Positions 1 through 64,000 of a DNA stretch of 64,000 bases are shown piece by piece. The notes beneath the pieces are model-generated. The model ran no database searches. It was not told the DNA's origin and worked only from the letters and a program-made list of their open reading frames with translations. The first letter of the stretch is position 1; every line of letters starts with the position of its first letter. The stretch lies in the NCBI RefSeq assembly GCF_004151105.1, contig NZ_PHRF01000162.1:91409-155408 (forward strand), read 5' to 3'. The stretch comes from Streptomyces sp. L-9-10 (GTDB taxonomy: Bacteria; Actinomycetota; Actinomycetes; Streptomycetales; Streptomycetaceae). Position numbers and translations under genes: made by a program.

Positions 1-2
1 AC

Positions 3-626
3 GAGAAGTGTGTCCGCATGGCGACGCTGCTGGACGAGCTGATCTCGGCCAAGGCCGTCACCACCAAGGGCTTCTTCAGCCAGGGCTTCGCCAAGGACAG
101 CGGCGGCAAGGTCCTGATGGCGTACGGACCGTCCTGGTACGGCCAGTACCTGTTCAAGACCGCCTTCAAGACCCCGGCCAAGCAGATCGCCGCGGCGTCT
201 CCGCTGACCTGGGAGGGGGAGACCACGCCCGCCACCGGCAACGTCGGCGGCGGTGTGTGGATGGTGTCCTCGCACAGCGCCAACCTCAAGGCGTCCACGG
301 ACCTGGTCAGCTGGCTGACCACCTCCGACGAGAACCAGGCGTCCGCGCCCACCTATCCGGCCTACACCAAGGCCGCCGACGCGTGGCTGGCCAACCCGGC
401 CAACAGCGACTACTTCGCCAACGACGTCAGCAAGCCCTTCCAGGAGGCCGCCGACCAGGTGTGGACCGGCTGGTCGAACACCAGGTTCTCGGACGCCACC
501 GCCTGGTCCAGCGTTGTACTGCCCGCTCTGACCTCGGGTAAGAGCCTGGTTTCCGTCCTGCCGGCCTGGCAGCGGGAGATCAGCAACCAGGCACGGGCCG
601 AGGGATACCAGGTGGTCAACGAATGA
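3..626 (+). CDS. Sugar ABC transporter substrate-binding protein (3' part only)
   Basis: Reading frame is open at the left window edge; about 207 C-terminal residues are visible, so the signal peptide and N-terminal lobe lie outside. The sequence (LMAYGPSWYGQYLFK, TWEGETTPATGNVGGGVWMVSSHS, then WLTTSDENQ and a Trp-rich tail) has the look of the C-terminal half of family 1 extracellular solute-binding proteins, which capture sugars for import. Its stop overlaps the start of the next permease gene by four bases (ATGA), showing translational coupling in a binding protein-permease-permease operon. No ATPase gene follows; Streptomyces importers of this class often share the MsiK ATPase encoded elsewhere (family knowledge). 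Substrate cannot be read from this fragment. Confidence 0.85.
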   Translation, partial: EKCVRMATLLDELISAKAVTTKGFFSQGFAKDSGGKVLMAYGPSWYGQYLFKTAFKTPAKQIAAASPLTWEGETTPATGNVGGGVWMVSSHSANLKASTDLVSWLTTSDENQASAPTYPAYTKAADAWLANPANSDYFANDVSKPFQEAADQVWTGWSNTRFSDATAWSSVVLPALTSGKSLVSVLPAWQREISNQARAEGYQVVNE

Positions 627-1555
627 CACTGCTGGAGACCGGGCGCGTAGCCGTCTCCACCCTCCGCCGCGGCACGGGGCCGCGGCGGAGGGGCAGCGGC
701 CCCGCGGGCTACTTCTTCGTCGCCGGGTACGCGCTGCTGCTGCTCGCCTTCGGCGTATTCCCCACCTGTTACTCGTTCTATCTGGCGCTCACCAACGACG
801 CCGGGCAGTTCACCGGGCTCAACCAGTTCCTGAAGGTCGCCCAGGACTACCGCTTCGTCCCGGCCTTCACCCACATGCTGATCTACCTGGCCATGTGGCT
901 GGTCGTCCTGGTCGTCCTCGTCGTGCTGGTCGCGGTGGTCCTGCGCAGCCGGGTGCGGCCCGGGACCTCCGCGCTGTTCCGCTTCCTTTACTACATTCCC
1001 GGCGCCCTCGCCGGGGTCGCCAGCGTGCTGGTCTGGCTCTTCATGCTGGACCCGGACGTCAGCCCGGTGCCCTGGCTGCTCACGAGCATGGGGATGCACA
1101 GCTTCGCGGCCGTGCTCGCGCCCGGCAACCTGCCGCTGATCCTGATGCTGATCGCCTTCTGGACCGGCGCCGGCGGCTGGATGGTGGTGATGTACGGGGC
1201 GCTGAACAACATCCCGGACGAGGTGCTGGAAGCCGCCCGGATGGACGGCGCGGGGCCCTGGCGCACCGCCTGGCACATCCAGATACCGATGATCCGGCAG
1301 TGGATCGTGTACATGACGATCATGGCCTTCGCCACCGGCACCCAGCTCTTCGTCGAGCCCCAACTGCTCCAGACCGCCAGCCTCGGCAGGGTGAGCCCCT
1401 CGTGGTCGCCCAACCAGCTCGCCTACGTCTACGCCTTCCAGCAGGGCGACTTCAACGGCGCCGCCGCGATCTCCGTATTCCTGCTGGCGCTCGGACTCAT
1501 AGCCGCCGGGCTGCTGGTCGCCCGGTCGAACCTGTTCACGTTGGATGAGAAATGA
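623..1555 (+). CDS. Sugar ABC transporter permease (MalF/UgpA type)
   Basis: 310-residue inner-membrane permease with about six hydrophobic segments (first at residues 30-55). The EAA loop typical of binding-protein-dependent permeases is visible as NNIPDEVLEAARMDGAGPWRTAWHIQIPMI, the contact point for the ATPase. The start ATG overlaps the upstream stop, and its own stop overlaps the next permease start (ATGA), so the three genes are one coupled operon. Works as a heterodimer with the following permease. Substrate unknown. Confidence 0.92.
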   Translation: MTLLETGRVAVSTLRRGTGPRRRGSGPAGYFFVAGYALLLLAFGVFPTCYSFYLALTNDAGQFTGLNQFLKVAQDYRFVPAFTHMLIYLAMWLVVLVVLVVLVAVVLRSRVRPGTSALFRFLYYIPGALAGVASVLVWLFMLDPDVSPVPWLLTSMGMHSFAAVLAPGNLPLILMLIAFWTGAGGWMVVMYGALNNIPDEVLEAARMDGAGPWRTAWHIQIPMIRQWIVYMTIMAFATGTQLFVEPQLLQTASLGRVSPSWSPNQLAYVYAFQQGDFNGAAAISVFLLALGLIAAGLLVARSNLFTLDEK

Positions 1556-2466
1556 CCCGAACCGCTCTTCCGCCGGCGACCACGGGCCGACGTGCCCGGC
1601 CCTCCCGGGCCGCCTCCCTCCTGATCGTGGGCCTCCTGCTGGCCGTGCTGCTGGTGTTCTTCGTATTGCCGGTGATCTGGCTGCTGCTCGCACCGTCGAA
1701 GACCGCGGGCCAAGTGGTGCACGACAACCCGCTGTCCTTCGGCTCGTTCCAGCAGATCGGCACCGCCTGGCAGCACCTGTTCGACTTCCAGGACGGCGCC
1801 ATGGCCACCTGGCTGCGCAACTCGGCGATCTACTCCGGTGGATCGCTCATCCTGACGCTGGCGGTCAGTGTGCCGGCCGGGTACGCGCTGGCCCTGACGA
1901 AGTTCCGGGGCCGTAAAACGCTGCTGACCGTCACCCTGGTCACGATGATCATGCCGCAGGCCACCCTGGTGCTGCCGATCTTCCTGGAACTCAACCGCTT
2001 CCATCTGATCGGTACCGTCTGGTCGGTGATCCTGCCCTTCTCCTTCTATCCGTTCGGCGTCTACCTGGTCTACATCTACTTCGGGAGCAGCCTGCCCAGG
2101 GACCTGCTGTCGGCCGCGCGGATCGACGGCTGCACGGAATGGCAGCTCTTCTCCCGTATCGCGCTGCCGCTGGCGAAGCCGGTGGTCGGACTGGTCGCCT
2201 TCTTCAGCTTCGTAGGCAACTGGAACAACTTCTTCCTGCCCTATCTCGTCCTGCCGAACAGCGAGCAGTTCCCGGTCCAGGTGGGCCTGAACCAACTGCT
2301 GACCTCCACCCCGTCGTTCAACCCGGTGGCCGGCGCCGGGCTGAACATCACCATTCCGGAACTGGCTCTGGCGATTCTCGTCGCCATCCTGCCCGTACTG
2401 GTGCTCTTCCTGTTCTCCCAGCGCACGCTGGTGTCCGGCATGCTCGCCGGAGCGACCAAGGAGTGA
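1552..2466 (+). CDS. Sugar ABC transporter permease (MalG type)
   Basis: 304-residue partner permease with an N-terminal membrane segment at about residues 20-45 and five more. The EAA loop is present as LPRDLLSAARIDGCTEWQLFSRIALPLAKP, and the family's C-terminal RTLVSGMLAGATKE end is intact. Overlaps the upstream permease by four bases. It is the last gene of the transporter operon; the next gene is convergent. Confidence 0.93.
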   Translation: MTRTALPPATTGRRARPSRAASLLIVGLLLAVLLVFFVLPVIWLLLAPSKTAGQVVHDNPLSFGSFQQIGTAWQHLFDFQDGAMATWLRNSAIYSGGSLILTLAVSVPAGYALALTKFRGRKTLLTVTLVTMIMPQATLVLPIFLELNRFHLIGTVWSVILPFSFYPFGVYLVYIYFGSSLPRDLLSAARIDGCTEWQLFSRIALPLAKPVVGLVAFFSFVGNWNNFFLPYLVLPNSEQFPVQVGLNQLLTSTPSFNPVAGAGLNITIPELALAILVAILPVLVLFLFSQRTLVSGMLAGATKE

Positions 2467-2483
2467 CCCGTGGGGCCCCGGAG

Positions 2484-2507
2484 CGGCGGGACGCACGAAC
2501 CCCGCCG
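2484..2507. terminator. Weak terminator-like hairpin
   Basis: Inverted repeat CGGCGGG (2484-2490) / CCCGCCG (2501-2507) between the convergent permease and PAS genes. The stem is seven base pairs and there is no T tract, so function is uncertain. Confidence 0.4.
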
Positions 2508-2559
2508 TACCGTTGGGACGCCCACCCGGCGCCGCCCGTCCGCCCCGTCGGCGGTCCGG

Positions 2560-3003
2560 TCAGGAGGCCGTCTGATTCGACGTGGCTTCCAGCAGCCGTC
2601 GGCGTACCTCCTTCTCCTGGGCCCGCCGTGCGGTGACATCCCGGATGACCGCCCCCACGTGGCTCGCATCGCCCTCGGAGTCGGTCAGCAGCACCACGCT
2701 GAACTCGATGGAGACGGTCGAACCGTCCGCCCTCAGCGCGGGCACCGCCAGGAGGTCGTCGTCCCCGTACTTACTGGTGCCGGCCGCCATGGATGCCACG
2801 AAGCCGTCCCAGTGACGCCGCCGGTGCTTCTCGGGGATGATCACATCCAGACTGCGACCCGCGACCTCGGCCGCCGAGAGGCCGAAGATCCGCTCCGCTC
2901 CCCGGTTCCAGTAGCGGATCAGCCCCTCACGATCGACGATCACCAGACCGTCGGGTGCTCCCGCCGCCATCGCGAGAATCACTTCGGCGTCCAAGTCTCC
3001 CAT
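2560..3003 (-). CDS. Stand-alone PAS-domain sensor protein
   Basis: 147 residues when started at the ATG at 3003, which has GGAGG (3008-3012) just upstream. The frame is open further 5', but that extension runs towards the tRNA gene and lacks a good ribosome site. Almost the whole protein is one PAS domain: DGLVIVDREGLIRYWNRGAERIFGLSAAEVAGRSLDVIIPEKHRRRHWDGF, ending in the usual GAVIRDVTARR strand and a short basic helix. No kinase, cyclase or DNA-binding output domain is fused. The R-x-H-x-D-G-F region resembles the heme-PAS class that includes FixL, so heme or another small ligand is possible but not shown. Likely a small partner or adaptor for a sensor encoded elsewhere. Confidence 0.85.
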   Translation of the reverse strand: MGDLDAEVILAMAAGAPDGLVIVDREGLIRYWNRGAERIFGLSAAEVAGRSLDVIIPEKHRRRHWDGFVASMAAGTSKYGDDDLLAVPALRADGSTVSIEFSVVLLTDSEGDASHVGAVIRDVTARRAQEKEVRRRLLEATSNQTAS

Positions 3004-3191
3004 GAGACCTCCACGTTGCGAGGAAGGATCCGTCGCCGACAGCCTACGGATCGCGGAAGCGATTGTATGCAGTCGACGAGTCAAGGGTGCCTCGGAAGGG
3101 CTCGTCGTGAGAGGGCGGATCCGTACCCGGAGCCAGCACGCAAAAGGTGCCGACCGAAAATCGGCCGGCACCATCAGTGCGTGAACTCTTG

Positions 3192-3276
3192 TGTCCGAGG
3201 GGGGACTTGAACCCCCACGCCCGATAAAGGGCACTAGCACCTCAAGCTAGCGCGTCTGCCATTCCGCCACCCGGAC
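3192..3276 (-). tRNA. tRNA-Leu (anticodon GAG)
   Basis: Minus-strand cloverleaf of 85 nt. The acceptor arms are GTCCGGG (5' end at 3276) and CTCGGAC followed by discriminator A at 3192. The anticodon stem CTAGC/GCTAG encloses loop TTGAGGT, giving anticodon GAG, which reads CUC/CUU. A long variable arm (around TGCCCTTTATCGGGCG) marks it as class II, and the GGTTCAAGTCC T-loop is intact. The CCA end is not encoded. Confidence 0.96.
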
Positions 3277-3511
3277 CAGGTGTCTGCCGGACGGCCCCGG
3301 GCCGTTCCGACGTGGAAAACCATAGCAAACATTCGACGGTGCCCGATCACGGACCGATCCGGGGGACGGCCCGGTGGTGGCCCGGGGGCGGGGGGGCTTG
3401 TGACGGGCGTATGACAGGCCGGGGGCTGTCTTGGGGTGCGGGGGCGGGGCGCGGGAGTATGTGGAGGAACAGCAGCGGGAACCACCAGCAACGACCGTGG
3501 GAGTGAGCAGC

Positions 3512-4837
3512 GTGAGCGAGCCGAACGCGGGCAGGACCGTCTCGGGCGAGGACGAGGTCGTTGACCTCTGCCGTGATCTGATCCGGATCGACACCAGCAA
3601 CTACGGCGACCACTCGGGACCGGGGGAGCGGGCCGCCGCCGAGTACGTCGCGGAGAAGCTCGCCGAGGTGGGCCTCGAACCCCAGATCTTCGAGTCCCAC
3701 AAGGGCCGTGCCTCCACCGTCGCCCGGATCGAGGGCGAGGACCCCTCCAAACCCGCACTGCTCATCCACGGTCATACGGATGTCGTCCCGGCCAATGCCG
3801 AGGACTGGCGGCACCACCCGTTCTCGGGCGAGATCGCGGACGGCTGCGTCTGGGGCCGGGGCGCGGTCGACATGAAGGACATGGACGCGATGACCCTCGC
3901 GGTCGTACGGGACAGGATGCGCAGCGGCCGCAAACCCCCGCGCGACATCGTGCTGGCCTTCCTCGCCGACGAGGAGGCGGGCGGCACGTACGGGGCGCGG
4001 TATCTCGTCGACAAGCACCCCGGGCTCTTCGAGGGTGTCACGGAGGCGATCAGCGAGGTCGGCGGCTTCTCCTTCACCGTCAACGAGAATCTGCGGCTCT
4101 ATCTCGTCGAGACGGCGCAGAAGGGCATGCACTGGATGCGCCTGACCGTGGACGGCACCGCCGGGCACGGCTCCATGACCAACAACGACAACGCCATCAC
4201 CGAGCTGTGCGAGGCCGTGGGGCGGCTCGGCCGCCATCAGTGGCCGGTGAGGGTGACCAAGACCGTACGGTCCTTCCTGGACGAGCTGTCCGACGCGCTG
4301 GGCACCCCGCTCGACCCGGAGGACATGGACGCCACGCTCGCCAAGCTCGGCGGCATCGCGAAGATGATCGGCGCCACCCTGCGCAACTCCGCGGCGCCCA
4401 CCATGCTCGGTGCCGGCTACAAGGTGAACGTGATCCCCGGCCAGGCGACCGCGCATGTCGACGGCCGTTTCCTGCCCGGGTACGAGGAGGAGTTCCTGGC
4501 GGACCTCGACCGGATTCTCGGCCCGCGGGTCAAGCGGGAGGACGTGCACGGCGACAAGGCCCTGGAGACCAGCTTCGACGGCACGTTGGTGGACGCCATG
4601 CAGACCGCGCTGTCGGCGGAGGACCCGATCGCGCGGGCCGTTCCGTACATGCTCTCGGGCGGCACCGACGCCAAGTCCTTCGACGACCTCGGCATCCGCG
4701 GCTTCGGTTTCGCGCCGCTCAAGCTGCCGCCGGAGCTGGACTTCGCCGGGATGTTCCACGGTGTGGACGAGCGGGTACCGGTTGACGGCCTTCAGTTCGG
4801 TGTGCGGGTGCTGGACCGCTTCATCGACCACAGCTGA
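3512..4837 (+). CDS. M20/M25/M40 family metallopeptidase
   Basis: 441 residues from the GTG at 3512, chosen because GGGAG (3499-3503) sits eight bases upstream; longer in-frame starts have no such site. Cytoplasmic dizinc amidohydrolase/peptidase fold. The first metal motif reads HGHTDVVPAN, followed by GRGAVDMKDMDA and the catalytic/ligand pair in DEEAGG. A lid domain follows (about residues 190-300), and a late ligand region is in MLSGGTDAKSFDDLG and FHGVDERVP. This resembles the M20 subgroup that cleaves dipeptides or acylated amino acids (dapE/argE-like). Exact substrate is not deducible. Monocistronic between the tRNA and the chaplin locus. Confidence 0.92.
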   Translation: MSEPNAGRTVSGEDEVVDLCRDLIRIDTSNYGDHSGPGERAAAEYVAEKLAEVGLEPQIFESHKGRASTVARIEGEDPSKPALLIHGHTDVVPANAEDWRHHPFSGEIADGCVWGRGAVDMKDMDAMTLAVVRDRMRSGRKPPRDIVLAFLADEEAGGTYGARYLVDKHPGLFEGVTEAISEVGGFSFTVNENLRLYLVETAQKGMHWMRLTVDGTAGHGSMTNNDNAITELCEAVGRLGRHQWPVRVTKTVRSFLDELSDALGTPLDPEDMDATLAKLGGIAKMIGATLRNSAAPTMLGAGYKVNVIPGQATAHVDGRFLPGYEEEFLADLDRILGPRVKREDVHGDKALETSFDGTLVDAMQTALSAEDPIARAVPYMLSGGTDAKSFDDLGIRGFGFAPLKLPPELDFAGMFHGVDERVPVDGLQFGVRVLDRFIDHS

Positions 4838-4925
4838 CAAGGGAGTTGGAGATTCCGGTAATCGACAGCGTGTGCAGGCGCGACTGAGAAGAGTGAATGC
4901 GACCATACGCTCGTAGCCTCATTAC

Positions 4926-4986
4926 TTCCTCCTCGTTACAGGTGATGCGGTCCGCGGCTGGGACCGCATTTGCCAACGAGGAGGAA
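4926..4986 (+). promoter_or_regulatory. RBS-sequestering leader hairpin of chpH
   Basis: TTCCTCCTCGTT (4926-4937) is the exact reverse complement of AACGAGGAGGAA (4975-4986), the region holding the ribosome-binding site of chpH (ATG at 4989). A second helix stacks inside it: ATGCGGTCC (4945-4953) with GGACCGCAT (4961-4969), loop of seven. Folded RNA would bury the whole Shine-Dalgarno sequence in a 12-bp stem. A possible -10 box TACGCT lies at 4906-4911 (alternative TAGCCT 4914-4919), which would place the whole hairpin in the transcript. The pairing is seen directly; translational control is inferred. Confidence 0.8.
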
Positions 4987-4988
4987 CA

Positions 4989-5222
4989 ATGATCAAGAAG
5001 GTCGTCGCTGCTGCGGCTGTTACTGGTGGTCTGGTGCTCGCGGGTGCGGGCATGGCCGTCGCCGACGCGGGCGCCCAGGGTGCCGCTGTCGGTTCTCCCG
5101 GTGTCCTCTCGGGCAACGTGATCCAGGTTCCGGTCCACGTTCCGGTGAACGCGTGCGGTAACACGATCTCCGTGATCGGGCTGCTGAACCCCACCTTCGG
5201 CAACGTGTGCATCAACAACTGA
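4989..5222 (+). CDS. chpH: Short secreted chaplin
   Basis: 77 residues. A basic start (MIKK) and hydrophobic core form a Sec signal peptide ending near residue 26 (AVADA). The mature part is a single chaplin domain of about 50 residues with the two conserved cysteines (C56, C74) in ACGNTISVIGLLNPTFGNVC. Chaplins assemble at the air-water interface into amyloid-like films that let aerial hyphae and spores leave the aqueous phase (established for Streptomyces). A chpC-type long chaplin follows directly, the arrangement known for chpC/chpH, hence the symbol. The SD GAGGAGG is strong but locked in the leader hairpin at 4926-4986. Confidence 0.95.
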   Translation: MIKKVVAAAAVTGGLVLAGAGMAVADAGAQGAAVGSPGVLSGNVIQVPVHVPVNACGNTISVIGLLNPTFGNVCINN

Positions 5223-5263
5223 CGTCAAATCTCTCTCACCCCGTGAGGGTCTGAGCCCGAGTG

Positions 5264-5294
5264 GCCCCGGAGTGCGCGCCATGCACTCCGGGGC
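5264..5294 (+). terminator. Terminator between the chaplin genes
   Basis: GCCCCGGAGTGC (5264-5275) pairs with GCACTCCGGGGC (5283-5294) as a perfect 12-bp stem with a 7-nt loop, 42 bases after the chpH stop. It should largely separate chpH transcription from the following long chaplin gene. Confidence 0.75.
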
Positions 5295-5363
5295 CGCTGG
5301 GCATCCTGCCCCGGCACCGATGCCCAGGGCAGCTCCGGAAGGCAGAAGGCAGGGATCGAAGCT

Positions 5364-6167
5364 ATGAGACAGGTCACGCGCAAGGGCCTGATCACCGTGG
5401 CGGCCGCGGGCGGCGTACTCGCCCTCGGCGGCGGCTACGCACACGCGGACTCGGGAGCGAGCGGCACCGCCGCGAACTCCCCGGGAGTGCTGTCCGGCAA
5501 CAACGTTCAGGTTCCGGTGCATGTCCCGGTCAATGTGTGCGGGAACACCGTCGATGTCGTCGGGGTGCTCAACCCCGCCTTCGGCAACAACTGCGCCAAT
5601 GTGTCCGGCAAACCGGCCGGCGGCGCACACGGCGGGGGCCAGGACGGCGGATACGGCGGCGGCGCCCACACCGGCGGCTCCCACCCCGGCGCCACGCACA
5701 CCGTGCCGGGCGGCGGCTCCCACGCGGGAGGCGGCGCGGCCAACTCTCCCGGCGTCGGCTCCGGCAACGCGGTCGAGGTGCCGGTCGACGTCCCCGTGAA
5801 CGTCTGCGGGAACACGATCGACGTCGTCGGCCTGCTCAACCCCGCCTTCGGCAACGGCTGCGCCAACGACGCGCCCGTCCACCCGCCGGTCAAGCCCGAG
5901 CAGCCCGGCACGCCCGGGGAGCCCGGGGAACCGGTCGCCCCGCCCGAGCCGGGAACGCCACCGTCCGAGCGCGCCATCCCGCCGGCGCCGGGTCAGCCCA
6001 GCGCCCCGAACAACCCCGAGACGCAGACCGTCGCACAGCCCAAGGGCACCGAGGTCCTCGCACAGACCGGTGCGGGCGCGCTCGGGATCGCGATTCCGGC
6101 GGGCGCGGGCATGCTGCTCGCGGGCACCATCCTCTACCGCCGCTCCCGGGCCCGTTCCGCCGCGTAG
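5364..6167 (+). CDS. chpC: Long chaplin, sortase-anchored, two chaplin domains
   Basis: 267 residues. A signal peptide (1-28, ending YAHADS) is followed by two chaplin domains at about 36-80 (C59, C77) and 125-170 (C148, C166). They are joined by a Gly/His-rich linker (AHGGGQDGGYGGGAHTGG). A Pro/Glu-rich wall-spanning stretch (170-228) follows, then LAQTG at 232-236, a hydrophobic segment and the basic tail RRSRARSAA. LAxTG plus membrane anchor is the sorting signal of Streptomyces class E sortases, so the protein should be covalently fixed to peptidoglycan and display chaplin domains for film assembly. ChpA, B and C of S. coelicolor share this design; C is chosen from adjacency to chpH. Start has GGCAGGGA upstream. 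Confidence 0.92.
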   Translation: MRQVTRKGLITVAAAGGVLALGGGYAHADSGASGTAANSPGVLSGNNVQVPVHVPVNVCGNTVDVVGVLNPAFGNNCANVSGKPAGGAHGGGQDGGYGGGAHTGGSHPGATHTVPGGGSHAGGGAANSPGVGSGNAVEVPVDVPVNVCGNTIDVVGLLNPAFGNGCANDAPVHPPVKPEQPGTPGEPGEPVAPPEPGTPPSERAIPPAPGQPSAPNNPETQTVAQPKGTEVLAQTGAGALGIAIPAGAGMLLAGTILYRRSRARSAA

Positions 6168-6231
6168 TCGTACGGATACACGCCGTACGGGACCAGCTCG
6201 CAGCGGAACCGGCAACGGAACAAGGTAGGAC

Positions 6232-6261
6232 ACGGGCGGGCCTCGCAACAGCGGGGCCCGT
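6232..6261. terminator. Terminator-like inverted repeat after chpC
   Basis: ACGGGC-GGGCC (from 6232) can pair with GGGGCCCGT (to 6261) around a short loop, with one bulge. It lies between the convergent chpC and DUF5703 genes and could serve both. Confidence 0.55.
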
Positions 6262-6277
6262 TCCGTCGTCCTCAGCC

Positions 6278-6466
6278 TCACCAGGTGGCGCGCACCTGAC
6301 GGATGATGCGCCGGCGCAGCCGCACTCTGCGACTGCCGTCCCGGTGCAGGCTCAGACGGTCCAATTCCCAGTGTCCGTACTCGGCGTGGTCGGTGAGCAG
6401 ACGCGCCGCTTCCTTGCGGGAGACCCCGCGCGGCACGTACACGTCGACAAATTCGTATTCCGGCAT
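6278..6466 (-). CDS. DUF5703 family small basic protein
   Basis: 62 residues, MPEYEFVDVYVPRGVSRKEAARLLTDHAEYGHWELDRL...RRVRLRRRIIRQVRATW. I recognise this as the actinobacterial DUF5703 family, which has no known function. The N-terminal half looks like a small alpha/beta unit, and the C-terminal 25 residues are strongly basic (nine Arg in 20), compatible with nucleic-acid or membrane contact. Divergent from the next gene, with 47 bp between starts. No signal peptide or membrane segment. Confidence 0.85.
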   Translation of the reverse strand: MPEYEFVDVYVPRGVSRKEAARLLTDHAEYGHWELDRLSLHRDGSRRVRLRRRIIRQVRATW

Positions 6467-6500
6467 CGCATCTATTGTGCGGGCAGAGCCCAGGTACGGA

Positions 6501-6506
6501 TAGCGT
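6501..6506 (+). promoter_or_regulatory. -10 element of a likely leaderless transcript
   Basis: TAGCGT fits the TANNNT -10 consensus and ends 7 nt before the ATG at 6514. No Shine-Dalgarno sequence precedes that ATG. Transcription would start at or next to the start codon. Confidence 0.5.
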
Positions 6507-6513
6507 CTGCACT

Positions 6514-7164
6514 ATGTCTGATGCTGCGCAGCCCACCGCTGCCGAGGTACGCGCTGCCGCCGAGGCGGTCAAGGTAGCTCTGGACCGCCATCTCGCGGCG
6601 GTCGAACACCGCACGGGTGAGGACGACCCGGCTGTCTCCGACGCGTTCAACGCCCTCGCCGTCGCGGCCGAGGTCTATGACGAGCGGCTCTACAACCGGT
6701 ACGACGAAGTCACCCCCTTCGAGATCCCGGACCCGGACGACTCCCTGCCGCCCTACAACGGTCCCGAGGAGCCCAACGCCCTCAGCGTGCTGATCCGGCG
6801 TGACTACGCGGTCGTGGAGCCGCAGCGGCTGCTCGCACAGGCACAGCGCATCGTCGATGTGGAAGGGGACACCGACAACGGAGGAGTGGTGGGCGGCAGT
6901 GTGCACGCCGCTCTCGGTGTGCTCTTCGGCGAGTACGAACCGGACGAGATCGCCTCCCGGCACAAGGAGTTCGGCCTGGAGGAGGGTGACTCCACCCTCT
7001 GGGTGTCGGCCGCGGACGACCTCCCCGAACCGGGGGAGTGGCTCTCGGCGCCCTTCGACCAGGCCGACCCCCAGCAGGTGGTCTGCCGCTTCGATGTCAG
7101 CGCGGTCTTCGACGAGGACGATCTCGACGCGGACATCGACGACCTGGAGGAACAGGACGCCTGA
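6514..7164 (+). CDS. Acidic conserved actinobacterial protein of unknown function
   Basis: 216 residues from the ATG at 6514; the 13-residue upstream extension is in frame but contains the promoter. The sequence is strongly acidic, opening MSDAAQPTAAEVRAAAEAVKVALDRHLAAVEHRTGEDDPAVSDAFNAL and ending in an Asp/Glu run (FDEDDLDADIDDLEEQDA). It is predicted soluble, with an N-terminal helical part (1-60) and a mixed central part. No catalytic motif or known domain was recognised. It starts without a ribosome site, as leaderless genes do. The neighbour downstream is convergent. Function unknown. Confidence 0.85.
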   Translation: MSDAAQPTAAEVRAAAEAVKVALDRHLAAVEHRTGEDDPAVSDAFNALAVAAEVYDERLYNRYDEVTPFEIPDPDDSLPPYNGPEEPNALSVLIRRDYAVVEPQRLLAQAQRIVDVEGDTDNGGVVGGSVHAALGVLFGEYEPDEIASRHKEFGLEEGDSTLWVSAADDLPEPGEWLSAPFDQADPQQVVCRFDVSAVFDEDDLDADIDDLEEQDA

Positions 7165-7172
7165 CGTCCGTA

Positions 7173-7210
7173 CCGCCCGCGCCGGACCCCGGTGGGTGCG
7201 GCGCGGGCGG
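7173..7210. terminator. Bidirectional terminator hairpin
   Basis: CCGCCCGCGCCG (7173-7184) pairs perfectly with CGGCGCGGGCGG (7199-7210), 12 bp with a 14-nt loop. It lies between two convergent genes. Confidence 0.65.
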
Positions 7211-7256
7211 GTGCGGGCGGTACGGGCGGTACGGATGTCCCTGCCCGGTCAGCGGG

Positions 7257-9626
7257 TCAGCCCGGCTGCGCCGCCGGGGCCAGCAGGCTCTCGATCAGCG
7301 GGCGCAGCCTGGTCGTCCGCTCCTGGAACGGGACGTCCGCCACGGCGTGCGGCAGTGCCTGGTCGACGCCGTGCACCACGGACAGATGGCGGTCACCCCG
7401 GCTGAAGGCCGTGTAGACCCACGGGCGGCTCAGCCCGCGTGCGGCATCGCCGGGGAGCACCACGACCGCCGCGGGCCAGCGCATCCCCGCCGCCTGGTGC
7501 GCGGTGAGCGCCCAGCCGTGGCGTACGGCGGTCTCGACCCGCTCCCTGGGGACCACGACCGCCGTGCCCGCGCAGTCGAGGCGCAGCCCTTCGGCGTCCG
7601 CGGAGACCACGGCCCCCTGGAGCGTCCTGCCGGGCGACGGTACGTAGGCGATCCTGTCGCCCGGGTCGAAGCCGCCGAACCGGCCGGGACCGGGGTTGAG
7701 CCGCTGCTTGAGCGAGGCGTTCAGGGCGCGGGTGCCGGCCGAGCCGCCATGGCCCACGGTGATCACCTGCGTCTGCCCGGCGTCCATCCCGAAGGCGCGC
7801 GGCACGGACTCGGCCACCAGCTGCACCGTGCGGTGCACCGCCTCGCCCGCGTCCCGCACGGGAACGATCACGACCTCCTTGCCGGGGGCCTCGACCTGCT
7901 GCAGCTCACCGATGCCGATACCGGAGACCAGCTCGCCGATCGGCCCAGGGTCGGGTGTACGGGAGGCGATCTGCGGGCACACCCGGGCGGCCAGCAGATC
8001 GGCGAACACCCGGCCCGCGCCCGCCGACCACAGCACTCCGGGGTCGCCGCCGAGGACCAGACGGCTGCCGTCGGGCAGCGACTCGACGATCATCGCGGCC
8101 GTCTCCACATCGAGCTGTGGCGCGTCCAGCACGACCAGGAGATCGAGCGCGAACATGCCGTCCGCGTCCCGCCCGGGGCCTTCCGTGCCTGCCAGCAGTC
8201 CGGCCACGGTGACGGCTCCCGCCGTCGCGTCCAGCCGGTCGCGGCCGTTCTCGCTGTGGGTCGCGACGACCGCGCGCACCCCGAGCGCGCGGGCGGCCCC
8301 GGCCAGGGCGACCGGCTCGGCGCGCGCGGCCTCACCGCCGGTGTGCAGGACGAGTCCATGGCCGGCGACCGCGCGGATCAGCTCGGCCGCCGCGCGCGGG
8401 GCCGCCGCCGCGGCCTCGTCCCAGGAGTCGTCGGGGCCGGTCTTGACCAGCCGCGCGAGCCCGTCGGCGAGGCTCTCCTCGGCGAGCGCGTACCGGTCGA
8501 GGCCCAGCAGCACCGGGGCCGGCGGGCCGGCTTCGGCCGGATCCGCACCGCCGGCCGGCTCCTCGCCCCGCGCGGCCTCCCCGCCGCGATCCGTGCCGCC
8601 TTCTGATCCGTTCTCGGATTCAGCCTCGAAGCCGCCCTCGAAGCCGTCTTCGAAATCGCCTCCGAAGCTGTCCTCCGCGCCCTCCTGGAACACCAGCACC
8701 GCGCCCTCGGAGATCGCGTGCCGCACCGCCTCGTGGGGGTCGGGCACCGCGTGCTCGGCCAGCGTGCCCCGTACCGACGCGGCCTCCAGGGCCGTGTGCC
8801 CCTGGAGCGCGGCCCGTTCCAGCAGCCAGCCGACGAGCGCGGCGGCCCGCCGTTCGTCGCCGGGACCGCACGCCGCCCCGAGCAGGGCACGCGCGAACCC
8901 GTCGGCCTGCTCGGGCCGTACCCCGGGGACGGCGAGCAGCTGCCACGGGTCCTCGCGCAGCACCTCCGCGGCCCGCTCCCCGAGAACGGCGGCGACCTGC
9001 CCGGCGAGCGCCTCCGGCGCACCGCCCTCGGCCAGCACGGCCCGTACGGCGGACACCGCCTCTTCCGGAACGGACTGCCGCGCCGGAGCAGGAGTCGAAA
9101 CAGAAGTCGAAGCGTGAGCCGAGGAAGGCGCGGAGGAAGGCGCGGAGGAGGGCGCCGACGCGGGCTCAGCGGCGCGCGCGGACGGCTGGGCGCGCTCCGG
9201 GGCGGCGGACGCGCGCGGACCCAGCAGGGAGCGGTCCACGGGCGCGCCGCTCTCCACGGCCCGTACGGCGGCGAGCAGATCGGCGGCCTGCCCGCTCAGT
9301 TTCGTACCGGCGGCGATGGGTCCTGCCTTCTCCGCCTTGCGCTGCTCGATCCGCTCCCGCAGCTCCCGCTGGGCGGCCAGCTCGGCCGCGGCCTCGGACA
9401 CCTCGGGCGCCTCGGACGCGGTGCCCTCCGCCGTCCCGCCCTGGGCCTCCCCGTCCCCTCCGGCCTCCCCGTCCGACGCGTCCGCGCCCTCCACGGTGTC
9501 GGTGTCGGTGTCCGTGTGGGTGTCCGGCGCAGGCCCGGCAGCGGCTTCCGCGTCGGGCCCACCCGCCGTGGCGTGCTCAGCGGCCGTCTCGGCCGCCCCT
9601 GCGGCGGTGTCGCGGTCCGTACTCAC
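7257..9626 (-). CDS. RecD2-like helix-hairpin-helix protein with degenerate ATPase motifs
   Basis: 789 residues. Residues 1-190 are disordered and Ala/Glu/Asp/Ser-rich (tandem SAPS repeats). About 200-310 match the helix-hairpin-helix region of RecD2-type helicases (EVLREDPWQLLAVPGVRPEQADGFARALLG...ALQGHTALEAASVRG). An acidic Gly/Glu/Phe insert follows near 315-345, then a helicase-like C-terminal half. Motif III-like LVLGGDPGVLWSAGAGRVFADL, WALTAHQAAGMRWPAAVVV and YTAFSRGDRHLSVVHG (motif VI arginine kept) are recognisable. The Walker A position reads VLHTGGEAARAE with no GKT/S, and the DEAQ box is DAPQ. It therefore probably cannot hydrolyse ATP normally. GTG start at 9626 overlaps the upstream reductase stop (GTGA). 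Confidence 0.8.
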   Translation of the reverse strand: MSTDRDTAAGAAETAAEHATAGGPDAEAAAGPAPDTHTDTDTDTVEGADASDGEAGGDGEAQGGTAEGTASEAPEVSEAAAELAAQRELRERIEQRKAEKAGPIAAGTKLSGQAADLLAAVRAVESGAPVDRSLLGPRASAAPERAQPSARAAEPASAPSSAPSSAPSSAHASTSVSTPAPARQSVPEEAVSAVRAVLAEGGAPEALAGQVAAVLGERAAEVLREDPWQLLAVPGVRPEQADGFARALLGAACGPGDERRAAALVGWLLERAALQGHTALEAASVRGTLAEHAVPDPHEAVRHAISEGAVLVFQEGAEDSFGGDFEDGFEGGFEAESENGSEGGTDRGGEAARGEEPAGGADPAEAGPPAPVLLGLDRYALAEESLADGLARLVKTGPDDSWDEAAAAAPRAAAELIRAVAGHGLVLHTGGEAARAEPVALAGAARALGVRAVVATHSENGRDRLDATAGAVTVAGLLAGTEGPGRDADGMFALDLLVVLDAPQLDVETAAMIVESLPDGSRLVLGGDPGVLWSAGAGRVFADLLAARVCPQIASRTPDPGPIGELVSGIGIGELQQVEAPGKEVVIVPVRDAGEAVHRTVQLVAESVPRAFGMDAGQTQVITVGHGGSAGTRALNASLKQRLNPGPGRFGGFDPGDRIAYVPSPGRTLQGAVVSADAEGLRLDCAGTAVVVPRERVETAVRHGWALTAHQAAGMRWPAAVVVLPGDAARGLSRPWVYTAFSRGDRHLSVVHGVDQALPHAVADVPFQERTTRLRPLIESLLAPAAQPG
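9121..9156. repeat. Three tandem 12-bp repeats inside the RecD-like gene
   Basis: GAGGAAGGCGCG occurs twice in tandem, followed by a third copy with three changes. On the minus strand it encodes APSS repeats in the disordered N-terminal region. A likely slippage product and length-variable site. Confidence 0.85.
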
Positions 9627-10606
9627 AGCGTGCTCCAGTCCTGGTCGGGATAGCGGTGCACGGGCGCCGACACATCGTCGAGCGCCTGGCAGATCTCGTC
9701 AGGAAGAGTAAGGCTCTCCACTGACAGAGCGGCCGTGAGCTGCTGCGCGTTGCGCGCGCCGATGATCGGCGCCACCACTCCGGGACGGTCCCGGATCCAC
9801 GCCAGCGCCACTTCCAGCGGCGTCGTGGCGAGCCCCTCCGCGGCCGTCGCGACCGCGTCCACGATCCGGCTCGCCGCCTCGTCCAGATACGGCTCGACGA
9901 ACGGGGCCAGCAGCTCGGACGCGCCCCGCGAGTCGGGTGGTGTGGTGTGCCGGTACTTGCCGGTGAGCACCCCGCGCCCCAGCGGTGACGACGGCAGCAG
10001 CCCGACCCCCAGATCGATCGCGGCCGGCAGTACCTCCCGCTCCACCCCGCGCTGGAGCAGGGAGTACTCCATCTGACTACTGGCCAGCCGCGTCCGTATA
10101 CCCGGCGAGGCCAGCTGCCAGGTGGCGGCCTTGGCCAGCTGCCAGCCGCAGAAGTTCGACACCCCCGCGTACCTGGCCCGTCCGCTGGTGACCGCGATGT
10201 CCAGCGCGTGGAGCGTCTCCTCCAGGGGCGTGCCGGTGTCAAAGGCGTGGATCTGCCACAGATCCACATAGTCCGTGCCGAGCCGCTCCAGGGACGCGTC
10301 CAGCGCGGCGAGCAGATGACCGCGTGAACAGTCGAAGCGCCGGTAGGGATCCGGCACGCTCCCGGCCTTGGTCGCGATGATCAGATCGCGGCGCGGAACG
10401 AGCCGTTCGACGAGTTGGCCGAGCAGATATTCGGCCTCCCCGCCGCCGTACACGTCCGCCGTGTCGATCAGCGTTCCGCCCGCTTCCCAGAAGGCCTTCA
10501 TCTGGTCGGCGGCGTCGTGCTCGTCGGTGTCCCGTCCCCAGGTCAGGGTGCCGAGCCCGATTCTGGACACGCGCAGGCCGGTTCGGCCGAGATGCCTCTG
10601 CTCCAT
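9623..10606 (-). CDS. Aldo/keto reductase
   Basis: 327 residues from the ATG at 10606 (MEQRHLGRTGLRVSRIGLGTLTWG); a TTG further upstream would add 17 non-conserved residues. Cytosolic NADPH-dependent (beta/alpha)8-barrel oxidoreductase. The catalytic tetrad region includes DTADVYGGGEAE (Asp, Tyr), the Lys in IIATKAGS, and the His in DLWQIHAFD. The C-terminal NADP-binding region is IIGARNAQQLTAAL. It resembles bacterial AKRs annotated as pyridoxal or voltage-channel-like reductases; substrate unknown. Its stop is coupled (GTGA) to the RecD-like gene, so both come from one transcript. Confidence 0.92.
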   Translation of the reverse strand: MEQRHLGRTGLRVSRIGLGTLTWGRDTDEHDAADQMKAFWEAGGTLIDTADVYGGGEAEYLLGQLVERLVPRRDLIIATKAGSVPDPYRRFDCSRGHLLAALDASLERLGTDYVDLWQIHAFDTGTPLEETLHALDIAVTSGRARYAGVSNFCGWQLAKAATWQLASPGIRTRLASSQMEYSLLQRGVEREVLPAAIDLGVGLLPSSPLGRGVLTGKYRHTTPPDSRGASELLAPFVEPYLDEAASRIVDAVATAAEGLATTPLEVALAWIRDRPGVVAPIIGARNAQQLTAALSVESLTLPDEICQALDDVSAPVHRYPDQDWSTL

Positions 10607-10663
10607 GGCTGCTGAGATTACTGGCCATGGCCCCACGCGGAGAGAGCCTGTGGACAACCCGCC

Positions 10664-10693
10664 CTGACGGATCGCCGTATCGCGCGCTAGAGT
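10664..10693 (+). promoter_or_regulatory. Candidate housekeeping promoter of the LLM oxidoreductase gene
   Basis: -35 CTGACG (10664-10669), an 18-bp spacer and -10 TAGAGT (10688-10693). This is a reasonable HrdB-type match, about 35 nt before the RBS/start region. Confidence 0.5.
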
Positions 10694-10734
10694 CCCGGGG
10701 CACAGGGACGTTACTCATCGGTAAGGGAGTGGTT

Positions 10735-11787
10735 ATGCGGCTCGGCATCAACCTCGGATACTGGGGCGCGGGGATGGACGGCGACAACCTCGCCGTCGCT
10801 CAGGAGGCCGACCGGCTCGGCTACGACGTCTGCTGGGCCGCCGAGGCGTACGGCTCCGACGCGCCGACCGTACTGAGCTGGGTCGCCGCGCAGACCGAGA
10901 GCATCGACGTCGGCTCCGCGATCCTCCAGATCCCGGCGCGCCAGCCCGCGATGACGGCCATGACCGCCGCCACCCTCGACTCCCTCTCCGGCGGCCGTTT
11001 CCGGCTCGGCCTCGGCGTCTCGGGACCCCAGGTCTCCGAGGGCTGGTACGGAGTGAAGTTCGACAAGCCCCTCGCCCGTACCCGGGAGTACGTGGAGATC
11101 GTCCGCAGGGCCATGACCCGCGAGCGGCTGTCGTACGACGGCGAGCACTGGACGCTGCCGCTGCCCGGCGGCCCCGGCAAGCCGCTGAAGCTCACCGTGC
11201 ACCCGGAGCGCGAGCACATCCCGCTCTACATCGCCGCGATCGGTCCCAAGAACCTGGAGCAGACCGGCGAGATCGCCGACGGCGCGCTGCTGATCTTCCC
11301 GTCCGCCGAGCACCTGGAGGACACGGCGATCCGGCATCTGCGGGCCGGCCGTGAGAAGGCCGGGCTGACCATGGACGGCTTCGACGTCTGCCCCACCGTG
11401 CCGATCGCGGTCGGCGACGACGTCAACGCGCTGGCCGATGTCTTCCGTCCGTACACCGCGCTCTATGTGGGCGGGATGGGCAGCCGCGAGCAGAACTTCT
11501 ACAACCAGCTCGCGCGGCGCATGGGATACGAGAAGGAGGCCGCCGAGATCCAGGACAAGTACCTCGACGGCGACAAGAACGGCGCGGCGGCGGCCGTACC
11601 GCACGAACTGATCGACTCGACGACGCTGCTCGGCTCCATGGAGCGGATCGCCGACCGGATGGGGGCGTACGCCGCCGCCGGTGTCACGACGCTGACCCTC
11701 GCCCCGGCCGGTTTCACGCTCGACGAGCGGATCGCCGCGCTCCGCGTCGGCACGGAAGCCCTGGAGCGCGCCGGACTGGTCTCCTAG
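10735..11787 (+). CDS. LLM class F420-dependent oxidoreductase
   Basis: 350 residues; ATG at 10735 with AAGGGAG a few bases upstream. Luciferase-like (LLM) TIM-barrel opening MRLGINLGYWGAGMDGDNLAVAQEADRLGYDVCWAAEAYGSDA. It also has the family's SGGRFRLGLGVSGPQVSEGWYG and IYIAAIGPKNLEQTGEIADGA-type segments. This subgroup (Rv3520c-like) uses coenzyme F420 in actinobacteria; cofactor choice is family knowledge, not visible here. Substrate unknown. The gene is divergent from the aldo/keto reductase with a shared 128-bp promoter region. Confidence 0.92.
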   Translation: MRLGINLGYWGAGMDGDNLAVAQEADRLGYDVCWAAEAYGSDAPTVLSWVAAQTESIDVGSAILQIPARQPAMTAMTAATLDSLSGGRFRLGLGVSGPQVSEGWYGVKFDKPLARTREYVEIVRRAMTRERLSYDGEHWTLPLPGGPGKPLKLTVHPEREHIPLYIAAIGPKNLEQTGEIADGALLIFPSAEHLEDTAIRHLRAGREKAGLTMDGFDVCPTVPIAVGDDVNALADVFRPYTALYVGGMGSREQNFYNQLARRMGYEKEAAEIQDKYLDGDKNGAAAAVPHELIDSTTLLGSMERIADRMGAYAAAGVTTLTLAPAGFTLDERIAALRVGTEALERAGLVS

Positions 11788-11799
11788 CCCCGAATCGCC

Positions 11800-11815
11800 T
11801 AGCCCGAACGGGCTA
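11800..11815. terminator. Short hairpin after the LLM gene
   Basis: TAGCCC-GAAC-GGGCTA forms a 6-bp stem with a 4-nt loop 13 bases after the stop codon. Modest terminator candidate. Confidence 0.45.
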
Positions 11816-11879
11816 CCGGGCCCGCGCCCCCGTGAGGGGGACCGCGGAGACGTACGAGGGCGCCCGGCCGGAAGTCTGC

Positions 11880-11919
11880 GGCCGTGGTGGGGGCTCGGGG
11901 GGTCTTCCCCGCCACGGCC
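11880..11919. terminator. Second hairpin in the 11.8-12.1 kb gap
   Basis: GGCCGTGG (11880-11887) pairs with CCACGGCC (11912-11919) around a G/C-rich loop. It likely backs up termination of the LLM gene. The rest of the 288-bp gap shows only TTGACT at 12035-12040 as a possible -35 for the next gene. Confidence 0.45.
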
Positions 11920-12075
11920 GTCATGTACGACAACGCCTCCGGGCCCCGCTCGGTTACGCGCGGGGGCTTCCGTGGCGCTCCTTCTTTCGGCTCAGCCGGC
12001 CGGCGTAGCTGTTGCCTGTTGCCCCGCACCCCATTTGACTCGGTTTCTGCGGATGTCTGTATGGAGGTGGCAGTG

Positions 12076-12861
12076 ATGCTCTCGGCCCGAAGCCTGTTCC
12101 AGGAAATCCTGGACGACGATCGTTCCTTCCGGCTCTTCTGCTCCATCGCGGCCAGCGGCGAGGCCCAGGGCGGCTGGGAGAACGGCCGGATCGCCGCCCT
12201 GGTGCCGGACTCCATGCGGCATCTCGCCCCGAAGATCGCCCGGCACGGCGCCGACGAGGACAAGCACGGGCGCATCTTCCACGCACTGCTGAGGAAGCGC
12301 GGTCTCCGGCCGGTCCCGGTGCCCGCGGAGACCGACTACACCATGCTGCTGGAGCGGCAGGGCATCGGGCTCACCCACACGAAGCTGCGCCGTGAGAAAC
12401 CGCTGACCGAGGAGGACATCCTCGTCTATCTCGCGCACAGCAGGATCACCGAGCAGCGGGCCGCCGACCAGATGGTGATGCTCGTCAGGTACTTCGGCGA
12501 CAACCCCGAGGTGGGCAAGGCCGTCAAGATGATCAGCAATGACGAGGACAACCATCTCGCCTACTGCCACGAGGAGTTGCTGCGGCTGGCGCGCGCGGGC
12601 CACGGCCGTACGATCCAGCGCACCCTGCGGCACTGCGCGCTGTCCGAGATCAGGGTCTACCGTCAGGTGAGCCTCGCCGTGATGGGCCGGATGGGCCGGA
12701 TCCTGGGCTGGCCGGCGCCCAAGTCGGCGGCGCTCGCGGCGGGGATCCACACCCTCTACGCGTATGAACGGCTCATCGGCTGGCGCCGGATGGTCACGCT
12801 CACGATGCCGGAGCGGCGCGACGCGCTCGGCGGGGCCGCGACCGCCGTACCGGCCTTCTGA
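12076..12861 (+). CDS. Ferritin-like diiron-fold protein
   Basis: 261 residues from the ATG at 12076; GGAGG at 12063-12067 is correctly spaced for this codon, whereas the in-frame ATG at 12061 is too close and lacks its own site. Predicted mostly helical. Metal-ligand type motifs appear as ARHGADEDKHGRIFHALL (E/D..H), ITEQRAADQMVMLV and ISNDEDNHLAYCHEELL, the spacing expected of a four-helix ferritin-like bundle that binds two irons. Known relatives in actinobacteria are unassigned; redox or iron storage roles are possible. No signal peptide. The stop codon region is tandemly duplicated (12850-12882). Confidence 0.85.
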   Translation: MLSARSLFQEILDDDRSFRLFCSIAASGEAQGGWENGRIAALVPDSMRHLAPKIARHGADEDKHGRIFHALLRKRGLRPVPVPAETDYTMLLERQGIGLTHTKLRREKPLTEEDILVYLAHSRITEQRAADQMVMLVRYFGDNPEVGKAVKMISNDEDNHLAYCHEELLRLARAGHGRTIQRTLRHCALSEIRVYRQVSLAVMGRMGRILGWPAPKSAALAAGIHTLYAYERLIGWRRMVTLTMPERRDALGGAATAVPAF

Positions 12862-12882
12862 ACGCCCCGGCCTTCTGAACGC
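12850..12882. repeat. 16-bp tandem duplication spanning a stop codon
   Basis: CCGGCCTTCTGAACGC occurs at 12850-12865 and again at 12867-12882 (period 17). The first copy contains the TGA stop of the ferritin-like gene, so the duplication lies just downstream and leaves the protein unchanged. Confidence 0.9.
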
Positions 12883-12933
12883 GCCGCCGACCGCCCGGAC
12901 CGGCGTGTCTCCACCCCCGGACGCACCGGCGGG

Positions 12934-13986
12934 TCAGAGCCAGCCGCGACGCTTGAACGCCCGGTGCAGCCCGAGGACCACGACCGCCATGAAGGCGATC
13001 ACGGCCGGATACGCCCACACGTACCCCAGCTCCGGCATGTACTCGAAGTTCATCCCGTAGATCCCCGCGACCAGCGTGGGGACGGCTGCCATCGCCGCCC
13101 ACGCCGAGATCTTCCGCATGTCGTCGTTCTGCCGCACCCCCATCTGCGCGAGGTGCGCCGCCAGGATGTCGGAGAGCAGCCGGTCGAGCCCCTCCACCTG
13201 CTCGTTGGCGTGCAGCAGATGGTCGTTGACGTCCCGGAAGAACGGCTGCGAGCCCGTGTCGACGAACGGCACCCCGGGGCCCGCCAGCCGGGCCATCGGC
13301 GCCGCCAGCGGGCCGGTGGCCCGGCGGAACTCCATCACCTGTCGCTTGAAGTTGTAGATCCGTTCCGCGGTCGGCGTCACCGACCCCGACCGGGGCTTCG
13401 GCCCCGACCCCGGTCCCGATCCGGACGACCCGGACCCGCCGTCGCCCCCGCTCGGCGCGAAGACCTCCGCCTCCAGCTCCTCCAGATCGACCTGGAGCTC
13501 CCCGGCCACCTCGATGTAGTGGTCCACGATCGCGTCACTGACCGCGTACAGGACCGCCGTGGGGCCGTGCTTGAGGACCTCGGGCTCCGCTTCGAGCCGC
13601 TGCCGTACGGCCGTCAGCGGAGCGCCCTCGCCGTGCCTGACCGTCACCACGAACGAGTCGCCGACGAAGACCATCAGCTCACCGGAGGTGACGATGTCGT
13701 GTTCGTCGTCGTACAGCACCGGCTTGAGGACCATGAACAGCGAGTCGTCGTAGATCTCCAGCTTGGGCCGCTGATGGGCGGTGAGCGCGTCCTCCACGGC
13801 CAGGGGATGCAGCCCGAACTCGCTGCTCACGAGGTCGAACTCGTGCGTCGTGGCCTCGTGCAGCCCGAGCCAGAGGAACGCGTCGCCCGTGGCGCGCGCC
13901 TCGGCGAGGGCGTCGGAGAAGTCGGCGGGGCCGTCGGTGCGGCGTCCGTCGCGGTAGATGGCGCAGTCCACGATCACGGCGGGCAT
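12934..13986 (-). CDS. corA: CorA-type magnesium/cobalt transporter
   Basis: 350 residues; ATG at 13986 with a GGGGGAG ribosome site just upstream. A long cytoplasmic N-terminal funnel (about 1-285) is followed by two membrane segments. The signature GMN motif occurs after the first of them (LVAGIYGMNFEYMPELGYVWAYP), and a basic tail FKRRGWL ends the protein. The GMN loop is the selectivity filter of homopentameric CorA channels. A Gly/Ser/Pro-rich insert (SGGDGGSGSSGSGPGSGPKPRSGS, about 165-190) in the cytoplasmic domain is unusual for the family but common in Streptomyces as a disordered loop. Divergent from the phosphatase gene. Confidence 0.93.
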   Translation of the reverse strand: MPAVIVDCAIYRDGRRTDGPADFSDALAEARATGDAFLWLGLHEATTHEFDLVSSEFGLHPLAVEDALTAHQRPKLEIYDDSLFMVLKPVLYDDEHDIVTSGELMVFVGDSFVVTVRHGEGAPLTAVRQRLEAEPEVLKHGPTAVLYAVSDAIVDHYIEVAGELQVDLEELEAEVFAPSGGDGGSGSSGSGPGSGPKPRSGSVTPTAERIYNFKRQVMEFRRATGPLAAPMARLAGPGVPFVDTGSQPFFRDVNDHLLHANEQVEGLDRLLSDILAAHLAQMGVRQNDDMRKISAWAAMAAVPTLVAGIYGMNFEYMPELGYVWAYPAVIAFMAVVVLGLHRAFKRRGWL

Positions 13987-14034
13987 TCTCCCCCTTCCGG
14001 TACCCGCCCGCATCCCCCGGGCACGTACCGGCCC

Positions 14035-14063
14035 ATGACGCTGCCGTACCGACCGCCTACGCT
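14035..14063 (+). promoter_or_regulatory. Promoter placing transcription start at the phosphatase ATG
   Basis: -35 ATGACG (14035-14040), a 17-bp spacer and -10 TACGCT (14058-14063), which ends 7 nt before the ATG at 14071. No Shine-Dalgarno is present, so a leaderless mRNA is likely. Confidence 0.6.
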
Positions 14064-14070
14064 GGCGGGC

Positions 14071-14757
14071 ATGGCCACGTTGATCCTCGTACGTCATGGA
14101 CGGTCCACCGCCAACACCGCGGGGCTGCTCGCGGGCTGGACGCCGGGGGTCGCCCTCGACGAGCGCGGCGCCGCCCAGGCCGCGGCGCTGCCCGGACGGC
14201 TCGCGCGGGTGCCGGTCGCCGCCGTCGTCAGCAGCCCGTTGCAGCGCTGCCGGGAGACCCTTCAGCCGCTGCTGGACGCCCGGCCGGAGCTGACGCTCCG
14301 GACCGACGACCGGAACGGGGAGTGCCACTACGGCGACTGGTCCGGCCGCAAGCTCGCCGAACTGGCCGACGAGCCGCTGATGACGGTCGTGCAGCAGCAT
14401 CCCTCGGCCGCCGTCTTCCCCGGGGGCGAGTCGATGCGCGCGATGCAGGCGCGGGCCGTGGACGCCGTAAGGGAGTGGAACGCGCGGGTCGACGAGGAGC
14501 ACGGCGAGGACGCCGCGTTCCTGATGTGCTCGCACGGGGACATCATCAAGGCGCTCGTGGCGGACGCCCTGGGCATGCATCTGGATCTTTTCCAGCGGAT
14601 CCATGTGGACCCCTGCTCGGTCACGGCGGTCCGCTACACGCGGCTGCGCCCCTTCGTGCTGCGGCTCGGCGACACCGGTGATCTCGCCGGGCTGGCGCCG
14701 CGTGAGAACACCGGCGGCGGCAGCGGTGTTGTGGGAGGCGGAGCGGGAGCACCGTGA
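14071..14757 (+). CDS. Histidine phosphatase family protein (MSMEG_4193-like)
   Basis: 228 residues. The phosphohistidine motif LVRHGRSTANTAG lies at the N-terminus, with the partner acid and second histidine in GECHYGDWSG and LMCSHGDIIKALVADALGMHL. This fits the branch of phosphoglycerate-mutase-like phosphatases found next to DUF3090 in mycobacteria and streptomycetes. Cytoplasmic; substrate not known. It heads the row phosphatase - DUF3090 - kinase-like - mshC, all on the plus strand. The C-terminus is a Gly-rich tail (GGGSGVVGGGAGAP). Confidence 0.9.
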   Translation: MATLILVRHGRSTANTAGLLAGWTPGVALDERGAAQAAALPGRLARVPVAAVVSSPLQRCRETLQPLLDARPELTLRTDDRNGECHYGDWSGRKLAELADEPLMTVVQQHPSAAVFPGGESMRAMQARAVDAVREWNARVDEEHGEDAAFLMCSHGDIIKALVADALGMHLDLFQRIHVDPCSVTAVRYTRLRPFVLRLGDTGDLAGLAPRENTGGGSGVVGGGAGAP

Positions 14758-14893
14758 TCGCTCCGCGCAGTAGGGTGGACGCGCCGTCCGTGCGATCCAG
14801 GGGATTCCCGGGACCCGCGGCCCGCCCTTCGCGATTCCGGCCCCGTGCCAGACCGATGTGCCGTAACCGACGATTTCCAAGGGAGATCAGGAC

Positions 14894-15484
14894 GTGTCCC
14901 GTCAGGTGTTCCTCTACGACCCACCGGACCGCTTCGTGGCCGGTACGGTCGGGCTGCCTGGACGCCGTACGTTCTTCCTGCAGGCTTCCGCCGCAGGGCG
15001 CGTCACCAGCGTCGCCCTGGAGAAGACCCAGGTGGCCGCGCTCGCCGAGCGGATCGACGAGCTGCTCGACGAGGTCGTACGCCGTACCGGTGGCAATGCC
15101 CCCGTACCCGCCATGGTGCCCTCCGACGTCGCCGACTCCGCGCCGCTCGACGCCCCGGTGGAGGAGGAGTTCCGGGTCGGCACGATGGCGCTGGCCTGGG
15201 ACGGCGACGAACAGCGCATGATCGTCGAGGCGCAGGCGCTCGTCGAGCTGGACGCCGACAGCGACGAGGATCTCGCCGAGGCCGAGGAGCGACTGCTCCA
15301 GGACGAGGAGAACGGTCCGCCGATGCTCCGCGTCCGGCTGACCGGCGCCCAGGCCAGGGCCTTCGCCAAACGCGCTCTGGACGTGGTCAACGCCGGCCGC
15401 CCGCCGTGCCCGCTGTGCAGCCTGCCGCTCGATCCGGAAGGACACGTATGCCCGCGCCAGAACGGATACCGCCGAGGAGCGTGA
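14894..15484 (+). CDS. DUF3090 family protein
   Basis: 196 residues from a GTG with AAGGGAGATCAGG upstream. Starts MSRQVFLYDPPDRFVAGTVGLPGRRTFFLQA and ends with a Cys cluster CPLCSLPLDPEGHVCPRQNGYR, which looks like a small zinc knuckle (CxxC...C). Belongs to actinobacterial family DUF3090; function unknown. Its 3' end overlaps the next gene by 37 bp, showing tight co-expression. Two neighbours in the row (phosphatase and kinase-like protein) suggest a phosphorylation-related module. Confidence 0.93.
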   Translation: MSRQVFLYDPPDRFVAGTVGLPGRRTFFLQASAAGRVTSVALEKTQVAALAERIDELLDEVVRRTGGNAPVPAMVPSDVADSAPLDAPVEEEFRVGTMALAWDGDEQRMIVEAQALVELDADSDEDLAEAEERLLQDEENGPPMLRVRLTGAQARAFAKRALDVVNAGRPPCPLCSLPLDPEGHVCPRQNGYRRGA

Positions 15485-16275
15485 CGGCGGTCGATCTCCT
15501 CGCCAAGGGCGAGCTGACGGTGCTCGGGCGGATCCGCGAGGCGTCCAACGCGGTGCTCTACTGCTCCGTCTCGTACGAGGGGGAGGAAGCCCACTGCGTC
15601 TACAAGCCCGTCGCGGGCGAACGGCCCCTGTGGGACTTTCCCGACGGCACGCTGGCCCAGCGCGAGGTGGCGGCGTACGAGGTCTCCGAGGCGACCGGCT
15701 GGGGGCTGGTGCCCCCGACCGTGCTCCGGGACGGACCCCACGGCGAGGGCATGTGCCAGCTGTGGATCGAGGCGGACACGGACGGGACCGCCACGCCGCT
15801 GCTGGCTCTCGTCGAGGAGGAGGAGCCGGGCGAGGGCTGGAAGGCGATCGGCCTCGCCGAGGTCGGCGAGGGGGAGACCGCCCTGCTGGTGCACGCGGAC
15901 GACGAGCGGCTGCGCCGCCTCGCCGTGCTCGACGCGGTGATCAACAACGGTGACCGCAAGGGCGGCCATCTGCTGCCCGCGCCCGGGGGCCGGCTGTACG
16001 CCATCGACCACGGCGTCACCTTCAACGTCGAGGACAAGCTGCGCACCCTGCTGTGGGGCTGGGCCGGCGAGCCCCTGCCCGCGCCGGTGATCGAGGTGCT
16101 CGGCAGGCTGGAGGAGGCCCTGACGGAGGGCGCGCCCCTCGCCACCCGGCTGGCCGAATTGCTCACGGTGGCCGAGACCGACGCCATCCGGTCCCGCGTG
16201 GGTGAACTGCGCCACACGGGCCGCCACCCGGAACCCTCGGGACAGTGGCCCGCGATCCCCTGGCCACCCGTCTGA
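15448..16275 (+). CDS. SCO1664 family, PI3/4-kinase-like or HipA-like protein
   Basis: 275 residues; ATG at 15448 preceded by GGAAGG, inside the end of DUF3090. Kinase-like features visible: a lysine in AHCVYKPVAGERPLWDFPDGTLAQREVAAYEVS (ATP-binding Lys and following Glu), a catalytic-loop-like LDAVINNGDRKGGHLLP and a metal-binding-like YAIDHGVTFN. This order matches the distant phosphatidylinositol 3/4-kinase and HipA fold. The family is known by the S. coelicolor locus SCO1664 and has no proven substrate. Neighbouring phosphatase and mshC suggest a shared control circuit, which is inference. Confidence 0.88.
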   Translation: MPAPERIPPRSVTAVDLLAKGELTVLGRIREASNAVLYCSVSYEGEEAHCVYKPVAGERPLWDFPDGTLAQREVAAYEVSEATGWGLVPPTVLRDGPHGEGMCQLWIEADTDGTATPLLALVEEEEPGEGWKAIGLAEVGEGETALLVHADDERLRRLAVLDAVINNGDRKGGHLLPAPGGRLYAIDHGVTFNVEDKLRTLLWGWAGEPLPAPVIEVLGRLEEALTEGAPLATRLAELLTVAETDAIRSRVGELRHTGRHPEPSGQWPAIPWPPV

Positions 16276-16389
16276 CCACGGCAGGAGACCGGACCGGCGC
16301 GGGTCGTGCGACCTGGGGCGCCGGTTCCGTCCGCGGCCCGGAGCAGCCCCCGGCGGATCGCGCAAGAGCGCCCAATAGGCCAGGACCAC

Positions 16390-16428
16390 CCATCCGGTTC
16401 GTATGCGGAACATCCATCCGGTTACGCT
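16390..16428 (+). promoter_or_regulatory. mshC promoter region with a 10-bp direct repeat
   Basis: CCATCCGGTT occurs at 16390-16399 and 16414-16423, 24 bp apart. The second copy abuts a -10 box TACGCT (16423-16428) that ends 6 nt before the mshC ATG. No Shine-Dalgarno is present, suggesting a leaderless mshC mRNA. The direct repeat could be an operator. Confidence 0.5.
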
Positions 16429-16434
16429 CATGAC

Positions 16435-17664
16435 ATGCATGCCTGGCCCGCTTCCGAGGTCCCCGCCCTGCCTGGCAAGGGCCGCGACCTCAGGATTCAC
16501 GACACCGCGACCGATGGCCGAGTAACCCTCGAGCCCGGTCCCGTCGCCCGTATCTACGTCTGCGGCATCACCCCGTACGACGCGACCCATATGGGTCACG
16601 CGGCGACCTACAACGCGTTCGACCTCGTTCAGCGCGTGTGGCTCGACACCAAGCGGCAGGTTCACTACGTCCAGAACGTGACCGATATCGACGATCCGTT
16701 GCTGGAGCGCGCGCAGCGCGACGGAGAGGACTGGACCGGGCTCGCGGAGCGCGAGACGGCGCTCTTCCGGGAGGACATGACCGCCCTTCGCATGCTGCCG
16801 CCCCAGCACTACATCGGCGCCGTGGAGGCGATACCGGGCATCGTGCCGCTGGTGGAGCGGCTGCGCGACGCGGGGGCCGCGTATGAACTCGACGGTGACA
16901 TCTACTTCTCCGTGGAGGCCGACCCGCACTTCGGCGAGGTCTCACGCCTCGACGCGGAGACCATGCGGCTGCTCTCCGCCGAGCGCGGCGGCGACCCCGA
17001 CCGGCCCGGCAAGAAGAACCCCCTCGACCCGATCCTCTGGCTGGCCGCCCGTCCCGGTGAGCCCAGTTGGGACGGGGGCAGTCTGGGCCGCGGCCGGCCC
17101 GGCTGGCACATCGAGTGTGTGGCCATCGCCCTGGACCATCTGGGCATGGGCTTCGACGTCCAGGGCGGCGGCAGCGATCTGGCCTTCCCGCACCACGAGA
17201 TGGGCGCCTCGCACGCCCAGGCGCTGACCGGCGAGCACCCGTTCGCCCGTGCCTATGTGCACGCCGGAATGGTCGCGCTGGACGGCGAGAAGATGTCCAA
17301 GTCCAAGGGCAATCTGGTCTTCGTCTCGACGCTGCGCCGCGAGGGCGTGGACCCGGCGGCGATCCGGCTCGCGCTCCTCGCGCACCACTACCGCTCCGAC
17401 TGGGAGTGGACGGACCAGGTGCTCCAGGACGCCGTGGAGCGGCTGGCGCGCTGGCGGGCCGCGGTGTCGCGGCCCGACGGGCCCTCGGCCGAGGCGGTGG
17501 TCGACGAGATCCGTGCGGCGCTGGCGGACGATCTGGACGCCCCCGCGGCGCTCGTGGCCGTCGACCGCTGGGCGGCGCTCCAGGACACCACGGGCGGTAC
17601 GGACGAGGGGGCGCCCGGAGTGGTGTCGCGCGCCGTCGACGCGCTGCTCGGAGTCGCGCTGTAA
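16435..17664 (+). CDS. mshC: Cysteine:GlcN-Ins ligase, mycothiol biosynthesis
   Basis: 409 residues. Class I tRNA-synthetase-like ATP-dependent ligase joining L-cysteine to 1-D-myo-inosityl glucosaminide, the third step to mycothiol. The HIGH-type motif is THMGHA (51-56) and KMSKS is EKMSKSKGN (286-290). Zinc/cysteine-binding residues are visible as C43 in [10 protein letters not shown]228 in WHIECVAIA and H253/H254 in FPHHEMGAS. It is distinguished from CysS by length (CysS is longer, with an extra anticodon domain) and by the actinobacterial MshC opening [16 protein letters not shown]. Lies downstream of the phosphatase-DUF3090-kinase-like row but has its own promoter signal. Confidence 0.97.
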
Positions 17665-17667
17665 GGG

Positions 17668-17708
17668 TCCTTGTCCCGGCGGGTGTTGGAGCCGGGACGG
17701 GACAAGGA
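17668..17708 (+). terminator. mshC terminator hairpin
   Basis: TCCTTGTCCCG (17668-17678) is the exact complement of CGGGACAAGGA (17698-17708), an 11-bp stem directly after the mshC stop. Confidence 0.7.
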
Positions 17709-17737
17709 TCGGCTGGTCCGGGAGCGGTACGGCGGTA

Positions 17738-17779
17738 CGGGAGCGGGGCGGTGCCAGAAAGGCGCCGCCCCGCTCCCGC
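17738..17779. terminator. Large hairpin between mshC and parJ
   Basis: CGGGAGCGGGGCGG-T-GCC pairs with GGC-G-CCGCCCCGCTCCCG around loop AGAAA, about 17 bp with one mismatch. It probably terminates parJ and backs up mshC. Confidence 0.75.
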
Positions 17780-17824
17780 GTACTTCTCGTGCCGTGCGTT
17801 CCCGGTCCCGTTCCGGTCGCGTGC

Positions 17825-18895
17825 TCAGTCCTCGGCGGGACCGTCGTCCTCGGTGCCTGTGTCCCCGTCATGACCGGTGTCCGGCCCGGGTCCCGGGCCC
17901 CGCTCGGGACCGGGACCCTGCTCGGGGCCCTTGCCCGTGTCGGGGCCGCCGCGCGGTGGTTTCTGCGGGCGGCGCCGGCCACCCGGCGCGTCGCGCAGAT
18001 ACGGCGGACCTTCACCACTCTCCGAGGCATGGCTTCCCGGCCCCTGGCCGGGATCGCCGTCACGCCGGCGCAGATACCGCTCGAACTCCCGGGCGATGGC
18101 CTCGCCGGACGCCTCGGGAAGCTCCGCGGTGTCCCGCGCCTCCTCCAGCGACTGGACGTACTCCGCCACCTCGCTGTCCTCGGCGGCCAGTTGGTCCACC
18201 CCCAGCTGCCAGGCCCGTGCGTCCTCGGCCAGCTCACCCTGCGGGATACGGAGACCGATGAGGTCCTCCAGCCGGTTGAGGAGCGCCAGCGTGGCCTTCG
18301 GGTTGGGCGGCTGCGACACATAGTGCGGTACGGCGGCCCACAGACTCACCGCGGGCACCCCCGCGTGCGTGCAGGCCTCCTGGAGGATGCCGACGATGCC
18401 GGTCGGCCCCTCGTACCGGGTCTCCTCCAGGTCCATCGTCCTGGCCAGGTCCGTGTCGGAGGTGACCCCGCTGACCGGCACCGGCCGGGTGTGCGGGGTG
18501 TCGCCGAGCAGCGCGCCCAGGATGACCACCATCTCGACGCCCAGCTCATGGGCGAAGCCGAGCAGCTCGTTGCAGAACGAGCGCCAGCGCATGGACGGCT
18601 CGATCCCGCGGACCAGCACCAGATCACGGGGCTTCTCACCGCCGACCCGCACCACGGAGAGCCGGGTGGTCGGCCAGGTGATCTTCCGCAGGCCGCCCTC
18701 CAGATAGACCGTGGGCCGGTTGACCTGGAAGTCGTAGTAGTCCTCGGCGTCCAGCGCCGCGAACACCTCGCCCTTCCACTCCCGGTCCAGATGAGCCACC
18801 GCGGTGGAGGCCGCGTCGCCCGCGTCGTTCCAGCCCTCGAACGCGGCCACCATGACCGGGTCGATCAGCTCGGGAACCCCCTCGAGCTCGATCAC
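17825..18895 (-). CDS. parJ: PAC2 family protein ParJ
   Basis: 356 residues from the GTG at 18895, chosen because AAGGAGG (RC of 18902-18908) lies six bases upstream; the ATG 13 codons earlier has none. Residues 1-260 form a PAC2 (proteasome-assembly-chaperone-like) domain: VIELEGVPELIDPVMVAAFEGWNDAGDAAS, VRGIEPSMRWRSFCNELLG, GVTSDTDLARTMDLEETRYEGPTGIVG. The last 100 residues are a disordered Gly/Pro/Glu-rich tail with GPGPERGPGPGPDTG repeats. S. coelicolor ParJ (SCO1662) binds ParA and limits its polymerisation during sporulation septation (published work recalled). Identity is inferred from family and synteny next to mshC. Possible confusion: other PAC2 paralogues. Confidence 0.85.
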   Translation of the reverse strand: MIELEGVPELIDPVMVAAFEGWNDAGDAASTAVAHLDREWKGEVFAALDAEDYYDFQVNRPTVYLEGGLRKITWPTTRLSVVRVGGEKPRDLVLVRGIEPSMRWRSFCNELLGFAHELGVEMVVILGALLGDTPHTRPVPVSGVTSDTDLARTMDLEETRYEGPTGIVGILQEACTHAGVPAVSLWAAVPHYVSQPPNPKATLALLNRLEDLIGLRIPQGELAEDARAWQLGVDQLAAEDSEVAEYVQSLEEARDTAELPEASGEAIAREFERYLRRRDGDPGQGPGSHASESGEGPPYLRDAPGGRRRPQKPPRGGPDTGKGPEQGPGPERGPGPGPDTGHDGDTGTEDDGPAED

Positions 18896-19072
18896 CCAGT
18901 GCCTCCTTCCGAAGTTCCCTCTCGTACGCACCAACCTTACGGCTTCACGCCTGCCCGCCCGCAGCCCCTTGCCCGGCAGGGTGAACTTCGCCGTACCGGG
19001 GCATAGCCCAAAGAATCACGGTCCCGCACCGACGATTCATCCGAGCTGTGATCGTAATTTTCGTCCCGGCCC

Positions 19073-19112
19073 TGGACGATCGGGCGTCCACGGCGCTATA
19101 CATCGGATGACC
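19073..19112 (+). promoter_or_regulatory. Fuconate operon promoter overlapped by an operator-like site
   Basis: -35 TGGACG (19073-19078), 18-bp spacer, -10 TATACA (19097-19102). The sequence ATACATC-G-GATGACC (19098-19112) overlaps the -10 and matches 11 of 14 arm positions of the perfect palindrome ATACATC-C-GATGTAT found upstream of the FadR-type regulator at 25690-25704. It is well placed for repression by blocking RNA polymerase. Confidence 0.65.
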
Positions 19113-19115
19113 AAA

Positions 19116-19130
19116 AGAGATCCGATGTTC
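19116..19130 (+). promoter_or_regulatory. Second operator-like copy before the fuconate operon
   Basis: AGAGATCCGATGTTC (19116-19130) matches 11 of 15 positions of ATACATCCGATGTAT, keeping the ATCCGATGT core. Its centre is 18 bp from the first site, 17 bases before the start codon. Confidence 0.5.
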
Positions 19131-19146
19131 TTCTCAAGGGGCGTGT

Positions 19147-20466
19147 ATGAGTCAGACCGTCACGGGATTCGAGGTTCACGACATCCGCTTCCCCACCTCG
19201 GAACAGCTCGACGGCTCCGACGCGATGAACCCCGATCCCGATTACTCGGCCGCCTATGTGGTCCTGCGTACCGACGACGGCGCGGAGGGGCACGGCCTCT
19301 GCTTCACCATCGGGCGCGGCAACGACGTCACCTCGGCCGCCATCGGGGCGCTGCGCCCCTACGTCGTCGGGCGCCCGGCCCCCCGCACCGCGGCCGATCT
19401 CGCCGCGCTCTCCATCGAACTGACCCATGACTCGCAACTGCGGTGGCTCGGCCCGGAGAAGGGCGTGATGCACATGGCGGCGGGCGCCGTCATCAACGCC
19501 GCCTGGGATCTCGCGGCGAAGAGCGCGGGAAGACCCGTCTGGGAGTTCCTCTCCGCGATGACGCCGGAAGAGATCGTCTCGCTCGTCGACTTCCGCTATC
19601 TGACCGACGCCCTCACCCCGGACGAGGCGCTGGACATCCTGCGCGCCGCGGAGCCGGGGCGCGCCGAGCGCACCGCCCGGCTGCGGGCCGAGGGTTACCC
19701 CGCGTACACCACTTCGCCCGGCTGGCTCGGCTACGACGACGCCAAACTGGTGACGCTCGCCGAGCAGGCGGTCGCCGACGGCTTCGAACAGATCAAGCTG
19801 AAGGTCGGCGGCGATCTCGACGACGACGTCCGGCGGATGAAGCTGGCCCGCGCCGCCGTCGGCCCCGGCATCCGGATCGCCGTCGACGCCAACCAGCGCT
19901 GGGACGTGTCCGAGGCGGTGCGCTGGATGTCGGCCCTCGCGCCGTACGAACCGCACTGGATCGAGGAGCCGACCAGTCCCGACGACATCCTCGGCCACGC
20001 CGCCATCCGGGCCGGCCAGCCGGTCAAGGTGGCCACCGGCGAGCATGTCGCCAACCGGGTCGTCTTCAAGCAGCTGCTCCAGGCGGGCGCCGTCGACTAT
20101 GTCCAGATCGACGCGGCGCGGGTCGCCGGCGTCAACGAGAATCTGGCGATCCTGCTGCTCGCGGCCAAGTTCGGCGTGCCCGTCTGCCCGCACGCGGGCG
20201 GTGTCGGGCTCTGCGAACTGGTCCAGCATCTCTCGATGTTCGACTACGTCGCCGTCTCCGGCAGCCTGGAGGGGCGGGTCATCGAGTACGTCGACCATCT
20301 CCACGAGCACTTCGCCGACCCGGCGGTGGTCGTCTCCGCGCGCTATCGGGCACCGAGCGCACCGGGCTTCTCCGCCCGGATGCTCCCCGAGTCCATCGCC
20401 GCGCACACCTACCCCGACGGGCCCGTCTGGCAGGCACGTCGCACCACCGAGGAGGCCGGCGCATGA
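19147..20466 (+). CDS. L-fuconate dehydratase (enolase superfamily)
   Basis: 439 residues. Opens [40 protein letters not shown], typical of L-fuconate dehydratases (FucD/ENOSF1 group). Mandelate-racemase type catalytic residues are visible: KxK in QIKLKVGG, metal ligands Asp in IAVDANQRW, Glu in [10 protein letters not shown] and Glu in ATGEHVAN, and the base His in [10 protein letters not shown]. It removes water from L-fuconate to give 2-keto-3-deoxy-L-fuconate in non-phosphorylative L-fucose breakdown. First gene of an operon with an SDR and an ABC importer; its stop overlaps the SDR start. Related acid sugars cannot be excluded. Confidence 0.9.
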
Positions 20467-21257
20467 CCGCCGCGGAGGCAGGAGCAGGACAGGTACGGGA
20501 TTTCGCGGGGCTCGGCGCGCTCGTGACCGGCGGCGCCTCGGGGATCGGGGCGGCCGTCGCGACCCTGCTGCTCGCGCGGGGCGCCCGGGTCGCCGTACTG
20601 GACCGCGAGACCGCCGGAGCACCCGCCGGAACGCTGGCCCTCACCGCCGACGTCACCGACGACGCGGCGGTACGGGCGGCCGTGGACGCGGCGGCCGAGG
20701 AGTTCGGCGGGCTGCACACGGTCGTCTCCAACGCGGGGATCGGCGCCATCGGCACCGTCGCGGACAACTCCGACGAGGAGTGGTCGCGGGTCCTCGACAT
20801 CAATGTCCTCGGCATGGTCCGCACCGCACGGCACGCGCTGCCCCATCTGCGCCGTACGGCCGCCGAACGGCCCGGCTGCGTCTCGATCACCCAGACCTGT
20901 TCCATCGCCGCCACCGCGGGGCTGCCGCAGCGCGCCCTGTACAGCGCCAGCAAGGGAGCGGTCCTCTCGCTGACGCTGGCGATGGCGGCCGACCATGTCC
21001 GCGAGGGCATCCGCGTCAACTGCGTCAACCCCGGTACCGCCGATACGCCCTGGGTCGGCAGACTGCTCGACCAGGCCCAGGACCCCGCGGCCGAACGCGC
21101 CGCCCTCGAAGCGCGCCAGCCCACGGGACGGCTGGTCGGCGCGGACGAGGTCGCCGCCGCCGTCGCCTATCTCGCCAGCCCGGCCGCCGCCGCCGTCACC
21201 GGCACGGCGCTCCCGGTCGACGGCGGAATGCAGGGCCTGCGCCTGCGCCCCGCCTGA
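20463..21257 (+). CDS. SDR oxidoreductase, likely 2-keto-3-deoxy-L-fuconate dehydrogenase
   Basis: 264 residues. Rossmann cofactor motif TGGASGIG (near residue 20), NAG motif in [10 protein letters not shown], catalytic Ser in [10 protein letters not shown] and YSASK (Tyr/Lys), then NPGTADTPW. Classical short-chain dehydrogenase. Overlap ATGA with fuconate dehydratase shows coupling, so oxidation of the dehydratase product is the most economical role. Upstream frame extension exists but lies inside the dehydratase gene. Substrate is inferred from context only. Confidence 0.9.
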
Positions 21258-21300
21258 GCCGTACTCACGCATGCAACAGGGACAAAGGACGGTACAAACC

Positions 21301-22374
21301 ATGCCGCGACACCCCGTGGGGCGCCCCCCACTTCGCAGACTCCGTACGACGAGCGCCTCGGCCTGCGCCGTGCTGCTGGCCGTGACCGCCCTGGCGGGCT
21401 GCAACCGCGACCAGGGCAGCGACGCAGCCGGCGGCGGCAAGGTCGGTATCGACCTGCCGCGCAGCGACAGCGACTTCTGGAACTCCTATCAGCAGTACGT
21501 CGAGAAGGGCGTCAAGGACGGTGAGGTCGACGCGCTCTCCCTGACCAACTCGCAGAACGACATCGGCAAGCTCGTCTCCAACGTCCAGGTCTTCACCGAC
21601 CAGGGCGCCAAGGCCGTCGTCATGGCCCCGCAGGACACCGGGGCGATCGCCGAGACGCTCCAGACGCTGAGCGAGAAGAAGATCCCCGTCATCAGCGTCG
21701 ACACCCGGCCCGACAAGGGCGACGTCTACATGGTCGTACGGGCCGACAACCGCGCGTACGGCCAGAAGGCCTGCGAGTACCTGGGCGAGCAGCTCAAGGG
21801 CAAGGGCAAGGTCGTCGAGTTCCAGGGCGACCTCTCCTCCATCAACGGCCGTGACCGTTCGGAGGCGTTCAAGTCCTGCATGGACGAGAAGTTCCCCGGC
21901 ATCAAGGTCTTCGAGCTGGCCACCGAGTGGAAGGGCGATGTGGCCTCGGCGAAGCTCCAGTCGACGCTGGCCGCCCACCCCGACATCAACGGTATCTACA
22001 TGCAGGCGGGCGGCGTCTTCCTCCAGCCGACCCTGGCCCTGCTGGAGCAGAAGAAGCTCCTCAAGGCACCCGGCGAGGCGGGGCACATCACGATCATCTC
22101 CAACGACGGCATCCCCGAGGAGCTGGACGCGATCCGGGAGGGGAAGATCGACGCCACGGTCTCCCAGCCGGCCGACCTCTACGCCAAGTACGCGCTGTAC
22201 TGGGCGAAGCAGGCGCTGGCGGGCACCACGCCCGAGGAGGGGCCGACCGACCACGACTCCACGATCATCAAGATCCCGAACGGCTTCGAGGACCAGCTCC
22301 CCGCGCCGCTGGTGACCAAGGAGAACGTGGACGACCCGAAGCTCTGGGCGAACCAGCTGGAGAAGAAGAGCTAG
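21301..22374 (+). CDS. Sugar ABC transporter substrate-binding lipoprotein
   Basis: 357 residues from the ATG at 21301; an in-frame ATG at 21271 lacks a ribosome site. Lipoprotein signal with basic N-terminus (RRLRTTSASA) and lipobox LAGC, so Cys is lipidated and the protein sits on the outer face of the membrane. The mature part is a periplasmic-binding-protein type 1 fold of the RbsB class: SDFWNSYQQYVEKGVK, QGAKAVVMAPQDTGAIAETLQ, IPVISVDTRPDKGDVYMVVRADN, INGIYMQAGG. It should bind the monosaccharide (fucose, rhamnose or related) imported by the next two genes. Confidence 0.93.
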   Translation: MPRHPVGRPPLRRLRTTSASACAVLLAVTALAGCNRDQGSDAAGGGKVGIDLPRSDSDFWNSYQQYVEKGVKDGEVDALSLTNSQNDIGKLVSNVQVFTDQGAKAVVMAPQDTGAIAETLQTLSEKKIPVISVDTRPDKGDVYMVVRADNRAYGQKACEYLGEQLKGKGKVVEFQGDLSSINGRDRSEAFKSCMDEKFPGIKVFELATEWKGDVASAKLQSTLAAHPDINGIYMQAGGVFLQPTLALLEQKKLLKAPGEAGHITIISNDGIPEELDAIREGKIDATVSQPADLYAKYALYWAKQALAGTTPEEGPTDHDSTIIKIPNGFEDQLPAPLVTKENVDDPKLWANQLEKKS

Positions 22375-22376
22375 CC

Positions 22377-23936
22377 ATGGAACAGAAGCAGCGGGCCCCC
22401 GCCGCCGTCCACGCGGAAGGCATCGTCAAGCGCTTCGGTCCCACAGTGGCGCTCGACGGTGTCCGGCTCACCGTACGGCCCGGCGAGTCCCACGCGCTCG
22501 TCGGGCGCAACGGCGCGGGCAAATCCACCCTGGTCAGCGTGCTCACCGGGCTGCACCGGCCGGACGCGGGCGAGGTGACCTTCGGCGGCGAGCCCGCGCC
22601 CGCCTTCGGGGACACCTCGGCCTGGCAGTCCAAGGTCGCCTGTGTGTACCAGAAGTCGATGGTCGTGCCCGATCTGACCGTCGCCGAGAACCTGTTCCTC
22701 AACGACTACGGAGTGCGCGGATCCGGGGCCGGCGCGCGCCGTCTCATCAGCTGGCGGGGGCTGCGCCGGCAGGCGCGCGAACTGCTCGCCGGGTACGGGG
22801 TCGACGTCGACCCCGACGCCCGCGCCAAGGATCTCCCGGTCGAGCAGCGGCAGTTCGTGGAGATCGCGCGTGCGCTGTCCTTCGGCGCCCGGCTCATCAT
22901 CCTGGACGAGCCCACGGCGCAGCTCGACGCGCGCGGTATCCAGCGGCTCTTCGACAAGCTGCGCGAACTGCGCGACCAGGGTGTGGCGTTCCTCTTCATC
23001 TCCCACCATCTCCAGGAGGTGTACGAACTGTGCACCGCCGTCACGGTCTACCGGGACGCCCGTCATGTGCTGACCGCTCCGGTCGCCGAGCTGTCCAAGG
23101 CGGAGCTGGTGACGGCGATGACCGGCGAGTCCGCGGGGACGGCCGGCTCCTGGCACGCCGCGCGCGCGGACACGACGGACCCGTCGGACGCCGGGGACGC
23201 GGCCGCCGAGCCCGTACTGAAAGCCGAGGCGCTGGCGCTGGACGGCGAGTTCGAGCCGCTGGATCTCGCCGTACGGCCCGGTGAGGTGCTCGGTCTGGCC
23301 GGAGCCGCGGCCAGCGGCAACACCGCGCTCGGTGAGACGCTCGCCGGGATGCGCGCGGCGACCTCGGGACGGATATCCGTACGCGGCCGTACGGTGAAGC
23401 CGGGCAGCGTTCCGCACGCGCTGGACGCGGGCATCGGCTACATCCCCGAGGACCGGCACCGCCAGGGACTCGTCCTGGACCGCAGTGTCGCCGAGAACGC
23501 CACGCTCACGGTCACCGACCAGCTCGGCCCGTGGGGGACCGTACTGCCCTCACGGACCAGGGAGTTCGCCCGGGGCATGATCGAGTCGCTGGACATCAAG
23601 ACCCAGGGCCCCGAGCAGCCGGTCTCCGGGCTGTCGGGCGGCAATCAGCAGAAGGTCGTCGTCGCCCGCGCCCTGGCGCGCGGACCCAGTGCGCTGATCG
23701 CGCTGCGGCCCACCGCCGGCGTCGACGTCAAATCGAAGGACTCGCTGCTCGGCGTGGTGCGCCGGGTGGCCGACGAGGGCAGCGCGGCCGTGATCGTCTC
23801 GGACGAGCTGGACGATCTGCGGGTGTGCGACCGGGTGCTCGCCCTGTTCCACGGGCGTGTGGTGGCTACGTTCGGAAGTGGGTGGACCGACCGCGAACTG
23901 GTCGCCGCCATGGAAGGTGTGGGGGAGCGGGAATGA
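22377..23936 (+). CDS. Sugar ABC transporter, double ATP-binding protein (RbsA type)
   Basis: 519 residues with two nucleotide-binding domains. Domain 1 (to about 235) has an intact Walker A GRNGAGKST, signature region LPVEQRQFVEIARAL and Walker B LIILDEPTAQLD. Domain 2 keeps signature LSGGNQQKVVVARAL. It has a weak Walker A (GAAASGNTALGE) and a Walker B in which the usual ILDEP is replaced by IALRPTAGVD, lacking the Asp-Glu pair. Second-domain degeneracy in Walker A is known in RbsA-type proteins, but loss of the DE pair is more extreme. The start is two bases after the binding-protein stop; the end overlaps the permease start (ATGA). Confidence 0.93.
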   Translation: MEQKQRAPAAVHAEGIVKRFGPTVALDGVRLTVRPGESHALVGRNGAGKSTLVSVLTGLHRPDAGEVTFGGEPAPAFGDTSAWQSKVACVYQKSMVVPDLTVAENLFLNDYGVRGSGAGARRLISWRGLRRQARELLAGYGVDVDPDARAKDLPVEQRQFVEIARALSFGARLIILDEPTAQLDARGIQRLFDKLRELRDQGVAFLFISHHLQEVYELCTAVTVYRDARHVLTAPVAELSKAELVTAMTGESAGTAGSWHAARADTTDPSDAGDAAAEPVLKAEALALDGEFEPLDLAVRPGEVLGLAGAAASGNTALGETLAGMRAATSGRISVRGRTVKPGSVPHALDAGIGYIPEDRHRQGLVLDRSVAENATLTVTDQLGPWGTVLPSRTREFARGMIESLDIKTQGPEQPVSGLSGGNQQKVVVARALARGPSALIALRPTAGVDVKSKDSLLGVVRRVADEGSAAVIVSDELDDLRVCDRVLALFHGRVVATFGSGWTDRELVAAMEGVGERE

Positions 23937-24961
23937 CCGAGACGATGCGTCCGCCGGTGGCCGAGAAGGCCGACGGCGCGAGCCCGCTGAACCGGATCCG
24001 GCTCATCCGGTGGAGCGACTTCTCGCTGGTGCCGGTGATCCTGGTGCTGATGGTGATCGGCTTCATCGTCTCGCCGGTCTTCCTCACCTCCAGCAACCTG
24101 ATCAGCGTCGTCCAGCAGTCCTCCGAGCTGAGCCTGCTGGTGCTCGGCCAGGCGCTGATCCTGATCTGCGGCCGGATGGACCTGTCGCTGGAGTCGACGA
24201 TCGGGATCGCGCCGGTCATCGCCATGTGGCTGGTACTGCCCTCGGACGGCGGCCGGTTCGCCGGACTCGACCTGCTGCCGGTCTGGATGGCCATCCCGGC
24301 CTGTCTGCTGGTCGGCATGGCCATCGGCGCGGTCAACGGCTTCCTGATGCTGAAGCTGCGCGTCAACGGCTTCATCGCCACGCTCGGCATGCTCACGATG
24401 CTGCGCGGACTCCACATCGGCATCACCGAGGGCAAGTCGATCACCGATGTCCCGGAGTCCTTCCGGTACTTGGGCAAGACCGACTGGCTGGGCGCCCCCG
24501 CCGCCGTCTGGATCTGTCTGGCGCTCTTCGCGATCGGCGGCGCGGCCCTCGCCTGGCTGCGGCACGGCCGTTCGCTGTACGCCATCGGCGGCAACCCGGA
24601 GGCGGCCCGCGCCGCCGGCATCCGGGTGGACCGGATCACCTGGATCGTGCTCGCCATCGGCGGGCTGCTCGCGGCCTTCGCGGGCATCCTCTACACCGGC
24701 CACTACGGCTCGGTCGCGGCCACCCAGGGCAACGGCTGGATCTTCCAGGTCTTCGCCGCCGCGGTGATCGGCGGCATCAGCCTGAAGGGCGGGCGCGGCA
24801 CGCTCTTCGGGGCGCTGACCGGGGTGCTGACCCTTCAGCTGGTGGTCAATGTGATGACCCTCGGGGGTGTGCCCGCGCTCTGGAACCAGTTCCTGAACGG
24901 CGCGATCATCATCGTCGCGCTGGTCATCTCGCGTTTCGCGAGCGGCGAGAAGCAGGACTGA
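23933..24961 (+). CDS. Sugar ABC transporter permease (RbsC type)
   Basis: 342 residues with about ten hydrophobic segments. Typical RbsC-family stretches: SSNLISVVQQSSELSLLVLGQALILICGRMDLSLES, NGFIATLGMLTMLRGL, YAIGGNPEAARAAGIRVDRI and AAVIGGISLKGGRGTLFGALTG. Inner-membrane channel subunit working as a homodimer with the preceding ATPase. Coupled by four-base overlap. Last gene of the fuconate/deoxysugar operon. Confidence 0.94.
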   Translation: MTETMRPPVAEKADGASPLNRIRLIRWSDFSLVPVILVLMVIGFIVSPVFLTSSNLISVVQQSSELSLLVLGQALILICGRMDLSLESTIGIAPVIAMWLVLPSDGGRFAGLDLLPVWMAIPACLLVGMAIGAVNGFLMLKLRVNGFIATLGMLTMLRGLHIGITEGKSITDVPESFRYLGKTDWLGAPAAVWICLALFAIGGAALAWLRHGRSLYAIGGNPEAARAAGIRVDRITWIVLAIGGLLAAFAGILYTGHYGSVAATQGNGWIFQVFAAAVIGGISLKGGRGTLFGALTGVLTLQLVVNVMTLGGVPALWNQFLNGAIIIVALVISRFASGEKQD

Positions 24962-24970
24962 CCGCCCCAT

Positions 24971-24996
24971 GGGGCCCGCCCTCCGAGGCGGGCCCC
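24971..24996. terminator. Bidirectional terminator, fuconate operon / FadR-type gene
   Basis: GGGGCCCGCC (24971-24980) and GGCGGGCCCC (24987-24996) form a perfect 10-bp stem with a 6-nt loop between two convergent units. Confidence 0.75.
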
Positions 24997-25006
24997 CTGC
25001 GGAACC

Positions 25007-25678
25007 TCAGAGTGTGGATCGCAGCCACATCTCCACGCTCGCGATATGGACCGTCGCCCAGGACCGGGCCGCTTCGGCGTCCCGGTCCCTGAGCGCGGCC
25101 AGGATCGCCCGGTGCTCGTGGAGCGTCCGGCTGACCGCGTCCTCCTGGGTCAGCCCGCGCCAGATCCTGGCCCGCGTCGTCGGTCCGGAGAGCCCGTCCA
25201 GGAGCGAGCAGAGCACCGAGTTGCCCGACGACTGCACGATCCCCCGGTGGAACTCCAGATCGGCGGCGACCAGCTGCTCCACCGAGGGCCGCTCTCCCAG
25301 GGCGTCCAACTGGTCGTTCAGCACGTCGAGTTCGGCCTCGGTTATCCGGGCGCTCGCCATCGCGGTCGCGGCCGGCTCCAGGATGCGCCGTACGGCCAGG
25401 AACTCCAGCACCGTGTCGTCCCGGTGGAAGTCCACGACGAAGCTGAGCGCTTCCAGCAGCAGCTGGGGATCGAGGCTGGTGACGTACGTGCCGTCGCCCT
25501 GCCGTACGTCGAGGATGCGGATCAGCGACAGGGCGCGCACCGCCTCGCGCAGTGAGTTGCGGGACAGTCCCAGCTCGGCGGCGAGTTCGCTCTCCTTGGG
25601 GAGGCGGTCTCCCGGGCGCAGCGCGCCGGAGACGATCATTCCCTTGATCTTCTCGATGGCCTCGTCGGTGACAGCCAT
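25007..25678 (-). CDS. FadR/GntR-family transcriptional regulator
   Basis: 223 residues from the ATG at 25678, with GGAGG six bases upstream. The N-terminal winged helix (about 5-70) reads AIEKIKGMIVSGALRPGDRLPKESELAAELGLSRNSLREAVRALSLIRILDVRQGDGTYV. The C-terminal FCD helical ligand-binding domain carries metal-ligand type residues (EFHRGIVQSSGN, EHRAILAALRDRD). It is convergent with the fuconate operon. A perfect palindrome (25690-25704) lies just upstream of its own start and recurs, imperfectly, at the operon promoter. It is therefore the likely repressor of both, induced by a pathway acid sugar (inference). Confidence 0.93.
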   Translation of the reverse strand: MAVTDEAIEKIKGMIVSGALRPGDRLPKESELAAELGLSRNSLREAVRALSLIRILDVRQGDGTYVTSLDPQLLLEALSFVVDFHRDDTVLEFLAVRRILEPAATAMASARITEAELDVLNDQLDALGERPSVEQLVAADLEFHRGIVQSSGNSVLCSLLDGLSGPTTRARIWRGLTQEDAVSRTLHEHRAILAALRDRDAEAARSWATVHIASVEMWLRSTL

Positions 25679-25689
25679 GGGCGACCTCC

Positions 25690-25718
25690 ATACATCCGAT
25701 GTATCGGCTCCCATTATG
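25690..25718 (-). promoter_or_regulatory. Perfect 15-bp palindromic operator and -10 of the FadR-type gene
   Basis: ATACATC-C-GATGTAT (25690-25704) is a perfect 7-1-7 palindrome. On the minus strand it lies just after a -10 like CATAAT (25713-25718) and just before the ribosome site, the position expected for autorepression. Confidence 0.75.
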
Positions 25719-25734
25719 CGTCCCCGAACGCCGA

Positions 25735-25767
25735 GGAGGGGCACTCCCCGGCAGGGAGTGCCCCTCC
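25735..25767. terminator. Terminator downstream of glpD
   Basis: GGAGGGGCACTCCC (25735-25748) pairs perfectly with GGGAGTGCCCCTCC (25754-25767), 14 bp, loop of five. It separates the glycerol operon from the FadR-type gene on the same strand. Confidence 0.8.
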
Positions 25768-25813
25768 TTTCGTACGGATGTGCCCGCGGCCCCGTGTTCC
25801 GGCCGCGAGCGTC

Positions 25814-27424
25814 TCAACCCCGGTCGCGGAGCAGCGCCTCGACCCGGGAGCGGATGCCCTCCGTGTCCAGGCCGCGGATCGTCAGCGTCGTACGGCGGCG
25901 CAGTACGTCGTCCACGGTCTCGGCCCACTCGTGGTCCCGGGCGTAGACGACCTGGGCCCAGATCTCCGGGGCGTCCGGGTGGATCCGCTCGCTCAGCGCC
26001 GGGTACTCGTTCGCCAGCCGCACGATGTCGAAGGCCAGCGAGCCGTAGTGGGTGGCGAGATGGCGGGCGGTGTCCACCGCCATCGACGGCCCCGTACCGC
26101 CGCCGTCGATCAGCAGCCGGTGGGCGACCGCGTTCGGGCTGGCGATACCGGGCAGCGGCAGCTTCTTCGGCAGCCGGGAGACGGGCTCCATGCCCTGGCC
26201 GAGCGGATGGCCCGGCAGGGACTCCAGCTTGGCGAGCACCGTACGGCCGATATGCCGGAAGGTCGTCCACTTGCCGCCGGCGACCGACAGCATGCCGCCG
26301 CGGCCCTCGGTCACCACCGTCTCGCGCTTGGCCTTGGAGGTGTCGCCGGGACCGCCGGGCAGCACCCGCAGACCCGCGAAGGAGTAGGTCATCAGATCGC
26401 GGCTCAGCTGCTGGTCGCGGACCGAGAAGGCCGCCTCGTCCAGGATCTGGTGGATGTCCTTCTCGTTGACCGCGACATCCCCCGGCTCGCCCTCGTACTC
26501 CTCGTCCGTGGTGCCGAGCAGCAGCATGTCCTCCCAGGGCAGGGCGAAGGTGATGCGGTACTTGTCTATCGGGGTCGCGAGCGCGGCCTTCCACGGGGCG
26601 GTGCGCCTGAGCACCAGATGCGCGCCCTTGGAGAGCCGGATGGAGGGCGCCGCGTCCGGGTTCTCCATCTTCCGCAGATGGTCGACCCAGGGGCCGGTGG
26701 CGTTCAGTACGAGCCTGGCGTCGACGCCGAACTCCGTACCGTCCATCCGGTCCCTGAGGTCGGCGCCGGTCACCCGCCCGTGGGTGAAGCGCAGTCCGGT
26801 GACCTCGGCGTGGTTGAGGACGGTGGCGCCCGAGTCGACCGCGGCGCGGACGGTCATCAGCGCCATCCGCGCGTCATTCATCTGGTCGTCCCCGTAGACG
26901 GCGACGGCCTTCAGATTGTCCGTACGCAGCTCGGGCACGGCCCGCCGCGCCTTGGCCGGGCTGATCACATGGCCGACACCGTCACCGAACGCGGAGAGCG
27001 CGGAGTAGGCGAAGACGCCCGCGCCGAGCTTGGCCGCGCCGTGCGGTCCGCCCTTGTAGACCGGCAGATAGAAGGTGAGCGGGTTGGCCAGATGCGGTGC
27101 CACCTGCCGGGACACCGCACGGCGCTCGAAGTGGTTCTCCGCCACCAGCTTCACCGCGCCGGTCTGCAGATAGCGCAGCCCGCCGTGGAGCAGCTTCGAG
27201 GAGGCGGACGAGGTGGCGCCGGCGAAGTCGCCCCCGTCCACCAGGGCCACCCGCAGTCCCGACTGGGAGGCATGCCAGGCGGTGGAGATGCCCAGGATGC
27301 CGCCGCCGATCACCAGGAGGTCGTACGTCGCGTTGGACAGTTGATCCCGGGTCTCGGCGCGGGTCGGCAGGGAACCGCCGGCCGGGTGCGTCCCCAGTGC
27401 GGGAACGCGCTGCAGGGTGCTCAT
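25814..27424 (-). CDS. glpD: Glycerol-3-phosphate dehydrogenase (FAD-dependent)
   Basis: 536 residues. FAD-binding dinucleotide fold at YDLLVIGGGILGISTAWHASQSGLRVALVDGGDFAGATSSASSKLLHGGLRYL, the hallmark of aerobic GlpD, with GMLSVAGGKWTTFRHIGRTV near the substrate/FAD site. It oxidises glycerol-3-phosphate to dihydroxyacetone phosphate at the membrane and passes electrons to quinone. Last gene of glpF-glpK-glpD; GAGGAG precedes its ATG. Equivalent to gylB of S. coelicolor. Confidence 0.96.
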   Translation of the reverse strand: MSTLQRVPALGTHPAGGSLPTRAETRDQLSNATYDLLVIGGGILGISTAWHASQSGLRVALVDGGDFAGATSSASSKLLHGGLRYLQTGAVKLVAENHFERRAVSRQVAPHLANPLTFYLPVYKGGPHGAAKLGAGVFAYSALSAFGDGVGHVISPAKARRAVPELRTDNLKAVAVYGDDQMNDARMALMTVRAAVDSGATVLNHAEVTGLRFTHGRVTGADLRDRMDGTEFGVDARLVLNATGPWVDHLRKMENPDAAPSIRLSKGAHLVLRRTAPWKAALATPIDKYRITFALPWEDMLLLGTTDEEYEGEPGDVAVNEKDIHQILDEAAFSVRDQQLSRDLMTYSFAGLRVLPGGPGDTSKAKRETVVTEGRGGMLSVAGGKWTTFRHIGRTVLAKLESLPGHPLGQGMEPVSRLPKKLPLPGIASPNAVAHRLLIDGGGTGPSMAVDTARHLATHYGSLAFDIVRLANEYPALSERIHPDAPEIWAQVVYARDHEWAETVDDVLRRRTTLTIRGLDTEGIRSRVEALLRDRG

Positions 27425-27478
27425 TCTTCACTCCTCTTCGGATCTCACCGGCTCACCGGCGAGGCGGCTGACGGTCGG

Positions 27479-29029
27479 TCAGCTGTCGTCGTCGTCGAGC
27501 CACCCCATGGTGCGCTCGACGGCCTTGAGCCAGTTCTTGTACTCACGGTCGCGGGTGTTCGCGTCCATCCGGGGCGTCCACTCGGCGGCCCTGCGCCAGT
27601 TGGCGCGCAGCGCGTCGGTGTCCGGCCAGAAGCCCACGGCCAGTCCTGCGGCGTAGGCGGCGCCGAGGCAGGTGGTCTCGGCGACCATCGGGCGCACCAC
27701 GGGTGCGTCGAGGACGTCGGCCAGGGTCTGCATCAGCAGGTTGTTGGAGGTCATCCCGCCGTCGACCTTGAGCGAGGTCAGCTCGACGCCGGAGTCCTTG
27801 GTCATGGCGTCGCTGATCTCGCGGGTCTGCCAGGCGGTGGCCTCCAGCACCGCGCGGGCGATGTGCGCCTTGGTGACATAGCCGGTCAGACCGGCGATCA
27901 CCCCGCGGGCGTCGGGGCGCCAGTGCGGGGCGAAGAGACCGGAGAACGCGGGGACGAAGTACGCGCCGCCGTTGTCCTCGACCGACGACGCCAGCGTCTC
28001 GATCTCGGCCGCGGAGTTGATCAGGCCCATCTGGTCGCGCATCCACTGCACCAGCGAGCCGGTGACGGCGATGGAGCCCTCCAGCGCGTACACCGCCTGC
28101 TGGTCCCCGATGCGGTAGCCGACGGTCGTCAGCAGGCCGTTGTACGAGTTGACCGGCTTGTGCGCGGTGTTCATCAGCATGAAGGTGCCGGTGCCGTACG
28201 TCGACTTGGCCTCGCCCTCGGCGAAACAGGTCTGGCCGAACAGCGCCGCCTGCTGGTCACCGAGCGCGGAGGCGACCGGGATGCCGTCCAGGGCGCCGCC
28301 CTTGGCGTTCCCGTACACCTCGGCGGAGGAGCGGATCTCCGGCAGGATCGCGGCCGGGACCGCCATCGAGTCCAGGATCTTCGGGTCCCACGCCATGGTG
28401 TGCAGATTCATCAGCATCGTGCGGGAGGCGTTGGTGACGTCCGTGACATGCACCCCGCCGTCGGTGCCACCGGTCAGATTCCAGATGACCCAGGAATCCA
28501 TCGTGCCGAAGAGGATCTCGCCGCGCTCGGCGCGCTCGCGCAGGCCCTCGACGTTGTCGAGCAGCCAGCGGGCCTTCGGCCCCGCGAAGTAGCTCGCGAG
28601 CGGCAGGCCGGTCTCGCGGCGGAAGCGGTCCTGGCCGACGTTGCGGCCCAGTTCACGGCAGAGCGCGTCGGTGCGGGTGTCCTGCCAGACGATGGCGTTG
28701 TGGACGGGCTCACCGGTGTTCTTGTCCCAGAGAAGGGTGGTCTCGCGCTGGTTGGTGATGCCGATCGCCTTGACGTCGGCGGAGGTGATGCCCGCCTTCT
28801 CGATCGCCCGCGCCACGACTTCCTGGACGTTCGTCCAGATCTCCTTGGCGTTGTGTTCCACCCAGCCGGGCCGGGGAAAGATCTGCTCGTGCTCCTTCTG
28901 GTCGACCGCGACGATACGGCCGTCCCGGTCGAAGACGATGCAGCGGCTGGAGGTGGTGCCCTGGTCGATGGCCGCGATGAACGGCCCCGTCCCGTGGGAG
29001 GACGTTCCGGTGGTGGTGGTGTCGCTCAC
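27479..29029 (-). CDS. glpK: Glycerol kinase
   Basis: 516 residues from a GTG with AGGAG eight bases upstream. FGGY-family kinase: nucleotide site [23 protein letters not shown], substrate region [11 protein letters not shown] and [11 protein letters not shown], family signatures [13 protein letters not shown] and [22 protein letters not shown]. Phosphorylates imported glycerol to glycerol-3-phosphate. Sits between the facilitator (37 bp upstream) and glpD (54 bp downstream) in one transcript. Equivalent to gylA of S. coelicolor. Confidence 0.97.
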
Positions 29030-29067
29030 GGTGTCTGCTCCTGTTCGATGCGGGGGTGGAGGGGGGC

Positions 29068-29859
29068 TTACACGAGGGCCCAGTTGTAGTAACCGCCCGC
29101 CAGCGCGCCGCCGATCAGAGGCGCGACCACCGGGATCCAGGCGTACGTCCAGTCGGAGCCGCCCTTGTTCGGCAGCGGCAGGAGCGCGTGCACGATACGC
29201 GGGCCGAGGTCCCGGGCCGGGTTGATGGCGTACCCGGTGGGGCCGCCCAGCGAGAGACCGATGGCCACGACGACGAAGGAGGTGATCAGGACACCGAGCG
29301 TGCCGAGGCCGTTGCCCGAGTTGTTCAGGCCCTGTGTGAGGATCGCGATGACCAGGACGAATGTGCCGATGATCTCCGTGAGCACGTTCTGCACGACGTT
29401 ACGGACCTCGGGTCCGGTGGAGAAGACGCCGAGCACCGGCCCCGCGGCGGGCGCCGTCTTCTGGTCCACGAGCCCCTCGACCGCGGGCTGTGCCGCGAGG
29501 ATCTCCGGGTCGGTCAGATGAGCCTTGAACTGGCCCAGGTAGGCCACCCAGACCAGGAAGGCGCCGATCATCGCGCCCAGCAACTGGGAGCCGATGTAGA
29601 GCGGGACATCGCCCCACTTGACGCCGCCCTCGATCGCCAGACCGAGCGTGAGCGCCGGGTTGAGCAGAGCGCCGGAGAAGGGGGCCGACACATACGCGCC
29701 GACCATGACGGCGAAGCCCCAGCCGAAGCTGATGGCGAGCCAGCCCGCGTTCTGAGCCTTGGAACGCTTGAGAACGACGCCTGCGACCACGCCGCCACCG
29801 AGGAGGATCAGCAGGGCGGTGCCCGTGACCTCACCTATGAAGATGTCGAAGTTGGACAC
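29068..29859 (-). CDS. glpF: Glycerol facilitator, MIP family
   Basis: 263 residues from the GTG at 29859 ([16 protein letters not shown]), with AAGGAG six bases upstream; earlier in-frame ATGs lack a site. Six membrane spans and the two pore half-helices with NPA at 67-69 (LLNPALTLG) and 213-215 ([11 protein letters not shown]). The Asp after the second NPA (NPARD) is characteristic of glycerol-conducting aquaglyceroporins. It is the first gene of the glycerol operon, with an operator-like motif upstream shared with gylR. Confidence 0.95.
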
Positions 29860-29977
29860 CCGAGACTCCTTCGTCCAGGGAAAGACAAACCGCCGGCTCA
29901 TACCAGTGGTCCGCGCCCTCGGGCGAGGGCTACCGGCCCTTGGCGTTGTCACACACTAACTTGTATTGCCGGTAAGT

Positions 29978-29993
29978 GTTCGACAATGCCGAC
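29978..29993 (-). promoter_or_regulatory. GylR operator-like site upstream of glpF
   Basis: On the minus strand it reads GTCGGCATTGTCGAAC. The 15-base core TCGGCATTGTCGAAC matches 14 of 15 bases in TCAGCATTGTCGAAC upstream of gylR. It lies about 120 bases before glpF; a TAGTGT -10-like element follows it. The 223-bp gap (29860-30082) holds nothing else recognised. Confidence 0.65.
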
Positions 29994-30082
29994 CGTTGAA
30001 CGGCAGTTTTGTCCTGTGGTGCAGCGTCGTCAAGGGTTCAGTGACCGAAACCTCGATCAGTACCGATGATCCGGCATTCGGT

Positions 30083-30847
30083 TCAAAACCGCCCGGCGCC
30101 GATGTCCCTGGAAACCGCGCGGGCACATTCGCGGACCGCCGCGACCAGCTCGGAGCGCAGTTCACCGGCCGGGCAGAGCCGCTCGACCGCGCCGGTGATG
30201 GCGATGGCGCCGACCGGCATCCGCCGCCGGTCGTGAATGGGGGCGGCCACCGCGGCCACGCCCTCCCAGGTCTCCTCCATGTCCGCGGCCCAGCCGCGCG
30301 CCCGGGTCAGGTCCAGCACCGACTCGAACTCCGCCAACCCGGTGATGGTCCGCGGGGTGAAATCCGTACGGTCGCCCTCCACCGCCTCGCTGTGCGCCAC
30401 CGGGTCGTACGCCGAGAGCACCTTCCCGAGCGCGGTGGAGTGCAGCGGCTGCATGGCCCCCACCTCCAGCACCTGCCGGCTGTCGTCCGGGCGGAAGACG
30501 TGGTGGACGATCAGGACGCCCTGCTGGTGCACGACCCCCAGATGGACGCTCTCGCCGCTGGACCTGGCCAGGTCGTCCGTCCACACCAGGGCGCGGGAGC
30601 GCAGCTCGTGCACGTCCAGATAGCTGTTGCCGAGGCGCAGCAGCTCGGCCCCCAGCTGATAGCGGCCCGAAGTGGCGTCCTGTTCGACGAAGCCCTCCGC
30701 CTGGAGCGTGCGCAGGATGCCGTGCGCGGTGCCCTTGGCCAGCCCGACCGAGGAGGCGATCTCGGACAGGCCGAGCCGGCGCTCGCCGCCCGCGAGCAGC
30801 CGCAGCATCGCCGCCGCCCGTTCCAGCGACTGGATGTTCTTCGCCAT
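30083..30847 (-). CDS. gylR: IclR-family glycerol operon repressor
   Basis: 254 residues from the ATG at 30847, the same length I recall for S. coelicolor GylR; a longer frame upstream has no ribosome site. N-terminal IclR winged helix: SLERAAAMLRLLAGGERRLGLSEIASSVGLAKGTAHGILRTLQAEGFVEQD. The C-terminal effector-binding domain includes MQPLHSTALGKVLSAYDP and GVAAVAAPIHDRRRMPVGAIAITGAVERL. GylR represses the glycerol operon and itself, relieved by glycerol-3-phosphate (established in Streptomyces). Located directly upstream of glpF in the same direction and divergent from metH. Confidence 0.95.
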   Translation of the reverse strand: MAKNIQSLERAAAMLRLLAGGERRLGLSEIASSVGLAKGTAHGILRTLQAEGFVEQDATSGRYQLGAELLRLGNSYLDVHELRSRALVWTDDLARSSGESVHLGVVHQQGVLIVHHVFRPDDSRQVLEVGAMQPLHSTALGKVLSAYDPVAHSEAVEGDRTDFTPRTITGLAEFESVLDLTRARGWAADMEETWEGVAAVAAPIHDRRRMPVGAIAITGAVERLCPAGELRSELVAAVRECARAVSRDIGAGRF

Positions 30848-30867
30848 CGGACCCGGACCTCCACTAC

Positions 30868-30904
30868 GTTCGACAATGCTGAACACTATCGGTCGATGCC
30901 GACC
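30868..30904 (-). promoter_or_regulatory. GylR autoregulatory operator-like region
   Basis: Contains GTTCAGCATTGTCGAAC (RC of 30868-30884), nearly identical to the glpF site. It is followed upstream by the palindrome GGTCG-ATGC-CGACC (30891-30904), which shares ATGCCGACC with the plus-strand reading of the glpF site. The pair flanks a TAGTGT -10-like element of gylR. Confidence 0.6.
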
Positions 30905-31083
30905 TTCTCTCTCCATCGAGAGGATCTGTCAAGACCGCGCGCCCCGGATCTTCCCGTGGACAGGATGCCGTCCGCCCGCTGGGATGCCGCACCGGATCGG
31001 AGGCCGCCCGGCTACCCTTGCCGGGTGCGCCCTGCTCCAGCGGGCGCAAAGCCGACAGCCGTCGCATCCCCGGGAGTACTTTC

Positions 31084-34000
31084 ATGGCCTCGTCGCCGAG
31101 CCCCTCCACTGACAGCCGGACCCGTATCGAAGCCCTCCGCGAGGCGCTCGCCACCCGCGTGGTGGTCGCCGACGGCGCGATGGGCACGATGCTCCAGGCA
31201 CAGGATCCGACGATGGAAGACTTCCAGGATCTGGAAGGCTGCAACGAGATCCTGAACGTGACACGCCCGGACATCGTCCGCTCCGTCCACGAGGAGTACT
31301 TCGCGGTCGGCGTCGACTGCGTGGAGACGAACACCTTCGGTACGAACTACGCGGCCCTGGCCGAGTACGACATCCCCGAGCGGGTCTTCGAGCTCGCCGA
31401 GTCCGGCGCCAGGATCGCCCGCGAGGTCGCGGACGAGTTCACCGCCTCCACCGGACAGCAGCGCTGGGTGCTCGGCTCGATGGGACCGGGCACGAAGCTG
31501 CCGACCCTGGGCCACGCCCCGTATCTCACGCTGCGCGACGCCTACCAGCAGAACGCCGAGGGCATGATCGCGGGCGGCGCGGACGCGCTGCTGGTGGAGA
31601 CCACGCAGGACCTGCTCCAGACCAAGGCGGCCGTCCTCGGCGCCCGCCGCGCGCTGGCCGCCACCGGAACGAACCTGCCGATCATCTGCTCGGTCACGGT
31701 CGAGACGACCGGCACGATGCTCCTCGGCTCGGAGATCGGCGCGGCCCTGACCGCGCTGGAGCCCCTCGGCATCGACATGATCGGGCTGAACTGCGCCACC
31801 GGCCCGGCCGAGATGAGCGAGCACCTGCGCTATCTCGCCCGGCACTCGCGGATCCCGCTCTCCTGCATGCCCAACGCCGGCCTTCCGGTCCTGGGCAAGG
31901 ACGGAGCGCACTACCCGCTGTCGGCCGCGGAGCTCGCCGACGCCCAGGAGACCTTCGTCCGCGAGTACGGCCTGTCGCTGGTGGGCGGCTGCTGCGGTAC
32001 GACGCCCGAGCACCTGCGCCAGGTGGTCGAGCGGGTGCGCGGCCAGCGGCTCACCGAGCGCGAACCGCACCCCGAGCCGGGCGCCGCCTCGCTCTACCAG
32101 ACGGTGCCGTTCCGCCAGGACGCCTCGTATCTGGCGATCGGCGAGCGGACCAACGCGAACGGCTCCAGGAAGTTCCGCGAGGCCATGCTGGAGGGCCGCT
32201 GGGACGACTGTGTGGAGATGGCCCGCGACCAGATCCGCGAGGGCGCCCACCTGCTGGACCTCTGTGTCGACTACGTCGGCCGCGACGGCGTCGCCGACAT
32301 GGCCGAGCTGGCGGGCCGGTTCGCCACCGCCTCCACGCTGCCGATCGTGCTGGACTCCACCGAGCTGCCCGTCCTGCGGGCCGGCCTGGAGAAGCTCGGC
32401 GGCCGTGCGGTGATCAACTCCGTCAACTACGAGGACGGCGACGGCCCGGAGTCCCGCTTCACGAAGGTCACCGAGCTGGCCAAGGAGCACGGCGCCGCGC
32501 TCATCGCGCTGACCATCGACGAGGAGGGCCAGGCCCGTACCGTCGAGCACAAGGTCGCCATCGCCGAGCGGCTGATCACCGACCTCACCACGAAGTGGGG
32601 CGTCCACGAGTCGGACATCCTCATCGACTGTCTGACCTTCACGATCTGCACCGGCCAGGAGGAGTCGCGGGGCGACGGCATCGCCACCATCGAGGCCATC
32701 CGCGAACTCAAGCGCCGCCACCCCGACGTACAGACCACGCTGGGTCTGTCCAACATCTCCTTCGGCCTCAACCCCGCCGCCCGTATCGTGCTGAACTCGG
32801 TCTTCCTCGACGAGTGCGTCAAGGCCGGACTCGACTCGGCGATCGTGCACGCCTCCAAGATCCTGCCGATCGCACGTCTGGAGGAGGAGCAGGTCAAGGC
32901 CGCGCACGACCTGATCTACGACCGGCGCGCCGAGGGCTACGACCCGCTCCAGAAGCTCATGGAGCTGTTCGAGGGCGTCAACACCAAGTCGATGAAGGAC
33001 GGCCGGGCCGAGGAACTGCTCGCCCTGCCGCTGGACGAGCGCCTCCAGCGCCGCATCATCGACGGCGAGAAGAACGGTCTGGAGGCCGACCTCGACGAGG
33101 CCCTCCAGGACACCCCGGCCCTCGACATCGTCAACAACACGCTGCTCGAAGGCATGAAGGTGGTCGGCGAGCTGTTCGGCTCCGGCCAGATGCAGCTGCC
33201 GTTCGTGCTCCAGTCCGCCGAGGTCATGAAGACCGCGGTCGCCTATCTGGAACCGCACATGGAGAAGACCGACGACGACGGCAAGGGCACCATCGTGCTC
33301 GCCACCGTCCGCGGCGACGTCCATGACATCGGCAAGAACCTCGTCGACATCATCCTCTCCAACAACGGCTACAACGTGGTGAATCTGGGCATCAAGCAGC
33401 CCGTCGCCGCGATCCTTGAGGCGGCCGAGGAGCACCGGGCGGATGTCATCGGCATGTCCGGTCTGCTGGTGAAGTCGACCGTGATCATGAAGGAGAACCT
33501 GGAAGAGCTCAACCAGCGCCAGATGGCCGCCGACTACCCGGTGATCCTCGGTGGCGCGGCGCTGACCCGGGCCTATGTCGAGCAGGATCTGCACGAGATC
33601 TACGAGGGCGAGGTCCGGTACGCGCGCGACGCGTTCGAGGGGCTCCGGCTGATGGACGCCCTGATCGCCGTCAAGCGCGGCGTCCCCGGCGCCGTCCTGC
33701 CCGAGCTGAAGCAGCGCCGGGTCAAGGCCAGGCCCCAGACCCAGATCGAGGAGCGGCCGGAAGAGGGCGCGGCCCGCTCGGACGTCGCCGTCGACAACCC
33801 CATCCCGACGCCGCCGTTCTGGGGCACCCGCGTCGTCAAGGGCATCCAGCTCAAGGAGTACGCCTCCTGGCTGGACGAGGGCGCGCTCTTCAAGGGCCAG
33901 TGGGGGCTCAAGGAGGCCCGCAAGGGCGGTCCCAGCTACGAGGAGCTGGTGGAGAGCGAGGGCCGGCCCCATCTGCGCGGCTGGCTGGAGCAGATGCACA

Positions 34001-34593
34001 CCCAGAACATGCTGGAAGCCGCCGTCGTCTACGGCTACTTCCCCTGCGTGTCCAAGGGCGACGACCTGATCCTGCTGAACGACGACGGGTCCGAGCGCAC
34101 CCGCTTCACCTTCCCGCGCCAGCGCCGCGGCCGCCGCCTCTGCCTGGCGGACTTCTTCCGCCCGGAGGAGTCCGGCGAGACGGATGTGGTCGGCCTCCAG
34201 GTCGTCACCGTCGGCTCGAAGATCGGCGAGGCGACCGCGGAGCTCTTCGAGGCCAACGCCTACCGCGACTATCTGGAGCTGCACGGGCTGTCCGTCCAGC
34301 TCGCCGAGGCGCTCGCCGAGTACTGGCACGCCCGGGTCCGCTCGGAGCTGGGCTTCGCCGGCGAGGACCCGGCCGAGGTCGAGGACATGTTCGCCCTGAA
34401 GTACCGGGGCGCGCGCTTCTCGCTCGGCTACGGCGCCTGCCCGGATCTGGAGGACCGCGCGAAGATCGCGGAGCTGCTGGAGCCGGAGCGCATCGGTGTC
34501 CAGCTCTCCGAGGAGTTCCAGCTCCACCCCGAGCAGTCCACCGACGCCATCGTGATCCACCACCCCGAGGCGAAGTACTTCAACGCGCGCTGA
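31084..34593 (+). CDS. metH: Cobalamin-dependent methionine synthase
   Basis: 1169 residues; ATG at 31084 with GGGAG six bases upstream. Four modules in order. (1) Homocysteine domain (1-330) with VADGAMGTMLQ, a Cys in GLNCATGP near 237 and the zinc Cys pair in GGCCGTT near 303. (2) Pterin/methyltetrahydrofolate domain (about 345-620: IGERTNANGSRKFREAM, DLCVDYVGRDG). (3) Cobalamin domain with DVHDIGKN near 746 (His ligand) and GMSGLLVKST. (4) C-terminal reactivation domain (about 900-1169), which binds AdoMet in RGARFSLGYGACPDLEDR. Transfers methyl from 5-methyl-THF to homocysteine. I looked for a cobalamin or SAM riboswitch in the 236-bp leader region and saw none. Confidence 0.98.
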   Translation: MASSPSPSTDSRTRIEALREALATRVVVADGAMGTMLQAQDPTMEDFQDLEGCNEILNVTRPDIVRSVHEEYFAVGVDCVETNTFGTNYAALAEYDIPERVFELAESGARIAREVADEFTASTGQQRWVLGSMGPGTKLPTLGHAPYLTLRDAYQQNAEGMIAGGADALLVETTQDLLQTKAAVLGARRALAATGTNLPIICSVTVETTGTMLLGSEIGAALTALEPLGIDMIGLNCATGPAEMSEHLRYLARHSRIPLSCMPNAGLPVLGKDGAHYPLSAAELADAQETFVREYGLSLVGGCCGTTPEHLRQVVERVRGQRLTEREPHPEPGAASLYQTVPFRQDASYLAIGERTNANGSRKFREAMLEGRWDDCVEMARDQIREGAHLLDLCVDYVGRDGVADMAELAGRFATASTLPIVLDSTELPVLRAGLEKLGGRAVINSVNYEDGDGPESRFTKVTELAKEHGAALIALTIDEEGQARTVEHKVAIAERLITDLTTKWGVHESDILIDCLTFTICTGQEESRGDGIATIEAIRELKRRHPDVQTTLGLSNISFGLNPAARIVLNSVFLDECVKAGLDSAIVHASKILPIARLEEEQVKAAHDLIYDRRAEGYDPLQKLMELFEGVNTKSMKDGRAEELLALPLDERLQRRIIDGEKNGLEADLDEALQDTPALDIVNNTLLEGMKVVGELFGSGQMQLPFVLQSAEVMKTAVAYLEPHMEKTDDDGKGTIVLATVRGDVHDIGKNLVDIILSNNGYNVVNLGIKQPVAAILEAAEEHRADVIGMSGLLVKSTVIMKENLEELNQRQMAADYPVILGGAALTRAYVEQDLHEIYEGEVRYARDAFEGLRLMDALIAVKRGVPGAVLPELKQRRVKARPQTQIEERPEEGAARSDVAVDNPIPTPPFWGTRVVKGIQLKEYASWLDEGALFKGQWGLKEARKGGPSYEELVESEGRPHLRGWLEQMHTQNMLEAAVVYGYFPCVSKGDDLILLNDDGSERTRFTFPRQRRGRRLCLADFFRPEESGETDVVGLQVVTVGSKIGEATAELFEANAYRDYLELHGLSVQLAEALAEYWHARVRSELGFAGEDPAEVEDMFALKYRGARFSLGYGACPDLEDRAKIAELLEPERIGVQLSEEFQLHPEQSTDAIVIHHPEAKYFNAR

Positions 34594-34607
34594 GCCCCGT
34601 CCTCGCG

Positions 34608-34657
34608 GCCCGCGCCGGCCCTCGGGTCCCCTCCGCCGGGAACCGAGCGGCGCGGGC
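34608..34657 (+). terminator. metH terminator
   Basis: GCCCGCGCCG (34608-34617) pairs perfectly with CGGCGCGGGC (34648-34657). An inner CTCGG/CCGAG stem makes a long double hairpin 15 bases after the stop. Confidence 0.7.
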
Positions 34658-34670
34658 GGCGGACGAGTCG

Positions 34671-34741
34671 TACACTTATCGGTCCAGTGCAGGCCGGTCG
34701 CCTGTCCCGGAGGGGCAACCCCGCGGGCAAGGTGACCGGCC
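34671..34741 (+). promoter_or_regulatory. Promoter and long structured leader of the HAD gene
   Basis: -10-like TACACT (34671-34676) is followed by a 50-nt hairpin. GGCCGGTC (34692-34699) pairs exactly with GACCGGCC (34734-34741). The helix continues through GCCT/AGGT, a 2x2 internal loop, CCCG/CGGG and a terminal GGGG-CAA-CCCC. It starts roughly ten bases after the predicted transcription start and 27 bases before the start codon. No known riboswitch class was recognised. Confidence 0.6.
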
Positions 34742-34768
34742 TTCTCGTCCCTCATGGAGGTGTGCCGG

Positions 34769-35470
34769 ATGACCAGTACGGTCCCCGCGTCCCTGACCCG
34801 AACGGCCGAAGGCTCCGCGCTTCAGGCCGTCCTTCTCGACATGGACGGCACCCTGGTCGACACCGAGGGATTCTGGTGGGACGCCGAGGTGGAGGTCTTC
34901 AAGGCCCTCGGGCACGTCCTCGACGAGACCTGGCGCGAAGTGGTGGTCGGCGGGCCCATGACCCGCAGTGCGAGCTTCCTCATCGAGGCCACCGGCGCCG
35001 CCATCACCCTCAGCGAGCTCACCGTGCTGCTCAACGACACCTTCGAGCACCGGATCGGGAGCGATCTGCCCCTGATGCCCGGCGCGACCCGGCTGCTCAC
35101 CGAGCTGGCCGCCCACGAGGTGCCCACCGCCCTGGTATCCGCCTCGCACCGGCGCATCATCGACCGGGTGCTGGCCTCCCTGGGGCCCGAGAACTTCGCG
35201 CTCACGGTGGCGGGCGACGAGGTGCCCCGTACCAAGCCGCACCCCGACCCGTATCTGCTCGCCGCGCGGGGCCTGGGCGCCGATCCGGCGCGCTGCGCCG
35301 TCATCGAGGACACGGCCACCGGTGTGGCCGCCGCCGAGGCCGCGGGCTGCCGGGTGGTCGCCGTACCCTCCGTCGCACCGATCGCCCCGGCGGCCGGCCG
35401 CACGATCGTCGGCTCGCTCGAAGAGGTCGATCTGGTATTCCTGCGCGGTTTGATGACACACGGGCGCTGA
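34769..35470 (+). CDS. HAD superfamily hydrolase (beta-phosphoglucomutase/phosphatase type)
   Basis: 233 residues from the ATG at 34769; GGAGG (34756-34760) is correctly spaced for it. Motif I DMDGTLVD (Asp24 nucleophile, Asp26 acid/base), cap domain 40-100 (subclass IA helical), motif II VSASH, motif III Lys in RTKPHPDPYLLAARGLG, motif IV VIEDTATGV. Cytoplasmic phosphatase or phosphoglucomutase-like enzyme; substrate unknown. Located after metH but separated by a terminator and its own promoter, with an unusual leader hairpin. Confidence 0.92.
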   Translation: MTSTVPASLTRTAEGSALQAVLLDMDGTLVDTEGFWWDAEVEVFKALGHVLDETWREVVVGGPMTRSASFLIEATGAAITLSELTVLLNDTFEHRIGSDLPLMPGATRLLTELAAHEVPTALVSASHRRIIDRVLASLGPENFALTVAGDEVPRTKPHPDPYLLAARGLGADPARCAVIEDTATGVAAAEAAGCRVVAVPSVAPIAPAAGRTIVGSLEEVDLVFLRGLMTHGR

Positions 35471-35976
35471 GGCGCGTACTGAGAGTCGCACCGGAATGCC
35501 GAACGGAAACTCTCGGCATTGGCACGGATATTTTCCGTGACCTCCATGACTCCAATCCGGGTCACTTTCAAACACCGTGTAAGTGACCTTTGTCACTGTC
35601 CTGCGCATCGACAGCGGAGGGCGGGGCTGATCCACGCCGGTCCGAGGTGGGGCCGACTGTGCCCTTGTGTCCCGGTTTATCGGCCGGTGTGTGATTCATG
35701 TCGTGACCCGGATATCCACGCGCCGCTATTTCCGATCACTGTGTGATTACGTTTCAGATCGGGCCCGGTCCGGCATTCCCGGAGCCTCCGACTAATCTCA
35801 TCGCGAGCACTTCGCCGCTTCAACGACGTGTCCCGACGACCCACCAAGTCGCCACGCGCACAGGACCGATCGCCCTGTATCCCGGCCCGATCGCATCTGC
35901 CCCGAACGGGTGGGCGCGGCGGAGTCTCCCATTTGCACAGCTGTATCTCAGTGCCGGATGAGGGAGTACGTCCAGG
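35471..35976. other. 506-bp non-coding region
   Basis: No convincing gene on either strand. It is visibly richer in A/T than the flanking genes between about 35500 and 35800. It contains a small terminator hairpin (35523-35539), the inverted repeat AGTGAC-CTTT-GTCACT (35582-35597) and a repeated GTGTGATT (35689-35696 and 35741-35748). It probably carries the promoter and control sites of the peptide-binding lipoprotein gene; no -35/-10 pair stands out. Confidence 0.6.
35523..35539 (+). terminator. Small hairpin after the HAD gene
   Basis: CACGGA (35523-35528), TATTT, TCCGTG (35534-35539): 6-bp stem with an A/T loop, 52 bases after the stop codon. Confidence 0.45.
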
Positions 35977-37578
35977 ATGAACCGCAAGACTTTGGCGCTG
36001 TCGGCCGCGATCGGCCTGCTTGTGCCCGTGCTCGCCGGTTGCGGTGGCTCGGACGGTGGCTCCGGCGGCGAGGCCATTGTCGTGGGCACCACGGACCAGT
36101 ACATCGCGACGAAGGAGGCCGTCGCCCCGCTGGACCCGGCCGCCGCGTACGACACCGGTTCCTGGAACGTCCTGCGTCAGACCATCCAGACACTGATGCA
36201 CGTGCCCCGCGGCGGCGGCAAGCCGGTCCCGGACGCCGCCTCCAAGTGCGCGTTCACCGACCGGGCGAACGAGAGCTACCGCTGCACTCTGCGCGAGGGG
36301 CTGAAGTTCGCCGGCGGCGACCCCATCACGGCCGATGACGTGAAGTACTCCATGGAACGGGTCCTGAAGATCAACGACCCCGGCGGGGTGGCCGGTCTGC
36401 TGACCAACATCGACACGATGGAGAGCGACGGCGCCCGCGAGATCATCTTCCATCTCAAGACGCCCGACGCGACCTTCCCGTACAAGCTGTCCACGCCGCC
36501 CGCCGGCATCGTCAGCAAGAAGGACTACCCGCCGACGAAGCTCCGCGCGGGCTTCGACGTGTCCGGCTCCGGCCCGTACAACTTCGCGGCGGACGTCAAG
36601 GGCGACACCGTCACCAAGGCGACCTTCACCAAGAACCCCGACTACAGGGGCGACCTGAACATCCAGAACGACAAGGTCGAGCTGCGGCCCTTCACGGACG
36701 CGGACGACATGGGCAAGGCGCTCGACGCCGGCGACATCGACGTGATGACCCGCGCGATGACGCCGGGCCAGGTGCAGTCGATGGTCGAGAAGCCCAAGGA
36801 CGGCATCCAGCTCACCGAGATGCCGGGTCTGGAGATCCGCTACCTCGTCTTCGACACCGACGCCCCGACCGTCAAGGAGAAGGCGGTGCGCCAGGCCATG
36901 GCGTACACCATCGACCGCGGCGACCTGATCACCAAGGTGTACGGCGCGATGGCCGAGCCGCTGTACTCGCTCATCCCGTCGAGCATCGCCACGCACACCA
37001 ACTCGTTCTTCAACAAGTACGGCGACCGCAACCTGCCCAAGGCCGCCGACCTGCTGGAGAGCGCCGGGATCGAAACCCCCGTGAAGCTCTCGCTGGACTA
37101 CACGACCGACCACTACGGCGAGGCGACGAAGCAGGAGTTCGAGAACCTCAGGGACCAGCTCAACAGCAGCAAGCTGTTCGACGTCTCCATCAAGGGCACG
37201 GAGTGGAAGACCTTCCGCCCGAACCAGATCAAGGGTGACTACTCGGTCTACGGGATGGGCTGGTTCCCCGACTTCCCGGACCCGGACAGCTACACGGCGC
37301 CCTTCCTGGACAAGGACAACTTCCTCAACATGCCCTACAACAACGCCACACTGCGCGGCGAGCTGATCCCGCAGTCGCGCCGCGAGGCCGACCGCAGCGC
37401 CGCCACGAAGACCTTCAGCCGGATCCAGGACATCGTCGCCGACGACGTGCCGGTGCTGCCGCTGTGGCAGGGCAAGCAGTACGTCGCCTCGCGCGATGAC
37501 ATCGCGGGTGTGGAGTGGGCGGTCAACTCCTCGGCGGAACTGCTCCTCTGGGAGCTCCGCCGCGGCCCCGGCGCGTGA
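35977..37578 (+). CDS. Orphan family 5 ABC substrate-binding lipoprotein (peptide/nickel class)
   Basis: 533 residues. Signal peptide with lipobox LAGC (Cys near 22) and Gly/Ser linker CGGSDGGSGG. The SBP family 5 fold shows TTDQYIATKEAVAPLDPAAAYDTGSWNVLRQTIQTLMHVP, LREGLKFAGGDPITADDVKYSMERV, SGSGPYNF, VRQAMAYTIDRGDLITKVYG and WFPDFPDPDSYTAPFL. It captures oligopeptides or related ligands outside the membrane. No permease or ATPase gene is adjacent, so it must work with a transporter encoded elsewhere or act as a ligand sensor. It has a 506-bp upstream gap and a strong terminator, so it is monocistronic. Confidence 0.93.
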   Translation: MNRKTLALSAAIGLLVPVLAGCGGSDGGSGGEAIVVGTTDQYIATKEAVAPLDPAAAYDTGSWNVLRQTIQTLMHVPRGGGKPVPDAASKCAFTDRANESYRCTLREGLKFAGGDPITADDVKYSMERVLKINDPGGVAGLLTNIDTMESDGAREIIFHLKTPDATFPYKLSTPPAGIVSKKDYPPTKLRAGFDVSGSGPYNFAADVKGDTVTKATFTKNPDYRGDLNIQNDKVELRPFTDADDMGKALDAGDIDVMTRAMTPGQVQSMVEKPKDGIQLTEMPGLEIRYLVFDTDAPTVKEKAVRQAMAYTIDRGDLITKVYGAMAEPLYSLIPSSIATHTNSFFNKYGDRNLPKAADLLESAGIETPVKLSLDYTTDHYGEATKQEFENLRDQLNSSKLFDVSIKGTEWKTFRPNQIKGDYSVYGMGWFPDFPDPDSYTAPFLDKDNFLNMPYNNATLRGELIPQSRREADRSAATKTFSRIQDIVADDVPVLPLWQGKQYVASRDDIAGVEWAVNSSAELLLWELRRGPGA

Positions 37579-37622
37579 CCTTCCCGGGCCACCGGGAGAC
37601 TTACGGAAGCTTCTGAACAGCG

Positions 37623-37657
37623 GTCCGGCCGCGTGGGCGAGGCCCACGCGGCCGGAC
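37623..37657. terminator. Strong bidirectional terminator
   Basis: GTCCGGCCGCGTGGGC (37623-37638) and GCCCACGCGGCCGGAC (37642-37657) form a perfect 16-bp stem with a 3-nt loop between convergent genes. Confidence 0.85.
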
Positions 37658-37693
37658 GGGTCGGGGCGGCGGTCCGCCGTCGTCACTGGGTCG

Positions 37694-38365
37694 TCACTGT
37701 GCGCCGGGGCGCACCAGCCCGCTCTCGTACGCGTACACCGCGGCCTGTACCCGGTCGCGCAGCCCCAGCTTGGTCAGCACATGGCCCACATGCGTCTTGA
37801 CCGTGGTCTCACTGACGAAGAGGTCCGCCGCGATCTCCGCGTTGGACAACCCCCGGGCGACCAGCTTGAGCACCTCGACCTCGCGGTCGGTCAGTGTGTG
37901 CAGCGTGTCGGGCACCGGCTCCTCGCCGGACGGCAGGTGATCCGCGTACTTGTCGAGCAGCCGGCGCGTGATGCTCGGCGCCAGCATCGCCTCACCCGCC
38001 GCGACCACCCGGATCGCCTGGACCAGCTCATTGGCGGGCGCGTCCTTGAGCAGGAAGCCGCTGGCCCCCGCGCGCAGCGCCTCCACCACGTACTCGTCGA
38101 GATCGAAGGTCGTCAGGACCAGTACCTTCGCCGGACCGTCCCGGCCGGGGCCGGTGATCTGACGGGTCGCCTCCACGCCGTCCATCCGGGGCATCCGGAT
38201 GTCCATCAGCACCACATCGGGCTGGAGCGCGCGGACCTGGTCGATGGCCTGGAGGCCGTCCCCGGCCTCGCCGACGACCGCGATGTCCTGCTCGGCCTCC
38301 AGGATCATCCGGAAGCCGGTGCGCAGCAGCGGCTGGTCATCGACCAGTAGGACGCGGACAGTCAC
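37694..38365 (-). CDS. Orphan NarL/LuxR-family response regulator
   Basis: 223 residues from the GTG at 38365, with AAGGAG six bases upstream. Receiver domain: acidic pair in LLVDDQPLLRTGF, phospho-acceptor Asp55 in VVLMDIRMPRMDG, Thr in LVLTTFD and Lys in FLLKDAP. The linker is followed by a LuxR-type HTH (about 155-215): TLTDREVEVLKLVARGLSNAEIAADLFVSETTVKTHVGHVLTKLGLRDRVQAAVYAYE. No histidine kinase gene is adjacent; the partner is encoded elsewhere or the regulator is phosphorylation-independent. Target genes unknown. Confidence 0.95.
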   Translation of the reverse strand: MTVRVLLVDDQPLLRTGFRMILEAEQDIAVVGEAGDGLQAIDQVRALQPDVVLMDIRMPRMDGVEATRQITGPGRDGPAKVLVLTTFDLDEYVVEALRAGASGFLLKDAPANELVQAIRVVAAGEAMLAPSITRRLLDKYADHLPSGEEPVPDTLHTLTDREVEVLKLVARGLSNAEIAADLFVSETTVKTHVGHVLTKLGLRDRVQAAVYAYESGLVRPGAQ

Positions 38366-38433
38366 AGGGAACTCCTTCACTAGACCGGCCCCATTCTGCC
38401 CTGACCACCCCACCGTGACTCCGCCGGGAGCGG

Positions 38434-38452
38434 CGGCCGGTCCCGCCGGCCG
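38434..38452 (-). terminator. Hairpin downstream of the RecB-like gene
   Basis: CGGCCGG (38434-38440), TCCCG, CCGGCCG (38446-38452): 7-bp stem between two minus-strand genes. Confidence 0.45.
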
Positions 38453-38462
38453 GACGCGTCGT

Positions 38463-39362
38463 CTACGCGCTCCCCGGCACACCGACCGTCAGCGGATAGA
38501 CGGGAGGCGTACCGCCGAATTCCGGACAGACCGCCTGGTGGTCGCACCAGCCGCACAGCTTCGTGGGACGGGGACGCCAGTCACCCGTCTCGGTGGCCAG
38601 CCTGATCGCCTCCCAGAGCGCGAGCAGCTTCCGCTCCACCCGCTCCAGATCGGCCTGCACCGGGTCGTACGTGACGACCTCCCCGCTGCCCAGATACACC
38701 AGCTGGAGCCGGCGCGGCACCACCCGCTTCAGCCGCCAGACCACCAGCGCGTAGAACGACATCTGGAACCGCGCCCCGTCCGCGTACTCGGGCCGGGGCG
38801 CCTTGCCCGTCTTGTAGTCGACGATCCGCACCTCGCCCGTGGGCGCCACGTCGACGCGGTCGATCACCCCGCGCAGCCGCAGCCCCGACTCCAGCTCCGT
38901 CTCGACGAACAGCTCCCGCTCGGCCGGCTCCAGCCGGGTCGGGTCCTCCAGCGAGAACCACCGCTCGACCAGCCGCTCCGCCTCCGCCAGCCAGCGCGCC
39001 AGCCTCTCGCCGTCCGCGTCCTCCGCGAACAGCCCGGCCAGCTCGGGACGGGACTCCAGCAGCCGGTCCCACTGGCCGGGGACCAGCGCCTTCGCCCGGG
39101 GCGCCGTACGCTCCACGGCCGGTGCGTCGAAGAGCCGCTCCAGCACGGCATGAACGAGCGTGCCGCGGGTCGCCGCCTCGCTCGGTTTCTCCGGCAGCTT
39201 GTCGATCACCCGGAACCGGTACAGCAGCGGGCACTGCATGAAGTCGCTCGCACGCGACGGCGAAAGCGACATCGGCGGACCGGCCGGAGACGCGGCGGAC
39301 CGCTCGCCCGGAGACGCGGCGGGCGGCAAGCTCGGAGAAGTGGGCGGCAGGCTCGTACTCAT
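38463..39362 (-). CDS. RecB-family PD-(D/E)XK nuclease with Fe-S cysteines
   Basis: 299 residues from the ATG at 39362; an alternative start is MSLSPSRASDF 30 codons later, where homology begins. Nuclease core: SPSRASDFMQCPLLYRFRVIDKLPEKPSEAATRGTLVHAVLERLFD, then catalytic Asp in LRGVIDRVDV and D-x-K in VRIVDYKTGKAP. Cysteines at the N-terminal QCPLLY and the C-terminal CGWCDHQAVCPEF follow the AddB/Cas4-type 4Fe-4S pattern (C...CxxC-x5-C). Probable DNA end-processing exonuclease, single-domain, not fused to a helicase. Divergent from the site-2 protease gene. Confidence 0.9.
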   Translation of the reverse strand: MSTSLPPTSPSLPPAASPGERSAASPAGPPMSLSPSRASDFMQCPLLYRFRVIDKLPEKPSEAATRGTLVHAVLERLFDAPAVERTAPRAKALVPGQWDRLLESRPELAGLFAEDADGERLARWLAEAERLVERWFSLEDPTRLEPAERELFVETELESGLRLRGVIDRVDVAPTGEVRIVDYKTGKAPRPEYADGARFQMSFYALVVWRLKRVVPRRLQLVYLGSGEVVTYDPVQADLERVERKLLALWEAIRLATETGDWRPRPTKLCGWCDHQAVCPEFGGTPPVYPLTVGVPGSA

Positions 39363-39468
39363 GACGCAGACCCTATGGCCCGACACTGACAGCGATCCGA
39401 ATACCATCGACTACAGAGCCTCTCGCACTGCATGATCGAGCGAGCGACGCTGCCGACGAAGGGAACCC

Positions 39469-40716
39469 GTGAAAGAGGACGACGAGCGCGGCGAGAGCAA
39501 GCCGTCGCAGCCCGGCAAGGGGGATACGGGCCCCGGCGGCAAACCACCGCGCCGCGAAGACCCAGGCGGTGGCATTCTCATGGGCCGCCCCTTCGGCGTG
39601 CCGGTCTACGTCGCCCCGAGCTGGTTCCTGGTGGCCGCGCTCATCACCTGGATCTTCGGCGGCCAGCTGGAGCGGGTCCTCCCGCAACTGGGCGGCCTCC
39701 GCTATCTGCTGGCGCTCTTCTTCGCCGTCGCCTTCTACGCCTCCGTACTCGTCCACGAACTGGCCCACACCGTCGCCGCGCTCCGCTTCAAGCTGCCGGT
39801 GCGCCGGATCCAGCTCCAGTTCTTCGGCGGCGTCTCCGAGATCGAGAAGGAGTCCGAGACCCCGGGCCGCGAGTTCATCCTGGCCTTCGTCGGGCCGCTG
39901 CTCTCGCTGGTGCTCTCCGGGATCTTCTACCTCGGCCTGCTGGCCGTCGAGCCCGGTACGGTCCCCGGCGTCCTGCTCGCGGGGCTGACGATCTCCAATC
40001 TGATCGTCGCCGCCTTCAACCTGCTCCCCGGCCTTCCGCTGGACGGCGGCCGGATGCTGCGCGCGGTCGTCTGGAAGATCACCGGCAAGCCCATGAGCGG
40101 CACCGTCGCCGCCGCCTGGGTCGGCCGGGCGCTCGCCGTCGCCGTGCTGATCGGCCTGCCGCTCCTCACCCGAACGGGCGCCCTGGGCACCTCGGCCAGG
40201 AACGTCAGCGGCATGGAGACCGTCACCGACGCGCTGCTCGCCGCCATCCTCGCCGCGATCATCTGGACCGGCGCGGGCAACAGCCTGCGGATGGCCAGGC
40301 TCCGCGAACACCTCCCCGAACTCCAGGCCCGCGCCCTCACCCGGCGCGCGGTTCCGGTCGAGTCCTCCACCCCGCTCTCCGAGGCGCTGCGCCGGGCCAA
40401 CGAGGCGGGCGCCCGCGCCCTCGTCGTCGTCGACGGCCAGGGCGACCCGACGGCCCTGGTCAGGGAGTCCGCGATCGTCGGCGTACCGCAGCACCGACGC
40501 CCCTGGGTCGCGGTCAGCGGCCTCGCCCAGGACCTCACGGAGGGCATGAAGGTCCCCGCGGACCTGGCGGGCGAGGCCCTCCTCGAACGGCTCAGGGCCA
40601 GCCCCGCGACGGAGTACCTGGTGCTGGAGGAGACGGGCGAGATCTACGGGGTCCTGTCGACCGCCGACGTCGAGCGCGCCTTTGTCGCGGCGATGGCCCG
40701 CCCGCAGGGGAAGTGA
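39469..40716 (+). CDS. Site-2 protease (M50) with CBS domains
   Basis: 415 residues from a GTG. A charged cytosolic N-terminus (1-37) precedes about six membrane spans. Zinc motif HELAH (96-100) and the third ligand in NLLPGLPLDGGRML identify the M50 intramembrane metalloprotease. A CBS pair occupies the C-terminal third (about 290-410: TRRAVPVESSTPLSEALRRANEAGARALVVVDGQGDPTALVRESAI...TEYLVLEETGEIYGVLSTADVERAF), likely sensing adenine nucleotides. Cleaves membrane-bound substrates within the bilayer, commonly anti-sigma factors; target unknown. The downstream gene trmI follows after 62 bases. Confidence 0.94.
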   Translation: MKEDDERGESKPSQPGKGDTGPGGKPPRREDPGGGILMGRPFGVPVYVAPSWFLVAALITWIFGGQLERVLPQLGGLRYLLALFFAVAFYASVLVHELAHTVAALRFKLPVRRIQLQFFGGVSEIEKESETPGREFILAFVGPLLSLVLSGIFYLGLLAVEPGTVPGVLLAGLTISNLIVAAFNLLPGLPLDGGRMLRAVVWKITGKPMSGTVAAAWVGRALAVAVLIGLPLLTRTGALGTSARNVSGMETVTDALLAAILAAIIWTGAGNSLRMARLREHLPELQARALTRRAVPVESSTPLSEALRRANEAGARALVVVDGQGDPTALVRESAIVGVPQHRRPWVAVSGLAQDLTEGMKVPADLAGEALLERLRASPATEYLVLEETGEIYGVLSTADVERAFVAAMARPQGK

Positions 40717-40766
40717 GCACCGCCGGGGCCGCCCACCGGGCGAAACGAGCCCCCGGAAAAAGCGGC

Positions 40767-40772
40767 TAAGCT
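40767..40772 (+). promoter_or_regulatory. -10 box for leaderless trmI
   Basis: TAAGCT ends 6 nt before the trmI ATG at 40779. There is no Shine-Dalgarno sequence between them. Confidence 0.5.
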
Positions 40773-40778
40773 TCAAAC

Positions 40779-41681
40779 ATGTCCGAACCGACCGGTGCCG
40801 CCCGACGTCGCGGCCCCTTCAAGGTCGGGGACCAGGTTCAGCTCACCGACCCCAAGGGACGCCACTACACCTTCACGCTCGAAGCCGGGAAGAATTTCCA
40901 CACCCACAAAGGGTCCTTCCCGCACGACGAGCTGATCGGTGCTCCCGAGGGCAGTGTTGTCCGTACCACGGGAAACGTCGCCTATCTCGCGCTGCGCCCC
41001 CTGCTCCCCGACTATGTCCTGTCCATGCCCCGCGGCGCCGCGGTGGTCTACCCGAAGGACGCCGGCCAGATCCTGGCCTTCGCCGATATCTTTCCCGGCG
41101 CGCGCGTCGTCGAGGCGGGCGTGGGCTCCGGCTCGCTCAGCAGTTTCCTGCTGCGCGTCATCGGGGACCAGGGCATGCTGCACTCCTACGAGCGCCGCCA
41201 GGACTTCGCCGACATCGCCCGGCAGAACGTGGAGCGCTACTTCGGCGAGCCGCACCCCGCCTGGCAGCTGACGGTCGGTGACCTCCAGGACAATCTGTCC
41301 GACACGGACGTCGACCGCGTGATCCTCGACATGCTCGCCCCCTGGGAGTGCGTCGAGGCCGTCTCCAAGGCGCTCGTGCCCGGCGGCATCCTCTGCGCGT
41401 ACGTCGCGACGACCACCCAACTCGCCCGTACCGTCGAGACGATCAGGGAGTTCGGCACGTTCAACGAGCCGGCCGCCTGGGAGTCGATGATCCGCAACTG
41501 GCACGTCGAGGGTCTCGCCGTACGCCCGGACCACCGGATGATCGGCCACACCGGCTTCCTGGTGACCGCGCGCCGGCTCGCGGACGGCGTCGAGCCGCCG
41601 CTGCGCCGCCGTCGTCCCGCCAAGGGCGCGTACGGGGACGACTACGACGGTCCCGGCAGCGGCAGCGGCTCACGCGGCTGA
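40779..41681 (+). CDS. trmI: tRNA (adenine-58-N1)-methyltransferase
   Basis: 300 residues. N-terminal beta domain (GPFKVGDQVQLTDPKGRHYTFTLEAGKNFHTHKGSFPHDELIGAPEGS), then a Rossmann methyltransferase with SAM motif VVEAGVGSGSLSSFLLRVIG, acidic SYERRQDF and catalytic-region DMLAPWECV. Methylates A58 in the T-loop of tRNA. In actinobacteria this gene commonly precedes the ferredoxin-arc-dop-pup block, as here. The C-terminal tail is basic then Gly/Ser-rich (DDYDGPGSGSGSRG). A leaderless start is likely. Confidence 0.95.
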   Translation: MSEPTGAARRRGPFKVGDQVQLTDPKGRHYTFTLEAGKNFHTHKGSFPHDELIGAPEGSVVRTTGNVAYLALRPLLPDYVLSMPRGAAVVYPKDAGQILAFADIFPGARVVEAGVGSGSLSSFLLRVIGDQGMLHSYERRQDFADIARQNVERYFGEPHPAWQLTVGDLQDNLSDTDVDRVILDMLAPWECVEAVSKALVPGGILCAYVATTTQLARTVETIREFGTFNEPAAWESMIRNWHVEGLAVRPDHRMIGHTGFLVTARRLADGVEPPLRRRRPAKGAYGDDYDGPGSGSGSRG

Positions 41682-41730
41682 CCGTACGGCCGGCTCTCCC
41701 TCTCGCCACAGCGACCGTCAACACGGCGAC

Positions 41731-41781
41731 AGCGCCGCCGAGTTCCCGTCAGGAACGGGGGAACTCGGCGGCGCTCTCTTT
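41731..41781 (+). terminator. Strong terminator after trmI
   Basis: AGCGCCGCCGAGTTCCC (41731-41747) pairs perfectly with 41759-41775 (17 bp), followed by CTCTTT. It is among the strongest intrinsic terminators in the window. Confidence 0.88.
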
Positions 41782-41909
41782 ACGTTGGTCTTACGGACCC
41801 CGCTGTTCCGCCGCCCTGTGACGTGTGGCACGATGCTGTCTCCCTCCCACCGTTGGTTATTCGCCGTCACCGCCTTCACACGTCACCGCCTTCACAGGAG
41901 ACACTCCGC

Positions 41910-42503
41910 GTGCAGCTCTCCGACGTCCCGGACCTCGCGCACACCCGGCCCCGCGCCGTGCACTGGCTCGCGACGGCCACCGCGATGGCCGCTGTCGTGG
42001 CCCTGGCGGGTCTGCTCCAGCCCGGCGCCGCCACGGCGTCCCAGTCGGGCTCGGGATCCCCGAAGGCCGCGGACCCGGGCCGGGCACCGCTGCCCGCCCC
42101 AGACCCCTCCGGAGTGGACTTCCCGCTGGAGTGCGGGGGAGTGGGCACGACCGTCACGAAGAAGTCCTCGGGCGACCTCGACGGGGACGGCAACCCCGAG
42201 ACCGTGGCGGTCGTACGCTGCGCGGCCGGCTCCGGCACCCCGCCCAACGGTGTGTACGTACTGACCAGGGCCGGCGGCGAGGGCGAGCGGGCCAGGATCG
42301 TGGCGACGCTGGTGGACCCCGAGGACAAGCTCACCGTCGGCCCCGACTTCGCCGTACGCGACGGGGAGATCCTCGCGACCCTGTTCGGCTACTCGGGCCC
42401 CACGGTCCCCAGCTGCTGTCCCGACGAGGAACAGCGGGTCTCCTGGCGGTGGCAGAACGGCGCGTTCGTACGCGGTGAGCGTCCCGTCGCACGGAGTGTG
42501 TGA
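41910..42503 (+). CDS. Secreted protein with VCBS/EF-hand-like repeat, unknown function
   Basis: 197 residues from the GTG at 41910, which has AGGAG nine bases upstream; the longer frame from 41823 has none. A long signal sequence or membrane anchor (about 18-45, ATATAMAAVVALAGLLQPGAATA) is followed by a small extracellular domain containing GDLDGDGNPETVAVVRC. That DxDGDGxxE loop is like calcium-binding FG-GAP/VCBS repeats. Four cysteines (ECGG, VRCA, SCCP) may form disulfides. Function not recognised. Preceded by a strong terminator, so separately transcribed. Confidence 0.85.
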   Translation: MQLSDVPDLAHTRPRAVHWLATATAMAAVVALAGLLQPGAATASQSGSGSPKAADPGRAPLPAPDPSGVDFPLECGGVGTTVTKKSSGDLDGDGNPETVAVVRCAAGSGTPPNGVYVLTRAGGEGERARIVATLVDPEDKLTVGPDFAVRDGEILATLFGYSGPTVPSCCPDEEQRVSWRWQNGAFVRGERPVARSV

Positions 42504-42547
42504 AAGATCACCACGGATGGCACCATGCGACGGGCCGTGACAAGGAG

Positions 42548-42868
42548 TTATGCCGCGTCGGGGCCGTAGACCTCGACCTGGTCCGTCACACGGCGTACAT
42601 GAATGCAGTCACCAGGACACTCCTTGGCGGAATCCACCACATCGCGCAGCAGCGGCAGCGGTACGCGCGTGGTCGCGCCCGGGGCCTGGAGCAGCTCGTC
42701 GTCGGGGCTCTTCACGTAGGCCAGGCCGTCGATGTCCAGCTCGAACACATCAGGGGCGTACTGGGCACAGATCCCGTCCCCGGTGCAGAGGTCCTGGTCG
42801 ATCCAGACCTCCAGCGGCTCACCGTTCTCGGTGACGCCTTCGGTGGGAGCCTCCTGCTGCACGGTCAT
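42548..42868 (-). CDS. Ferredoxin, single-cluster type
   Basis: 106 residues. The cluster region EVWIDQDLCTGDGICAQYAPDVFELDIDGLAYVK with later ECPGDCIHV gives C-x5-C...C-x3-C spacing, typical of actinobacterial [3Fe-4S]/[4Fe-4S] ferredoxins that serve cytochromes P450 and similar oxidoreductases. Cytoplasmic electron carrier; partner unknown. In actinobacterial genomes a ferredoxin often lies beside the arc gene, as here, but divergently. ATG has AGGAG upstream on the minus strand. Confidence 0.93.
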   Translation of the reverse strand: MTVQQEAPTEGVTENGEPLEVWIDQDLCTGDGICAQYAPDVFELDIDGLAYVKSPDDELLQAPGATTRVPLPLLRDVVDSAKECPGDCIHVRRVTDQVEVYGPDAA

Positions 42869-43077
42869 CTCTCCTGACGTTTACTGCGCCGGGCAGCGCA
42901 TTATGGAGTAAGTCGCGGCGGCCCTGACGGGTGTTGAACGCTTCGACGATACAACCGACAGCTTTCCGATGTTCCTGGGTGGGTATTCCCCTGGCGTGAG
43001 GGAGGGCGCAAGGGTGAAGATCGGACCTACCCCGACAGTCTTTGTGATCTAGGGGTTTCAATCATCACCCACCCAGG

Positions 43078-43083
43078 TAGGGT
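43078..43083 (+). promoter_or_regulatory. Candidate arc promoter -10
   Basis: TAGGGT with a weak -35 TTTCAA (43056-43061), 16-bp spacing. It would give a roughly 32-nt leader carrying the AGGAGG ribosome site. Confidence 0.4.
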
Positions 43084-43121
43084 CAGGAAGCGTCCAGCTC
43101 CCCTTGGAGGAGGTGAGGACC

Positions 43122-44888
43122 GTGGCAGCCCACGACGACGACATCAACCGCGGCATCCGGCCCGGGCGGGGGTCCGAAGACCCAGCCGGCCAGGTTGCCT
43201 ATCTCGAGCAGGAAATCGCCGTCCTGCGACGTAAGCTCGCCGACTCTCCGCGGCACACGAGGATTCTCGAAGAGCGGATCGTCGAGTTGCAGACGAATCT
43301 TGCGGGTGTGTCCGCACAGAACGAGCGGCTCGCCAATACGCTGCGTGAGGCCCGCGATCAGATCGTGGCCCTCAAGGAGGAGGTCGACCGGCTCGCGCAG
43401 CCGCCGGCCGGATTCGGTGTATTTCTGCAGGCCAATGAGGACGGCACGGCCGATATCTTCACCGGGGGCCGCAAGCTCCGGGTGAATGTCAGCCCCGGCG
43501 TCGAGCTCGAAGAGCTACGGCGCGGCCAGGAAGTCATGCTCAATGAAGCGCTCAATGTGGTCGAAGCCATGGAGTACGAGCGCGCCGGGGACATCGTCAC
43601 CCTCAAGGAGATCCTTGAGGACGGCGAGCGCGCCCTGGTGATCGGGCACACCGACGAGGAACGGGTGGTGCGGCTCGCCGAGCCGCTGCTGGACATCACC
43701 GTCCGTCCCGGCGACGCCCTCCTGCTCGAACCCCGCTCCGGCTACGTCTACGAAGTGGTTCCCAAGAGCGAGGTCGAGGAGCTCGTCCTCGAAGAGGTTC
43801 CGGACGTCGATTACAACAAGATCGGCGGTCTGGGCGGCCAGATCGAGATGATCCGCGACGCGGTCGAGCTTCCGTACCTCCACCCGGACCTCTTCAAGGA
43901 GCACGAACTGCGACCGCCGAAGGGCATCCTGCTCTACGGCCCTCCCGGCTGCGGCAAGACACTGATCGCCAAGGCCGTGGCGAACTCCCTCGCCAAGAAG
44001 GTCGCCGAGGTGACCGGCCGGCCCGCGGGGAAGAGCTACTTCCTCAACATCAAGGGTCCCGAGCTCCTCAACAAGTACGTCGGTGAGACCGAGCGCCACA
44101 TCCGCCTGGTCTTCCAGCGTGCGCGGGAGAAGGCGAGCGAGGGCACGCCCGTCATCGTCTTCTTCGACGAGATGGAATCCCTCTTCCGCACCCGCGGATC
44201 CGGTGTCAGCTCGGACGTGGAGAACACCATCGTCCCCCAGCTGCTCGCCGAGATCGACGGTGTGGAGGGCCTGGAGAACGTCATCGTCATCGGCGCCTCC
44301 AACCGCGAGGACATGATCGACCCCGCGATCCTGCGGCCCGGCCGGCTCGATGTGAAGATCAAGATCGAGCGTCCGGACGCGGAGGCGGCGAAGGACATCT
44401 TCGCGAAGTATCTGACGCCCTCGCTGCCGCTGCACGTGGACGACGTCTCGGAGCACAACGGCTCCAAGGAGGCCGCGGCCCACGGGATGATCCAGTCCGT
44501 CGTGGAGCAGATGTACGCGGAATCCGAGGAGAACCGCTTCCTGGAGGTCACGTACGCGAACGGCGACAAGGAAGTCCTGTATTTCAAGGACTTCAACTCC
44601 GGCGCGATGATCCAGAACATTGTCGACCGGGCCAAGAAGATGGCCATCAAGGCATTCCTCGACCACGACCAGAAGGGCCTTCGGGTCTCCCATCTCCTCC
44701 AGGCCTGCGTGGATGAGTTCAAGGAGAACGAGGACCTGCCGAACACCACGAACCCGGACGACTGGGCCCGTATCTCCGGTAAGAAGGGTGAGCGGATTGT
44801 CTTCATCCGTACCCTGGTGACCGGAAAGCAGGGCGCGGACACCGGACGCTCCATCGACACGGTGGCGAACACCGGTCAGTACCTGTAG
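43122..44888 (+). CDS. arc: Proteasome-associated AAA ATPase ARC (Mpa)
   Basis: 588 residues from the GTG at 43122, preceded by AGGAGG. Coiled coil at about 22-90 ([16 protein letters not shown]...[45 protein letters not shown]), which captures Pup. Two OB-type interdomains follow to about 235. The AAA module has Walker A GPPGCGKT (273-280), Walker B VIVFFDE (D349/E350) and arginine-finger region [12 protein letters not shown]. The C-terminus NTGQYL carries the penultimate Tyr used to dock on the 20S gate. Hexameric unfoldase delivering pupylated proteins to PrcBA. First gene of the Pup-proteasome row. Confidence 0.97.
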
Positions 44889-44897
44889 AGCGCGGCC

Positions 44898-44938
44898 CGG
44901 CTGCGGATGTCCGGAAGGGCATCCGCAGCCGGTTGCTT
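44898..44938 (+). terminator. Terminator after arc
   Basis: CGGCTGCGGATG (44898-44909) pairs perfectly with CATCCGCAGCCG (44920-44931), followed by GTTGCTTT. So dop-pup is expected to have its own promoter; TAGGCT at 45005-45010 is a candidate -10. Confidence 0.8.
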
Positions 44939-45130
44939 TCCCCGTACCTTCCACCACACCAGGCCAATGACGGAAATGATCTCCCCACCGGCCCGGAGGC
45001 GTTCTAGGCTCTTTCCTACCGCCGCGTCGCGCAGTGCGGGGTCGGGCACCGCACACGCATACGCGACGGAGAGACAGCGGTACTTGAGCGGCGCTTCCGG
45101 AGGGGAGTGCCGCCGGGCAAGGAGGGCCGC

Positions 45131-46642
45131 ATGACCGTACGGCGAGTAATGGGCATCGAGACGGAGTACGGCATCTCCGTTCCGGGTCACCCGAACGCCA
45201 ATGCCATGCTCACCTCGTCCCAGATCGTCAACGCTTACGCGGCGGCGATGCACCGGGCACGACGTGCTCGCTGGGATTTCGAGGAGGAGAATCCGCTGCG
45301 GGACGCCCGTGGCTTCGACCTCGCCCGCGAGACGGCCGATTCCAGCCAGCTCACCGACGAGGACATCGGGCTGGCCAATGTGATTCTCACGAATGGCGCA
45401 CGACTGTACGTCGACCACGCCCACCCGGAATACAGCTCTCCCGAGATCACCAATCCGCGCGACGCCGTTCTCTGGGACAAGGCGGGCGAGCGCATCATGG
45501 CCGAGGCCGCGGAACGAGCGGCACAGCTTCCGGGCGCCCAGCCGATCCATCTGTACAAGAACAACACCGACAACAAGGGCGCTTCCTACGGCACGCACGA
45601 GAACTATCTGATGAAACGGGAGACCCCGTTCTCGGACATCGTGCGCCATCTGACGCCGTTCTTCGTCTCCCGGCAGGTCGTCACCGGTGCGGGCCGGGTC
45701 GGCATCGGCCAGGACGGGCACGAGCACGGCTTCCAGATCAGCCAGCGCGCGGATTATTTCGAGGTCGAGGTCGGCCTGGAGACCACGCTCAAGCGCCCCA
45801 TCATCAATACCCGCGACGAACCCCATTCCGACGCCGAGAAATACCGCCGGCTGCATGTGATCATCGGCGACGCGAATCTGTCGGAGATCTCCACCTATCT
45901 CAAGCTCGGCACGACCTCGCTCGTCCTCTCCATGATCGAGGACGGCTTCATCAACGTCGATCTCGCCGTCGACCAGCCGGTCCGCACGCTGCACCAGGTC
46001 TCGCACGACCCCGGCCTCGGCCGGCTGGTCACGCTCCGCAGCGGACGGACACTCACCGCTGTCCAGCTCCAGATGGAGTACTACGAGCTGGCCAGAAAGT
46101 ACGTGGAGGAGCGCTACGGCGTCGACGCCGACGAGCAGACCAAGGACGTCCTGGGCCGCTGGGAGGACACCCTCAACCGGCTGGAGAACGATCCGATGAG
46201 CCTGTCGGGAGAGCTCGACTGGATCACCAAGCGGGAGATCCTGGAGGGCTACCGGCGCCGGGACAACCTGGACTGGGACGAGGCCCGGCTGCACCTCGTG
46301 GACCTCCAGTACGCCGACGTACGCCCCGCCAAGGGCCTCTACAACCGTCTGGTGGCCCGCGGCAAGATGCGGCGGCTCCTGGACGACCAGGACGTCGAGC
46401 GGGCCAGGACGAAGCCTCCGGAGGACACCAGGGCGTATTTCCGGGGACGGTGCCTGGAGCAGTACGCGGACGACGTGGCGGCCGCCTCGTGGGATTCGGT
46501 CATCTTCGACCTGCCCGGCCGTGACTCGCTCCAGCGCGTGCCCACCCTGGAGCCCCTGCGGGGCACCCGGAACCACGTCAAGGAGCTGCTCGACCGGTGC
46601 CGTACGGCGGAGGAGCTGGTCCGGGTGCTGTCCGGAGGCTGA
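45131..46642 (+). CDS. dop: Deamidase/depupylase of Pup
   Basis: 503 residues; ATG at 45131 with AAGGAGG five bases upstream. Carboxylate-amine-ligase fold related to glutamine synthetase: [10 protein letters not shown] (metal/ATP Glu residues), [39 protein letters not shown] and [14 protein letters not shown]. The extra segment [34 protein letters not shown] (about 53-88) is the Dop loop that distinguishes Dop from PafA. It converts the C-terminal Gln of Pup to Glu and removes Pup from substrates. Followed by pup after 134 bp. Confidence 0.96.
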
Positions 46643-46776
46643 AATGGTCCCGGTCCGGGAATGATCGAGGTGGTACCCGGACGTTGTGGGAAGTGCGGGG
46701 CCGATGTCGGACCCTCCTTGTAGGGTCTGATCTTGTAGGTCACATCGAGCGGGGCGAACCGAGCGGGGTGAGGGTT

Positions 46777-46995
46777 ATGGCGACCAAGGACACCGGCGGC
46801 GGACAGCAGAAGGCGACGCGTTCCACCGAGGAGACCGAGGAGCAGGCGCAGGAGGCGCAGGCGTCCGAGGACCTCAAGGAGCGCCAGGAGAAATTGTCCG
46901 ATGACGTGGACTCCGTCCTGGACGAGATCGACGACGTCCTTGAGGAGAACGCCGAGGACTTCGTGCGCTCCTTCGTCCAAAAGGGCGGCCAGTAG
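46777..46995 (+). CDS. pup: Prokaryotic ubiquitin-like protein Pup
   Basis: 72 residues, intrinsically disordered and acidic, ending GGQ. The C-terminal Gln must be deamidated by Dop before ligation. The helix that binds Arc's coiled coil is KLSDDVDSVLDEIDDVLEENAEDFVRSFVQ (about 39-68). Five lysines are present. The upstream -10-like TAGGGT (46721-46726) could give a separate pup transcript. A strong hairpin follows before prcB. Confidence 0.98.
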   Translation: MATKDTGGGQQKATRSTEETEEQAQEAQASEDLKERQEKLSDDVDSVLDEIDDVLEENAEDFVRSFVQKGGQ

Positions 46996-47004
46996 CAGCG
47001 GTTG

Positions 47005-47047
47005 TCCGTCCCGGTGCGCCGGTGAAAGCCGGTCGCACCGGGACGGA
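47005..47047 (+). terminator. Hairpin between pup and prcB (terminator or attenuator)
   Basis: TCCGTCCCGGTGCG (47005-47018) pairs perfectly with CGCACCGGGACGGA (47034-47047), extended inward by CCGG/CCGG. There is no T tract. It lies 9 bases after the pup stop, within the Pup-proteasome row, so it could limit read-through to prcBA or protect the pup mRNA 3' end. Confidence 0.7.
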
Positions 47048-47138
47048 TGACACGCGGCGGCGCGGGTAAGGTCCGTGCACAGTTCTTAAGATCGGCCCGG
47101 CGCGAGCGGCGGGCCGCCGCCCATCCGGAAGGAAACGC

Positions 47139-47984
47139 GTGGAAGCCAACCCTCGTAACAACGGGCGTCTGCCGGCGGCCTTCCTGACGCCCGGCTCGTC
47201 CTCGTTCATGGACTTCCTGTCCCACCAGTCGCCGGACATGCTGCCCGGCAAGCGCTCGCTGCCGCCCCTCCAGGGCGCCATCGAGGCGCCGCACGGCACG
47301 ACGATCGTCGCGGTCAGCTTCCCCGGCGGTGTGGTGCTCGCCGGTGACCGGCGGGCGACGATGGGCAACATGATCGCCCAGCGCGACATCGAGAAGGTCT
47401 TCCCGGCCGACGAGTACTCGGCCGTGGGCATCGCGGGCACTGCGGGTCTCGCCGTGGAGATGGTCAAGCTCTTCCAACTGGAGCTGGAGCACTTCGAGAA
47501 GGTCGAAGGAGCGCAGCTCTCCCTGGAGGGCAAGGCCAACCGGCTCTCCACGATGATCCGCAGCAACCTGGCCATGGCCATGCAGGGCCTGGCCGTCGTC
47601 CCGCTCTTCGCGGGCTGGGACGTGGACCGCGAGAAGGGCCGCATCTTCTCGTACGACGTGACGGGCGGCCGTTCCGAGGAGGTGGGCTACGCGTCCACCG
47701 GCTCCGGCTCGATCTTCGCCCGTGGCGCGATGAAGAAGCTCTACCGCGAGGATCTGACCGAGGACCAGGCCACCACCCTGGTCATCCAGGCGCTCTACGA
47801 CGCCGCGGATGACGACTCGGCGACGGGCGGCCCCGATGTGGCCCGCCGGATCTATCCCATCGTCACCGTCATCACCGAACAGGGCTTCCGGAAGCTGACC
47901 GACGAGGAATCCGCCGAGATCGCCCGCTCGATCCTGGAGCGCCGGCTGGAACAGCCCGACGGCCCGCGCGCCGCGCTGCTCTGA
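47139..47984 (+). CDS. prcB: 20S proteasome beta subunit
   Basis: 281 residues from a GTG with GGAAGGAAACG upstream. A 53-residue propeptide ends EAPHG and is removed by self-cleavage to expose catalytic Thr54 ([26 protein letters not shown]). Lys and Asp of the active site are in the GDRRAT and RDIEKVF region. N-terminal nucleophile hydrolase forming the inner heptameric rings. A TAAGAT -10-like element at 47097-47102 may provide a local promoter after the upstream hairpin. Confidence 0.97.
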
Positions 47985-48036
47985 TGCCGCTCTCTTCTGA
48001 AAAAACATGCCACTGACAGAAAGGGACGGATAGCCG

Positions 48037-48933
48037 GTGTCGACGCCGTTCTATGTCTCACCCCAGCAGGCCATGGCCGACCGGGCGGAATACGCCCGCA
48101 AGGGCATCGCACGCGGTCGCAGCCTGGTCGTGCTGCAGTACGCCGACGGCATTGTCTTCGTCGGCGAGAACCCGTCCCGCGCACTTCACAAGTTCAGCGA
48201 GATCTACGACCGGATCGGCTTCGCGGCCGCCGGCAAGTACAACGAGTACGAGAATCTGCGCATCGGCGGCGTGCGCTACGCGGATCTGCGCGGATACACC
48301 TACGACCGCGACGACGTGACCGCCCGCGGTCTCGCGAATGTCTACGCCCAGACGCTCGGCACGATCTTCTCCAGCGCCGGTGAGAAGCCGTACGAGGTGG
48401 AACTGGTGGTCGCCGAGGTGGGCGCCACGCCGGACGGCGACCAGATCTACCGGCTGCCGCACGACGGCTCGATCGTGGACGAGCACGGCTCGGTCGCGGT
48501 CGGCGGCAGCTCGGAGCAGATCAGCTCCTATCTGGACCAGCGGCACCGCGACGGCATGTCGCTCGCCGAGGCCCTGAAGCTGGCCGTCCAGGCGCTCTCC
48601 AGGGACACCAACGGCGGCGAGCGGGAGATCCCGGCCGAGCGGCTGGAGGTGGCGGTCCTGGACCGTACGCGGCCGCAGCAGCGCAAGTTCAAGCGGATCG
48701 TCGGCCGCCAGCTCTCCCGGCTGCTGGAGGCGGACGGCGCGGCCTCCACGCCGACCGACGCCCCCTCGGACACCGAGGAGCCGGACGGCGCCACGCCCGC
48801 CCCGGCCAAGACGCCGTCCGAGGCCCCCGAGGCGTCGGAGTCCACGGAGAAGCCGGAGTCCAAGGCGTCTGAGGGCACCGAGGCCAAGGACAGCGGCAAG
48901 CCGGACGGGAAGGACAAGGACGCCGGCGAGTAG
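48037..48933 (+). CDS. prcA: 20S proteasome alpha subunit with long acidic tail
   Basis: 298 residues from a GTG with AAGGGACGG upstream. The N-terminal gate segment and H0 helix ([45 protein letters not shown]) and the alpha fold to about 235 are normal. The last 60 residues are a Thr/Pro/Glu/Ala/Ser/Lys low-complexity tail ([21 protein letters not shown]...[17 protein letters not shown]). That makes it longer than the roughly 260 residues I recall for S. coelicolor PrcA. The tail is probably disordered. Forms outer rings and docks Arc. Confidence 0.96.
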
Positions 48934-48953
48934 CCCGGCGGAAACGTCTCACC

Positions 48954-48985
48954 ATGCCCCGGCGCGCTCGTACGCGCCGGGGCAT
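48954..48985. terminator. Bidirectional terminator prcA / lacI
   Basis: ATGCCCCGGCGCG (48954-48966) and CGCGCCGGGGCAT (48973-48985) form a perfect 13-bp stem, 6-nt loop, between convergent genes. Confidence 0.82.
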
Positions 48986-49004
48986 CGTCGTGCCACGGCT
49001 CGTG

Positions 49005-50042
49005 TCAGGGCACGGGGCGTGCGGGCGGCGGGGGCGCCGTGGAGTCCCGGACCGCCAGCGAGACCGGGAGGTCGCCGGTCTCCGGCCGGCGGCCGTCCAG
49101 GACGGCCAGCAGGGCCGACATCCCGCGCTCGCCCACCCGTTCGGCGGGCAGTCGTACCGTCGTCAGCTCCGGCTCGACCGCCGTCGCGAGCGCCAGATCG
49201 TCGAAGCCGCTGACCGAGATGTCCTCCGGCACCTGCAGACCGAGCCTCCGTACGGCCTTGCAGGCGCCCGCGGCCAGGATGTCGTCGTCGCACACCAGCG
49301 CCGTCGGCCGGGGCCCGGGACCGGCGAGGGCGCGCTCGGTGGCCTCCCGCGCGGCGCCCACCTCCAGCGGCGCGGAGATCGTGCTCAGGACCGCGCCCGG
49401 CACCCCACGTACCGTCTCGGCGAGTGTCGCGGCCCGTACGTCGAAGGTCCAGGAGGCGACGGCGGAGGAGAGATGGACCAGCCGCCGGTGGCCGAGGTCC
49501 AGCAGATGCCCGGCGACCTGCCGCATGCCGTCGGCGATGTCGAGATTCACCCGAGCGGCGGCTCCGGGCGCCGCCGGATCGCTGTCGAGCATCACCAGCG
49601 GCAGATCCGCGCCGTCCGAACCGCGGATCGCGTCCAGCGCGTCCGTCGCCATCGAGGAGGCGATCACCCCGTCCAGCGCGGCCCGCGCGGAGGCGAAGGG
49701 GTCCCTGGCGGGACCGACCCCCGCCGGCGACGGGTAGAGGACGACTCCGAAGCCGTGCTCCGCGGCGACCCTGGCCGCTCCCGTGTAGACACGGGCGAAG
49801 AACTCGTTGGTGAGCGCGGGAACGACCAGGAGCGCCGTTCTGGTGGTGCCGAGCCGCAGATTGCGGGCCGCGAGATTGGGCCGGTAGCCCAGGGCGCGCG
49901 CGGCCTCCCGCACCAGCCCGGCGGTCCGCTCCGAGACCCTGCCCCGCCACTTGTCGCCGAGGACGAGGGAGACCGTCGCCTGGGACACGCCCGCGGCGCG
50001 CGCCACGTCCTTGCTGGTGGGCCTCGCGGACTGCTCTGTCAT
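49005..50042 (-). CDS. LacI-family transcriptional regulator
   Basis: 345 residues from the ATG at 50042 (MTEQSARPTSKDVARAAGVSQATVSLVLGDKWRGRVSERTAGLVREAARALGYRPNLAARNL); the open frame upstream crosses the promoter region. N-terminal LacI HTH and hinge (1-65) are followed by a periplasmic-binding-protein-like effector domain (LDGVIASSM, LPLVMLDSDP, ALVCDDDILAAGACKAVRRLGLQVPEDISVSGFDDLALA). Divergent from the MFS gene with a 148-bp shared region holding two TACGTA sites, so it likely controls that transporter and itself. It interrupts the proteasome row between prcA and pafA. Confidence 0.93.
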   Translation of the reverse strand: MTEQSARPTSKDVARAAGVSQATVSLVLGDKWRGRVSERTAGLVREAARALGYRPNLAARNLRLGTTRTALLVVPALTNEFFARVYTGAARVAAEHGFGVVLYPSPAGVGPARDPFASARAALDGVIASSMATDALDAIRGSDGADLPLVMLDSDPAAPGAAARVNLDIADGMRQVAGHLLDLGHRRLVHLSSAVASWTFDVRAATLAETVRGVPGAVLSTISAPLEVGAAREATERALAGPGPRPTALVCDDDILAAGACKAVRRLGLQVPEDISVSGFDDLALATAVEPELTTVRLPAERVGERGMSALLAVLDGRRPETGDLPVSLAVRDSTAPPPPARPVP

Positions 50043-50101
50043 GACTGCCGTTCTCCGTCGCGCGGTGACGATCGCGGTGGACCCGCGGACTACGATCATG
50101 G

Positions 50102-50128
50102 TACGTATGGCGCTGCACGTTATACGTA
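50102..50128. promoter_or_regulatory. Paired TACGTA operator candidate in the lacI-MFS gap
   Basis: The self-complementary hexamer TACGTA occurs at 50102-50107 and 50123-50128, exactly 21 bp (two helical turns) apart. ACGT-TAT-ACGT (50117-50127) lies within. It is centred in the divergent promoter region, as expected for a LacI-family dimer or tetramer site. Confidence 0.5.
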
Positions 50129-50190
50129 AAACTGCACGGACGGGGCCGGATCGGGCGGCCCGGGACGAGCCAAGGGGAAGAAGAGGCGAT

Positions 50191-51450
50191 ATGGCCACGG
50201 GGTATCTGGACATCCTCAAGGCGCCGTACGCCGCACGGCTGCTCACCGGCACGCTGGTGGGCCGGCTGCCGAACGCCACGGGCCCGATCGCGATCGTCCT
50301 GTTCATCCGGGCCGAGGACGGCGGCTACACCCTGGCCGGGGTGTTCGTGGCGCTCTACGGCATCGCCACGGCCATCGGCCAGCCGCTGCTGGGCCGGGCC
50401 GTGGACCTGTTCGGACAGCCCCGTGTGCAGCTCCCGGCGGCGCTGGTCTCGGGCCTCGGCATGGTGGTCTTCGTGGCCGTCGGAACAGACGTGCCGGCCC
50501 TCGCGTACCCGGCCGTGGCGATCGCGGGCCTCTTCACCCCGCCGCTGGAGGGCGGCCTCAGGGCGCTGTGGCCGAGCGTGCTGGGCAGCGAGGACCGGGT
50601 GCACCGGGCTTACGCCATGGACGCCGTGGCCCAGGAGGTCATGTTCACGGTCGGCCCGCTCTTCGTGACCCTGCTGGTCGCGCTCTGGTCCCCGGGCGCC
50701 GCGCTGCTCGTCATCAACATCGTCGGCGTACTCGGCGCGCTCTCCGTCGTCCTGTCCGGGCCCTCCAGGGCCTGGCGTTCCGCGCCCCGTGAGGCGCACT
50801 GGCTCGGTGCCCTGCGCTCGCCGGGACTGCTCGCCCTGCTCGGCGCCTTCCTCTTCGTCGGCATGGCCCTCGGCTCCATCACCGTCGCGGGCGTCGCCTA
50901 CGCCGACGACCACGGCGACGAGTCCGTGTACGGCTGGCTGATGGCCGCCCTCGGTCTCGGCGCGCTGATCGGCGGCGTGGCGTACGGATCGCGGCAGTGG
51001 GCCGGAGGCCCCGAGCGCCGGCTGCGGGGCATCGTCGCCCTGCTGGCCCTCTGCTACCTCCCGCTGATGCTCACCCCCGGGGTGGTCGCGATGACCGCGC
51101 TGTCCGCCCTCGCGGGTGTCTTCCTGGCGCCGGCGCTGGCCTGCGCCTTCATCGTCGTCGACCGGCACGCCCCGCGCGGCACGGTCACCGAGGCGTTCTC
51201 CTGGCTCGTCACCACGTTCGGTGTCGGCGCCGCGCTCGGCACCGGCGCCGCCGGCCCCGCCGTGGAGGCCGGCGGTACCGTGGCCGGCTTCGCCGTGGCG
51301 GGGGGAGGGGGTTTCGCCGCGCTCCTGGTACTCCTGGCCACCCAGCGGGTCCTGAAGGCTCCCACCGCCCCTTCGGATGCCACCATCCGGACGGAAAATG
51401 ATCGAAGCGGTGCGGCCCAACCCGGTTTCAGCTCTGGTCATCAGGCGTAA
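50191..51450 (+). CDS. MFS transporter
   Basis: 419 residues with about 12 hydrophobic segments and no signal peptide. The cytoplasmic loop between segments 2 and 3 has the degenerate MFS motif GQPLLGRAVDLFGQPRVQL. The N-terminal half contains IVLFIRAEDGGYTLAGVFVALYGIATAIG. Probably a proton-driven exporter (drug or sugar efflux type); substrate unknown. Divergent from a LacI regulator. Its last codons overlap the -10 element of pafA. Confidence 0.92.
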   Translation: MATGYLDILKAPYAARLLTGTLVGRLPNATGPIAIVLFIRAEDGGYTLAGVFVALYGIATAIGQPLLGRAVDLFGQPRVQLPAALVSGLGMVVFVAVGTDVPALAYPAVAIAGLFTPPLEGGLRALWPSVLGSEDRVHRAYAMDAVAQEVMFTVGPLFVTLLVALWSPGAALLVINIVGVLGALSVVLSGPSRAWRSAPREAHWLGALRSPGLLALLGAFLFVGMALGSITVAGVAYADDHGDESVYGWLMAALGLGALIGGVAYGSRQWAGGPERRLRGIVALLALCYLPLMLTPGVVAMTALSALAGVFLAPALACAFIVVDRHAPRGTVTEAFSWLVTTFGVGAALGTGAAGPAVEAGGTVAGFAVAGGGGFAALLVLLATQRVLKAPTAPSDATIRTENDRSGAAQPGFSSGHQA

Positions 51451-51453
51451 TGT
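51448..51453 (+). promoter_or_regulatory. -10 box of pafA embedded in the MFS stop codon
   Basis: TAATGT (51448-51453) includes the TAA stop of the MFS gene and ends 6 nt before the pafA ATG. With no ribosome site between, pafA is likely leaderless. Confidence 0.55.
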
Positions 51454-51459
51454 TCAGAC

Positions 51460-52821
51460 ATGGACCGCCGCATTTTCGGGCTGGAGAACGAGTACGGCGT
51501 CACGTGCACGTTCAGGGGACAGCGCCGACTGTCACCTGACGAAGTGGCGCGCTACCTCTTCCGCCGTGTTGTCTCATGGGGCCGCAGCAGCAATGTCTTC
51601 CTGCGGAACGGCGCCCGCCTCTACCTCGACGTGGGTTCGCATCCGGAATACGCAACTCCCGAATGCGACAACATCTCCGAGCTGGTCACGCACGACAAGG
51701 CGGGCGAGCGCATTCTGGAGGGGCTGCTCGTCGACGCCGAACGCCGCCTGCACGAGGAGGGAATCGCGGGCGACGTCTATCTCTTCAAGAACAACACCGA
51801 TTCCGCCGGAAACTCCTACGGCTGCCACGAGAACTATCTCGTCGCCCGCCACGGGGAGTTCTCCCGGCTCGCGGACATCCTCATCCCCTTCCTCGTCACC
51901 CGTCAGCTGCTCTGCGGCGCCGGCAAGGTACTCCAGACCCCGCGGGGCGCGGTCTACTGCGTCAGCCAGCGCGCCGAGCACATCTGGGAGGGCGTCAGCT
52001 CCGCCACCACCCGCTCACGTCCGATCATCAACACCCGTGACGAACCGCACGCGGACGCGGAGCGCTACCGCCGGCTCCATGTCATCGTCGGCGACTCCAA
52101 CATGTCCGAGACGACCATGCTGCTCAAGGTCGGCGCCACCGATCTCGTCCTGCGCATGATCGAGGCGGGCACGGTGATGCGCGATCTCACCCTGGAGAAC
52201 CCGATCCGGGCCATCCGCGAGGTCAGCCACGACCTCACCGGCCAGCGCAAGGTGCGCCTGGCGAGCGGTCGCGAGGCCTCCGCCCTTGAGGTCCAGCGCG
52301 AGTACTACGAGAAGGCCGTCGACTTCGTGGAGCGCCGGGGCATCCGCACCGGCACCGTCGACCAGGTCCTGGAGCTCTGGGGCCGCACGCTCGACGCGAT
52401 CGAGGCCGAGGATCTCGACCGTATCGGCACGGAGATCGACTGGGTCATGAAGTACCAGCTCATCGAGCGGTACCGGGCGAAGCACAATATGACGATGTCG
52501 CATCCGAGGGTCGCTCAGATAGACCTCGCCTATCACGACATCCACCGCCGCCGCGGTCTCTACTACCTGCTGGAGAAGAAGGGCCAGGCCGCCCGCATCT
52601 GCAACGACATGAAGATCTTCGAGGGCAAGTCGGTGCCCCCGCAGACCACCAGGGCGCGACTGCGCGGCGACTTCATCCGCCGGGCGCAGGAGCAGCGCAG
52701 GGACTTCACCGTCGACTGGGTGCATCTCAAGCTCAATGACCAGGCACAGCGCACGGTGCTCTGCAAAGACCCGTTCCGCTCGGTGGACGAACGGGTGGAG
52801 AAACTGATCGCCGGTATGTGA
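51460..52821 (+). CDS. pafA: Pup--protein ligase
   Basis: 453 residues. Same carboxylate-amine-ligase fold as Dop: [18 protein letters not shown] (active-site Glu residues), [73 protein letters not shown]. It lacks the Dop loop insertion, which identifies it as PafA. It activates the C-terminal Glu of Pup with ATP and joins it to target lysines. Separated from prcA by the LacI/MFS pair and has its own start signal. Confidence 0.97.
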
Positions 52822-52856
52822 GCGGGCCGGGGACACACGCATTGGTGGAATGTGCG

Positions 52857-52889
52857 GAGGGCCTCGTACGTATCGCGTACGAGGCCCTC
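52857..52889. terminator. Terminator after pafA
   Basis: GAGGGCCTCGTACG (52857-52870) pairs perfectly with CGTACGAGGCCCTC (52876-52889), 14 bp, loop of five. TAGAGT at 52899-52904 is a candidate -10 for the FKBP lipoprotein gene. Confidence 0.82.
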
Positions 52890-52943
52890 GGCACGCCTTA
52901 GAGTGGCGGGCAACTACTGTGCCGTCTGAGATCTGAGGAACAC

Positions 52944-53879
52944 GTGCGCCGACTTGCCGGCCTCATCGTCGTCCCGTTGCTGCTGTTGTCGACAGCGGCC
53001 TGTGGCAGCGATGGAGGCTCCGACTCCACCCCGTCCAAGAACGGACTTCCCGCGATCAGCTCGGGTGCCAAGTTCGGTCAGAAGCCGACCCTCGAGAAGG
53101 GGGAGGGCACGCCGCCCAAGGAGCTGAAGGTCGATGTCCTCAGCAAGGGTGACGGAGCGACGGTCAAAAAGGGCGATGCGATCCAGGTCAACTATCTGGG
53201 CCAGAGCTGGGACTCCGACAAGCCGTTCGACAACAGCTTCGACCGGAAGCAGCCGTTCGACCTGACCGTCGGGGCCGGCATGGTCATCAAGGGCTGGGAC
53301 CAGGGTCTGGAAGGCCAGAAGGTCGGCAGCCGTGTCGAGCTGGGCATCCCGCCGGAGCTCGGCTACGGCGCCCAGGGCCAGGGCGACATCAAGCCCAACT
53401 CCACGCTCGTCTTCGTCGTCGACATCCTGAAGGCCACCCAGGTCCCCGCCTCCGCCAAGGGGACCGCGGTCGCGCAGGACAACATCGACCTGCCCAAGGT
53501 CGGGACGAACGACGACGGCAAGGAGCCGACCGTCACCGTCCCGAAGAGCGCGCCGCCCAAGAAGCTGGTCTCCAACTACGTGCTGGAGAGCGACGGCGAG
53601 GCCGTCAAGGACTCGGACACCGTCGTGCTGAACTACGCCGCGTACCTCTGGAAGGACCGCAAGCAGTTCGACAGCACGTACAAGACCGGCCGCACGCAGA
53701 CCTTCCCGCTGCCGCAGCTCACGCTGAAGGGCCTCAAGACGGGCATCGTCGGCAAGAAGGTGGGCAGCCGGGTCCTCATCGTGATCCCGCCGGACCAGGC
53801 CTTCGGCAACCAGGAGCAGCAGGGCATCCCGAAGAACTCCACGCTGGTCTTCGCGGTGGACATCCTGGCGAAGGTGTAA
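52944..53879 (+). CDS. FKBP-type peptidyl-prolyl isomerase lipoprotein, two domains
   Basis: 311 residues from a GTG with GAGGA upstream. Lipoprotein signal MRRLAGLIVVPLLLLSTAAC (lipid on Cys20), then a Ser/Gly linker. First FKBP domain about 55-165 (GDAIQVNYLGQSWDSDKPFDNSFDRKQPFDLTVGAGMVIKGWDQGLEGQKVGSRVELGIPPELGYG); second about 205-311 (SDTVVLNYAAYLWKDRKQFDSTYKTGRTQTFPLPQLTLKGLKTGIVGKKVGSRVLIVIPPDQAFG). The first keeps the aromatic FKBP site (F/V-I-x-GW); the second lacks the Trp and may only bind. Extracytoplasmic folding helper. Next to a cytoplasmic FKBP. Confidence 0.94.
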   Translation: MRRLAGLIVVPLLLLSTAACGSDGGSDSTPSKNGLPAISSGAKFGQKPTLEKGEGTPPKELKVDVLSKGDGATVKKGDAIQVNYLGQSWDSDKPFDNSFDRKQPFDLTVGAGMVIKGWDQGLEGQKVGSRVELGIPPELGYGAQGQGDIKPNSTLVFVVDILKATQVPASAKGTAVAQDNIDLPKVGTNDDGKEPTVTVPKSAPPKKLVSNYVLESDGEAVKDSDTVVLNYAAYLWKDRKQFDSTYKTGRTQTFPLPQLTLKGLKTGIVGKKVGSRVLIVIPPDQAFGNQEQQGIPKNSTLVFAVDILAKV

Positions 53880-53921
53880 GACTGTCCCGGTTGCCCGTTC
53901 ATCATTTAGAGGAGCAGTTCA

Positions 53922-54296
53922 GTGAGCATCGAGAAGCCCGAGGTCGACTTCCCGGGTGGCGAGCCGCCGGCCGATCTGGAGATCAAGGACATCATCGAAG
54001 GCGATGGTGCGGTGGCCAAGGCGGGCGACTCCGTGTCCGTCCACTACGTGGGCGTCGCGTTCTCCACCGGTGAGGAGTTCGACTCCTCCTGGAACCGCGG
54101 TACCCCGCTCCAGTTCCAGCTCGGCGCCGGCCAGGTCATCAAGGGCTGGGACGAGGGCGTGCAGGGCATGAAGGTCGGCGGCCGTCGCCAGCTGATCATC
54201 CCCTCGCACCTGGCGTACGGCGAGCGCGGCGCCGGCGGCGGCCGTATCGCCCCCGGTGAGGCGCTGATCTTCGTCTGCGACCTGGTCGCTGTCTGA
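53922..54296 (+). CDS. Cytoplasmic FKBP-type peptidyl-prolyl isomerase
   Basis: 124 residues from a GTG with GAGGAG upstream. Complete single FKBP domain with the classical active-site aromatics: VSVHYVGVAFSTGEEFDSSWNRGTPLQFQLGAGQVIKGWDEGVQGMKVGGRRQLIIPSHLAYGERGAGGGRIAPGEALIFVCDLV. No signal peptide. Catalyses proline cis/trans isomerisation. Transcribed with the preceding lipoprotein FKBP (42-bp gap) and closed by a strong terminator. Confidence 0.96.
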   Translation: MSIEKPEVDFPGGEPPADLEIKDIIEGDGAVAKAGDSVSVHYVGVAFSTGEEFDSSWNRGTPLQFQLGAGQVIKGWDEGVQGMKVGGRRQLIIPSHLAYGERGAGGGRIAPGEALIFVCDLVAV

Positions 54297-54310
54297 TCAC
54301 ATCCGGACAC

Positions 54311-54350
54311 CCGAGGGCCCATGCTGTCCGGCATGGGCCCTCGGCTTTTA
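54311..54350 (+). terminator. Intrinsic terminator after the FKBP pair
   Basis: CCGAGGGCCCATGC (54311-54324) pairs perfectly with GCATGGGCCCTCGG (54331-54344), then CTTTTA. Textbook form. Confidence 0.9.
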
Positions 54351-54434
54351 CCGCGACACCCCGGGGCGGTACGGTCAGCGGGGTGAGCGCGGCACGATCA
54401 CAGCGCGGCACGATCAAAGGGGTGCGAGGCGTCG

Positions 54435-55391
54435 ATGGCCATTGCCAAGGCCGAGCGGTTGATGAATCTGGCGCTGTGTCTGCTCGGGACCCGGCGTCCG
54501 CTCAGCAAGCGTGAGCTGCGGGGCTCCATCGAGGCCTATCTGGAGGCCGGCACCGACGACTCGTTCAACCGGATGTTCGAGCGCGACAAGGACGATCTGC
54601 GCGAACTCGGCCTGGTCATCGAGACGGTGGAGAACCTCGACGGCGACACCGGCTATCTCGCCCGCCGCGACAGCAACCGGCTGCCCGCCATCACCCTCGA
54701 CGCCGAGGAGGCCGCCGCCCTCGGTCTCGCCGCCAAGGTCTGGCAGCAGGCACGGCTGGCCGGCGCGGCGAGCGGCGCCCTGCAGAAGCTGCGCGCCGCC
54801 GGGATGCCGGAGGCCGAGGACGCGTACGAGGCCCACCACGGCGCGCTCGAACCCCGTATCCCTGTCCACGAGGCCGCCTTCGAACCGCTGATGCTCGCCT
54901 GCCGGGACCGGCGTCCCGTCGCCTTCGACTACCGCAAGGCCAACGCCGCCCGCCCGGAGCAGCGCCAGGTCGAGCCATGGACGCTGGAGTGCTGGCGCGG
55001 CCACTGGTATCTGGCCGGCTGGGACCGGGACCGCGGCGCCGAGCGGGTCTTCCGGCTCTCCCGGATCACCGGCCGGGTCCGCTCCCGCACGGGTGTCTTC
55101 AGCGCGCCCGTACCGGACGTCGTCACCGTACGGGAGACCGTGGAGAGCTGGGCGGGCGAGACCGCGACCCGCTCCGCGCTCATCAAACTGCGCTCCGGGT
55201 GCGGCTATCCGCTGCGGGCCAAGGCACTGTCGTCACGGGAACTGGGCGACGGCTGGGACGAGCTGGAGGTCCCGTACGGACACGGGCTGGACGCCTGGCT
55301 GGTGGAGTTCGGCCCGGACGTGGTCGTACTGGAGCCCGCGGACCTGCGGGCCGACGTCCTGGACCGGCTGCGCGCCGTGGCCAAGGGCTGA
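54435..55391 (+). CDS. pafB: WYL-domain regulator PafB
   Basis: 318 residues. N-terminal winged HTH (MAIAKAERLMNLALCLLGTRRPLSKRELRGSIEAYLEAGTDDSFNRMFERDKDDLRELGLVIE). The WYL domain (about 150-230) contains PWTLECWRGHWYLAGWDRDRGAERVFRLSRITG, followed by a WCX C-terminal extension. PafB and PafC form a heterodimeric activator of the LexA/RecA-independent DNA-damage response in mycobacteria (published work recalled). The gene is 17 bp upstream of pafC and near pafA, the usual order. Confidence 0.94.
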   Translation: MAIAKAERLMNLALCLLGTRRPLSKRELRGSIEAYLEAGTDDSFNRMFERDKDDLRELGLVIETVENLDGDTGYLARRDSNRLPAITLDAEEAAALGLAAKVWQQARLAGAASGALQKLRAAGMPEAEDAYEAHHGALEPRIPVHEAAFEPLMLACRDRRPVAFDYRKANAARPEQRQVEPWTLECWRGHWYLAGWDRDRGAERVFRLSRITGRVRSRTGVFSAPVPDVVTVRETVESWAGETATRSALIKLRSGCGYPLRAKALSSRELGDGWDELEVPYGHGLDAWLVEFGPDVVVLEPADLRADVLDRLRAVAKG

Positions 55392-55408
55392 GGGGGACTC
55401 GTACAACC

Positions 55409-56365
55409 ATGGCAGCCAACGCCATCGACCAGACCCGGCGGATGCTCTCGCTGGTGACCTATCTGCGGGAGCGCCCCGGCGCGCATGTCAGCGATGTCGC
55501 CCGCGCCTTCGGCATCACCGAGGACGAGCTGATCTCCGACCTCGATGTGCTGCCCATGTGCGGCACCAGCTTCCGCGGCGGTGACCTCCTCGACATCGAC
55601 ACCGACGGCGACCGCATCTGGTGGCACAACCCCGACGATGTCGCCGAGCCGCTGCGGCTCGCCGCCGACGAGGCGACGGCGCTGCTCGTCGCCGCCCGCG
55701 CCGTCGCCACCCTGCCGGGGCTGCGCGAGGGCGACCGGCAGGCGCTGCTGCGCGCCACCGCCAAGCTGGAGACCGCCGCCGGTGAGGTCGCGGGGGCCAG
55801 TTCCCGGCTCTCGGTGACCTTCGAGTCCGAGGGCGGGGTGTTCGCCGAGGTCGACCGGGCCATCTCGGAGCGGCGCCGGCTGTGGCTGCGCTACTACTCC
55901 CCGGCGCGTGACGAGCTGACGGAGCGCGAGGTCGACCCGATCCGGCTGTTCGCCGTGGGACACACCTATATGGAGGCCTGGTGCCGGCTCTCCGAGGCGC
56001 GGCGTACGTTCCGACTCGACCGGGTCGCCGAGATCAGACTGCTCGACGCGCCGGCCGCGCCCCCGGAGCTGGAGCTGAGGGATCTGTCGGAAGGGCTGGT
56101 GCAGCCCTCCGCCGAGGACCCCGAGGTGGTGATCGAGGTCGGGCCCGGCGGCCGGTGGGTGGCGGAGTACTACCCCCACGACAGCGCGGTCGAACTCTCC
56201 GACGGCGGGCTGCGGATCACTCTGCGCACCCCCGCCCCCGCCTCGCTCAGACGGCTGGCGCTGCGGCTCGGCGGTGACGGACGGATCGTCTCCCCGCCGG
56301 AGCTGGCGGACAGCGCGCGGCTGGCGGCGGGCGAGGCGCTCGCGGCCTACGACGAGCACCGGTGA
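55409..56365 (+). CDS. pafC: WYL-domain regulator PafC
   Basis: 318 residues from the ATG at 55409. HTH region QTRRMLSLVTYLRERPGAHVSDVARAFGITEDELISDLDVLPMCG. The WYL domain has LWLRYYSPARDELTEREVDPIRLFAVGHTYMEAWCRLSEARRTFRLDRVAEI, and a WCX-like C-terminal extension ends the protein. In the WYL motif the usual Trp-Tyr-Leu reads H-TYMEAW, a common variation in PafC. Partner of PafB. Binding of single-stranded nucleic acid by WYL is suggested in the literature. Confidence 0.94.
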   Translation: MAANAIDQTRRMLSLVTYLRERPGAHVSDVARAFGITEDELISDLDVLPMCGTSFRGGDLLDIDTDGDRIWWHNPDDVAEPLRLAADEATALLVAARAVATLPGLREGDRQALLRATAKLETAAGEVAGASSRLSVTFESEGGVFAEVDRAISERRRLWLRYYSPARDELTEREVDPIRLFAVGHTYMEAWCRLSEARRTFRLDRVAEIRLLDAPAAPPELELRDLSEGLVQPSAEDPEVVIEVGPGGRWVAEYYPHDSAVELSDGGLRITLRTPAPASLRRLALRLGGDGRIVSPPELADSARLAAGEALAAYDEHR

Positions 56366-56400
56366 ACGGCTGAGGACGAGGACAAGGAGAACCACGCGCA

Positions 56401-56661
56401 ATGTCGACCATAGCTGGGCTGTCCGGACTTTCGGCCGTCGCTCCGGTCCTCTTCAAAGCGGCCTGTCCCGAGTGCCGCGCCCGCTTCGAGCTCTCCGCCG
56501 GTGCCCTGCGGCTGGCGATAGGCGCCAGCGCGAAGACCACCTTCTACTCCTTCACCTGTCCCGAGTGCGAGGCCATGGTGCGCAAGCCCGCCGGGGAGCG
56601 GATCGTGGAACTCCTCACCGGCGGTGGGGTACGTACCCTGCGCCTCCACTCCACCCCCTGA
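56401..56661 (+). CDS. Small zinc-ribbon-like protein, unknown function
   Basis: 86 residues. Two CPEC knuckles (AACPECRARFE near 22-25 and FTCPECEAMVRKPAGERIVELL near 53-56) make a four-Cys zinc ribbon of about 35 residues. It is followed by a short tail (GGGVRTLRLHSTP). No signal peptide or membrane segment. Such ribbons mediate protein or nucleic-acid contacts. It follows pafC after 35 bp with AAGGAGAACC upstream, so it is probably co-transcribed with pafBC. Not a named family that I recognise. Confidence 0.88.
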   Translation: MSTIAGLSGLSAVAPVLFKAACPECRARFELSAGALRLAIGASAKTTFYSFTCPECEAMVRKPAGERIVELLTGGGVRTLRLHSTP

Positions 56662-56665
56662 GTCA

Positions 56666-56724
56666 CCACCCCTGAAACACCCCCCTGAACCCACCTCCAC
56701 TCCACTGAAACCACTCCCTGGAAC
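56666..56724. repeat. Imperfect C-rich CCCTGAA-type repeats
   Basis: The gap between the zinc-ribbon gene and the small membrane gene contains CCCTGAAACAC, CCCTGAACCCAC, CACTGAAACCAC and CCCTGGAAC in succession, strongly strand-biased for C. The last copies overlap the -35 of the next promoter. Confidence 0.55.
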
Positions 56725-56734
56725 GGTCTAGGCT
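56705..56734 (+). promoter_or_regulatory. Promoter of a leaderless small gene
   Basis: -35 CTGAAA (56705-56710), 18-bp spacer, -10 TAGGCT (56729-56734) ending 6 nt before the ATG at 56741; no Shine-Dalgarno. Confidence 0.6.
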
Positions 56735-56740
56735 CTGCCC

Positions 56741-56938
56741 ATGTTCTGGCCCATGCTCGCCATCGCCCTGGGTTTCTGCGGTATCGCCGTGCTCGGTGTG
56801 CTGGCCGTCCGCGTCTTCGTGGAAGCCCAGCGGCTCGGCCGGCAGGTCGCCGCCACCACGGAGACGATCAACCGGGCCGCCGAGGACCTGGAGCGGGCGG
56901 CCACCCGGCTGGCCGCCACGGGTGACACGTTGAGGTAG
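56741..56938 (+). CDS. Small single-span membrane protein, unknown function
   Basis: 65 residues: MFWPMLAIALGFCGIAVLGVLAVRVFVEAQRLGRQVAATTETINRAAEDLERAATRLAATGDTLR. One membrane helix (about 4-27) followed by an amphipathic, coiled-coil-like cytoplasmic helix (28-62). The layout resembles TatA/TatB in miniature, and it lies immediately upstream of tatA-tatC, but it lacks the TatA glycine hinge. Leaderless start signal. Unknown family. Confidence 0.82.
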   Translation: MFWPMLAIALGFCGIAVLGVLAVRVFVEAQRLGRQVAATTETINRAAEDLERAATRLAATGDTLR

Positions 56939-57033
56939 CGACGCCCCCTGCTCACCAGGGAAAGAGCGGGGTACGCTGCTGAACGCGGCCCCGGCAGCGA
57001 GGCGCGGGCCGCCGACGGAAGTACGCACAGGGA

Positions 57034-57064
57034 TTGCCCCGTGTTCACCCCTGCGCGTTACGAT
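57034..57064 (+). promoter_or_regulatory. Candidate tatA promoter
   Basis: -35 TTGCCC (57034-57039), 19-bp spacer, -10 TACGAT (57059-57064); would give a leader of about 77 nt. The 209-bp gap shows nothing else firm. Confidence 0.4.
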
Positions 57065-57147
57065 CGCTGCGCAAGCAGGTCGGACACGAGTCCGGCCGAA
57101 ACTGCGCAGGCCCCTCCCATGCCGCCTCGGTGAGAAGGTAAAAGCTT

Positions 57148-57441
57148 ATGTTCGGAAGGCTCGGTCCCACCGAGATCATTCTCATCCTCGTCGTGATCGT
57201 CCTGCTGTTCGGCGCGAAGAAGCTTCCGGACATGGCGCGTTCGCTCGGCAAGTCGGCCCGCATCCTCAAGAGCGAGGCCAAGGCGATGAAGTCGGAGGGC
57301 CAGCAGACGGCCCCGGCGGAGCCGAAGGGTGACGAGACCGCTCAGGACCACGTCGTGCCGCGTACGATCCAGGCCGCGCCCGGTGACGTGACCAGCGCGC
57401 GTCCGGTGACCGAGCCGACGGACTCGACCACCAAGCGCTGA
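57148..57441 (+). CDS. tatA: Twin-arginine translocase subunit TatA
   Basis: 97 residues. Short N-terminus MFGRLGPTE, membrane helix IILILVVIVLLFGAKKLPDMARSLGKSARILKSEAKAM with the conserved FGxKKLPDxARSLGKS hinge and amphipathic helix. A disordered charged C-terminal tail follows. Oligomerises to form the pore for folded proteins carrying RR signal peptides. tatC follows 62 bp downstream; tatB is not present here, as usual in Streptomyces where it lies elsewhere. Confidence 0.96.
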   Translation: MFGRLGPTEIILILVVIVLLFGAKKLPDMARSLGKSARILKSEAKAMKSEGQQTAPAEPKGDETAQDHVVPRTIQAAPGDVTSARPVTEPTDSTTKR

Positions 57442-57503
57442 CACCTGGGCCGAAGCGGGTGCCGCTGTCGCGGGCCGCCCGCCGCACGAGATGAGGACGT
57501 GGG

Positions 57504-58457
57504 TTGCTTAAGTCTGCCCGCAAGAAGGAGACCGATCCCGAGGGGCGGATGCCCCTGGTGGAGCACCTGCGTGAGCTGCGCAACCGGCTCGCCAAAGCGC
57601 TGGTGGCGATCGTCGTCGTGACGCTCGTCGCCGCGTTCTTCTACAAGGACATCATCGAGTTCTTCACCGACCCCGTACTGAGGTCGGTCGGATGTGAGTC
57701 GAGCTTCGCGGAACTGGCCAAGCGGCAGGACGGCACCTGTGCCCGCATCGTCCTGAACGGTCTGCTGACGCCGTTCACGCTCGCGCTCAAGGTCTCGTTG
57801 ATGGCCGGTGTCGTGGTCTCCTCACCGATCTGGCTTTACCAGCTCTGGGCCTTTGTCGCCCCAGGGCTGCACAGGGCGGAGAAGAAGTACTCGCTCGCCT
57901 TCGTGGCGGCGGGCTTCCCGCTCTTCCTGGCCGGCGGCTTCTTCGCGTACAAGACGCTGCCGACGATGGCGAAGGTCCTGCTCGAATTCTCGCCCGCCAA
58001 CCTGGACAACCAGCTTCCGCTCGACGACCTGCTCGATCTGATCACCCGCATGGTCGTCGTCTTCGGTCTCGCCTTCGAGCTGCCCCTGCTGCTGGTGATG
58101 CTCAACCTCGGCGGGGTGATCACCGGCAAGCGGATGGCCGGCTGGTGGCGCGCCATGATCATGGGCATCACGGTCTTCGCCGCGGTGGCCACGCCCAGCA
58201 CCGACCCGCTGAGCATGATGGCCCTGGCCGTGCCGATCTGGGTGCTGTACTTCGTCGCCACGGCGATCTCGCTCCTGAACGACCGCCGCAAGGCACGGCG
58301 CGATGCGCTGGGACCCGATGACGACGAGGCCTCGGACCTGGATCTGACCCCGGAGGCCGTCGGGGAGATCGAGCCCGTCTCGACGCCGCCCGCTCTTCCC
58401 GCGCAGTCGGACAGCGCCGGTACGAAGCGACTGAACGGTTACGACGACATCACCTGA
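57504..58457 (+). CDS. tatC: Twin-arginine translocase subunit TatC
   Basis: 317 residues, starting at TTG 57504 (MLKSARKKETDPEGRMPLVEHLRELRNRLAKALVAIV) with GAGGACG upstream. Six membrane helices with the TatC family landmarks MPLVEHLRELR (cytosolic N-terminus that reads the RR motif), SLMAGVVVSSPIWLYQLWAFVAPGL and FGLAFELPLLLVMLNLGG (conserved Phe-Glu). The hydrophilic C-terminal tail (about 255-317, acidic then Thr/Pro-rich) is an actinobacterial extension. Confidence 0.96.
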   Translation: MLKSARKKETDPEGRMPLVEHLRELRNRLAKALVAIVVVTLVAAFFYKDIIEFFTDPVLRSVGCESSFAELAKRQDGTCARIVLNGLLTPFTLALKVSLMAGVVVSSPIWLYQLWAFVAPGLHRAEKKYSLAFVAAGFPLFLAGGFFAYKTLPTMAKVLLEFSPANLDNQLPLDDLLDLITRMVVVFGLAFELPLLLVMLNLGGVITGKRMAGWWRAMIMGITVFAAVATPSTDPLSMMALAVPIWVLYFVATAISLLNDRRKARRDALGPDDDEASDLDLTPEAVGEIEPVSTPPALPAQSDSAGTKRLNGYDDIT

Positions 58458-58464
58458 TCGCATA

Positions 58465-58498
58465 CCCCCGGCGCGGATCGCGCTGCTCGCGCCGGGGG
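58465..58498 (+). terminator. Terminator after tatC
   Basis: CCCCCGGCGCG (58465-58475) and CGCGCCGGGGG (58488-58498) form a perfect 11-bp stem, loop of 12. Confidence 0.78.
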
Positions 58499-58561
58499 CT
58501 GTCCAAGGGCGATTAAAGATCGGGCTGACTGTCAGAGGTGGCGGGTAGGCTCGACTTCAAG

Positions 58562-61390
58562 ATGACAGAGGACCTCTCACCAGCCGAGCGCTACGCCGCT
58601 TCCCGGATGCGCGCCGTCGAGCAGGCCACGGCGCTCGCCCCCTTCCGCGAGATGTACGACTTCGGCCTGGACCCCTTCCAGATCGAGGCATGCCAGGCCC
58701 TGGAGGCGGGAAAGGGCGTGCTGGTCGCCGCGCCCACCGGCTCGGGCAAGACGATCGTCGGCGAGTTCGCCGTGCACCTGGCTCTGGCCGAGGGCCGCAA
58801 GTGCTTCTACACCACCCCCATCAAGGCGCTGTCCAACCAGAAGTACGCCGATCTGGCCAAGCGCTACGGCGCCGCCAAGGTCGGCCTGCTGACCGGGGAC
58901 AACAGCGTCAACGCGGACGCCCCGGTGGTCGTCATGACCACCGAGGTGCTGCGCAACATGCTCTACGCGGGCTCCCAGGCGCTCACCGGACTCGGCTATG
59001 TGGTGATGGACGAGGTGCACTACCTCTCCGACCGCTTCCGGGGCGCCGTCTGGGAAGAGGTGATCATCCATCTTCCCGAGTCGGTCACGCTGGTCTCGCT
59101 CTCGGCGACGGTCTCCAACGCCGAGGAGTTCGGTGACTGGCTGGACACCGTCCGTGGTGACACCGAAGTGATCGTCTCCGAGCACCGGCCCGTGCCGCTC
59201 TGGCAGCATGTGATGGCCGGGCGCCGGATGTACGACCTCTTCGAGGAGGAGACCGACCACGGCGGCCGTGGTGCGGGCAAGCGCGAGGTCAACCCCGATC
59301 TCGTCCGGCTGGCCCGGATGGAGAACCAGCGCACGTACAACCCGCGCGAGCGCCGGCGCGGGAAGATGATCCGCGAGGCGGACCGGGAGCGCGAGCGCCG
59401 CCAGCGCTCCCGGATCTGGACGCCCGGCAGACCCGAGGTCATCGAGCGCCTCGACGCCGAAGGGCTGCTGCCCGCGATCACCTTCATCTTCAGCCGGGCC
59501 GGCTGCGAGGCCGCCGTACAGCAGTGCATGTACGCGGGGCTCCGGCTCAACAACGACGAGGCACGGCGGCGGGTCCGCGAGATCGTCGAGGAGCGCACCG
59601 CCTCGATCCCCGGGGAGGACCTCCATGTCCTCGGCTACTACGAGTGGCTGGAGGGCCTGGAGCGTGGCATCGCCGCGCACCACGCCGGAATGCTGCCGAC
59701 CTTCAAGGAGGTCGTGGAGGAGCTGTTCGTCCGCGGTCTGGTCAAGGCGGTCTTCGCCACCGAGACCCTGGCGCTCGGCATCAACATGCCCGCCAGGTCC
59801 GTGGTGCTGGAGAAGCTCGTCAAGTGGAACGGCGAGCAGCACGCCGACATCACCCCCGGTGAGTACACCCAGCTGACCGGGCGGGCGGGGCGGCGCGGGA
59901 TCGATATCGAGGGCCACGCCGTGGTGCTCTGGCAGCGAGGTATGGACCCGGGCGCGCTCGCCGGACTCGCCGGGACGCGTACCTATCCGCTGCGCTCCAG
60001 CTTCCGGCCCTCGTACAACATGGCCGTCAATCTCGTGCAGCAATTCGGCAGGCATCGCTCGCGCGAGCTGCTGGAGACCTCTTTCGCCCAGTTCCAGGCC
60101 GACAAGTCGGTCGTCGGGATCTCCCGGCAGGTCCAGCGCAACGAGGAGGGGCTCGACGGCTACCGGGAGGGCATGACCTGCCATCTCGGGGACTTCGAGG
60201 AGTACGCGCGCATGCGGCGCGACCTCAAGGACCGCGAGACCGAGCTGGCCAAGCAGGGCGCGGCGCAGCGCCGGGCCGCCGCGGCCTCGTCGCTGGAGAA
60301 GCTCAAGCCGGGCGATGTCATCCATGTGCCGACCGGGAAGTTCTCCGGTCTCGCGCTGGTACTCGACCCCGGGCTGCCGGCCGGCCGCGCCAACGGCCAT
60401 CGCGGACTGGAGTACCAGGACGGGCCACGGCCGCTCGTACTGACCGCCGAGCGGCAGGTCAAGCGGCTCGCCTCGATGGACTTCCCGGTTCCGGTGGAGG
60501 CGCTGGAGCGGATGCGCATCCCCAAGTCGTTCAACGCGCGCTCCCCGCAGTCGCGCCGCGATCTGGCGTCCGTGCTGCGGACGAAGGCCGGGCACATCGT
60601 GCCCGAGCGGCACCGCAAGCAGCGCGCCGCCGCCGCGGACGACCGGGAGATCGCCCGGCTCCGTACGGAGCTGCGCGCCCACCCCTGCCACGGCTGCGAC
60701 GAGCGGGAGGACCACGCCCGCTGGGCGGAGCGCTACCACCGGCTCCAGCGGGACACCCGGCAGCTGGAGCGCAGGATCGAGGGGCGGACGAACACCATCG
60801 CCCGTACCTTCGACCGGATCGTCGCGCTCCTCACCGAGCTGGACTATCTGCGCGGGGACGAGGTCACGGAGCACGGAAGGCGGCTGGCCAGGCTCTATGG
60901 CGAGCTGGATCTGCTGGCGAGCGAGTGCCTGCGCGACCGGGTGTGGGAAGGGCTCTCCCCGGCCGAGCTGGCCGCCTGTGTCTCGGCGCTGGTGTACGAG
61001 GCCAGGCAGTCGGACGACGCGGTGGCGCCCAAGGTCCCCTCGGGCGGGGCGAAGGCCGCGCTGGGCGAGATGGTCCGTATCTGGGGCCGGCTCGACGCCC
61101 TGGAGGAGGATCTGAAGATCAGCCAGGCGGAAGGCGTCGGGCAGCGCGAGCCCGACCTCGGCTTCGCCTGGGCGGTCTATATGTGGGCCTCGGGCAAGGG
61201 GCTGGACGAGGTGCTGCGCGAGGCGGAGATGCCGGCCGGTGACTTCGTGCGCTGGTCCAAGCAGGTCATCGACGTGCTCGGCCAGATCGCGGCCGCCGCG
61301 CCGCGAGAGAACAGCACGGTCGCGAAGAACGCGCGCAAGGCGGTCGAGTCGGTGCTGCGCGGGGTGGTGGCGTACAGCTCGGTCGGCTGA
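58562..61390 (+). CDS. helY: Ski2-like DEAD/DEAH RNA helicase (HelY type)
   Basis: 942 residues from the ATG at 58562; a GTG at 58538 would add eight residues but overlaps the TAGGCT -10 (58546-58551), so a short or leaderless mRNA is likely. Helicase core: Q-like region LDPFQIEACQAL, Walker A APTGSGKT, DEVH box VVMDEVHYLSD, SLSATVSN (motif III), then C-terminal RecA domain with LALGINMPARSVVLE and QLTGRAGRRGIDIEG (motif VI). A charged insert lies between domains, and a C-terminal helical region contains CHGCDEREDHARWAERYHRLQ. Related to Mtr4/Ski2 and mycobacterial HelY. Predicted ATP-dependent 3'-5' RNA unwinding; partner unknown. Confidence 0.95.
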   Translation: MTEDLSPAERYAASRMRAVEQATALAPFREMYDFGLDPFQIEACQALEAGKGVLVAAPTGSGKTIVGEFAVHLALAEGRKCFYTTPIKALSNQKYADLAKRYGAAKVGLLTGDNSVNADAPVVVMTTEVLRNMLYAGSQALTGLGYVVMDEVHYLSDRFRGAVWEEVIIHLPESVTLVSLSATVSNAEEFGDWLDTVRGDTEVIVSEHRPVPLWQHVMAGRRMYDLFEEETDHGGRGAGKREVNPDLVRLARMENQRTYNPRERRRGKMIREADRERERRQRSRIWTPGRPEVIERLDAEGLLPAITFIFSRAGCEAAVQQCMYAGLRLNNDEARRRVREIVEERTASIPGEDLHVLGYYEWLEGLERGIAAHHAGMLPTFKEVVEELFVRGLVKAVFATETLALGINMPARSVVLEKLVKWNGEQHADITPGEYTQLTGRAGRRGIDIEGHAVVLWQRGMDPGALAGLAGTRTYPLRSSFRPSYNMAVNLVQQFGRHRSRELLETSFAQFQADKSVVGISRQVQRNEEGLDGYREGMTCHLGDFEEYARMRRDLKDRETELAKQGAAQRRAAAASSLEKLKPGDVIHVPTGKFSGLALVLDPGLPAGRANGHRGLEYQDGPRPLVLTAERQVKRLASMDFPVPVEALERMRIPKSFNARSPQSRRDLASVLRTKAGHIVPERHRKQRAAAADDREIARLRTELRAHPCHGCDEREDHARWAERYHRLQRDTRQLERRIEGRTNTIARTFDRIVALLTELDYLRGDEVTEHGRRLARLYGELDLLASECLRDRVWEGLSPAELAACVSALVYEARQSDDAVAPKVPSGGAKAALGEMVRIWGRLDALEEDLKISQAEGVGQREPDLGFAWAVYMWASGKGLDEVLREAEMPAGDFVRWSKQVIDVLGQIAAAAPRENSTVAKNARKAVESVLRGVVAYSSVG

Positions 61391-61508
61391 CGGCCGGGCC
61401 GGGAACCGTGCCCGGCCGGCTGACGGCCGGTCCGGGAATCGTGCGTACGGCACCCCGCCGGGCGATCTCCGGCGGGGCGGCCGTACGCGTTCCGGCCTTG
61501 TCCGGGTG

Positions 61509-61534
61509 CTGCGGGGCGGGAAGCCGCCCCGCAG
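61509..61534. terminator. Bidirectional terminator helY / fasciclin
   Basis: CTGCGGGGCGG (61509-61519), GAAG loop, CCGCCCCGCAG (61524-61534): perfect 11-bp stem with a stable tetraloop-like turn. Confidence 0.82.
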
Positions 61535-61547
61535 CCGTGCGAGGACC

Positions 61548-61573
61548 TCTGACTACATCTTCTGACTACATCT
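61548..61573. repeat. 13-bp tandem duplication at the fasciclin stop
   Basis: TCTGACTACATCT occurs at 61548-61560 and 61561-61573. The copy nearer the gene contains the TAG stop (RC of 61566-61568), so the gene's last codons and stop are repeated just downstream. Confidence 0.9.
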
Positions 61574-62222
61574 TCGGCATCAGGACCGTGTCGATGATGT
61601 GGACGGTGGCGTTGGAGGTGGACACATTGCCGCAGACGACCTTGGCGGAGTCGTTGACGGTGTACGACTCGCCCGAACCCGCCGTGGTCAGGGTGCTCTT
61701 CTCCAGGGTCGGGTAGGTGCCGCTCGCCAGCCGCGCCGGGGCCAGCTTCTCGCCGACGACGTGGTAGGTGAGGATCTTCGTCAGGGTGGCCTTGTCGCTG
61801 AGGACCTTGTCCAGGTCGGCCTTCGGGATCTTGGCGAAGGCGTCATTGGTCGGCGCGAAGACCGTGATGTTCTGGGCGTTGTTCAGGGTGTCGACCAGGC
61901 CCGCCTTCCGCACCGCCGTGACCAGGGTGGAGAGGTCGGGGTTATGGGACGCGGCGGTGGCCACCGGGTCCTTTGACATGCCGTCGAAGCTGCCGGCGCC
62001 GGACGCGGGAACGGACGCACACGCCGTACCGAACGGCTGGTCACCCGCGCCCGGGGCGTCGTCCGTCGTGCTCTCGGACTCCTGGGGAGCCGCGGCAGAG
62101 GCCGCCGAGTCCTTGCTGTCCTTGTTGTCCTTGCCGTCGTCGCCGCAGGCGGTGAGGGCCAGCGGGAGTACGACGACACCGGCGACGGCGAGGGCGGCAC
62201 GGCGGAAACGGGTGGTGTTCAT
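61566..62222 (-). CDS. Fasciclin-domain lipoprotein
   Basis: 218 residues from the ATG at 62222. Signal MNTTRFRRAALAVAGVVVLPLALTAC with lipobox (Cys26). A charged, Ser/Asp/Lys-rich linker follows to about 75, then one fasciclin (FAS1) domain: NPDLSTLVTAVRKAGLVDTLNNAQNITVFAPTNDAFAKIPKADLDKVLSDKATLTKILTYHVVGEKL...NATVHIIDTVLMPKM. FAS1 domains mediate surface adhesion; the mycobacterial relatives are MPT70/MPT83. Lies downstream of the molybdopterin oxidoreductase on the same strand, 118 bp away, probably co-expressed. Confidence 0.95.
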   Translation of the reverse strand: MNTTRFRRAALAVAGVVVLPLALTACGDDGKDNKDSKDSAASAAAPQESESTTDDAPGAGDQPFGTACASVPASGAGSFDGMSKDPVATAASHNPDLSTLVTAVRKAGLVDTLNNAQNITVFAPTNDAFAKIPKADLDKVLSDKATLTKILTYHVVGEKLAPARLASGTYPTLEKSTLTTAGSGESYTVNDSAKVVCGNVSTSNATVHIIDTVLMPKM

Positions 62223-62340
62223 CTGGAATCTCCTTGAGGAATGTGCTGAGAAGCGGTGCGGCAAAGGTGGTGCGGCAAAGGTCTGTTGAGGGCCGGTGCG
62301 GTGGTTCGCGTGCGGCGCGCCGGTGGCGCTCGCCGGATCG

Positions 62341-63999
62341 TCAGGTCACGGCGACCACCACCGAGTGCCAGCCGGTTGCGCCGTCGGGCACGGTCCCGAC
62401 GCGCTTCTCCGTCTGCGTGTAGCCGTGCAGGTCGGTGGCGCGGACTTCGAGGGTGTGGCTGCCGGTGGGGGCCCGCCACTCCCACACCCACTGGCGCCAG
62501 GTGTCCCTGGTGTCCTGGGCCGCCAGCCGCGCCGTGTGCCAGTCGCCGCCGTCGACCCGTACCTCGACCCGGGCGATTCCCCGGTGCTGGGCCCAGGCCA
62601 CTCCGGCGACGGGCACGACGCCCGCCTTCGGAGAGGCGAACGGGCGCGGGGTGTCGATCCGCGACTCGGTCTTGACGGGCGCCCGCCGGGACCAGCTCCG
62701 CTTCACCCAGTACGCGTCGTAGTCGGCGAACGTGGTGAGTTCCAGGTCCTGGAGCCACTTGCAGGCCGAGACATAGCCGTAGAGCCCCGGCACCACCATC
62801 CGTACCGGGAAGCCGTGGTCGAACGGCAGCGGTTCGCCGTTCATGCCCAGCGCCAGCAGCGCGTCGCGGCCGTCCATCACGGTCTCGACCGGCGACCCGA
62901 TGGTCATCCCGTCCACCGAGCGCGCCACCAGCTGGTCGGCGGGCCCGCCCTTCGAGGGCGGCTCCACCCCGGCCTCGCGCAGCAGATCGGCCAGCCGTAC
63001 GCCGATCCAGCGGGCGTTGCCGACGTACGGGCCGCCGACCTCGTTGGAGACACAGGTCAGGGTGATGTCCCGCTCGATCAGCTCGCGGCGGAGCAGATCG
63101 TCGAAGCTCACCGTCAGGGGGCGGGTGACGCCCTTTCCGTGGATCCTCAGCCGCCAGCCACCGGCATCGATCCTCGGGACCACCAGAGCGGTGTCGACCC
63201 GGTAGAACTCCTTGGTGGGGGTGGTGAACGGCCCCAGACCCCGGACCCTCAACTCCGCCCCGGCCGGCACGGGGCGGGCCGGTGACGCCGGTGCGGGCAG
63301 CACGATGGCGGCGCGCGAGGCGGCGGCCTCGGCCGCGCCCGATCCGTTGAGCCGGCTGCCCAGCGCACCGATACCGGCCGAAGCGGCGACCGCCGCGGTC
63401 GCGGCGATCACGAAGCCACGCCGGTCGAACGATCCGTCCGGGGGCCCGTCCGTTCCGTTCGTTCCCTCCGTTCCGTCCGGGGTTCCGTCCGCCCCCTCAG
63501 CCGCCGGGGACGGACGGAACGTGAGCCTGCCGACCAGCAGTTGGAGCACTCCGCAGGCCGACACGGCGCCCACGACGGAGGGCAGGGCGTCTAGCGGACC
63601 CCCACCGGGCCGCTCGACCGCCGCCACCGCGCCGACCGCGCCGAAGACCAGCACCGCCGCGAAACCGGCGGGCCGGTGCCGCAGCGCGACCACTCCGACC
63701 GCCATGGCGAAGACCGCCAGGAGGGCCAGGATGCCGAGCTGGAGCACCAGCTTGTCGTTGGTCCCGAAGTTCCGGACGGCGAAGTCCTTCAGCCAGGGCG
63801 GGGTGCGGTCGATGAACGCGCCGCCCACGGCGTTGACGGGACCGGCCTCGGGCCGGACGGCCGCCGCGACCAGCTCCGCCACCGCCAGCGCCGAGGCGCC
63901 CGTGACCAGCCCGCTCAGCGCCCCCAGGGCGGCACGCACCAGTCGTGCCGCGGGGCCGGGCGAACCACCCTCCGGCGTCGGGACCTTCAGATCTTCGCT
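62341..63999 (-). CDS. Membrane-anchored molybdopterin-dependent oxidoreductase (sulfite-oxidase fold), 5' end at window edge
   Basis: The frame is open to the window end. A GTG at 63939 would give 532 residues but has no ribosome site. Upstream in-frame codons read SEDLKVPTPEGGSPGPAARLVRAAL, and the start codon probably straddles position 64000. Four to five N-terminal membrane segments are followed by an RRGF segment near 170-210 with a further hydrophobic stretch. A sulfite-oxidase-type molybdopterin domain follows, with ligand Cys in ITLTCVSNEVGGPYVGNARWIGVRL, and a Mo-Co dimerisation (Ig-like) domain ends the protein. Substrate unknown. Paired with the fasciclin lipoprotein downstream. 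Confidence 0.9.
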   Translation of the reverse strand, partial: SEDLKVPTPEGGSPGPAARLVRAALGALSGLVTGASALAVAELVAAAVRPEAGPVNAVGGAFIDRTPPWLKDFAVRNFGTNDKLVLQLGILALLAVFAMAVGVVALRHRPAGFAAVLVFGAVGAVAAVERPGGGPLDALPSVVGAVSACGVLQLLVGRLTFRPSPAAEGADGTPDGTEGTNGTDGPPDGSFDRRGFVIAATAAVAASAGIGALGSRLNGSGAAEAAASRAAIVLPAPASPARPVPAGAELRVRGLGPFTTPTKEFYRVDTALVVPRIDAGGWRLRIHGKGVTRPLTVSFDDLLRRELIERDITLTCVSNEVGGPYVGNARWIGVRLADLLREAGVEPPSKGGPADQLVARSVDGMTIGSPVETVMDGRDALLALGMNGEPLPFDHGFPVRMVVPGLYGYVSACKWLQDLELTTFADYDAYWVKRSWSRRAPVKTESRIDTPRPFASPKAGVVPVAGVAWAQHRGIARVEVRVDGGDWHTARLAAQDTRDTWRQWVWEWRAPTGSHTLEVRATDLHGYTQTEKRVGTVPDGATGWHSVVVAVT

Positions 64000-64000
64000 C

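Follow-up and report, generated by a model that had tools for sequence, protein, structure and literature searches.

The chpH Locus and the Fold of Its Leader

The window (the whole 64,000-nucleotide stretch of Streptomyces sp. L-9-10 DNA that was analyzed) carries a gene for a short chaplin of 77 aa (Pfam PF03777, E 1.7e-28), whose start codon lies at 4989–4991 according to the ORF reading, between an M20-family peptidase gene and a second, long chaplin gene. Chaplins form a coat on the aerial hyphae of Streptomyces, and their control has been discussed mainly at the level of transcription. The short gene is called chpH here because the gene order is as in S. coelicolor, where, in the excerpts available, chpC is sco1674 and chpH is sco1675. 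The features on which the analysis turns are as follows, with plus-strand features marked.

3431–4837, M20-family peptidase gene, upstream of chpH and in the same direction
4889–4899, plus strand, AAGAGTGAATG, a near-invariant sequence at a fixed distance upstream of the −35 element (GTGAA positions 99–100% identical in 185 leaders)
4912–4917, plus strand, predicted −35 element CGTAGC (CGTAGC in 209 of 227 parsed leaders)
4918–4933, plus strand, predicted promoter spacer of 16 nt, ending in CCTCCT, complementary to the Shine-Dalgarno sequence
4926–4937, plus strand, left arm of the outer helix, overlapping promoter spacer and −10 element and predicted to be absent from the main mRNA
4934–4939, plus strand, predicted −10 element CGTTAC (TCGTT invariant in 77 of 77 protein-found leaders; CGTTAC in 211 of 227 parsed leaders, for which CGTT was required)
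4941–4974, plus strand, inner stem-loop, with compensatory changes and a G-U bias
4941–4944/4971–4974, plus strand, lower stem of the inner stem-loop
4944–4947, plus strand, transcription start as predicted from the promoter, 5–8 nt after the −10 element
4946–4953/4961–4968, plus strand, core of the inner stem-loop (4945 also pairs with 4969 in the window)
4979–4984, plus strand, Shine-Dalgarno sequence AGGAGG (columns invariant in 77 of 77 leaders), within the right arm of the outer helix (4975–4986)
4989–5222, plus strand, chpH-type short chaplin gene
5364–6167, long chaplin gene, downstream of chpH

Two nested helices precede the start codon. TTCCTCCTCGTT (4926–4937) is the exact reverse complement of AACGAGGAGGAA (4975–4986), which gives a 12-bp outer helix, and ATGCGGTCC (4945–4953) is that of GGACCGCAT (4961–4969), which gives a 9-bp inner helix. 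An earlier note on this DNA had described both the exact 12-base anti-Shine-Dalgarno and the inner helix, and the sequence bears it out on each. The minimum-energy fold of 4880–5060 contained both helices plus four more inner pairs (4941–4944 with 4971–4974, leaving 4970 bulged) and was more stable than 200 of 200 dinucleotide shuffles (z −3.5). Pairing in the window sequence is present and is beyond chance. When the fold was begun at 4945 the inner hairpin was kept, and the whole was not unusually stable (z −0.56).

A search of 4700–5400 with Rfam covariance models returned no match over 4926–4989; its nine matches up to E 5 all fell within 5214–5337 and scored below their gathering scores. 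A terminator or attenuator was also considered and rejected, as no T run follows the hairpin and the terminator scan was negative. Between the two chaplin genes, 5255–5302 forms a very strong G+C-rich hairpin (fold z −4.1) that has no T tail and was missed by the terminator scan; it is likely a terminator or processing site.

Leader Samples and Distribution of the Element

Leaders for comparison were taken from the best 80 of 286 loci found by protein search. Four of these 80 (L069, L071, L073, and L079) were dropped as other chaplins, and the remaining 76 together with the window make up the 77 protein-found leaders, which form 73 distinct alignment rows. Further loci were added with a covariance model to give 227 parsed leaders; 11 of 237 loci failed the leader search, the four dropped loci among them. 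Removing 40 duplicates and two leaders with a 17-nt spacer from the 227 left 185 distinct leaders. Because parsing of the 227 leaders required CGTT and the covariance model includes promoter columns, the 77-leader set is the fairer test.

The covariance model found the element in 289 of 295 sampled Streptomyces genomes. In an order-wide sample, with a search that loses weak matches, it was found in 181 of 197 genomes. The 16 order-wide genomes lacking it comprised one from another genus of the family and 15 from other families. A record named Actinacidiphila alni (L001) carried the element, and a Kitasatospora chaplin that has diverged beyond the model (L071) showed CGTACC-N16-CGTTCA followed by a 6-bp stem 47 nt before the ATG region. 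Judged from these sequences, the element is not limited strictly to a single genus.

The MSRIAK-type chaplins (L270–L299) form another class, in which 26 of 30 loci could be parsed and four could not. CGTNAC-N16-CGTT was the best motif in 24 of the 26 parsed leaders, with 10–11 of 12 matches. These leaders also have a predicted stem-loop after the promoter, with a stability against shuffles that is weak at best (z −0.2 to −2.5), and for this class we would claim the shared layout alone.

A Predicted sigma-BldN-like Promoter Across the Outer Arm

The sigma-BldN consensus is CGTAACN16CGTTGA in the portion of the source available (PMC2375139). In the window, CGTAGC and CGTTAC stand 16 nt apart and agree with this consensus at 9 of 12 bases, with CGTTAC in place of CGTTGA. 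A blind scan with the BldN motif reached at least 9 of 12 consensus matches in 74 of the 77 protein-found leaders, one of the 74 being placed elsewhere; the best match lay at the common place in 75 leaders and elsewhere in two. Among those 75, the spacer was 16 nt long in 73 and 17 nt in two, and the −10 element ended 46–52 nt before the ATG. The 227 parsed leaders gave a similar picture (16 nt in 225, 17 nt in two; −10 end 46–55 nt before the start codon). A near-fixed internal spacing combined with a variable distance to the start codon is expected of a promoter. A purine was found 5 nt after the −10 element in 88% and 6 nt after it in 86% of the 185 leaders. Chaplin genes have been placed under direct BldN control, as S. 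venezuelae targets, in the accessible parts of two studies (PMC12096830, PMC4255298).

Taken together, the motifs and their spacing point to a sigma-BldN-like promoter, for which we infer both the sigma factor and the exact start. AAGAGTGAATG, upstream of the −35 element, is probably an activator site. A genome-wide search for CGTANC-N14-17-CGTT returned 203 sites against 89 in a reversed control, a count that we leave out of the argument, and no rodlin gene was recognized in the two stretches of this genome that were read for BldN-like promoters.

Since the predicted start (about 4944–4947) lies downstream of the anti-Shine-Dalgarno arm, the main chpH mRNA should lack that arm. This alters what the earlier note had made of the pairing. 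Its claim that the ribosome site of the normal chpH mRNA is locked is not supported, as the locking arm overlaps the −10 element and the −35/−10 spacer and is predicted to lie outside the mRNA. With the arm in the predicted promoter, chaplin translation that is “off by default” is likewise not favored for the promoter-started mRNA; such a default is possible for read-through RNA, or if there is a second start further upstream.

An ATG or GTG stands at the predicted transcription start (4944–4947 and equivalents), about 5–7 nt past the −10 element, in 167 of 185 leaders. Its T has undergone 2 inferred changes, compared with 30 in the pairing partner, and in the window the frame opened by this triplet would end on the chpH ATGA. 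A leaderless upstream ORF was considered and rejected, because the triplet falls in all three phases with respect to chpH (70, 67, and 30 leaders) and no reading frame is conserved.

Different Evolution of the Inner and Outer Helices

The inner stem-loop has changed in the manner of a paired RNA. Changes on both sides were seen in 7 of its 13 pairs, and the eight-pair core accumulated 19 same-branch compensations, compared with a mean of 2.06 and a maximum of 6 in 400 runs of a tree null. Core cells were paired in 95.7% of cases (null maximum 94.4%). The lower stem was paired in 84.0% of cells (null maximum 78.3%), with 3 compensations where the null reached at most 4. Among transitions at Watson-Crick pairs of the core, 54 led to G-U and 7 to A-C (binomial p 4e-10), an excess that argues for selection on the sense-strand RNA, as a DNA operator predicts no such asymmetry. 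A stricter G-statistic with average-product correction and a tree null yielded no significant pair; its top-ranked pair among all pairs was the inner pair 39–53 (E 1.2). Despite this non-significant statistic, the substitution pattern indicates that the inner stem-loop is maintained by selection as sense RNA across many species. The paired stem begins 0–2 nt past the −10 element in 169 of 185 folds.

The outer helix behaves differently. The sequences of 3 of 185 distinct leaders, the window’s among them, allow all 12 bp, and those of 137 allow the inner six (CCTCCT/AGGAGG). In the 77-leader alignment, a central pair is disrupted in 69 of the 73 distinct rows, and both sides have changed in 1 of 876 cells across these rows. 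Of the transitions, 27 led to G-U and 32 to A-C, which reveals no pairing preference, and the share of paired cells (81.2%) is one that the null also reaches (mean 78.0%, maximum 84.3%). There were no same-branch compensations in the outer helix and none in its null, for the invariant ribosome site makes up the right arm; because this arm hardly varies, the double-change test is powerless here. Conservation of the anti-Shine-Dalgarno helix with compensatory change was thus not found in the 185 leaders and 73 rows, a result whose power is limited by the invariance of the Shine-Dalgarno sequence. On this comparative evidence, the outer pairing is not being preserved as a helix. Covariation, which the earlier note had named as the check on its hairpin, thus upholds one half of it: the inner stem is kept by compensatory change, whereas the outer helix goes unsupported.

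Pairing of the spacer CATTA with the start-codon region (columns 9–13/75–79) was also considered and rejected, with 103.6 pair-breaking single changes (mean of 20 resolutions) and 2 compensations.

Possible Roles of the Leader

We give a probability of roughly 0.55 to the reading that a developmental promoter is joined here to a 5′-terminal stem-loop that protects a short-leader chpH mRNA. A BldN-type ECF sigma factor with RNA polymerase would start transcription at about 4944–4947 and produce a leader of about 42–45 nt, with its 5′ end inside the paired stem or a few nt from it, and a short stretch holding the Shine-Dalgarno sequence, which starts 4 nt past the base of the stem, and the AUG would follow. 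The stem would shield the 5′ end from 5′-end-dependent decay, that is, from pyrophosphate removal, RNase J, and RNase E/G, and the outcome would be a long-lived chaplin mRNA in aerial growth. Protection of the 5′ end appears to us the most likely function of the stem-loop.

A hairpin or ribosome site placed at the 5′ end of a Bacillus mRNA, or close to it, can stabilize long stretches of the message, according to the part of the source available (PMC3997798). Chaplin and rodlin transcripts were up in S. venezuelae mutants of RNase III and RNase J, as described in the accessible text of PMC12096830; these data are compatible with protection and do not go beyond that, because the authors assign the effect to the BldD and BldN pathway. 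Against this reading, the ribosome site was only half open in modelled promoter-started RNA (median 0.46 unpaired over 185 leaders), and the promoter-started leader as a whole, like the stem-loops of the other chaplin class, is at best weakly more stable than shuffles. A start at 4945–4947 would leave most of the lower stem (4941–4944) untranscribed, though the lower stem looks selected too.

A second reading, possible but tentative, gives the outer arm a role of its own. The anti-Shine-Dalgarno would be part of the promoter DNA and be transcribed only when polymerase comes from the upstream peptidase gene, so that the long RNA would mask the chpH ribosome site, and in promoter-started RNA, without the arm, the site could open. 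The −35/−10 spacer would then double as an anti-Shine-Dalgarno, with read-through RNA locked and promoter-started RNA unlocked and bearing the protective stem-loop. CCTCC or CTCCT occurs in 151 of 185 chpH spacers, whereas none of 24 spacers from another chaplin class has either, and the anti-Shine-Dalgarno columns of the spacer underwent 5–17 inferred changes, compared with 24–43 in the remaining spacer, although such conservation would also be explained by a DNA-binding site or a preference of the promoter. The duplex of spacer and ribosome site was predicted at −12.8 kcal/mol, compared with −8.7 for shuffled spacers; a leader’s own spacer (−12.84) had no advantage over swapped ones (−12.73; the difference lies within the variation among 20 swaps), which gives no sign of co-adaptation, and changes in the arm show no pairing preference, with a C to T share similar to that of other spacer positions.

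In the modelled RNAs, openness of the ribosome site fell below 0.2 for 169 of 185 read-through transcripts and for 2 of 185 promoter-started ones, and it exceeded 0.5 for 0 of 185 and 69 of 185, respectively; complementing seven spacer bases reduced the closed RNAs (<0.2) from 70 to 2 of 77. However, 56% of trials with shuffled spacers also gave a closed site (<0.2), and among 17 ordinary ORFs of the window, 7 were closed by the same measure. As for read-through itself, a co-directional ORF with an RF(I/L)D-like motif at its C-terminus lies upstream at 227 of 227 chpH loci. The scan for terminators was negative, but it depends on a T run and does not pick up the strong hairpin at 5255–5302 either. 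If the spacer does act in this manner, start-site choice would couple transcription and translation of a morphogen genus-wide.

The riboregulator of the earlier note, a 61-nt hairpin within the chpH mRNA that keeps the ribosome site shut until a ligand, protein, RNA, or temperature change opens it, has become improbable. The exact 12-bp complement and the stable fold in this genome speak for it, and a second promoter further upstream would be possible; against it, the arm lies inside the predicted promoter, changes in it carry no pairing bias (the double-change test being powerless here), and the helix is complete in few leaders (3 of 185), with its central pair broken in 69 of 73 rows and 1 of 876 cells changed on both sides. 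Similarly improbable is a DNA operator in which the inner palindrome is bound by a dimeric regulator. Its position over the predicted start speaks for it, and MtrA and other regulators do act at chaplin promoters in the portions of the literature available; against it, loop length varies among species, so that half-site spacing is not kept, and the 54 to 7 excess of G-U over A-C is explained by RNA pairing and not by DNA symmetry.

Relation to Known Leaders and Promoters

The pairing observation that began this work holds and its meaning changes: what is left is an RNA element that is smaller yet real. The predicted start of the chpH mRNA carries a stem-loop kept by selection, in a layout repeated in another chaplin class. 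This points to a control, in aerial cells, of how long the mRNA lasts or of how ribosomes reach it, and the case shows that a palindrome with the look of a riboregulator can contain promoter elements. No report of a chpH leader structure was found in the openly accessible papers searched, and the main texts of the Streptomyces RNA papers examined do not contain chaplin, chp, or SCO1675. The novelty of the chpH stem-loop is provisional.

With the sigma-BldN chaplin promoters, chpH shares the CGTAnC-N16-CGTT layout; it differs in that its spacer carries an anti-Shine-Dalgarno, which is absent from 24 of 24 spacers of another chaplin class. Masking of a ribosome site that depends on the transcription start is known from the lysozyme gene e of phage T4 and for IS10 transposase. 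As in those systems, read-through RNA of chpH would hide the ribosome site and locally started RNA would not, which for chpH is a modelled result; unlike them, chpH is a bacterial developmental gene, and its arm is proposed to lie in the −35/−10 spacer.

For the preferred reading, a protective stem-loop at the 5′ end, the counterparts are the 5′-terminal mRNA-stabilizing stem-loops of the E. coli ompA and papA and the B. subtilis aprE leaders. The chpH leader resembles these in having a stem-loop at or near its 5′ end, which in chpH is a predicted one, with the ribosome site just downstream, in the mRNA of an abundant surface or secreted protein. It differs from them in that the chpH stem is kept by covariation and is tied to a developmental promoter.
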